40,284 nt of DNA from an uncultured Lentisphaerota bacterium (GTDB lineage Bacteria > Verrucomicrobiota > Kiritimatiellia > CAIQIC01 > JAGNIJ01). How positions within the stretch are numbered: the first letter of the stretch is position 1; the number at the start of each line of letters is the position of its first letter. Location of the stretch: the NCBI GenBank assembly GCA_937870865.1, contig CALMZY010000133.1:1-40284 (forward strand), written 5' to 3'. The notes beneath the pieces were generated by a model. That model saw only the letters and a list, made by a program, of their open reading frames with translations. It was not told where the DNA came from and searched no databases. The translations under genes were made by a program, and so were the position numbers. Positions 1 to 40,284 of the stretch are shown here, one piece after another.

Positions 1-381
1 CTGCGCACAGGCGAATGGGGCGAGGATCAAGCCGCCCGCATGCTCAGCGGCAAAGGGTATCGTATTCTCGGCCAGCGCGTGCGTGTGGGCCGCCGGGATG
101 AGCTCGACATCGTGGCGCGTCACGGGGAGGTGCTTGTCTTCGTCGAGGTGAAAACCCGCCAAGGCGAGGAATACGGTCGGCCGATCTCCTCGGTGAACCG
201 CGCCAAGCGGCATTCGTTGTCGCGCGCGGCAATCAGATACATGAAGCAACTCCGGCAGAAACCCGACTACTTCCGTTTTGATGTCGTGGAAATCGTCGGC
301 TCCGATCCGTCGGCTGATCCAATCGTTCGCCATATCGAAAACGCCTTTACTTTGGATCGCGGCTACCGCATACCATGGTGA
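1..381 (+). CDS. YraN/UPF0102 family endonuclease-like protein (5' truncated by window edge)
   Basis: Frame +1 is open from base 1 (LRTGEWGEDQAARMLSGKGYRIL...); RRDELDIVARHGEVLVFVEVKTR matches the UPF0102 nuclease-like motif. Confidence 0.9.
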   Translation: MRTGEWGEDQAARMLSGKGYRILGQRVRVGRRDELDIVARHGEVLVFVEVKTRQGEEYGRPISSVNRAKRHSLSRAAIRYMKQLRQKPDYFRFDVVEIVGSDPSADPIVRHIENAFTLDRGYRIPW

Positions 382-1430
382 CCATGATCCAGCGGATGCT
401 TCTTCTCGTTTGCCTGTGCCTTCTTCTCCCGGCCGCATCCGCCCAGGACATGACAATCGAAGAGCTCGCCAAAGCCGGGACCGAGTTGCTCGACGGCTAT
501 TCCGTGGAGGACCTGATCGAGCACCTGGAGATTCCCACCGCCGAGGAGTGGAGCGATTTCTGGAAGAGCCTTCAGGGCGCTCTCCAGTCCGGCTCCTTGG
601 ATGATCTCTCGTGGCTCCTGCCGTACGTGGAAACGGCCTCCGGTTTCCTGAAGACGGTTCCGCAGGGGGAGCCCTATGCCGCGTGGCTGGAACAGCGCTT
701 GGACTACTTCGACATGGCGCGCAGCGTCCTGAAAACCGTGCCGGGGCCGGTGCCGGAAACCCGGCCGCCCGTCGAGCGCGCGCCCGGCCGGTTCCGGCTG
801 GTTCCGCCGCCGAGGCCCCGAAGTACGCCGGCACCCGCCGCCGTGTCGAAACGGCGGATCGATACCGCGCGCAGTTCGGCCACGTGGAAGCAGAAACTGG
901 CGGGCCGGCCGCTGCCGCCGAACGCGAAGAAACTCCTGCCGACGCTTCAAAACGCGTTCCGCTCCGAGGGCGTGCCCGTGCAGTGGGTCTGGCTCGCGGA
1001 GGTGGAGTCCACGATGAATCCCGCCGCCCGGAGCCCGGTCGGGGCCGCGGGCCTTTATCAGTTCATGATCCCCACCGCCGAACGCTTTGGGCTCCAGACC
1101 CGGCCGGTGGATGAGCGGCTTGTTCCGGACAAGAGCGCGCACGCCGCGGCCCGGTACTTGAAGGTCTTGTACAAGCAGTTCAACTCATGGCCGCTGGCCC
1201 TGGCGGCGTACAACGCGGGCGAGGGGCGGGTCGGCCGGCTTCTGAAGAAAAGCCCGGCAAAAACCTTCGAGGCGATCGAGGATTCCCTGCCCGTGGAAAC
1301 CCAGATGTATGTCCCGAAAGTCATGGCGGTCGTGGCCATGCGGGAGGGTGTGGACCCGCTGAAACTCCCCGCGCCGACGGCGATGCAGATGCCGCAGGGG
1401 ATGTTCCTCGTGGCGTGGGTGTTCGAGTAG
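375..1430 (+). CDS. Lytic transglycosylase, SLT domain (MltD-like), secreted
   Basis: N-terminal signal peptide; WLAEVESTMNPAARSPVGAAGLYQFMIPTAERFGL and PLALAAYNAGEGRVGRL are SLT motifs. Start overlaps the yraN stop by 7 nt. Confidence 0.92.
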   Translation: MVTMIQRMLLLVCLCLLLPAASAQDMTIEELAKAGTELLDGYSVEDLIEHLEIPTAEEWSDFWKSLQGALQSGSLDDLSWLLPYVETASGFLKTVPQGEPYAAWLEQRLDYFDMARSVLKTVPGPVPETRPPVERAPGRFRLVPPPRPRSTPAPAAVSKRRIDTARSSATWKQKLAGRPLPPNAKKLLPTLQNAFRSEGVPVQWVWLAEVESTMNPAARSPVGAAGLYQFMIPTAERFGLQTRPVDERLVPDKSAHAAARYLKVLYKQFNSWPLALAAYNAGEGRVGRLLKKSPAKTFEAIEDSLPVETQMYVPKVMAVVAMREGVDPLKLPAPTAMQMPQGMFLVAWVFE

Positions 1431-1454
1431 GCGCGATTTCGAAATCGCGTCTAC
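1427..1454. repeat. 28-bp near-perfect palindrome GTAGGCGCGATTTCGAAATCGCGTCTAC at a convergent gene junction
   Basis: Direct reading; one mismatched pair. It contains the stop codons of both flanking convergent genes (TAG 1428-1430 on +, TAG 1451-1453 on -). Confidence 0.85.
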
Positions 1455-1951
1455 TGCCGATCCGCCGATTTCGTCGCCAGCTTCAGCGCCATTTTCACGG
1501 CATCTTCCGGCGTCCTGGCCACGTGGATGCCCGGGTCGGGTTTGCCGTTCCGGACCACGCTCCACGTCTGAAGGCCGACCACCGGGACCTTCAGCCGAAG
1601 CGCGAAGGCGATCTCCGAAAGTGTGCCGTAGCCGCCGTGGATGGCGATGACCGCATCGCAGCAGCGGACAAGCACCGCGTTTCGGATCGCGCCCAAGCCG
1701 GTGGGCAGGGCGATGTCGATGAACTCGTTTGCCACCGAAGCGGTTTCGCCCGGCAGGATTCCGACGGTCACACCGCGTTCGCTCTTCGCGCCTTCAGCCG
1801 CTGCCTCCATCATCCCGCCCAGCCCGCCGCACAAGAGGATCGCGCCCTGTCGCGCGAGCTCCGCGCCGACAGCGAAGCCGATCTTGCGTTCCTCCTTTGA
1901 ACAATCATGAGGCCCGAGGACTCCGATCCTTAGTGTGTGATTTGCTTTCAC
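1451..1951 (-). CDS. TIGR00725 / LOG-like Rossmann-fold protein
   Basis: LRIGVLGPHDCSKEERKIGFAVGAELARQGAILLCGGLGGMMEAAAEGAK...HGGYGTLSEIAFAL. The ORF extends to TTG at 1978, but GTG at 1951 is more plausible because the extension is repeat-derived. Confidence 0.85.
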   Translation of the reverse strand: MKANHTLRIGVLGPHDCSKEERKIGFAVGAELARQGAILLCGGLGGMMEAAAEGAKSERGVTVGILPGETASVANEFIDIALPTGLGAIRNAVLVRCCDAVIAIHGGYGTLSEIAFALRLKVPVVGLQTWSVVRNGKPDPGIHVARTPEDAVKMALKLATKSADRQ

Positions 1952-1955
1952 GACC

Positions 1956-2055
1956 GGAGTCCAAAGTCCAAGGTCCAAAGTTCAAGGTGGAAGAAGTGGA
2001 GTCCCAGGGTCGTACTTCTTCGACCTTGGACTTCAGACTTTGGGCTTTGGACTCC
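1956..2055. repeat. About 100-bp imperfect inverted repeat; arms are degenerate heptamer tandems (RGTCCAA)n
   Basis: Left arm 1956-1997 GGAGTCCAAAGTCCAAGGTCCAAAGTTCAAGGTGGAAGAAGT; right arm 2014-2055 is its imperfect reverse complement. Confidence 0.85.
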
Positions 2056-2060
2056 CCCTC

Positions 2061-3560
<1,500 letters not shown>

Positions 3561-3604
3561 GATCTCTCTCCCTGGATGACGTGGGGGCAAAATATCCGAA
3601 TACC

Positions 3605-3639
3605 GGAAAAGACGGAAGAGGGAAGACGGGAAGAAAAAG
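3605..3639. repeat. Short degenerate heptamer tandem (CGGAAGA)n upstream of asnS
   Basis: GGAAAAGA-CGGAAGA-GGGAAGA-CGGGAAGA-AAAAG read directly. Confidence 0.5.
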
Positions 3640-3814
3640 AAAGCCGATGGTTTTCCGAAGCCGCCCTTCCCCTTGCAGGTTACCCCGAAACCCTTGTCTG
3701 CTTGCAAACCCTAGCTTCGGTACGCCACCGGCTTATCTGCTAAAACTCTTGCAGAAGACGTCGCCTGTGTCTGCAATAAAAAAGCCGGAACCCTATAGGA
3801 TAATCCCTACAACT

Positions 3815-4450
3815 TTATTCGATCAGGCCGGACTCGATGGCATAGCGTATGAGGTCCGTCTTGTTGGCCATCTGGAGCTTCTCCATGACGCGCGCCCGGT
3901 ACGTCGTCACGCTTTTTTCGCTGACTCCCAGCTGGTAGGCGATCTCCTTCACGGAGAGCCCGTTTCCCAGCAGGATCAACACTTCGAATTCCCTTTGGGA
4001 GAGCGATTCCAGCGAGCCCTTCCGTTTGCCGTCGCGCTTCAGATGACCGGCCAGTTTGGTGGCCATTGCCGACGACACGAACGTGTTGCCCCCGGCGACC
4101 GTCCGGATGGCCTGCAGGAGTTCCTCGAAGGGGGCGCCCTTGACGACGAAGCCGTCGGCGCCGCTCTCCAGGGCGTGCACGGCATAGCGCACGTGATCGT
4201 ACATGGTGAGGACCACGATCTTGCAGCTGGGCAGGGCGTTATTGATCTGGCGGATCAGCGTGACGCCGTTGGCGTCCGGTAGTTTCATGTCGAGGATCAT
4301 CACCGTGGGTTTCAGAGTCGCGATCTTCGTCAGGAGTTCCTTTGCGCTGGCCGCTTCACCCACGACCTCCATGTCGGGATGGCCGGCAAACTTGCTTCGG
4401 AGTCCCTCTCTGAGCATCGCGTGGTCGTCGGCGAGCATGAGCTTGATCAT
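3815..4450 (-). CDS. NarL/FixJ-family response regulator
   Basis: REC domain (MIKLMLADDHAMLREGL...VMILDMKLPDANG) and LuxR-type HTH (LSQREFEVLILLGNGLSVKEIAYQLGVSEKSVTTYRARVMEKL). Start overlaps the upstream kinase stop by ATGA. Confidence 0.95.
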   Translation of the reverse strand: MIKLMLADDHAMLREGLRSKFAGHPDMEVVGEAASAKELLTKIATLKPTVMILDMKLPDANGVTLIRQINNALPSCKIVVLTMYDHVRYAVHALESGADGFVVKGAPFEELLQAIRTVAGGNTFVSSAMATKLAGHLKRDGKRKGSLESLSQREFEVLILLGNGLSVKEIAYQLGVSEKSVTTYRARVMEKLQMANKTDLIRYAIESGLIE

Positions 4451-7400
4451 GGCGAGTCCTCCTGGATCCGGGCGGGTACACAGGCCCGGATCCTTGTGCC
4501 CTTGTTCTTCTCCGAAATGATCTCCAGGGATCCGCCGCACCGGGACAGCCGTTCGCGCATGCCGATGAACCCGATCCCCTTCTGATTCTGCTGATCGTTT
4601 TGGTCGAAGCCTATGCCGTTGTCCTGGATCTCGAGGCAGGTCTCGTTGCCGCATGTCTTGAGCTGGACGTTGACTTGCGACGATTCGGAGTGCTTGGCCG
4701 CGTTGGTGAGGGCCTCCTGCAGGACGCGGTACAGGCAGGTTTCCGTTGCGTCGGTCAGGGCCGGCTTGGGCCCCACGTTCGTGAATGACACGTGGATGCT
4801 GGATCCATCCGTGAAATCTTCCGTCAGGGTCTCGAGCGCAACTTCGATGCCGAGGTCGTCGATGATCGGCGGGCGCAGGGCCACCGCGAGGCGGCGGACC
4901 GAGCCGAGCATTTCATCCAGCCGCGCCATGGCGTTACGGATGCTCTGCTGCGATGCGGCATCGCCGCCCTCCACGGAGCCGAGTTCGAGGCGGGTGAGCG
5001 TCAGGAGCTGGCCGAGGTGGTCGTGAAGCACGGAGCTGATATCGCGCCGCTCTTTTTCCTGCACTTCCAGCAGGTTCGCCGCAAGCCGCGTCCGCTCCTC
5101 CTCGAGCTTCTTCTGGAGGCTGATGTCGCGGGCAATCGCCATCACCGCCGGCCGGCCCCTCCAGATCGTCTTGGCGATCGAGACGTCCACCGGGAATTGG
5201 CTGCCGTCCTTGCGGATCGCGCGGGTCTCGTACCGCGTCGGCACGAGGATGTCGCCGGCCAGTCTTCTCTGAAAAGTCGCCCAGCCGTCTTCCCTCAACT
5301 CCGGGAGAACGATATCCCAAAGGGTGAGCTTGAGCAGTTCCTCCTCCGAGTACGTGCTCATGCCGACGGCCGCCTTGTTGGCGTAGACCAAACGCGCCTC
5401 CGCGCCGGTCATGATAATGATTCCGTCCAGTGCGTTTTCCGCCAGCGCGCGGAAGTTGGCTTCGCTTTCCCGGACGGCGTCTTCCATCTGCCGCCGGTGC
5501 GTGATGTCGCGCGACACGCCCAGCACGGCGGTCGCTTCCCCCTTGCCGTTGAGGATGGGGACGAGACGCGTTTCGATCCAGACCTTGGATTCCTGAAGCA
5601 TTTCCGTGACTTCGGAGAAGAGCGGCTGCTTCGTCTCGCAGACCCGTCGGATCGCGGCCGTGTGGCGCGTCGCGATCTCCGGGGGGAAGAGTTCCTCCTG
5701 CTTTTTCCCGGCGACCTGGTCGGGGCGCAGGTTCCACTGCTGGGCGCCCAGCGTGTTCGTGTAGATGATGTCTCCGTTGGGCGCGCACATGAAGATCATG
5801 TCGGGGGACGCTTCGGCGAGAGTCCGGTACCTGTCTTCACTGTCCCGGATGGACTTCTCAGCCTCCCGCTGCTCCGTGACATCGTCCGTGTGTACCATGA
5901 CCTGGTTCGGCGGGACGAAGACGAACGTGATGTTCAGGCGCCGCATCCTGTTTGCGGTCCGGAACTGAAGATCGGTTTCCCGGGAGAAGGTGGAGCGTTC
6001 GCTCAGGCAACGGCGGATGTCGGCGATGATGTCCGGGCGATCCTTGTGGAATTCCGTGACTTTGTATCCAGCGTATTTCCTGATGTTCCCCTCGGTCAAC
6101 AGAACCCCGGCGTTGTTGAAGTCGGTCAGAATGAGTTCATCACCCACGAGAGTCCATGTGAACGTCGGAATGGGGAAGCCCATGTACTGCGCGCGCCACA
6201 CCTCCTCGCTGTGGCGGATTTCCTCCTCGGCCCTCTTGCGGTCCGTGATGTCCCGGATCACGCCGACGATGTGATGCCGGCCGCTCGGATCGGTGTATCG
6301 CGTCTTTTTCGTGGAGATGGTGTACGTCCGGCCGTAGGCGTCAGAGATGGTTTCCTCGCTGACATTCTCCTGGCCCGTGGTCAGCACCTCCTCGTCGTGT
6401 TTCCAGAACACGTCGACCTGCTCCTTCGGGAAGAAGTCGTAGTCGGTCTTGCCGATCATCTCCTCGCGGCTCCTGTCGGCCAGGGCGCATTCCGCGTCGT
6501 TGACCAGGACGAAGCGGTGCTGGCTGTCCTTGACGAAGATGGGGTCACTGATGCTGTTGATGATCTTGTCCAGGTATTCGCGGGATTCCTTGAGCGCCGC
6601 CTCGATCTTCCTGCGTTCGGTGATGTCCCACGCGACGCCCTGGAGATGGGTGATCGCTCCCGCGGCATCCCTCACGATCCGGGTCCGGTCCTCCACCCAG
6701 CGGATCTCGCCGCCGCGGGTCCGTACGCGATACTCCTGGACGAAAGCGTCCCGCCCTTGCCGTAGATGCTCCTCGGTTTCCTTTTCGATCCGCAGCAGGT
6801 CGTCGGGATGAATGATGTCAGCGACGCGGGGCTTCCCCGCGATAATCTCCTCCGCCGTGTAGCCGAACTGCGAAATGTTGTCGGAGACGAATTCGATGGG
6901 CCAGCCCTCGACATTCCTCCACAGGAAGGCGATCGCGGGGCTCTGGCTGATGATCGCCTCGAGATCGCGAAGGCGCCCCTGGGCTTTCTTGTGTTCGGTG
7001 ATGTCCTGGTTGACTCCGTAGGTCCTGATGGTGCGTCCGCTCTCGTCCTGGACAACGAAGAAGCGGACGTTCATGAATCCGGTCTCCCCGTTGGCATAGA
7101 GGATGCGATGTTCCAGAAGGCGGCTGTAGTGGGGGTCCGCGGTCTCGTTCGACGCCTTGATCTCCTCGGCCACGCGGTGCAGGTCATCGGGGTGGCAGAA
7201 TCTTCGCGCATACTCCGCCGAGCGCATCGTGTAACCGCCCACTTCCTGGGCCGTGGTTCTGAAGATCCGGTAGAAGTTGTCGTTGAACGTGAACGTATCG
7301 CTGTCCACGTCATATTCCCAGTAGCCGGCATGCGCCATCTGCAGGGCGGTGGCCAGGCTCGCCTCGCTCCGGCTCAGCGCCTCCTCAGCCAGTTTGCGCT

Positions 7401-8772
7401 CCGTGATGTCGTGGCCGACCCCCTGGATCTCAATCAGCTGGCCCTGCTCGTTGAAGACCGCGCGATTCGTCCACCGTCCCCACCGGACCTTGCCGTCGGA
7501 CCCGGTCGAGCGATTCTCGCTCACCAGGAAGGGATTTTGAGGACTGAGGGCCGTCAGTTGGTCCAGCAAGGCCTGGCGATCCTCCGCCAGCACGTAGGGG
7601 GCGAAGGGCCGGCCGATCACTTCCTCGCGCTTCTTTCCGTAATACTGGCAGCACGCTTCGTTGACGAAGGTCACGATGCCGTTCGGAAGAAACCGGCAGA
7701 TGCAGTCCGTCTGGGATTCCACGATGGCCCGGAAACGCTCCTCGTTCCGCCGCAGGACCTCGTCCGCGCGCCGGTGTACCAGCGTATTGCCGATGGCCGT
7801 CGCGACATTCGCCAGCATGGTCTTGTCCCGCTCCGTCCAGGTGCGCTCGATGCGGTGGTCCTCGATGAGAACGAAACCCCAGCAGCGGTCCTCCACGAGA
7901 ACGGGAACGGCAAGCAGGGAGATGACACGGCGCGCCAGGAAGAACGGCTGCTCCTCGGCGGGCAGCGATCGGGTGGCCCCGCCGAGGGCGTGGCCGCTGG
8001 AAAGGACCGTGTGCCAGCGTGAAAGGCCGAGTGACTTGTAAGCCGCATCCTGCAGGCCCGGGTCGTTGTACTTGAAATCATCGGAATCGCGCGACCACTC
8101 GAAGCGATGGCTGATCGCGGGCTGCTTGGTCGCGGCATTGACGGTCTGTTCGAACACCGTCAATCGGTCCGCGCCCAGGGCCCTGCCGAGGATGCCGAGG
8201 GCGCCGATGATCACCGAGAGACGGTCGGTCTGCGTGTTGAGGAGCATGACCGCCTCGGCGCCGGCTTCGAGGAGGGTGTCCTTCTTGCGCTTGTCCTCCT
8301 CCTCCTTGTAAACGCGGACGGCGTGCGAGATGACGCGCGAGACCGTGTCGGCATTGATCCGGTCTTTCGGCAGGTAGTCCGCGGCGCCCGTCCTCAGCAG
8401 GTCGGCCACCAGCATCTCGTCTCCGAAACCGGTCGTGATGATGACCGGAATGCGTATGCCCGCGTCGCGGATCTTGCGCAGGAGGTCCAGGCTCTTGCCG
8501 TCCGGCAGAACGTGGTCCAGCATGATGACGTCAAAGGCGTTTTTCCGGATGAGCTCAACCGCGGAAGCGATGTCCGCCGCCTCCGTGGTCTGGGGATTCA
8601 GCTTGGTGCCTTTAAGTGCGCGGAGGACCGTCATGCGGTCGACGGGGTCGTCATCAACGACCAGGATGCTCAATTGCCGGGCCGGGCTGATCTCGTCGCG
8701 GGTTCGCGGATCAGCGGCCGCGGGCTTGCCGCCCGCGGTTTTTTTCCCGTCCTTGTCCGATGGTTTCGCCAT
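4447..8772 (-). CDS. Multi-sensor histidine kinase: N-terminal REC, GAF-like region, about 7 PAS modules, HisKA_3 and HATPase
   Basis: ILVVDDDPVDRMTVLRAL...DVIMLDHVLPDG (REC); repeated PAS/PAC signatures (DITERK...DITEHKK...DITERRK...DITDRKR...); ERRDISSVLHDHLGQLLTLTRLEL (HisKA_3). Start MAKPSDKDG at 8772 preferred over the ORF extension. Confidence 0.92.
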   Translation of the reverse strand: MAKPSDKDGKKTAGGKPAAADPRTRDEISPARQLSILVVDDDPVDRMTVLRALKGTKLNPQTTEAADIASAVELIRKNAFDVIMLDHVLPDGKSLDLLRKIRDAGIRIPVIITTGFGDEMLVADLLRTGAADYLPKDRINADTVSRVISHAVRVYKEEEDKRKKDTLLEAGAEAVMLLNTQTDRLSVIIGALGILGRALGADRLTVFEQTVNAATKQPAISHRFEWSRDSDDFKYNDPGLQDAAYKSLGLSRWHTVLSSGHALGGATRSLPAEEQPFFLARRVISLLAVPVLVEDRCWGFVLIEDHRIERTWTERDKTMLANVATAIGNTLVHRRADEVLRRNEERFRAIVESQTDCICRFLPNGIVTFVNEACCQYYGKKREEVIGRPFAPYVLAEDRQALLDQLTALSPQNPFLVSENRSTGSDGKVRWGRWTNRAVFNEQGQLIEIQGVGHDITERKLAEEALSRSEASLATALQMAHAGYWEYDVDSDTFTFNDNFYRIFRTTAQEVGGYTMRSAEYARRFCHPDDLHRVAEEIKASNETADPHYSRLLEHRILYANGETGFMNVRFFVVQDESGRTIRTYGVNQDITEHKKAQGRLRDLEAIISQSPAIAFLWRNVEGWPIEFVSDNISQFGYTAEEIIAGKPRVADIIHPDDLLRIEKETEEHLRQGRDAFVQEYRVRTRGGEIRWVEDRTRIVRDAAGAITHLQGVAWDITERRKIEAALKESREYLDKIINSISDPIFVKDSQHRFVLVNDAECALADRSREEMIGKTDYDFFPKEQVDVFWKHDEEVLTTGQENVSEETISDAYGRTYTISTKKTRYTDPSGRHHIVGVIRDITDRKRAEEEIRHSEEVWRAQYMGFPIPTFTWTLVGDELILTDFNNAGVLLTEGNIRKYAGYKVTEFHKDRPDIIADIRRCLSERSTFSRETDLQFRTANRMRRLNITFVFVPPNQVMVHTDDVTEQREAEKSIRDSEDRYRTLAEASPDMIFMCAPNGDIIYTNTLGAQQWNLRPDQVAGKKQEELFPPEIATRHTAAIRRVCETKQPLFSEVTEMLQESKVWIETRLVPILNGKGEATAVLGVSRDITHRRQMEDAVRESEANFRALAENALDGIIIMTGAEARLVYANKAAVGMSTYSEEELLKLTLWDIVLPELREDGWATFQRRLAGDILVPTRYETRAIRKDGSQFPVDVSIAKTIWRGRPAVMAIARDISLQKKLEEERTRLAANLLEVQEKERRDISSVLHDHLGQLLTLTRLELGSVEGGDAASQQSIRNAMARLDEMLGSVRRLAVALRPPIIDDLGIEVALETLTEDFTDGSSIHVSFTNVGPKPALTDATETCLYRVLQEALTNAAKHSESSQVNVQLKTCGNETCLEIQDNGIGFDQNDQQNQKGIGFIGMRERLSRCGGSLEIISEKNKGTRIRACVPARIQEDSP

Positions 8773-9001
8773 GATTCCGCGCCCATCCCGAAACACGACA
8801 GAAATCAATCCCGCCCGAACTCTCCCGATGACAAAAATAGACGCGGGCGAATGCCAAAGCCAGTTTTTTAGTGTGCGAAAGACCGTTGAACGACCGAAGT
8901 CGGAAGGCAAATGCTCTATCCAAGAAACGGCCTGTGCAGTAAGGTACCGGAAAACGTTGCCGGGCCGTCTTGTGGAGCGAGTATGAAGGAAGGAGCCGCT
9001 C

Positions 9002-10372
9002 ATGAGTGACAAGCCTGTGACTCATCTTTTTCGCTATGTGGCCCTCGGGGTGGGGGCTGTCGGACTCGGCCTTCTTTACCTCTCGGCTCTCCATCGGGAA
9101 ATCCCCGCCGTCAAGATCGGCGATATCAAGCCGTCCATGAACTTCGCAACCGTGCGTGTGTCCGGCGAGGTTTCACGCGATGCGCGGCTGTTCAGGGAGG
9201 GAGAGCACATCCGGGCCCTGCGGTTCAGCGTCAGCGACGGAACCGGGGAAATCCATGTCCAGGCTCAGAAGTCCGCGGCCCAGGCGTTGGTGGCCCGCTT
9301 TGGACTGCCCCGCGAAGGGGACCGCGTCGAGGCGGTCGGAAGTCTCGATGTGTCGGAGGGGAGCGAGGTCGTCATGCGCCTGCAGGTTCCGGAGTCGTTT
9401 GTGCTCACGCGCGCCGAGATCAAACCCGTGGCGCTGAAGGAGATCGACAGCCGCCTGCTCGGGAGGAGCGTTGTCGTCGAAGGAATCATCAAGAAGGTCC
9501 TTGCGCCGAAATCCGGGAGCAAGGCGCCTTGGACGATGGTGATCGGGGATTCCGGCGGACAGCAGGAAATCACCTTCTGGCAGGACATCTACGACGAGAT
9601 TCAGAACAAGGTCTTGCTGGCGCCGGGCGCGCCGGTTCGCGCACGCGTCGAGGTCCGGAACTACAAGGACGAGCTTCAGTTGGCCTTGGGGCAGGGGATG
9701 GATATCGAGTTCCTCGCCCCGGCCGCGGCCCCGGATCAGGCCCCGCTGACGCCCGCGGGGGCCGTGACCCGCGCGATGGCGGGCAAGACCATCAAGGTGA
9801 CGGGCCGGGTCGCGCAGATCAAAGCGCCCGAAGCGGGGTCGAAGGCGCCTTATGAAGTGACTCTGCAGGATGACGGCAAGGACGTGTGTGTTGTGTACTG
9901 GGATGCGGTCGCCGGCCTTCTGGACGATGGGAACAAGCCTTTTGTCGGCGCCCTGATGACGGTCAAGGGCCAGGTCAACGAGTACAAAGACAAACTCCAG
10001 ATCAAGATCGAGGACCCTGCCGATCTGACGCTCGTCGACGTGAGGCCCGCGTCCGCGCCGCAAGTGGATCCGGCGCGCGAGATGGAAATCGGTTCGATCA
10101 AGCCGTCCATGGCAGGCCGGGGCGTTACCGTTCGGGGCGAGTTGGGGGAGCCCCGATCCATCCGGGGTGGAGTCGTTTATCCTCTGAGAGATGGATCCGG
10201 CTCGATCATGCTGGTCCTCTGGGACAAGACCGCTTCAGGGCCGGTGCGGGATGACTTGTCGGCCGGGAGCCATGTGGTGGTTTCCGGGAAGGTGACAAAG
10301 TACAAAGGCGACCTCGAAGTGGTTCCCGACAACATCGAAGCGATCCGGATCGTTGCTCCGCCGAGCCGGTAG
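9002..10372 (+). CDS. Membrane-anchored protein with four tandem OB-fold-like domains
   Basis: N-terminal TM segment; four repeating units, including IGDIKPSMN/IGSIKPSMA and SGSKAPW/AGSKAPY pairs. Strong SD GGAAGGAG upstream of ATG. Confidence 0.85.
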   Translation: MSDKPVTHLFRYVALGVGAVGLGLLYLSALHREIPAVKIGDIKPSMNFATVRVSGEVSRDARLFREGEHIRALRFSVSDGTGEIHVQAQKSAAQALVARFGLPREGDRVEAVGSLDVSEGSEVVMRLQVPESFVLTRAEIKPVALKEIDSRLLGRSVVVEGIIKKVLAPKSGSKAPWTMVIGDSGGQQEITFWQDIYDEIQNKVLLAPGAPVRARVEVRNYKDELQLALGQGMDIEFLAPAAAPDQAPLTPAGAVTRAMAGKTIKVTGRVAQIKAPEAGSKAPYEVTLQDDGKDVCVVYWDAVAGLLDDGNKPFVGALMTVKGQVNEYKDKLQIKIEDPADLTLVDVRPASAPQVDPAREMEIGSIKPSMAGRGVTVRGELGEPRSIRGGVVYPLRDGSGSIMLVLWDKTASGPVRDDLSAGSHVVVSGKVTKYKGDLEVVPDNIEAIRIVAPPSR

Positions 10373-10388
10373 AACCGGGGGCTTCGAA

Positions 10389-10859
10389 TCATTCCGGAAA
10401 GAAGTCGCCAAGGCGGGCGCCTGATTTCTTCCCATGATGCGCGGCCGATTGCCGGGACAGATGGCCGCGCGTTCTCTCGCACAGGTCGAGAAAATCTCCG
10501 CAGGACATCGTGTCCGCGCCGGCCGCGGAGGTGGTCTCGCGCTCCAGCCGATCCGACGTGACCACGAGGATGCCGGCCGGGTCGCCGTCGTCGTGAACAA
10601 GCCGCTCGATGACGGTGTCGGCCGTCTTGTCCGCCGGCGAGAAGACGACTTCAATCGATGCCGATTCGTAGCCCTCGCGGCCGCCCCGCGCGGTGCCGTC
10701 GAACACCACGGTAAAGCGTTCGGCGAGGCTGCCGGCTACTTCCTCCAGTTGGCGCACCAGGCGATGCCGGGCGGTCAGAAGGGTGCCCGTCCGCGATCCG
10801 GATTGGGGGTGACGGTGAAGCAGGCTGTAGCCATCGACGATGATCCAGCGCGCGTTCAT
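10389..10859 (-). CDS. NYN-domain (YacP-like) protein
   Basis: WIIVDGYSLLHR...FTVVFDGTARG...DKTADTVIERLV...ILVVTSDRLER, the NYN/YacP acidic motif pattern. Confidence 0.88.
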   Translation of the reverse strand: MNARWIIVDGYSLLHRHPQSGSRTGTLLTARHRLVRQLEEVAGSLAERFTVVFDGTARGGREGYESASIEVVFSPADKTADTVIERLVHDDGDPAGILVVTSDRLERETTSAAGADTMSCGDFLDLCERTRGHLSRQSAAHHGKKSGARLGDFFPE

Positions 10860-10889
10860 GGTTCAGGTTTCCCGCCCGGGTCGAGCGTT

Positions 10890-11921
10890 CTAGGTCTTGG
10901 CCGGACCGGTCGACTCTCGGACGATCAGTTTGACCGGAAGGACTTCATGGCAGGTCGAGATATCGCCCCGGAACAGCGCCAGCAGGCGCTCGCACGCGGC
11001 GCGACCCATCTGGTACAGCTCGTGGCGGATGGTGGTCAGGCCTGGCGTCGTGAATTTGGCCTGCGGAATGTCATCCACGCCCATCACCGACACGTCTTCG
11101 GGAATCTTCAGATTGTGCGTGTGGATGTATCGCATGGCCCCGATGCCCATCCGGTCGTTCCCGGCCATGATCGCCGTGATCGCCGGGTTCGTGGCGAACA
11201 GCTTGCGCGTGGCTTCAAAGCCGCCCTCCTGGCTCCAATCCCTTCCCCCGTCCTCCCACAGCACGGCTTTCTCGTCCAGACCCGCGGCGCGGCAGCGAGC
11301 AATGAACTCATCCCGGAACGCCAGCCCCGTGTGCGTGTTCGTGCCGGCAATGACCCCGATATTCCGGTGGCCGAGGCCCAGCAGGTGGTCGGCCGCCTGG
11401 CGCGCGGAGTCGCGATAATCGACGCCCAGGAAATTCAGCGAACTGTTGGGAAAGAAATGGTTGACCAGCAGGAACTTGTACGGACTGCCTTCGAACGCAC
11501 GCAGGTAATCGTCCTCGATGGATGAAGCGATGAACAGCATCCCGTCGACCCGCCTCGATTTGAGGATGTTGATGTACTCCTGGCTTTCGACGAACTTGCT
11601 GTTCGCGACATCGAGAAGGACCTTGTAGTTGTCGTCGCACGCGCGGTCGTAAATGCCGCTCACGATTTCCCCGAAATAGATGTCGGCAAAGACGTGATTC
11701 AAATGGGGGACCACCACGCTGATCACCTCGCTGGTCTGTGAGGCGAGACCGCGAGCGTGGATGTTCGGTTGATACCCGTGCTTCTTCACCGAGGCGAGGA
11801 CGCGGTTCCGTGTCTTCTCGCTGATGCGCGAGTTGTTGTTCAGCACGAGCGAAACCGTGCTCAACGAAACGCCGCACTCCTTGGCGATATCCTTGATGGT
11901 CGTTCTTTGTCCCTGTGCCAT
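10890..11921 (-). CDS. LacI-family transcriptional regulator
   Basis: TIKDIAKECGVSLSTVSLVLNNNSRISEKTRNRVLASVKKHGYQPN HTH plus periplasmic-binding-like domain. Confidence 0.95.
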   Translation of the reverse strand: MAQGQRTTIKDIAKECGVSLSTVSLVLNNNSRISEKTRNRVLASVKKHGYQPNIHARGLASQTSEVISVVVPHLNHVFADIYFGEIVSGIYDRACDDNYKVLLDVANSKFVESQEYINILKSRRVDGMLFIASSIEDDYLRAFEGSPYKFLLVNHFFPNSSLNFLGVDYRDSARQAADHLLGLGHRNIGVIAGTNTHTGLAFRDEFIARCRAAGLDEKAVLWEDGGRDWSQEGGFEATRKLFATNPAITAIMAGNDRMGIGAMRYIHTHNLKIPEDVSVMGVDDIPQAKFTTPGLTTIRHELYQMGRAACERLLALFRGDISTCHEVLPVKLIVRESTGPAKT

Positions 11922-11943
11922 GTTGTTCCCTTTGGAGTCCTCG

Positions 11944-11959
11944 GGTGAAACGTTCTACC
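11944..11959. promoter_or_regulatory. Candidate LacI-family operator GGTGAAACGTTCTACC
   Basis: Partial dyad GGT-NN-AACGTT-NN-ACC centred on CG, about 23 bp upstream of the regulator start and in the divergent intergenic region. Confidence 0.55.
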
Positions 11960-12134
11960 TATAGCACAGTGATTCTACACGTGCAAAAGCAATTTGTTCA
12001 GAAAAGAGCGCGTTTTTGGCCTATTTGCCGGGGTTGGCGCTCTTGGCCACCGGGCCGGGTTTTTCTTTTCATGCCGTTCGTCCGGCACTATTCTTCTGCC
12101 GCGGTGGTGACCTTCTTTCGAAAGGAGATACGCT

Positions 12135-12794
12135 ATGCAGCATCGTGCCCTCGCTCTCAAGGCCGCCTGTTTCCTGTTCAGTGTCTCGCTGTGCGGTGCC
12201 GAGCTCAACATGGACTGGGCCTATCACAACGTCGCGGGATCGGATCGTGCCCAGGAGTTCGTGCCCGGTCAGGGTTTTTCGTTTCTCGGCAACAGCAAGG
12301 TGATCATCCCGGATGGCGAGCCGGTAACCCTCTATGTCACCACGGCCAACCAGTTTGCGGGTGATGCCGACGAGCAGGTGTTTGTCCGCTGGTGGAACGG
12401 CAGCGAGGAGAAGTGGATTTCGGGGACGTGGGCGACGAACGTCTGGCTCGGGAGCGGTGAGAACGATGCCGGGCGTTTCCATGGCCTGCCGATGGATCAG
12501 TCCGTCATGCTCGACGTGTGGAAGTTCGAGATCGGCGCGGATGTGACCCTGCCCGGCGAGAACTTCTACGTGATCCAGTTGAAGGGCTGGAAGGAAGGGA
12601 GCGAGCCGGCTCAATCCTACTTGCTCAAGGATTCCGGCACGGACAGCCAGGTGAACAACATCGGCCAGATCTGGACCTCGGGCGACTATTTCCAGCACGA
12701 TTGGAGCGTGACCATCGAGGGCGCAGGCAGTCCCGCCGCCAAGCCGGCAGGCGCGTCCACCAACGCTCCGAAAGCCGTCGCGGCGCCTCTGTAG
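12135..12794 (+). CDS. Hypothetical secreted protein
   Basis: SD AAAGGAG 7 nt upstream; signal peptide MQHRALALKAACFLFSVSLCGA; no family recognised. Confidence 0.8.
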   Translation: MQHRALALKAACFLFSVSLCGAELNMDWAYHNVAGSDRAQEFVPGQGFSFLGNSKVIIPDGEPVTLYVTTANQFAGDADEQVFVRWWNGSEEKWISGTWATNVWLGSGENDAGRFHGLPMDQSVMLDVWKFEIGADVTLPGENFYVIQLKGWKEGSEPAQSYLLKDSGTDSQVNNIGQIWTSGDYFQHDWSVTIEGAGSPAAKPAGASTNAPKAVAAPL

Positions 12795-12914
12795 AGGGGA
12801 GTCTTGGGCCGTAAAAAACATTGAAGGTTTCGCGCGGCCCGGCGTCTTATTAGTGTTTACCGGCATCGACGGGATGTTAGAGTTTACGCGAAGTAGCCAA
12901 AACGGAGGTGGCAA

Positions 12915-13859
12915 ATGAGACGTTTCATATCAGTGCTGATGGCCGTTGCCGCGGGTGCGGCGGTTGCGTCCGCCGAACCGATCCGCGTCGCGCTCATGGA
13001 CTTCCAGGATCAGACGGGCATGAAATCCGATGCCGATCTTGGCGGCGGCATCGCGCCGTCCGCCCTCGCGGGCAAGGGCGTGTTCCTTCTCGCCGAACAA
13101 CTGGTCGGCAAGGAGGGCTTCACCCTCGTGGATCGCCGCGACTTCATGGACCAGATGGAGAAGCTGCAGCCGAAGGACATGGGCGAGAAGACCCCGACCA
13201 AGCCCTCGTTCATCCAGGCGGCGCAGGCCCTGAACACCGATGTCGTGCTGCGCGGCAGCCTGCTGGGGTTCTCGACCGGGAAAAAGGTCGTCGACCAGGG
13301 CGGCTACAAGACCGAGTTTTCGACGGCCTCGCTGCGCGTGGGCATTGAGGCGCTGGATTCCGTGGACGGGACCGTCGTGGCGATGGCGAACGGCGTTGCG
13401 GACGGGAACTTCCGCCAGACGGCCGCCAGCTACACGGTCATGTCCGAGGAAGACGCGATCGGCCTGATGCAGAAGGCCATCGCCCAGGCGCTGCCCAACA
13501 TCGAAAACGCTCTTCAGACGCGGCTCTCCAAGCTCGCGAGCCGGCCGAAGATCAAGCTGAGCGTGAGCACGTCCGCCGACCCCGCGCTGATCGAGATTGA
13601 CGGCATCCTGGTCGGCACCTCGCCGGTCAAGGGCCTGGATATCTACCAGGGCGATCACGTGCTGACGATCGGCAAGCCCGGCTACCGTGACATCACCAAG
13701 CGCATCCTGTTCGAGAAGAACACCGAGATTGAAGTGCCGATGATGCGCACGGAACTGTCCGCCGAGGAAATGAAGGAAGTCCTTGAAAAGGCGCGGCTGG
13801 ACATCATTTCGACGGACGGCGTCATAAAACCCGGGCTGATCATCAAGACCGTGGACTAA
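12915..13859 (+). CDS. CsgG-like protein with C-terminal PEGA-like domain, secreted
   Basis: Signal peptide; IRVALMDFQDQTG...GFTLVDRRDFMDQM...NTDVVLRGSLLGF (CsgG-like); ALIEIDGILVGTSPVKGLDIYQGDHVLTIGKPGYRD (PEGA-like). SD GGAGG. Confidence 0.8.
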   Translation: MRRFISVLMAVAAGAAVASAEPIRVALMDFQDQTGMKSDADLGGGIAPSALAGKGVFLLAEQLVGKEGFTLVDRRDFMDQMEKLQPKDMGEKTPTKPSFIQAAQALNTDVVLRGSLLGFSTGKKVVDQGGYKTEFSTASLRVGIEALDSVDGTVVAMANGVADGNFRQTAASYTVMSEEDAIGLMQKAIAQALPNIENALQTRLSKLASRPKIKLSVSTSADPALIEIDGILVGTSPVKGLDIYQGDHVLTIGKPGYRDITKRILFEKNTEIEVPMMRTELSAEEMKEVLEKARLDIISTDGVIKPGLIIKTVD

Positions 13860-13892
13860 GGGCTAGAATAATCTGCCGGTTTGAAGTATTTA

Positions 13893-13930
13893 TTCGCCGG
13901 GGCGTGAAGGCGCCCCGGCGAACTGTTTTT
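13893..13930 (+). terminator. Rho-independent terminator
   Basis: Perfect 12-bp stem TTCGCCGGGGCG/CGCCCCGGCGAA with 6-nt loop, followed by CTGTTTTT. Confidence 0.88.
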
Positions 13931-13937
13931 GCGGGAT

Positions 13938-14483
13938 ATGATGTCTTCGTTGCTAGCGTTTCTGCACCACATCCTCACGAACCTCGGATTCGTGCTGGTC
14001 TGGGTGATGTGTCTCGTGGGCCTCCTTCTCTCGTGTCTGTCCATTTCGGGGACATGGCTGGTGGTCGGCGCGACCCTGCTTTCGATGCTGCTCGTCGGTT
14101 CGGGCTTTCCGGGATTCGGAACGGTTCTCCTGATGATCTGGGTCGCGATCTGCGTCGAGGTGGTCGAGTACGTCGCCGGCGTGTGGGGCGTCAAAAACCG
14201 CGGCGGTTCGAACTGGGCGGGCTTGGCGGCTCTGGTCGGGGGCGTGGCCGGGTTGATCCTTGGCACGGCGATTCCGGTGCCGGTCCTTGGCAGTCTGCTG
14301 GGGATGACCGCCGGCAGTTTCGGTTTTGTGTACGGCGTCGAGCGTTACCGCTTGAAACGGGCCTCGCCGGCCGTCCATATTGCCCTCGGCGCGGTGGTCG
14401 CGCGGTTCTTCGTGGTGCTCTTGAAGGTCGGCGTCACGCTCGGGATGATGGCATGGCTCGCAATCGGCTTGGCGGCAAAATGA
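13938..14483 (+). CDS. DUF456 family membrane protein
   Basis: Multi-TM, glycine-rich pattern (AALVGGVAGLILGTAIPVPVLGSLLGMTAGSFGFVYGVERYRL) typical of DUF456; ATG at 13938 or 13941. Confidence 0.82.
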   Translation: MMSSLLAFLHHILTNLGFVLVWVMCLVGLLLSCLSISGTWLVVGATLLSMLLVGSGFPGFGTVLLMIWVAICVEVVEYVAGVWGVKNRGGSNWAGLAALVGGVAGLILGTAIPVPVLGSLLGMTAGSFGFVYGVERYRLKRASPAVHIALGAVVARFFVVLLKVGVTLGMMAWLAIGLAAK

Positions 14484-16390
14484 GCGGCGCGTTTTTTCCA
14501 AGCCTTGGAAAAAAATCTGTTGTTGTTTCCAAGGCTTGGAAAATCCTTCTCGCAAGCTCCCTCCTCGCGATGACCGCGCCGGCCGAAAATCTCCGTCCGA
14601 TCCTCGGGACCCACGAGCAGGCGCGCCTGGAAGATGCGCTGCGCGGCATGGAGATGACCGGGGTGGATCTGGGTTTCGGAAAGGACTACGGCAAGCCGCA
14701 GGTCGTTCTCCAGCGCGCGCGCCGGCTTCTCTCGGAACCGCTCGGACTGCCGGCGATGGCGGACGAGATCCTTGCGACGTTCCAGCCGAATTGCCCGCCC
14801 GCCGTCTGGCTGGAGTCCGCCAGCCTGCTCGAGGTGAAACTGACCGAGCCGGCGGCCGCGCCGCCTGCGGGCGCAAGTTCCCTGACCAACGGCCTCGCCT
14901 CCTTCCTGTCGGGAGCGCGCCGGGCCGAACAACGGCTGACGCAGGCCTTTGGCTCCCTGACCGGCGACGAGAAGCGGTACGTCGCGGCGGCTTTCTTCGC
15001 GGGGACGTTCAACGCGGAGGACAAGGCCGACGTGCGGGTTGACCTTCTCTCCGTCGGGGTGTCGACGTCCGAAATCCAGCGGGCGATCATGGAGAGCCTG
15101 GACATCGATCCCGGGCCGGCGTCGTCGAACTTTCTCGCCGTTCTGGGGAAAGTGGACATCGCGGCGCTGCTGGACGCGGGGCGCGTATTTCAGCAAGCGG
15201 TGTATGAAGCGCGCGAGGCCGCGAAGTCCGTTCACGATTGGCCTGAGAAACCCACGCGCGTCGATTCGATCCTGTTCGGCACGCGGGGCGACGATGTGTA
15301 CACGAACGCGGAACTGCTGATCCTGGATCCGGGCGGAGACGACACCTACTGCGGGGACGCGGGAAGCGCGAACGGTTTGCAGGGCAGGCTGCTCGCCGCG
15401 ATCGTGGACCTTGCGGGCAACGACCGCTACATAGGCGATCGGGTGTTGGGGCCCGGCTCCGCCGTGTTTGGCGCGGCGGTGTTGCTGGACGGTGCGGGCG
15501 ACGACCTGTACCGCGCGAAATACACCGGCCAGGCGTCCGCGTTTTTCGGCGCGAGCTGGCTGGAGGACCTGACGGGAAGCGATGTCTATCGCGCGCAGGC
15601 GCACTCGCAGGCCGCCGGGTACGCGGGGTTCGGATATCTGCGTGACGGCGCCGGCAACGATGTGTACGACGTCGGGTTCGCGGGTCAGGCGTACGCGGGG
15701 GTCATGGGCGTGGGCGTCCTGGTGGATGAGGCGGGGAATGACCGCTATCTCGCGGGCGGGGTCGAGCACGACTACGAGCGCAACGACGACCGGTACGTTT
15801 CGATGGCGCAGGGACTGGCGATCGGCATGCGGCCGTACGCGGGCGGCGGTGTCGCCGCATTGATCGATCTCGAAGGCAACGACACGTACACGGCCGACGT
15901 GTTCGGGCAGGGGGTCAGCTACTGGTATTCCGTCGGCATGCTGCTGGATGTCGCGGGCGACGACACGTACTCGATGTACCAATACGGGCAGGGTTCCGGC
16001 ATCCATCTCAGCTCCGGCCTTCTGGCCGACGGCGGCGGCAAGGATGTTTACACCGGCGGCGTGCTGGTGCAGGGCAACGCACACGATTACGGGGTCGGGA
16101 TGCTGTTCGAGCAGGGCGGGGACGACACGTACACCGCGAACCAGCACGCGCAGGGCCGGGCGATCAACAACGCGCTCGGGATTCTCGTGGATTCCGCCGG
16201 CGACGACTCCTATTTCGGGCGGCAGACCGATGAGTGCCAGGGCATCGGCAACGACGCGGGCGAGCGCGAGTACGGGAGCCTGGCGGTGCTGATGGACCTG
16301 GCGGGCAGGGACGTCTACTCCTGCGGCGCGACGAACGGGTGCCGGATGACGAGGCCGGATTTCGGGATTATTTATGACGATCAGCCCTGA
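14480..16390 (+). CDS. Secreted protein with about 13 GxDxY motifs in a ~27-residue tandem repeat
   Basis: ATGA overlap with the DUF456 gene; repeats GDDTYCGD...GNDRYIGD...GDDLYRAK...GSDVYRAQ...GNDVYDVG...GNDTYTAD...GDDTYSMY...GKDVYTGG...GDDTYTAN...GDDSYFGR. Confidence 0.88.
   Translation: MSGAFFPSLGKKSVVVSKAWKILLASSLLAMTAPAENLRPILGTHEQARLEDALRGMEMTGVDLGFGKDYGKPQVVLQRARRLLSEPLGLPAMADEILATFQPNCPPAVWLESASLLEVKLTEPAAAPPAGASSLTNGLASFLSGARRAEQRLTQAFGSLTGDEKRYVAAAFFAGTFNAEDKADVRVDLLSVGVSTSEIQRAIMESLDIDPGPASSNFLAVLGKVDIAALLDAGRVFQQAVYEAREAAKSVHDWPEKPTRVDSILFGTRGDDVYTNAELLILDPGGDDTYCGDAGSANGLQGRLLAAIVDLAGNDRYIGDRVLGPGSAVFGAAVLLDGAGDDLYRAKYTGQASAFFGASWLEDLTGSDVYRAQAHSQAAGYAGFGYLRDGAGNDVYDVGFAGQAYAGVMGVGVLVDEAGNDRYLAGGVEHDYERNDDRYVSMAQGLAIGMRPYAGGGVAALIDLEGNDTYTADVFGQGVSYWYSVGMLLDVAGDDTYSMYQYGQGSGIHLSSGLLADGGGKDVYTGGVLVQGNAHDYGVGMLFEQGGDDTYTANQHAQGRAINNALGILVDSAGDDSYFGRQTDECQGIGNDAGEREYGSLAVLMDLAGRDVYSCGATNGCRMTRPDFGIIYDDQP
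14492..14543. repeat. Paired hairpins TTTTTTCCAAGCCTTGGAAAAAAA and TTTCCAAGGCTTGGAAA
   Basis: Direct reading; each half is near-palindromic, and the CCAAGCCTTGG and CCAAGGCTTGG cores are exact reverse complements of each other. Lies inside the 5' end of the GDDTY-repeat CDS. Confidence 0.85.
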
Positions 16391-17063
16391 TTTTGTTGCC
16401 GCAAAGAGGCGCAAGAGGACACAAGGGAGGAATGTTTCCCTGTGTGTCTTCTTGAGCCTCTTTGCGGCCAACGTTTTTTCCGGAGGGCCGCCGTCCGACG
16501 ACGAGTTGATCTTCAACCTTCAGCGTTACGGCAACACGCCGGAGAAGCGCGAGGCCAAGGCGCGCTCGCGCGAGATCCTAGTCCGGCGCGGCCCCGACGC
16601 CCTGCGCCTCCTGATGGGGCGGGTCCACCTGGAGAACGTGATGATCTCGGTTGAGGCGGAGAATATGGTGCGGACGATGGACACGCAGGAGGTCGCGTCG
16701 GTCCTCTCCGGGTTCCTCGCCGACGCGCATCCCCGGACGCGCAAGCTGGCGGCGTACTGGCTGGGTTTTCACGACACGCCGGAGTACGCGGCCCGGGTTT
16801 ACCCTCTTCTGGAAGACGACGAAACGGCTGGGGCGGCGATTCGCACGCTGGGCAAGTGGCGGGACCGTGACGCGATCCCGAAGATCGTCCCGTTCCTTTC
16901 GCACGAGAAGGAAGTCCGGCGGATCGCGGCGGTCAACGCCTTGCGCGACATCGGCGACGCGTCCGCGATCCCGGAACTGGAGCCTCTGCTCGACGACCGC
17001 TATTTCACCGTTCGCAAAGCGGCGGAACGCGCCCTCGCGAAACTCCGCGAGTCACGGCCGTAA
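16374..17063 (+). CDS. HEAT-repeat domain protein, probably exported
   Basis: [88 protein letters not shown] is HEAT/PBS-like. The start (ATG 16374) overlaps the upstream stop and is uncertain. Confidence 0.8.
16395..16472. repeat. 78-bp imperfect inverted repeat of GCAAAGAGG type
   Basis: Left arm 16395-16427 GTTGCCGCAAAGAGGCGCAAGAGGACACAAGGG; right arm 16438-16472 CCCTGTGTGTCTTCTTGAGCCTCTTTGCGGCCAAC. Confidence 0.88.
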
Positions 17064-17089
17064 TGTCCATCTGCGATCACTCTTTGTCT

Positions 17090-17117
17090 TTGACACGCCG
17101 CGCTCCTGATGTATCTT
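17090..17117 (+). promoter_or_regulatory. Candidate sigma70 promoter for mscL
   Basis: TTGACA - 16 bp - TATCTT, 45 bp upstream of the mscL ATG. Confidence 0.6.
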
Positions 17118-17161
17118 CAAAAGCCGCTGGCCAGATGGGCCATAACAACACGGAGGATCAT

Positions 17162-17566
17162 ATGGGCAACTGGGTCAAGGAATTCAAAGAGTTCGCCGTC
17201 AAGGGGAACATGGTCGACATGGCCGTCGGTATCATCATCGGCGGCGCGTTCGGCAAGATCGTCTCGTCGCTGGTCAACGACGTCCTGATGCCGCCCCTGG
17301 GCATGCTGATGGGCGGCGTGGATTTCTCCGACAAGGTGGTCACGCTGAAGGAGGCCGTTGAAAACGCCCCCGCCGTTCAGCTCAAGTACGGCATGTTCAT
17401 CAACAACATCATCGACTTCACCATCGTGGCGTTCGCCGTGTTTCTTCTGGTGAAGGGCATCAACCAGTTGAAGAAGAAGGAAGCGGCCGCCCCGTCGACG
17501 CCTCCGGCGCCTTCGGCGCAGGAAGTGCTGCTGGGCGAAATCCGCGACATCCTGAAGACGAAATAA
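17162..17566 (+). CDS. mscL: Large-conductance mechanosensitive channel
   Basis: [47 protein letters not shown], canonical MscL; SD GGAGG. Confidence 0.97.
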
Positions 17567-17582
17567 CCGCAAGGAGAACATC

Positions 17583-18332
17583 ATGATGAGAATTGTATCT
17601 GCACTGATTGCCGTTCTGCTGGCCGCCGCGCTGTCCGCGCAGGCGGAGGAATCCGCCGGGGCCAAGTGGAGCACGAGCGCGAACGCGGGGCTGAACCTGA
17701 CGCGCGGAAACAGCCGGACCACGGCGGGCAACGCCAGCATCGTTTCCGAGCGCAAAGGCGACGCGCATGAAGTCACGCTGGGCGTCGAGGGCAACTACGG
17801 CCAGAGCGAGCAGACGGATGCGGACGGCGGGACGGAAATGAAGACCACCGTCCAGAACGAGAAGGGGTATGCCAAGTACCGCTACCTGTTCACGGACCGC
17901 GACTACGCCTACATGAACGGCGAACTCAGCCAGGACAAGATTGCGGATATCAAGTACCGGCTGATCGTCGGTCCCGGCCTCGGCCGCTACTGGATCAAGA
18001 GCGACAAGAACACGCTCGGAACGGAACTCGGTATCTCCTGGATCAAGGAAAAGATCAGCGAGGACGAAGGCGATCGCTTTGCCCTGCGTTTCGCGGAGAA
18101 GTACGAGTTGAAGATCAGCGACACGGCGAAGCTGTGGGAAAGCGTGGAGTACCTCCCCGCCATCGATGACTTCGAGAATTACCTGGTCAACGGCGAAATC
18201 GGCGTTGAGGCGGCCATGAACTCGAAGCTCAGCCTGCGCATCGTGGCCCAGGACAAGTACAACAACGTTCCGGCGGACGGCAAGGAGAAGAACGACTTCA
18301 CCGTAACCGCCGGCATCGGGTACAAGCTGTAA
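17583..18332 (+). CDS. DUF481 (YdiY-like) outer membrane protein
   Basis: Signal peptide, then SANAGLNLTRGNSRTTAGNASI...; terminal DFTVTAGIGYKL. SD AAGGAG. Confidence 0.85.
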   Translation: MMRIVSALIAVLLAAALSAQAEESAGAKWSTSANAGLNLTRGNSRTTAGNASIVSERKGDAHEVTLGVEGNYGQSEQTDADGGTEMKTTVQNEKGYAKYRYLFTDRDYAYMNGELSQDKIADIKYRLIVGPGLGRYWIKSDKNTLGTELGISWIKEKISEDEGDRFALRFAEKYELKISDTAKLWESVEYLPAIDDFENYLVNGEIGVEAAMNSKLSLRIVAQDKYNNVPADGKEKNDFTVTAGIGYKL

Positions 18333-18350
18333 GGCGTTTCGACGGATTGG

Positions 18351-18387
18351 AAGGCCGGGCATCGGCTGCCGATGCCCGGCCTTTTCC
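18351..18387 (+). terminator. Rho-independent terminator
   Basis: AAGGCCGGGCATCGG-CTG-CCGATGCCCGGCCTT perfect 15-bp stem followed by TTCC. Confidence 0.85.
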
Positions 18388-18402
18388 TTTGCGGCAGAGA
18401 AC

Positions 18403-18431
18403 TTGCCCTCCCGGAGGACGATGCATACAAT
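18403..18431 (+). promoter_or_regulatory. Candidate sigma70 promoter for thrC
   Basis: TTGCCC - 17 bp - TACAAT just after the terminator and 15 bp upstream of thrC. Confidence 0.45.
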
Positions 18432-18446
18432 GCCGCGCTGACCTTT

Positions 18447-19835
18447 ATGAAATCGATGTCCTACATCAGCACGCGCGGGCAGACCCGGCCGATGAGTTTT
18501 CAGGATGCCGTGATCACCGGCCTCGCGCCGGACGGCGGCCTGCTGATTCCCTCCGACATCCCGCGCGTGGCCGATCGACTGCCGGAATGGTCGAAGCTGT
18601 CCTACCAGGACATCACCTTCGAAATTCTGCGTCTCTTCGTGGACCTGCCGGACGGCGACCTGCGGGACTTGATCGAGCGCAGCTACTCCACGTTCCGCCA
18701 CCCGGAGATTGCGCCGGCCTGGAAGGTCGGGCCCGTGCACATCCTTGAGCTGTTTCACGGCCCGACGCTGGCGTTCAAGGACATCGCGCTCCAGTTCTTG
18801 AGTAATTTCTTCGAGTACATCCTGGAGCACCGCGGCACGCACCTGAACATTCTTGGGGCGACCAGCGGCGATACCGGAAGCGCGGCGATCCACGGCGTGC
18901 GCGGCCGCGACCGGATGAGTATTTTCATGATGCACCCGCACGGCCGCGTGGCGCCGCTGCAGGAGAAGCAGATGACGTCCGTGCTGGACCCGAACGTGTT
19001 CAACCTCGCGATCGAGGGCACATTCGACGATTGCCAGCGGATCATGAAGACGATCTTCAGCGACCTGCAGTTCAAGGAGCGGTTTGCGCTGGGGGCGGTC
19101 AATTCGGTCAACTGGGCGCGCGTGGTCGTGCAGATCGTCTATTACTTCTCGTCCGGCCTGTACGTCATGAACACAACCGGCAGCAAGGCGGTGCGCTTTG
19201 CCGTGCCGACCGGGAATTTCGGCGACATCCTGGCCGGCTATTACGCCGCGCGCATGGGACTGCCGATCAGCCGCCTGATCCTCGCGACGAACGAGAACGA
19301 CATCCTGGCGAGGTTCTTCAACACGGGCGACTACAGCCTCGGCAGGGTTGTTCCCACGATCAGCCCCTCGATGGATATCCAGGTGGCGAGCAATTTCGAG
19401 CGCTACCTCTTCTACAAGGTCGGCGGCGACAGCCGGAAACTGGACGGCCTGTTCAGGCAGTTCGCGTCGACGGGGCACCTGACCATCCCGCGCGACGACA
19501 AGGGACGGGTTGACGATCTGTTCGTTGCGGGAGTCGGTCGCACGTCGGAGACGCTGGCCGTGATCAAGCGGTACTATGAGCAGTACAATTACCTCATGGA
19601 CCCGCACACCGCGGTGGGCGTCAAGGTGGCCGAGTCCTGCGTGGACGATGGGGAGCCGGTGATCTGTCTCGCCACCGCGCATCCCGCGAAGTTCAGCCAG
19701 GCGATCCAGGACGCGACGGGCAAGGACCTCGCGCACCACGAGATTCTCGACCGGCTCGCCGATGCGCCGACACGCTGCACCGTGCTTCCGGCCGACGAAA
19801 AGCGGGTCAAGGACTACATCTGCGCGCATGCATAG
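18447..19835 (+). CDS. thrC: Threonine synthase
   Basis: MSYISTRGQTRPMSFQDAVITGLAPDGGLLIP; PLP-lysine motif FHGPTLAFKDIALQFL; GATSGDTGSAAIHG. Confidence 0.95.
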   Translation: MKSMSYISTRGQTRPMSFQDAVITGLAPDGGLLIPSDIPRVADRLPEWSKLSYQDITFEILRLFVDLPDGDLRDLIERSYSTFRHPEIAPAWKVGPVHILELFHGPTLAFKDIALQFLSNFFEYILEHRGTHLNILGATSGDTGSAAIHGVRGRDRMSIFMMHPHGRVAPLQEKQMTSVLDPNVFNLAIEGTFDDCQRIMKTIFSDLQFKERFALGAVNSVNWARVVVQIVYYFSSGLYVMNTTGSKAVRFAVPTGNFGDILAGYYAARMGLPISRLILATNENDILARFFNTGDYSLGRVVPTISPSMDIQVASNFERYLFYKVGGDSRKLDGLFRQFASTGHLTIPRDDKGRVDDLFVAGVGRTSETLAVIKRYYEQYNYLMDPHTAVGVKVAESCVDDGEPVICLATAHPAKFSQAIQDATGKDLAHHEILDRLADAPTRCTVLPADEKRVKDYICAHA

Positions 19836-19947
19836 CCGCCCGCGCCCGAAATTCGGCGCGGCGAATCCGTCTTCCCTTTCCTCCGATCTCCGCGTTACAA
19901 TCCGTTTCAGGGCGGAATAACGGGCCCGTCTTCTTCTCGCGCGACGC

Positions 19948-20781
19948 ATGACAGGAAACGTGGACAAAGTGAGGAGTCTGGTGGTGGCGATTTGCATCGT
20001 GTGCGGATCGGCGCGCGTCTTAGCCGGCACGCTTTACGAGTCCGCGGCCATGGGCCCCCCCGGGCGACTTGGCGGAACCACCCTCATGCACGATCAGTAC
20101 GCGGGAGCGCGCTTTTACATTTCGCAGTCCAGCCTTGTTTCGCGAGTCGGCGGACACATGGGTTGCGACACTCCGAGCCATACGTTCTTTGCCGCGATCG
20201 TCAGACTGGACGGCCCGACAGCCTTGCCTCACGGCGACCCGTTTACGACCGGGGAACTCGTTGCGGTCACCAACTTCTCGATGGGCGCGGCGGGCTGGCC
20301 GTCGCTCGATTGGATGACCCCGTTGAGGGTGGCGCTGGACCCCGGCTGGTACGGCCTGGTGTTTGGCGGAGGGCGCTATTCAGAACCGTTCCACGGCGCC
20401 TACGGGAGCGGGTTCATGCCGGCGAACAACGCGAACCTGCCGGGTTCGACGTATTTTGGATGGACCAGCCCGTATCTGGAGCCGACCAACGTCTGGAAGA
20501 ACGGCATTGCCTCCGAGTGCCGCTTTGTCGTCGAAGGGAGCGCGGTCACGTCGCAGCCCCGGATCTGTTCCGTGAGATTCGCCAACAACAGAATGCTGGT
20601 CACCCTGACCAACCTGCTGTGGGGCTATGAGACCGGGGTGGAGGCGAGGAACGGTCAGCGCGAGGCCCCGTGGACTGACGTCACAAACGCCGCGTTCGTG
20701 GCGACGAACAGCTGCAGCAGTTGCTCCACGGTAATCTCCAACATGGGGAATGCGGGTTTGATCCGGATGATTCAGCGGTAG
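19948..20781 (+). CDS. Hypothetical secreted protein
   Basis: Signal peptide (SLVVAICIVCGSARVLAG); extracellular-type sequence with no recognised family. Confidence 0.65.
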   Translation: MTGNVDKVRSLVVAICIVCGSARVLAGTLYESAAMGPPGRLGGTTLMHDQYAGARFYISQSSLVSRVGGHMGCDTPSHTFFAAIVRLDGPTALPHGDPFTTGELVAVTNFSMGAAGWPSLDWMTPLRVALDPGWYGLVFGGGRYSEPFHGAYGSGFMPANNANLPGSTYFGWTSPYLEPTNVWKNGIASECRFVVEGSAVTSQPRICSVRFANNRMLVTLTNLLWGYETGVEARNGQREAPWTDVTNAAFVATNSCSSCSTVISNMGNAGLIRMIQR

Positions 20782-20798
20782 GAGGTTTCCCTCCAGCG

Positions 20799-21935
20799 CT
20801 AATCCAGGCGCTTTCGGAATTTGAGGACAGCCAGTCCGAGGATCCCCGCGCCCCAGGCGAAAAGCGCGAGCGCCTGCGGCCACAGGTCCGGCCACCACGT
20901 GCCCTTCAGGAAAATCCCCCGGATGATGGTCAGGTAGTATTTCAACGGGATGAACGCCGCGACGTATTGGATCGGCCGCGGCATGTTCTCGACCGGAAAG
21001 ATGAACCCCGACAGCAGGACGAACGGAAGCATGACGAAGAAGCCGGCGATCAGCATGGCCTGCTGCTGCGTCTTGACGAGCGTGGAGATGAACAGGCCGA
21101 GGCCCAGCGTGGTCAGCAGGAACAGGCCCGAATAGGCATAGAGAGCCAGGACGTTGCCCCGCAGGGGCACGTGGAAAACGAAGAGAATCACGGCGATCGC
21201 GAGCGTGATCTCGATGAACCCGATGACGACGAACGGCAGGAGCTTGCCGGCGATCAACTCGCTGGGCCGGAGCGGTGTCACGATGACCTGCTCCATCGTT
21301 CCCTCTTCGCGTTCTTTCACGAGGGCCATGCTTGTGACGATCATCGTGGTTACCAGGAGGAGAACGCCCATCAGAGCGGGAACCATGTAGTAGGTCGATG
21401 TCAGGTCCGGGTTGTACCACGCGCGCGATTCGGCGACGATCGTCGGCAGTGCGATTCCCCGCCGCGCCAAATCGGCTTCCACCACGCGCACGAGCCGCTC
21501 GGAATACAACCGGGTTGCTTTCTGAAGGTAATTCAATCCCTGCACGGCGAAGTTGCTGTCGGCGCCATCCACAAGCACCTGGACGGTGGCCGGAGTGTTT
21601 CGAACCAGCCGCTTTCCGAAGTCCGGCGGGATCACGACCACAAGCCCGGCGGCGCCGGAAACGAGCAGATCGGCATCGTTGTTTTCGGGCCCGTCGAGCA
21701 GGGCGATCTGGAAGTAGCCCGAGGCCCCCAGCGCCCGGATATACTCGCGGCTGTGGTAGGATTGGTCGTTGTCGCGGATCGACATGGAAATGTCGCGGAT
21801 ATCCGTCGTCGCGGCATTTCCGAGGACCAGGAGCTGGATCAGCGGCGCGACGATCAGGATGCCGAACAGGCTTTTGTCGCGCCGGATCTGCGTCAGTTCC
21901 TTTTTCAGAAGCACCTTGACGCGGTTCAAGTTCAT
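20799..21935 (-). CDS. ABC-2 type transporter permease (YbhR/YhhJ-like)
   Basis: KVLLKKELTQIRRDKSLFGILIVAPLIQLLVLG; EREEGTMEQVIVTPLRPSELIAGKLLPF. Confidence 0.93.
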   Translation of the reverse strand: MNLNRVKVLLKKELTQIRRDKSLFGILIVAPLIQLLVLGNAATTDIRDISMSIRDNDQSYHSREYIRALGASGYFQIALLDGPENNDADLLVSGAAGLVVVIPPDFGKRLVRNTPATVQVLVDGADSNFAVQGLNYLQKATRLYSERLVRVVEADLARRGIALPTIVAESRAWYNPDLTSTYYMVPALMGVLLLVTTMIVTSMALVKEREEGTMEQVIVTPLRPSELIAGKLLPFVVIGFIEITLAIAVILFVFHVPLRGNVLALYAYSGLFLLTTLGLGLFISTLVKTQQQAMLIAGFFVMLPFVLLSGFIFPVENMPRPIQYVAAFIPLKYYLTIIRGIFLKGTWWPDLWPQALALFAWGAGILGLAVLKFRKRLD

Positions 21936-21936
21936 C

Positions 21937-23055
21937 TCAGATGGCTTTCCTTGTTTTGTGAGCCGCGATCAGGTTGTAGAAGACGCCCAGCGCCAGCATG
22001 GCCGCGAGGTGCGGGGCGATGACCTGCAACGACGCATCCTTCATCATGATCTCGCGCAGGGCGGAGACAAAGTAGCGCGGGATTACGACGAAGGTCAGCC
22101 CCTGGATGATGAGGGGCATGTTTTTGATCGGGAAAATAAAACCCGAGAGGATCAGGGAGGGGAGCAGGGTCGTGAGGATCGCGATCTGAAACGCCATCTG
22201 CTGGGAGCGGGTGACGGAGGAGATCAGCACGCCCATTCCCAGGGCGGCGAACAGGAAGAGCAGGGTCGTGATGCCCATCAGGATGAACGAGCCGCGGATC
22301 ACAACGCCGAACAGGTGGTATCCGATCAGCAGGATCATGATCATGGTCAGGAGCCCGATGATGACGTAGGGGAGCGTTTTCCCGAGAATCAGTTCCTCGG
22401 ACCGGATGGGGGAAACCATCATCTGCTCGATCGTTTCCCGTTCCTTCTCGCGGACGATCGAGAGCGAGGTGGCGATCACGGCGGAGAGCATCAGCAGGAG
22501 TCCGATCAGGCCGGGCACCAGGAACTTCGCGCTCTCGAGTTCCGGATTGAACCAGAGCCGCGGCTCCGGCAGGACCATGGGAATCGAGGCGCCGCCGCCG
22601 CTGAGGACATCCAGTCGCGCCTTACGCGTGGCCCGTTCGGCGAGTGCATCGAAGTACCCGACGGCCGCAGAGGCGGTGTTGGCATCGGCGCCGTCCACCA
22701 GAACCTGGAGGCTTACGCGCTCGCCGCGGTCGAGCGCCTTCGCGTAGCCTTCGGGCACAATGAGGACCGCGCGGACCATCGCGTGGATCAACAGTTTGTC
22801 GATTCCTTCGCGGCTTGTGAGCGTTATCGCCCGGTCGAAGTACTCGTTCTGGAAAACGCTGTCGAGGAGTTCCCGGCTGGCCTGCGTGCGGTCTTCGTCG
22901 AGAACGGCGACGCGGATGTGTTTGACGTCGAAAGAGAGCGCGTAGCCGTAAAGGACGAGCAGCAGGGCCGGGATGAAGATCAGCAGGCCCAGCGAAAGCG
23001 GGTCGCGCCGGATCTGCCGGAATTCCTTCTTGAAGATGGCCCAGAATCGACTCAT
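21937..23055 (-). CDS. ABC-2 type transporter permease (YbhS-like)
   Basis: AIFKKEFRQIRRDPLSLGLLIFIPALLLVLYGYALSFDVKHI; EKERETIEQMMVSPIRSEELILGKTLPYV. Confidence 0.93.
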   Translation of the reverse strand: MSRFWAIFKKEFRQIRRDPLSLGLLIFIPALLLVLYGYALSFDVKHIRVAVLDEDRTQASRELLDSVFQNEYFDRAITLTSREGIDKLLIHAMVRAVLIVPEGYAKALDRGERVSLQVLVDGADANTASAAVGYFDALAERATRKARLDVLSGGGASIPMVLPEPRLWFNPELESAKFLVPGLIGLLLMLSAVIATSLSIVREKERETIEQMMVSPIRSEELILGKTLPYVIIGLLTMIMILLIGYHLFGVVIRGSFILMGITTLLFLFAALGMGVLISSVTRSQQMAFQIAILTTLLPSLILSGFIFPIKNMPLIIQGLTFVVIPRYFVSALREIMMKDASLQVIAPHLAAMLALGVFYNLIAAHKTRKAI

Positions 23056-24014
23056 CCGTTCTTCTCCGCCGCTTGTTTCTGCACCAGCCGCACAAACGCA
23101 TCTTCCAGGGACACGGGGATAAGTTCCGCGCGTTGAACATCCAGGCCTCGTTCTTGGACGGTGTGTTTCAGTGAGCCGACCGTGAACGTCCCGCGCCGGC
23201 AGAAGAGATGCAGGCGGGAACCGAAATACGAACTGGCGCGCAAGCCGTCCAAGCCCGACAGTTTTTCGAGCGCGCCGCGGAAAGAGGGAAGCGTCAGCTC
23301 GAACAGGTCCTCATCCACCGACTGGTGCTTCAACGCCCGCGGCGTGTCGAGCGCGACCAGCCTGCCGCCGCTGATGAAGCCGATGCGCCCGCAGAACTCG
23401 GCCTCGTCCATGAAATGGGTCGTGATCAGAATCGTGACGCCGGTGGAAGCCATTTCCTGGATCAGATCCCAGAACATGCGCCGGGAGATGGGATCGACCC
23501 CGCTGGTCGGCTCGTCGAGAAAGAGGATCGGGGGCTCGTGAAGGATGGCGCACCCGAGCGCGAGCCTCTGCTGGAGGGCGCCGGAGAGCGTCCCTGTGAG
23601 CTGGCTCTCCGAGCCCGATAAGCCGGCCATGGCCATGACGGCCGAGGCGCGTTCCGCTAGCCTTTTGCCGGCCAGGCCATACACGCCGCCGAAGAACGCG
23701 ATGTTTTCTTCGACGGTCAAGTCCTTGTAGAGACTGAATTTCTGGGACATGTAGCCGATGCTCTGGCGAACCTGCTCCGGCTGGCGGTTGATGTCGAACC
23801 CGCCGACGTTTGCGGATCCCGAGGAAGACGACAGCAGCCCGCACAGCATCCGGATCGTCGTGGATTTGCCGGCGCCGTTCGGCCCGAGAAATCCGAAAAT
23901 CTCACCGCGGCGGATCGAGAATGAGATGTGATCGACCGCGGTGAAGCGGCCGAACACTTTGGTCAGGTCATGGACCTCGATGACCGGAGCCTGCTGTTCA
24001 AGGCGTTTCGGCAT
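23052..24014 (-). CDS. ABC transporter ATP-binding protein
   Basis: Walker A FLGPNGAGKST, degenerate signature (GTLSGALQQRLALGCAI), Walker B ILFLDEPTSGVD. Confidence 0.94.
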   Translation of the reverse strand: MPKRLEQQAPVIEVHDLTKVFGRFTAVDHISFSIRRGEIFGFLGPNGAGKSTTIRMLCGLLSSSSGSANVGGFDINRQPEQVRQSIGYMSQKFSLYKDLTVEENIAFFGGVYGLAGKRLAERASAVMAMAGLSGSESQLTGTLSGALQQRLALGCAILHEPPILFLDEPTSGVDPISRRMFWDLIQEMASTGVTILITTHFMDEAEFCGRIGFISGGRLVALDTPRALKHQSVDEDLFELTLPSFRGALEKLSGLDGLRASSYFGSRLHLFCRRGTFTVGSLKHTVQERGLDVQRAELIPVSLEDAFVRLVQKQAAEKNG

Positions 24015-25338
24015 ATTGCCTCGATATCTCTCCCGTGGCGTGATCCAGGGCCGCGCGCGCAAGCAGAACATCCGCCTGGGCCGCAATGAGCTGGTACTGG
24101 GCATCCGTCAGTTGGGCCATGGCGTCCAGGACGTCGGAATGACGGGCCAGCCCGCTTTCCCAGAGATCGGTGGCGGCCTGAAGGTTTCTCTCGGCGCTCT
24201 TACAGGCGCGCTCCGTCACGGTGACGCGCGAACTGGCGTCCTGCAGGTTGATCCGGGCCTCGCGGATTTCGAGAGTGATTTGTTCCTCGAGCTGCTTGAG
24301 GCGCAGACGGGCCTGCTCGGTCTGCGCGGCGGCTTCGGCGGCTTTCGCGCGCGTCAGTCCCCAATCGAGGAGGTTCCACGAAAGGGTCACGCCGGCGAAC
24401 GCGTCGTATTTCCACTCATCGGCAAGGGGGAAATCCATTACGTTCGGGTTGGCCTGTTCATAGCGGGCGCTCAGGGATAATTGAGGATAGAAATCCGATT
24501 TTGTGCTTTGCTGTTGTGCCTCTGTTGCCTCGACATCCAGAGCGCCCGCGATCATTTCGGGACGGTGAACCTCGGAATTCGTGCCCGGGGTTGCCATGTC
24601 CGCGGGGACGACAGCCTCTTCGGGAACCGCGCTTTCGGACAGGGGATTTCCCGTGAGAAACTCGATCTTTGAACGGCTCAGCGCGACGCGGTTCCGCGCG
24701 TCCTCGAGCAACAGTCGCGTCTGGTCGAGCTGGACTTCCGTGGCCAGGAGATCGTTATCCGTCACCATTCCGGCCTCGTGCTGGTTCCTCATGTCCACCG
24801 CGTGAGCCTCGGTGCGCTCAACCGCCGCTTCCAGCGACTGCACCAGGTAGTGTGCCTTCGACCAGTTCCAGTAGGTCGTCAGCGCGGCGAGTACCGTGTC
24901 CGCCTTCGTTGCGCCGAGGCTCTGTTCGGCGGCGGATTTGCGGGAGAAGGCCCCGCGCTTCTGGTTGCTGATGCGCCCGCCCGTGTACAGCGGCTGGGTG
25001 ATTCCGATCGATGCGCTGTAGCGGTCCTCGACGGCCTCAATGGTTGTTTGCGGACCGAGCGTTGCGTCCTCAAGGCCCTGGTAACGGGCGGCCTGCGCCT
25101 TCACGTCGAGCGTCGGGTAGGCCTGTGCCTTGGCCTGCCTGTGCCTGGCGGCATAGACGTCCACATTCTGCGCGGATACTTTCAGCGGGTAGTTATGCGC
25201 CAGCGTCTCGGTGACGATTTTGTTTGGAGAGGTCACGGTTAGTTCGCCGGCCCATGAAGACACGGCCACGGCAAATGCGGCGCACAGGACGATCGGCAAC
25301 TTGAAACGTGGAACTTGGAACATGGAACTCCGCTTCAT
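23998..25338 (-). CDS. TolC-like outer membrane efflux protein
   Basis: Signal peptide; two repeated OEP halves (YSASIGITQPLYTGGRISNQ; KYDAFAGVTLSWNLLDWGLTRAKA). Confidence 0.93.
   Translation of the reverse strand: MKRSSMFQVPRFKLPIVLCAAFAVAVSSWAGELTVTSPNKIVTETLAHNYPLKVSAQNVDVYAARHRQAKAQAYPTLDVKAQAARYQGLEDATLGPQTTIEAVEDRYSASIGITQPLYTGGRISNQKRGAFSRKSAAEQSLGATKADTVLAALTTYWNWSKAHYLVQSLEAAVERTEAHAVDMRNQHEAGMVTDNDLLATEVQLDQTRLLLEDARNRVALSRSKIEFLTGNPLSESAVPEEAVVPADMATPGTNSEVHRPEMIAGALDVEATEAQQQSTKSDFYPQLSLSARYEQANPNVMDFPLADEWKYDAFAGVTLSWNLLDWGLTRAKAAEAAAQTEQARLRLKQLEEQITLEIREARINLQDASSRVTVTERACKSAERNLQAATDLWESGLARHSDVLDAMAQLTDAQYQLIAAQADVLLARAALDHATGEISRQYAETP
25302..25329. repeat. Four degenerate heptamers TGAAACG-TGGAACT-TGGAACA-TGGAACT in the tolC-like 5' end
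   Basis: Direct reading; in frame, encodes MFQVPRFK of the signal-peptide n-region. Confidence 0.7.
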
Positions 25339-26282
25339 GACTCACCTCCCGGCGCTTGCTTCGAACCCAGCAGGGCAACAAAGACGTCTTCCAAAGACGG
25401 TGAAATCGGGGACAGGGCCACGGGTCCGAGCTTCTGCTGTTCCAGCCACGCGACGGACGCTTTCGCGTCGGCGTCGCCGCGCGGCGTCCACAGGTTCAGC
25501 CGGTCGCCGTACAGCACGAGGCCGGCGGCTGGCCACTTCTGTTTCAGCGTCCTGTACGCGGCGCCCAGGTCCGCGCATTCGATCTTGAAGACTATCCCGG
25601 GCAAGGTCGCCTTGACTTCGTCGGGTGTGCCGGTCTGAATGAGCCGGCCTTTATTCATCAGGCCGATGCGGTGACAGCGGTCCGCCTCGTCGAGGTAGGG
25701 GGTGGTCATCAGGATCGTGACGCCCTGCTCGAGGATATCGCTGAGGATGTTCCAGAATTCGCCGCGAGAGAGGGGATCGACGCCGGTCGACGGTTCGTCG
25801 AGGAAGATGATTTCCGGCGTGTGAATGAGCGTGCAGGCCAGCGCGAGCTTCTTCTTCATGCCGCCCGAAAGGGCGCCGGCCAGGCGCTTGCGAAACGGTG
25901 CAAGCCGCGTGAAATCGAGAAGATCGTTGCGTCTTTTCTGAAATCCACGGACCCCGTGGATGGCCGCGAAGAACTCGATGTTCTCGTCAATGGTGAGGTC
26001 GCCGTACAACGTGAAGGCCTGCGAAAGGTATCCGATGCGCGACTTGATTTGCTCGGCTTCGGTGGCGAGATTGAATCCCAGGATGTGTCCTTCGCCGCCG
26101 GTCGGCTTGAGGATGCCGCACAGGAGGCGGATGGCCGTGCTCTTGCCGGCGCTGTCCGGGCCAACCAGTCCGAACATCTCTCCGCGTTGGACTTCGAGGT
26201 CGAATCCGGAGACGGCGGACACCGGGCCGAAGGAACGCGCCAGGCCGCGGGTCAGAATGGCCGGTTGACGATCCGCGATCAT
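25335..26282 (-). CDS. ABC transporter ATP-binding protein
   Basis: Walker A VGPDSAGKSTAIRLL, signature GALSGGMKKKLALACTL, Walker B IIFLDEPSTGVD. Confidence 0.94.
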   Translation of the reverse strand: MIADRQPAILTRGLARSFGPVSAVSGFDLEVQRGEMFGLVGPDSAGKSTAIRLLCGILKPTGGEGHILGFNLATEAEQIKSRIGYLSQAFTLYGDLTIDENIEFFAAIHGVRGFQKRRNDLLDFTRLAPFRKRLAGALSGGMKKKLALACTLIHTPEIIFLDEPSTGVDPLSRGEFWNILSDILEQGVTILMTTPYLDEADRCHRIGLMNKGRLIQTGTPDEVKATLPGIVFKIECADLGAAYRTLKQKWPAAGLVLYGDRLNLWTPRGDADAKASVAWLEQQKLGPVALSPISPSLEDVFVALLGSKQAPGGES

Positions 26283-27043
26283 GGGCCCTCCAGGTAGCCG
26301 TCTGCCGGCATGCCCGGCTTGAATATCCCGTCCGGGTTGGGCAGGGTGATTTTCACTCGATAGACCAGCTTGGCCCGTTCGTCCGGAGTCTGGACATTCT
26401 TGGGTGTGAATTCCGCCTCGGGCGAGATGAACGTTACCTTGCCCTCGTGGAACTTCGGGTTGCCGTCGAGTTTGACCCGGGCCGTCTGGCCGAGTTTGAC
26501 GCGGTGCAGTCGGTCCTCCGGAACGTAAACGGAAAGCCAGACTTCATCGAGCCTCGAGAGGGTGACGATCGGCATGCCGGGGTTGACGTACTCGCCTTCC
26601 TCGCGGCTTCGCAGGGTGACGACTCCGTCCAGGGGAGCGGTAATGGTGCAGTCCGCCAGCGCTTTTTCGGCCAAACGGAAACGCGCCGAGGCCAGGTCGT
26701 ACGCCGCCTGCGCGTCGTCCATCTGCTTCTGGGTGGCCGTCTTCTTCTCGAACACCTGCGCAATGCGTTTGAGGTCCAGTTCCGCGGCGCGCAAAGCAGC
26801 CTGGGCCTCGTCCTTCTTCAACTCGTAGTTTCGAGGATCCACTTGGGCGACGAGCGCGCCCTTTTTGATCGAATCCCCTTCCTGCGGCGGAAGCTTCAGG
26901 ATCGGTCCGGCGACCTGCGGAGCGACCTGCACCTGGGTGCATTCGATGGTTCCGGAGCCATCGGGCTGGTTCCCGATCAAGCCGCATCCCGCGGACATGC
27001 CCGCGATAAGAATGGAAAGAATGGCCTTGTTCATGATGTTCAC
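26279..27043 (-). CDS. HlyD/YbhG-like membrane fusion lipoprotein
   Basis: Lipobox-like LIAGMSAGC; VAPQVAGPILKLPPQEGDSIKKGALVAQVDPRNYELKKDEAQAAL; TAPLDGVVTLRSREEGEYVNPGMPIVTL. Confidence 0.9.
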   Translation of the reverse strand: MNIMNKAILSILIAGMSAGCGLIGNQPDGSGTIECTQVQVAPQVAGPILKLPPQEGDSIKKGALVAQVDPRNYELKKDEAQAALRAAELDLKRIAQVFEKKTATQKQMDDAQAAYDLASARFRLAEKALADCTITAPLDGVVTLRSREEGEYVNPGMPIVTLSRLDEVWLSVYVPEDRLHRVKLGQTARVKLDGNPKFHEGKVTFISPEAEFTPKNVQTPDERAKLVYRVKITLPNPDGIFKPGMPADGYLEGP

Positions 27044-27675
27044 TCCTTTGATTGTCCGTCTGCCAACCCGAGCACCAGCAAATCGACGATCTGTTGTTTG
27101 CGTTCCTGTCCATTGAACGGAGGCATCGCGGAGTCAGGGACGCGGATCTGCACCGGCAGGTCGCGAGTGAGCAGATTCAACAGGCACATGCCGATGATGC
27201 TCCACCATGCGTGGATGGGCGGCATTCGCCGCAGTTCGCCCTTGTCCATGCCTTCCCGCAGGACGTCGAGCGGAACGAGGACTTTCTCGCGCACGATCGC
27301 GTTGAGGGCCTCGGCAAACAGGTTCGAGTGGCTGCTGAGCGCAAGCGCCATGAGACGCATGCGCTCGGGGTGTTCGGTGTAGTAATCGAAGACGCAGTCA
27401 ACCAAGTAGGTGAGTCGCTCGCGCGCGTTCGAAAATGGCCGGCGCCGTGTCGCGAGTGTCTCGAGAAACTCGCCCAGGATCATGCGAACGGATTCGGTGA
27501 AGAGGGTATGCTTGTTCTCGTGGTAATAATAGAGGAGGGCGCTGTTGACCTTCGCAGCGCGTCCGATATTTCGGATCGTCGCGCCCTTGTAGCCCTTCTC
27601 CCCAAAAACCCGTACCGCGGCATTCAGGATGCGGTTCTTCTGCTCCGATTCAAATCGCGCCTTCTTCGTCTTCAT
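27040..27675 (-). CDS. TetR-family transcriptional regulator (CecR-like context)
   Basis: RILNAAVRVFGEKGYKGATIRNIGRAAKVNSALLYYYHENKHTLF, TetR HTH. Confidence 0.94.
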   Translation of the reverse strand: MKTKKARFESEQKNRILNAAVRVFGEKGYKGATIRNIGRAAKVNSALLYYYHENKHTLFTESVRMILGEFLETLATRRRPFSNARERLTYLVDCVFDYYTEHPERMRLMALALSSHSNLFAEALNAIVREKVLVPLDVLREGMDKGELRRMPPIHAWWSIIGMCLLNLLTRDLPVQIRVPDSAMPPFNGQERKQQIVDLLVLGLADGQSKE

Positions 27676-27707
27676 CGGGATCCCACAATCGCGCCATAAT
27701 CATTCGA

Positions 27708-27725
27708 TTTAATCACTTGATTAAA
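27708..27725. promoter_or_regulatory. Candidate TetR operator TTTAATCA-CT-TGATTAAA
   Basis: Perfect 8-bp dyad with 2-bp spacer, overlapping the -10 region of the promoter reading toward tetR. Confidence 0.8.
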
Positions 27726-27751
27726 GTACATGGGATCGCATGTGTTGTCAA
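27723..27751 (-). promoter_or_regulatory. Candidate promoter of the tetR-efflux operon
   Basis: Minus strand TTGACA (27751-27746), 17-bp spacer, TACTTT (27728-27723). Confidence 0.65.
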
Positions 27752-27889
27752 GGAAGGGGGGCGGAGAGAAGGGCTGTGGCAGTGGGGCAGGTCGCCGTTC
27801 CTTGCCGATTCTGTCGCCTTGCGGAATACACGCCGGGCGGGGGTGAAATAATCCGTAATGAAGCTCGCGCCCGGCCGGTTTGGTGGATG

Positions 27890-28318
27890 CTACGGGGTCG
27901 AAGGGTGCGAGTCGTCCGGCTTGTCCGCCTTCTTGACGACGTAGTAACCGGCGGCCAGGGCGAAGATGGTCGCGGCCAGCCCGATCAGGGAAACGCCGGA
28001 CACCTCGTGCAGGTTGAGGATGATCACCTTCCGCGCGATGGCGATCATGGCGACCATGAACACGACTTCCACATGGATCTGGCTGCTGCGGAGGTACGTC
28101 TTGACCGACTGCAGGAGTTCGATGCCGATGAGGACCATCAGGAAGAACCCGAACAGCTCGAACAGCTCCTTGATATCGAGCAGAAAATACGGGGGGGTGA
28201 TCACCTGGCCGACCATGATCCAGCCCAACTCGATGGTCGACAGCAACACGGCGATGATCATCATGACGACCAGGGCCAGAATGATGAACCGTTCGCACGC
28301 CTCGACAAGTTTGATCAT
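27890..28318 (-). CDS. PsiE-like membrane protein
   Basis: Four TM segments; LFELFGFFLMVLIGIELLQSVKTYL...VEVVFMVAMIAIARKVIIL resembles the PsiE family. SD GGGAGG; starts 11 bp after the atpC stop. Confidence 0.8.
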   Translation of the reverse strand: MIKLVEACERFIILALVVMMIIAVLLSTIELGWIMVGQVITPPYFLLDIKELFELFGFFLMVLIGIELLQSVKTYLRSSQIHVEVVFMVAMIAIARKVIILNLHEVSGVSLIGLAATIFALAAGYYVVKKADKPDDSHPSTP

Positions 28319-28329
28319 GTTCGCCTCCC

Positions 28330-28623
28330 TCAGGATAACAGCAGAACCTTCGCCTTGGCCGAATCCTCGGCCGGGACTGCCGTATCCGCCAGGACAACGG
28401 CATTCCCGCCGCTGATCTCGATCACGCCCTCGCCGGTTACAAAGTACAGATCCCGGCCTCCGCCCGCCGCGCGCAGGATGCCGCGCTTGAGCGCGGTGAT
28501 CATCGGCGCGTGATGGGCCAGCACGCCGAGGCGTCCCTTGCGGCCCGGGGCTTCAAGCGATTCCACCTCGCCGCGGAACGCCTGGCCCTCGGGTGTGTAA
28601 ATGGCCAGGGTGAACGTTGCCAT
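28330..28623 (-). CDS. atpC: F-type ATP synthase epsilon subunit
   Basis: FTLAIYTPEGQAFRGEVESLEAPGRKGRLGVLAHHAPMITALKRG. Confidence 0.94.
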   Translation of the reverse strand: MATFTLAIYTPEGQAFRGEVESLEAPGRKGRLGVLAHHAPMITALKRGILRAAGGGRDLYFVTGEGVIEISGGNAVVLADTAVPAEDSAKAKVLLLS

Positions 28624-28624
28624 G

Positions 28625-30073
<1,449 letters not shown>

Positions 30074-30084
30074 TCAAAAGTCTG

Positions 30085-30945
30085 TCACATCGCCTCGGCG
30101 CCCGAGACGATCTCCGAAATCTCCTTGGTGATGGCGGCCTGCCGGGCCCGATTCCTCAACAGCGTCAGACGCTCGATCATATCGTCCGCATTGTTCGTTG
30201 CGTTGTCCATCGCGGTCATCCGCGCGCCCTGTTCGCCGGCGGCGTTTTCGAGCAGGGCGTGAAACACCTGGAAGTCCAGCATCTTGGGAAGAAGCAGGGC
30301 CAGCAGTCTCTTCTTCCCGGGCTCGTAGAGATACGGGATCTCGTGGCCGGCATCGCCGGCCGTCCTCGGCTCGAACGGAAGAAACGGCTCAACGACCGGT
30401 TTCTGCACCAGCGGGCTTTGATACTGGTTGTAGGCGAGGTAGATGTCGTCATAACGGCCGGCGAGGAACGGCTCCTTCAGTTCCGCGCTGATCCGGCGCG
30501 CATCGGCGTAGGAGGGTTTGTTCGTGACGCCTTCGTAGTTGCGGCGGACTTTCACGCGGTTCTTCAGCGCGTTGTAGCCGCGGCGGCCGCAGAAGCTCAC
30601 GTCCACGCGCTCGAACCGGTTGCCCTGCTCCTGGATCCACGAAACCACGCGCTTGCAGATCTGGTTGTTGAACGAACCGCACAACCCGCGGTCGGAGGTG
30701 AACACCAGCACGAGCGCGCGCTTCGATGCGGCGCGGACCTCCAGGAACGGGTCGCGGAGATCCTCGCCCGCGGACAGGAATCGCGACATGAGTTCCGAGA
30801 GCCGCGCGGAGTAGAGCCGGGCGCCCTCCTGGGCCTGCTGGGCGTGGCGCAGGCGCGTCGCCGCCACCATTTTCATGGTCTTGGTGATTTTGCGCGTGTT
30901 CTTAAGGCTCTTGATCCTGTGCGTGTATTCCTTGAGCGCCTGCAT
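30085..30945 (-). CDS. atpG: F-type ATP synthase gamma subunit
   Basis: RIKSLKNTRKITKTMKMVAATRLRHAQ...SDRGLCGSFNNQI...MTAMDNATNNADDMIERLTLLRNRARQAAITKEISEIVSGAEAM. Confidence 0.97.
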   Translation of the reverse strand: MQALKEYTHRIKSLKNTRKITKTMKMVAATRLRHAQQAQEGARLYSARLSELMSRFLSAGEDLRDPFLEVRAASKRALVLVFTSDRGLCGSFNNQICKRVVSWIQEQGNRFERVDVSFCGRRGYNALKNRVKVRRNYEGVTNKPSYADARRISAELKEPFLAGRYDDIYLAYNQYQSPLVQKPVVEPFLPFEPRTAGDAGHEIPYLYEPGKKRLLALLLPKMLDFQVFHALLENAAGEQGARMTAMDNATNNADDMIERLTLLRNRARQAAITKEISEIVSGAEAM

Positions 30946-30966
30946 AGCTTCTCTTCCGAGCCTGCG

Positions 30967-32490
<1,524 letters not shown>

Positions 32491-32496
32491 GGGACC

Positions 32497-33036
32497 TCAC
32501 GCGGTGATGAGCTTCTGTTTGAAAGTGTCAAGCTGGTGTGCCGTGCTCGAGTTGTAAATGACGTCGCCGATCCGGACCGTGAACCCGCCGAGAAGGGCGG
32601 GGTCGGTTGCCGCCTCCGCCGAAATGCGCTTCTGCAGCTTCGTTTCCAGGTTCTTCCGAAGCGCGTCGATCTGCTCCGCGGAGAGCGGTCGCGCGGCGGT
32701 GATCTTCGCCTTTACGATGCCGCGCTCCTGGTCACGGAGCTCGCCGAAAAAGTCCGCCATCGGCTCGAGCATCCGCATCTGGTGCCTTTCCTCCAGGAAC
32801 ATCAGGAACCGGTACGTCAGCGCGTCCAGCCGCTTCTCGAACAGCGTCTTGAGCAGGTCGATCCGCTGGTCCGGGGGAATCATGTAGTCCGTCAGGAACG
32901 CGGACAGCTCGGGCAGCCGGCGCGCGAGATCGCGCAGCCCGGCGAGGTCGGCCTGCACGTCGTCCACGCGGCCCGCCTCCCGGGCCATCGTGTGGAGGAC
33001 CTTCGCGTACCGGCGGCTTGTGCGTGTGTGAAGCAT
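32497..33036 (-). CDS. atpH: F-type ATP synthase delta subunit
   Basis: TSRRYAKVLHTMAREAGRVDDV...LGGFTVRIGDVIYNSSTAHQLDTFKQKL; start MLHTRTSRRYAKVL at 33036. Confidence 0.92.
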   Translation of the reverse strand: MLHTRTSRRYAKVLHTMAREAGRVDDVQADLAGLRDLARRLPELSAFLTDYMIPPDQRIDLLKTLFEKRLDALTYRFLMFLEERHQMRMLEPMADFFGELRDQERGIVKAKITAARPLSAEQIDALRKNLETKLQKRISAEAATDPALLGGFTVRIGDVIYNSSTAHQLDTFKQKLITA

Positions 33037-33041
33037 GTGCG

Positions 33042-33578
33042 TCAGAGCTGGCCGATCAACTTGTCGACCAGGGAACGGTTCTTCTCGTCGTCGAGATTCG
33101 AGCCGATCAGCTTGCCTGCGATCGCGATGGAGAGCTCGGCGCTCTCCCTGCGGAGCGCGGCGACGGCGTTGTCGCGCGCCTTGCCGATGTCGCGCTCGGC
33201 GTTCTCGACGAGGATCTGCGCCTCGCGGCGCGATTTCTCCTCGATCACGCGGCCAGCCTCCTCGGCGGCGCGGCGGGCCGCGGCGAGGATCTCCTTGGCC
33301 TGTTTTTCCGCGTCGGCGACGGCCTGCCGGCGTTTCTCCTCCATGTCCTGGAGCTGGAGGCGGATCTTCTCGGCGTTTTCCTGCGCCGTGCGGATCGTCT
33401 GCTCGCGGCGTTCGAGCGTCGCGAGGATCGGCCTCCAGGCCACCTTGTAGAGGATGAGGGTGACGAGGATGAAGGTCACCCACGTCAGGCCCATCATCAT
33501 GGGCGAGATGGCCATGACGTCGGCCTCGCCGTTGTGCGAAGGCACTTCGACCGTTGCGTGTGTTGCCTGGTCCTGCAT
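33042..33578 (-). CDS. atpF: F-type ATP synthase b subunit
   Basis: Single TM then long charged helix (LERREQTIRTAQENAEKIRLQLQDMEEKRRQAVADAEKQAKEIL); position between atpH and atpE. Confidence 0.93.
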   Translation of the reverse strand: MQDQATHATVEVPSHNGEADVMAISPMMMGLTWVTFILVTLILYKVAWRPILATLERREQTIRTAQENAEKIRLQLQDMEEKRRQAVADAEKQAKEILAAARRAAEEAGRVIEEKSRREAQILVENAERDIGKARDNAVAALRRESAELSIAIAGKLIGSNLDDEKNRSLVDKLIGQL

Positions 33579-33602
33579 ACGTCGGTTCCGGGGAACCCGC
33601 GG

Positions 33603-33818
33603 TTACTTGGCCAGGAAGCAGATCACCGCGCCGAACAGCGCGATGCCTTCGATCAGCGCCGCCGCGATCAGCATGTTGATCTGGATCTTGGGCGTCGCCT
33701 CGGGCTGGCGGGCGATGCCTTCCATGGCGGAAGCCGCCAGCCGGCCGATGCCGATGCCCGCGCCGATCGTCACGAGTCCCGCGCCGAGCGCGGCCAATCC
33801 TGCTGTAATGCTGCCCAT
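33603..33818 (-). CDS. atpE: F-type ATP synthase c subunit
   Basis: MGSITAGLAALGAGLVTIGAGIGIGRLAASAMEGIARQPEATPKIQINMLIAAALIEGIALFGAVICFLAK, 71 aa. Confidence 0.96.
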   Translation of the reverse strand: MGSITAGLAALGAGLVTIGAGIGIGRLAASAMEGIARQPEATPKIQINMLIAAALIEGIALFGAVICFLAK

Positions 33819-33834
33819 ACGTATTCCTTTCTGA

Positions 33835-34596
33835 TTAGTGCTCCGGGTGAACCATCTGACCGATGAACATCGCTGAAAGCAACGTGAAGATATAGGCCTG
33901 CAGAAAAGCGATAAACAACTCCAAAAAGTAGACACCCATGGCGAGGGCCATGGCCGGCAGGGCGGCCCAGCCGAAGATCACGACGAGGCCCAGCAGCGCG
34001 AAGATGACGATGTGGCCCGCCAGCATGTTCGCGAAGAGACGGATGGTCAGCGCGAAGGCCTTGATGAACATCCCGATGAACTCGATCGGCGTCAGCAGGA
34101 AGAGCAGGGGCCACGGGACGCCGTGCGGCACGAACGCCTTCACGAACCCGATGAATCCGTTCTTGTAGATCGAGCCGAAGATCATGAAGCCGAGCGTGAT
34201 CAGCGCCAGCGCGGCGGTGACGTTCACGTTGCCGGTCGCGGCGCGGAAAATCGGGATCAGGCCCATCAGGTTGAGGCCGAGGATAAAGAAGAAGAAGCTG
34301 CAAAACAGCGGCGTCATTTTCCGGCCATCCTTGTCGCCGAGGCAGGCGATCGAGATCTGGTCGCGGACGAAGAGGACGAACACCTCGAGGAGATTGGTCA
34401 ACCCGTGCGGCACGACGTCCTTCTTGCGGTACAGGACGCCGAACAGCAGGAGCAGGATGGACGCGCAGAGGATGAGCATCACGCCATGGACGCTGAGGAA
34501 ATCGGGCAGGTGGACCTTGATGAAGGGCAGGACCCACTCGTGGGAGTCCTGCACCTCCTCCATGATGTACTGATTGACTGCCGCGGTTTTGTCCAT
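33835..34596 (-). CDS. atpB: F-type ATP synthase a subunit
   Basis: FIKAFALTIRLFANMLAGHIVIFALLGLVVIFG; start MDKTAAVN at 34596 or GTG at 34602. Confidence 0.96.
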   Translation of the reverse strand: MDKTAAVNQYIMEEVQDSHEWVLPFIKVHLPDFLSVHGVMLILCASILLLLFGVLYRKKDVVPHGLTNLLEVFVLFVRDQISIACLGDKDGRKMTPLFCSFFFFILGLNLMGLIPIFRAATGNVNVTAALALITLGFMIFGSIYKNGFIGFVKAFVPHGVPWPLLFLLTPIEFIGMFIKAFALTIRLFANMLAGHIVIFALLGLVVIFGWAALPAMALAMGVYFLELFIAFLQAYIFTLLSAMFIGQMVHPEH

Positions 34597-34610
34597 GGTC
34601 ACATATCGTA

Positions 34611-34676
34611 CTCGTCCTTCTCCTCGATTCGATCTCGTCCTCGAAGAACGAGGACGAGAACGAGGACGACGACGAG
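34611..34676. repeat. Hexamer-period inverted repeat (CGAGGA)n between atpZ/I-like and atpB
   Basis: Perfect inner stem CTCGTCCTCG-AAGAA-CGAGGACGAG (34634-34658), extended by degenerate CGAGRA hexamers on both sides. Confidence 0.88.
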
Positions 34677-34685
34677 TTCCTGTTT

Positions 34686-34946
34686 CTATGCCGCAGGTCT
34701 TCCTTCCTCGTCCTTCCGCCCGGCCTTTTTACTCAATTGGCGGACCACCTTCCAGACCTCGTACGCCCCGTAAAACAGCCCCAGGAAAATACCGCAGAGC
34801 GTCCATGCCTTGCCGCCGCCGCGCTTCTGGTCCAGCCAGTAGCCGGCCAGGGTAAACACGACCACCCCCACGGCCATGTTCAGGCCGAGCGAAATCGCCG
34901 TCCCATAGAACGAATACAACTCCTTTTTCCTCGCGTCGTCCTGCAA
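34686..34946 (-). CDS. AtpZ/AtpI-like F0F1 assembly-associated protein
   Basis: Two TM segments; GVVVFTLAGYWLDQKRGGGKAWTLCGIFLGLFYGAYEVWKVV; first gene of the atp operon. Confidence 0.85.
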   Translation of the reverse strand: MQDDARKKELYSFYGTAISLGLNMAVGVVVFTLAGYWLDQKRGGGKAWTLCGIFLGLFYGAYEVWKVVRQLSKKAGRKDEEGRPAA

Positions 34947-35038
34947 AAAAGCCCCGCGGTAGAATCTTGTTTGGAAGAATACGGCAAAGTAGTATGGGTC
35001 TCAAGGGCGATTAATCCACCCGGTGGAACGAGGCTTTT

Positions 35039-35734
35039 ATGGATCATATGGCGTTGTTGAAGAAGTACATCCGCGAGAAGGAAGACGCGGATATCATCAA
35101 TCGCGGCTATCCCTTTGTCACCATTTCCCGCCAGGCGGGGGCGGGGGGTCATGCGCTGGCGCGCGACATCCTCTGGGAGATGGACAACCACGCGCAGAAC
35201 AACGAGCTGTTCCAGGGGTGGGACCTGTTCGATCAAACCGTCTGCGCCCTCGTCATGCAGGATCCCGAGGTCAGCGCCTCGTTCGATGCCCTGGTCACGG
35301 AGGAGTACCGGTCGGAGACCTCGCAGTTTCTCTACGACATGATGACCGGCCGGAGCCAGCAGTATGCGACGTACAAGCGTATTTTCGAGATCGTCCGCAT
35401 CCTGGCCACCCTGGGCAAGGCCATTATCATCGGCCGCGCCGGCGTCTGCGTGACGCACAAGATGCCGCACGGCATCCACATCCGTCTCATCGCGTCCGAG
35501 GAAAGCCGGATCAAGACGCTGATGAAGGAGCAGAACCTCGGCTATGACGAGGCCCGGAAATTCATGCAGAAGAGCGACAGGGAAAGAGAGCGCCTCATCA
35601 AGGATTTCTTCAACAAGGACATCAACGATCCGCTTCTGTTCGACGTCACCTTCAACATGGATACGCAGTCGACTGCGGACCTGGCGGCGATCATCGTCCA
35701 GATGATCAAGCTGAAGGCGAAGAAGACGCACTGA
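35039..35734 (+). CDS. Cytidylate kinase-like family protein
   Basis: PFVTISRQAGAGGHALARDILWEM P-loop-like; ATLGKAIIIGRAGVCVTH; matches the Cytidylate_kin2 pattern. Confidence 0.85.
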   Translation: MDHMALLKKYIREKEDADIINRGYPFVTISRQAGAGGHALARDILWEMDNHAQNNELFQGWDLFDQTVCALVMQDPEVSASFDALVTEEYRSETSQFLYDMMTGRSQQYATYKRIFEIVRILATLGKAIIIGRAGVCVTHKMPHGIHIRLIASEESRIKTLMKEQNLGYDEARKFMQKSDRERERLIKDFFNKDINDPLLFDVTFNMDTQSTADLAAIIVQMIKLKAKKTH

Positions 35735-35744
35735 CGCCGTTTCG

Positions 35745-36953
35745 TCAACATCTCCACCGGTGGACGCGCACGCCCGACCCGGCGCGAAAGGCTTTCTTCT
35801 CGTCCGGCAGCTCGATGAAGCCGTCGCTCCGGCCGGGGGAAACGACGTCGCCGGGGCCGAAGTAGGGCGTGCGCCGTGCGGTCAGCGTGCCGTCGGGGCG
35901 CGAAGAGAGCTGGACCGGGAAGTAGTGCGTGACGAACTCCTCCGTCAGGATGTCCTGTTCCAGCTCGGCGAATTCGTCCGGCCATGGCGCGGCCCCCATG
36001 GATTTGCGGAGGAACGGCAGGACAAAGCGGTGCATGCAGACGAGGGCGGAGACCGGGTCTCCCGGCAGGGCGAAGACCGGTTTCCTGTCCCGGGTGATTC
36101 CGAACCAGAACGCCTTGCCGGGGCGCTGGTTGACCTTGTCGAAAACCATCTTCACGTCCAGCGATTTGAGCACGCCCGGCACAAAATCGAATTCGCCCGC
36201 GGAAATGCCGCCGTTGACGACGATCAGGTCGAAATCCTTCAGGATGCCCTTGAGCACGCGTTCGAGCTGCCGCGGCTCGTTCCTCGTGTGGAACATCGAC
36301 ACGTTCGCGCAGCCCGTGTTGCCCAGCGCCGCGTTGATCCCGTAGTTGTTCGAGAGCCGCAGTTGGTGCGGCTGAATCTCCATCCCCAGGTCCAGCAACT
36401 CGTTGCCGCACGCCAGCGCGGCGACGGAGGGCGTGCAGCTGACCTCGACACTGGAGAGGCCGATCGACGCGATGACTTCCACCTGGGGGGAGAGGAGAAC
36501 GTTGCCTTTCGCCAGGAGCAGGGCGCCTTTCCGGCTGTCCGTCCCCTGCGGATGAACGTGCTGGCCCTTCTGGGCAACGGCGTTTTCCGAAACGACCGAT
36601 TCGCTGCCGTTGGTCCGAAGCTCGTTGTAGGGGATGACGCAGTCGCACCCCGCGGGGAGAACCGCGCCCGCCATGACCTCGATGCAGCCGGCATTCCGAT
36701 CCTGCAGTTCGCTCCTCGGTTCGCCGGCCTGCGCGGTTCCCTCGATCCTGAACCGGCGGTGGCCCTGTTGCCACGCCGGAAAGGCGATGGCGATTCCGTC
36801 GATGGTCACTCGGTCATACGGCGGCAGGTCGCGGTCCGCGAAAATATCCTCGCCCAGCACCTTCCCGTGCGCGCTGGACAGGGGGCACAGGGCGGTATCG
36901 AGTTCCAGCGAATTGTAGAGGATGGTTTTTTCCGCGTCCTCAACGGTGATCAT
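35745..36953 (-). CDS. moeA: Molybdopterin molybdenumtransferase-like protein
   Basis: DRDLPPYDRVTIDG; VVNGGISAGEFDFVPGVL; PVFALPGDPVSALVCMHRFVLPFL. Confidence 0.88.
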   Translation of the reverse strand: MITVEDAEKTILYNSLELDTALCPLSSAHGKVLGEDIFADRDLPPYDRVTIDGIAIAFPAWQQGHRRFRIEGTAQAGEPRSELQDRNAGCIEVMAGAVLPAGCDCVIPYNELRTNGSESVVSENAVAQKGQHVHPQGTDSRKGALLLAKGNVLLSPQVEVIASIGLSSVEVSCTPSVAALACGNELLDLGMEIQPHQLRLSNNYGINAALGNTGCANVSMFHTRNEPRQLERVLKGILKDFDLIVVNGGISAGEFDFVPGVLKSLDVKMVFDKVNQRPGKAFWFGITRDRKPVFALPGDPVSALVCMHRFVLPFLRKSMGAAPWPDEFAELEQDILTEEFVTHYFPVQLSSRPDGTLTARRTPYFGPGDVVSPGRSDGFIELPDEKKAFRAGSGVRVHRWRC

Positions 36954-37086
36954 GATTTCCCTCCCATCTCATGTGCCTTGCGACGCAAGGACTGGAGCCG
37001 AATCATGCATCCGCGGCAACGCCGACCTGCGGTTCCCCACGACATCCGCCCGGACGTCGCGATCCGGGCGACGGGGCCGGCAGGTC

Positions 37087-37482
37087 CTAATCGAAGTAAA
37101 TGAACGCGTCGAACCGGTTGGAGTCGTTGGGATCGACGCTCAACTCCAGGATCGTCCTCTCGCCTTCGAGGATGTCCACATCGCCCCGGAACACGCGATA
37201 GGTGTGATCCTGGTCGACGACCACGCGGCGAACATCCGGATCGAGATCGTACCATTCGTTGTCGTCGTCATCCACGCCCCGTTGTTCAACCCCGTCGATG
37301 TACACATTGCAGTCATTCGGAGTCCGGTTCACGACGTACAGCGTGCCTTTTCCGGCGGGCGGTTCATGGTCGAAATCGTCATCGTTGATGTCGCAGCCCA
37401 GGAAGGGGAGGGAAAGCGACACGGTGATGGCGGCGAGCAGGAAGGTTCTTCCAAGGCACAACTCGTTTTGTCGTTTGGGCAT
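37087..37482 (-). CDS. Hypothetical small lipoprotein
   Basis: MPKRQNELCLGRTFLLAAITVSLSLPFLGCDINDDD has a lipobox-like LPFLGC followed by an acidic linker. Confidence 0.7.
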   Translation of the reverse strand: MPKRQNELCLGRTFLLAAITVSLSLPFLGCDINDDDFDHEPPAGKGTLYVVNRTPNDCNVYIDGVEQRGVDDDDNEWYDLDPDVRRVVVDQDHTYRVFRGDVDILEGERTILELSVDPNDSNRFDAFIYFD

Positions 37483-37542
37483 GCTGCACCTCTTGAGTGT
37501 TGTTTGAAGGATAACGTGGACAAAGGCGCTGAACAAGACGAT

Positions 37543-38013
37543 TCAGGAAACTTCTGCGGCGGGCGCGCGCGCGGCAGACTCCCCGCCGGGACCTGCGCTT
37601 TTCCCGTTCACATCGCTCAGCATCTTCTCGCATTCCGGGCAGGCGTTGCGTTCGAGGGAGATGGGGTAGTGCTTCATGAAGTATTCGTCCACGTGCTCCC
37701 ACTTCCCGTCGGCGGTCTTGACGCGGTGGCAGTAAAGACATCCCCGGAGAAGGTTCCGGAGCATGGCGCGCTGCTGTTCGTAGGTACAGCCGATGGCGAT
37801 CACGGCGGCGCCGATAACGGCGGCGGAGACCAGGCAGACGCGATGGAGATTGAACGCCGTGGCCTCGGCCCCGAACGCCCTGTGCGGAATGTCCAGGATT
37901 TCAAGCACCCACACGAAGCTGAGGAGAAACAGGAACGCCATGTACTGCCAGAACGCGATACGCGCAAACGCGTCGCGGCGCAAGAGCCCGGTCGTCCGTT
38001 GTGTTGTCTGCAT
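37543..38013 (-). CDS. Small membrane protein with C-terminal CxxC...CPxC zinc-ribbon-like domain
   Basis: Two TM helices, then CLYCHRVKTADGKWEHVDEYFMKHYPISLERNACPECEKML. Confidence 0.75.
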   Translation of the reverse strand: MQTTQRTTGLLRRDAFARIAFWQYMAFLFLLSFVWVLEILDIPHRAFGAEATAFNLHRVCLVSAAVIGAAVIAIGCTYEQQRAMLRNLLRGCLYCHRVKTADGKWEHVDEYFMKHYPISLERNACPECEKMLSDVNGKSAGPGGESAARAPAAEVS

Positions 38014-38213
38014 GTCGCGCCCTTCCTGTTCGTCGGGTCGTTCCGCCGGGTCAGCCGTGAAATGAACACCGGGCCCGCCCCGTTGTCTGATCCATGGGTT
38101 CGGATTCCTCCCAGTGAGGGATATAACCAAATGACCGCAATCTGTTTAGAACCCCGTCTCCGCTTGTGCGGCTGGCTGTCCCGGGTTATTGTTTGTCGAA
38201 GAAAGGTTTCGTG

Positions 38214-39503
38214 ATGAGCAAATCAACTGTAGCGATCTTGAGAACGCGGCCCGCGACCGTGCTGTCGGATTACCACCGGCTGATGAACCTGGCGGGTTAC
38301 CAGCAGGCCCTGCCGAAAGACCGCGAAACCGGCCTGAAAATCAACATCAGCTGGCATTTCTTCTATCCCGCGAGTTCCACCACGCCGTGGCAGTTGGATG
38401 GCGTGATCCGCGCCCTCAAGAAGGACGGTTATGATCCCGGCAAGATCCACGGCTGCCACAACCGGACCGTCGTGATCGACGCGCATCTCGGCGAGCGCGA
38501 GAACAAGCAGTTGCCGGTCATCCAGGCCCACGGCCTGAAGAATGTTCATCTCTACGAGGGCGATGAATGGATCAACGTGCGGGACGCCGTGGGCGATCTG
38601 GCCGACAAGTTCCTGTGCCTGAACCAGGTCTATCCCCAGGGCTTCATGATCCCGAAGCGGTTCATCGGCGAGAACATCATCCACCTGCCCACCGTCAAGA
38701 CGCACGTGTTCACCACGACGACCGGCGCGATGAAGAACGCGTTCGGCGGATTGCTGAACGAGAAGCGGCACTGGACCCATCCCGTGATCCACGAGACGCT
38801 CGTGGACCTGCTCATGATCCAGAAGAAAATCCACAGCGGCGTGTTCGCCGTGATGGACGGCACGTTCGCCGGCGACGGTCCCGGACCGCGCTGCATGATC
38901 CCCCACGTCAAGAACGTGATCCTCGCGTCGTCCGACCAGGTCGCGATCGACGCTGTGGCGGCGAGGCTGATGGGGTTTGATCCTCTGAAGGACATCAAGT
39001 TCATCCGGCTCGCGCACGACCTCGGCCTCGGCTGCGGCGATCCGCGGGAGATCGAGATCGTGGGCGATGCCGACGCCGTGAACGAGCCGTGGCATTTCAA
39101 CGGTCCGTTCAAGAAGATGACGTTCGCGAGCCGCATGCAGCATAAGATCTACTGGGGCCCGCTGAAGAAGCCCATCGAGTGGTCGCTGAAAACCATCCTC
39201 GCGCCGTGGGCCTACATGGCGAGCGTGCTGTACCACGACACCTTCTGGTATCCCACGCACCAGAAGATCATTCATGACATCCTTCACAGCGACTGGGGGC
39301 GCCTGTTCCAGAATTGGGAGAAGCTCGCCCTGCCGCCGGACGACCTGACAACGCCGGGCTGGGAGAACGTCGGCAACGAGCCGGCGGAACTGAGGAAGGA
39401 GAGTATGAAGTTCTTCCTGGAATCCTTCCGCATTCTCGGCCTGTGCGTCAAGGAAGCGCCCGAATTCGCCGCGAAGAAGAGGATGAAGGCGGGCGCGCGG
39501 TAG
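38214..39503 (+). CDS. DUF362 domain-containing protein
   Basis: IIHLPTVKTHVFTTTTGAMKNAFGGLLNEKRHWTH...AVMDGTFAGDGPGPRCMIPHVKNVILASSDQVAIDAVAARLMGFDP. Confidence 0.88.
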   Translation: MSKSTVAILRTRPATVLSDYHRLMNLAGYQQALPKDRETGLKINISWHFFYPASSTTPWQLDGVIRALKKDGYDPGKIHGCHNRTVVIDAHLGERENKQLPVIQAHGLKNVHLYEGDEWINVRDAVGDLADKFLCLNQVYPQGFMIPKRFIGENIIHLPTVKTHVFTTTTGAMKNAFGGLLNEKRHWTHPVIHETLVDLLMIQKKIHSGVFAVMDGTFAGDGPGPRCMIPHVKNVILASSDQVAIDAVAARLMGFDPLKDIKFIRLAHDLGLGCGDPREIEIVGDADAVNEPWHFNGPFKKMTFASRMQHKIYWGPLKKPIEWSLKTILAPWAYMASVLYHDTFWYPTHQKIIHDILHSDWGRLFQNWEKLALPPDDLTTPGWENVGNEPAELRKESMKFFLESFRILGLCVKEAPEFAAKKRMKAGAR

Positions 39504-39527
39504 GGGGGGGCCGCCGGATCGACGGTC

Positions 39528-40284
39528 ATGTCGCTTTCAGGCAACACGCAGTCGCGCTGGGCTCTGGCCCTGCTTCTCGCCCTGCTGGCGGGCGGCTGCG
39601 GGTTTCGATCCCGGCCCAACGTTCTGCTCATCACCCTCGACACGACACGAACCGACCGCCTGGGCTGTTACGGCAGCGCGCGAGCGCTGACGCCCGCGCT
39701 CGACGATCTCGCCGGGGCCGGGGTCGTGTTCGAGGAAGCCTACGCGACGGTTCCGCTCACGCTGCCGTCGCATGCGACGATCCTCACCGGCCGCTATCCC
39801 CCGGAACACGGGCTTCGCATCAACGGGGAAGGGGTGCTTCCCGCCGATGTGCCGACCCTCGCGGAACTCCTGGCCCGGCGCGGATACCGCACCGGCGCGT
39901 TCGTGAGCGCGTTCGTGCTGAACCGCAAGTTCGGCCTCGATCGCGGGTTCGAAATCTACGACGACGAGCTGGCCGGCGGGGCGTACGTGGAGACCGAGCT
40001 GTACCGCTCGCGGCCCGGCGCCGCGGCGGTGGATGCGGCGATCGAGTGGCTGACCGGGAACCGCCGCGGCCGGTTCTTCTGCTGGGTTCATCTGTTCGAC
40101 CCGCACGTGCCGTACGACCCGCACGCGGAGCTGTGGGGGACGAGATTCGCGGATCAGCCGTATGACGCGGAGATCGCCTATGTCGATCTGCAGGTTGACC
40201 GGCTCATGCAGTTCCTGCGCGAAACCGGCCGCGATCGAAACACGCTGATCGTGATCGCCGGCGACCACGGCGAGGGGCTGGGCG
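39528..40284 (+). CDS. Sulfatase/alkaline phosphatase superfamily hydrolase, lipoprotein-like N-terminus (3' truncated by window edge)
   Basis: PNVLLITLDTTRTDRLGCYGS...YATVPLTLPSHATILTGRYPPEHG...VIAGDHGEGLG; ALLAGGCG lipobox-like. Confidence 0.9.
   Translation, partial: MSLSGNTQSRWALALLLALLAGGCGFRSRPNVLLITLDTTRTDRLGCYGSARALTPALDDLAGAGVVFEEAYATVPLTLPSHATILTGRYPPEHGLRINGEGVLPADVPTLAELLARRGYRTGAFVSAFVLNRKFGLDRGFEIYDDELAGGAYVETELYRSRPGAAAVDAAIEWLTGNRRGRFFCWVHLFDPHVPYDPHAELWGTRFADQPYDAEIAYVDLQVDRLMQFLRETGRDRNTLIVIAGDHGEGLG

Follow-up and report, generated by a model that had tools for sequence, protein, structure and literature searches.

Introduction

Can a short inverted repeat (IR) at the beginning of a gene be read as the signal peptide of the gene product, and how would it have come to lie there? 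This question is raised by the gene of a HEAT-repeat protein in the window, i.e. the whole stretch of 40,284 nucleotides of DNA analysed here, where an IR is located at the junction with the upstream gene of a GDDTY-repeat protein (Table 1). The original prediction held that the IR, read in frame, forms the predicted signal peptide of the HEAT protein.

Results

The IR is read in frame and very probably as a predicted signal peptide

A mechanical IR search identified two arms of 26 nt each that are 92% complementary and separated by a gap of 19 nt. If one bulged base is allowed, the IR extends to GTTG (16394) and CAAC and comprises ~79 bp. RNA folding of region 16374-16490 yields -65.9 kcal/mol as compared to -35.0 +/- 3.5 kcal/mol for shuffled sequences (z = -8.9; 0 of 200 shuffles as good), and a run of six T is found 3' of the extended stem. 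As the stop codon of the GDDTY-repeat gene is TGA 16388-16390, the IR begins 4 nt later, as the original prediction had stated, and the two peptides it quoted are indeed obtained on translation from ATG 16374: in this frame the IR encodes a basic stretch of 11 residues followed by a hydrophobic stretch of 17 residues, with the VFS residues of the latter encoded just outside the IR arm.

Table 1 Features at the GDDTY/HEAT junction
Feature	Position in the window	Strand	Basis
Upstream GDDTY-repeat gene, own start with ATGA overlap and signal peptide	14480..16390	+	
TTTCCAANNNTTGGAAA palindrome pair, spacing 31 bp, within the n-region of the GDDTY gene and in frame	14495..14542	.	
Gene of the HEAT-repeat protein (229 aa), start ATG overlapping the end of the GDDTY gene	16374..17063	+	ORF, Pfam HEAT_2, orthologues
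Predicted n-region, 19 residues, basic part from the left arm	16374..16430	+	Translation, rule-based export signal
Inverted repeat, dispersed GCAAAG-type element, including GTTG/CAAC ends	16394..16473	.	
Left arm, purine-rich	16398..16423	.	IR search
Predicted h-region and c-region, 17 residues, mostly from loop and right arm	16431..16481	+	Translation, rule-based export signal
Right arm, pyrimidine-rich	16443..16468	.	IR search

The ORF starting with ATG 16374 matches Pfam HEAT_2 with an E-value of 5.8e-20. Starts were evaluated with an export-signal rule and a codon-usage gene caller that were both custom-written for this analysis, i.e. the scores are not SignalP scores. According to the rule, ATG 16374 is the only start that provides a signal peptide, CTG16440 and TTG16452 giving none. 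The N-termini of the HEAT proteins from the window's own genome (G000) and from its sister genome G002 exhibit a basic n-region, an uncharged hydrophobic core and small residues before the cleavage site, as expected for a Sec signal peptide, and both are scored SPI by the rule. The codon usage of the IR is poor and atypical for G000, and the gene caller picked TTG16452 as start. Since no later start gives a signal peptide, the orthologues have their signal peptides in the same place, and frame and length are kept in G002 (see below), the predicted signal peptide of the HEAT protein very probably results from translation of the IR, the export function of this N-terminus being itself a prediction from sequence.

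Probable replacement of an older signal peptide by the IR

The HEAT protein is present in 25 genomes, including G000, and a query against named organisms gave no match. In most of the 25 genomes the HEAT gene follows the GDDTY gene, with stop and start codons overlapping or nearly adjacent, and the protein has an ordinary signal peptide ahead of its mature part; in G043, G055 and G128 a single long frame spans GDDTY and HEAT. Among the 24 other genomes only G002 has a comparable IR at the HEAT start. It belongs to the same family, is read in the same frame and has the same length of 24 codons (MAAKRHKEAQRGARLICAFLCLFSAEFAFA), its hairpin being more decayed than that of G000. Correspondingly, the hairpin-scan score at the HEAT junction is 20 for G000, 14 for G002 and at most 8 for all others save two at 11. 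An intrinsic terminator, i.e. a stem directly followed by a T run that is conserved in a relative, was not recognised at the junction, as the six T of the window are absent from G002, and a terminator scan of the window returned the inner stem only, without a good tail.

The original prediction had named the comparison of HEAT orthologues with and without the IR as a check, and this comparison supports the reading of the IR as signal peptide: G001 and G003, which belong to G000's own family, lack the hairpin and carry an ordinary signal peptide at this position, and G002 keeps the frame. As the IR-less orthologues already carry predicted signal peptides, the IR would have replaced an older one, and the suggestion, also part of the original prediction, that a mobile hairpin may create export signals de novo was rejected; in other genes, too, the IR mostly adds an n-region only (see below).

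In the HEAT protein tree G000 is paired with G002 (96/93) and G001 with G003 (100/99), so that one gain of the IR is the simplest history, and we infer that this gain preceded the split of G000 and G002. Independent insertions in the two genomes could also have occurred, as n-regions are repeat targets. Identity between G000 and G002 is 68% in the IR codons and 66% in the mature part (mature dS ~1.1; 63% amino acid identity of the mature protein), i.e. the IR codons are about as diverged as the mature part, which argues for an old, retained IR. The outer arms (16398-16468, compared to L036) are paired at 24/26 positions in G000, better than expected at its dS of ~1.1 from G002; selection on the hairpin or its pairing, template-switch correction or re-insertion, i.e. 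a second insertion, could be the reason.

The IR belongs to a dispersed family with a basic-to-hydrophobic polarity

Class-wide, IR copies with both arms are found in 39 of 346 genomes, and a second scan revealed 11 IR loci, among them loci in Pontiella sulfatireligans and Kiritimatiellales MAGs. Pattern searches and ~0.2 Mb of contigs, which made up the copy test for the own genome, yielded further, mostly degraded family members in G000. In five own-genome copies the element ends with GTTGGCCGCAA, and only the left arm at the HEAT gene is without one G. Through this one-base difference ATG 16374 is followed by the IR and the HEAT domain in one reading frame, and the missing G may reflect a deletion after insertion. 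Two features of Rickettsia palindromic elements (RPEs) are thus found here, namely a palindrome dispersed at many genomic places and in-frame insertion as compared to IR-less orthologues (HEAT in G000/G002 vs G001/G003; 4Fe-4S series, see below), and the element is probably mobile.

The original prediction that an IR with a purine-rich first arm generally encodes a basic and then a hydrophobic stretch holds for the family. Reading 68 related IRs in all six frames (408 frames) gave 237 open frames, 208 of which run from basic to more hydrophobic, as compared to 44 +/- 8 for dinucleotide shuffles and 0 with the halves swapped. In 53 of the 237, i.e. about one fifth, the IR alone would provide n-region and h-region (shuffles 7.9 +/- 2.3). 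The orientation of the IR is irrelevant as it is roughly its own reverse complement.

IR-read N-termini occur in further exported or membrane proteins

Based on the genes called around the 68 IRs with the custom codon-usage caller most IRs are intergenic. Nevertheless, five families besides HEAT have an IR as N-terminus and no convincing later start, i.e. a 4Fe-4S membrane protein (L209, L096), a PQQ-type propeller (L106), a 3D-domain lipoprotein (L092), an exported protein without Pfam match (L091) and an N-terminally membrane-anchored protein (L205). The 1.6 Mb covered of genome G150 contain L091 itself, an orthologue of L092 and, additionally, a second lipoprotein and LolA, where a different hairpin, AACCACGGAACAC, encodes most of MFKPRNTQNTRKRKSLIIPCILCIPWF. 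A stringent hairpin scan over the 1.6 Mb of G150 detected only 7 IR-family members; a fuzzy motif scan gave 16 matches vs 2-5 in controls at a threshold of 11, and at a threshold of 10 the control count equalled the real count.

Thus, the search for the IR family at 5' ends of coding sequences, which the original prediction had proposed, gave at least seven further families of the class with IR-read N-termini, and 7/7 are predicted to be exported or membrane proteins. As 26-42% of genes are scored exported, depending on the rule, the chance of this outcome is ~0.0001-0.002, for a small set in which we judged the start choices ourselves and in which four open frames with a native ATG downstream (L094, L202, G150 865727 and G150 299271) were left uncounted as, in our judgement, intergenic. 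In most non-HEAT cases the IR gives the n-region only, with the native h-region and cleavage site persisting behind it.

GCAAAG-type IRs are also found in frame within proteins (L108, L185, L098, L093 and L188; hybrid histidine kinase, radical SAM type, PQQ propeller), where they apparently sit in linkers or loops.

Different hairpins are found in the n-regions of orthologues

For the 4Fe-4S protein we compared 13 close and 17 more distant orthologues. Among the close ones, the GCAAAG element is located in the n-region of five, two of which have a second, ACCACGGAG-type hairpin inside; other n-regions carry a GGAGCTTCCAGCTCC hairpin (1/13), a CCGCCTTTAGGCGG hairpin (3/13) or a TTTCCGAT tandem (2/13), and no recognised element is present in two. 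The native h-region and the mature start EFRFPMPEF persist across this set. Several orthologues start at an ATG that the element itself forms at its edge (ATGACCGC or ATGGCCGC). Just one hairpin was found among the 17 distant orthologues. For LolA, each of three species has a different hairpin family, and no hairpin is present in a fourth species. In one distant 4Fe-4S orthologue, L357, the signal-peptide region is spanned by a separate inverted repeat of 19 nt that is unrelated to the others.

Discussion

Based on these findings we consider it probable that a GCAAAG-type palindrome landed at the packed GDDTY/HEAT junction and took over as predicted signal peptide, and that n-regions at packed operon junctions are among the places where hairpins can land in frame. 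The short dispersed element would have been inserted between GDDTY and HEAT in the common ancestor of G000 and its sister genus. As its first arm is rich in purines whichever strand is read, read-through would have yielded a basic and then a hydrophobic stretch, which may have taken over as Sec signal peptide while the older one was lost, the IR being kept since as coding sequence. At packed operon junctions the n-region of a signal peptide may thus be one place for in-frame landing, and hairpins may sometimes bring start codon, n-region and h-region together. The wider notion, that in this class unrelated hairpins continually land in the n-regions at coupled operon junctions, with signal peptides repeatedly remade from mobile palindromes, has in our view an even chance of being correct.

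Hairpins might instead hit numerous gene junctions, surviving in frame only where the n-region of a signal peptide absorbs the extra residues, so that the IR would give nothing useful. The persistence of native h-region and cleavage site behind most IRs fits this explanation, as do the IRs in apparent linkers or loops of L108, L188, L098 and L093. It is nevertheless rather unlikely, as the HEAT proteins of G000 and G002 have no remaining native h-region, i.e. the IR has to supply it, and as in LolA of G150 an IR supplies most of the h-region. A role of the hairpin as intercistronic RNA element in attenuation, stability or translational coupling, the signal-peptide reading being a by-product, would agree with the very stable fold, the well-paired outer arms (24/26) and the T run of G000, but we regard it as improbable, given the missing T run and the more decayed hairpin of G002, the lack of a hairpin at this junction in other orthologues and the conservation of reading frame and length. 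Least probable of all is a start downstream of the untranslated IR and a HEAT protein that is not exported, since, in spite of the coding score favouring TTG16452 and the atypical IR codons, the orthologues are predicted to be exported, later starts leave no signal peptide and G002 keeps the frame despite large divergence.

The proposed takeover of the HEAT signal peptide by a GCAAAG-type element has a close parallel. In Yersinia YPO1552 the MITE-type repeat RU-2/YPAL accounts for the first 30 of the 41 residues of a predicted signal peptide (Delihas 2007, PMC2759123; review PMC2229807), and signal sequences of their own are predicted for YPO1552-like proteins of other genera (PMC2759123). As in the HEAT gene, a small repeat supplies predicted signal-peptide sequence and relatives have their own. 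However, RU-2 is a case of one locus with a 168-bp repeat unit; the Kiritimatiellia repeat is shorter and, as far as examined, unrelated, the HEAT IR extends over both n-region and h-region, and the pattern is seen repeatedly and for several hairpin families. RPEs are described as in-frame elements in protein genes, with matching sites also in orthologues (Ogata et al. 2000, cited in PMC2229807 and PMC3767692), of 100-150 bp and located in solvent-exposed protein parts (PMC2229807, PMC3767692). By this description the elements studied here resemble RPEs as dispersed palindromes in frame in coding genes, but they are shorter, occur in Kiritimatiellia-type genomes and include N-terminal cases in exported proteins. 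Inverted repeats of up to 284 bp within coding sequence are also reported for nematomorph genes (PMC6649704); these are mitochondrial, and the abstract of that work does not connect them with signal peptides. In the literature searched we found nothing on palindromes in Kiritimatiellales. As far as this literature shows, the kind of event is thus already known, and what is added here is the recurrence with several hairpin families, the probable takeover of a whole signal peptide and the polarity statistic. Since both orientations of a symmetric purine/pyrimidine hairpin encode a basic and then a hydrophobic stretch, a gene can acquire an export tag when such a hairpin is inserted at its start, a concrete route for signal-peptide turnover. 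Automatic gene calling will misplace the starts of IR-started genes.

Other palindromes in the window

The n-region palindrome of the GDDTY gene (Table 1) is distinct from the GCAAAG type and present in all four genomes of the family. TTTCCAANNNTTGGAAA occurs in 33-210 copies per genome in G000, G001, G002, G003 and G005 (0 matches for the reversed control). In the sample from the own genome neighbouring copies are exactly 31 bp apart in 9/9 cases, and the majority of the clusters lie facing the start of a gene. The pattern resembles a putative phased binding site or repeat array more than a random palindrome. A third inverted repeat, of AGTCCAAAGTCCAAGG type and with 42-nt arms, is located at 1956-2055, between genes called at 1451-1951 and 2061-3560.
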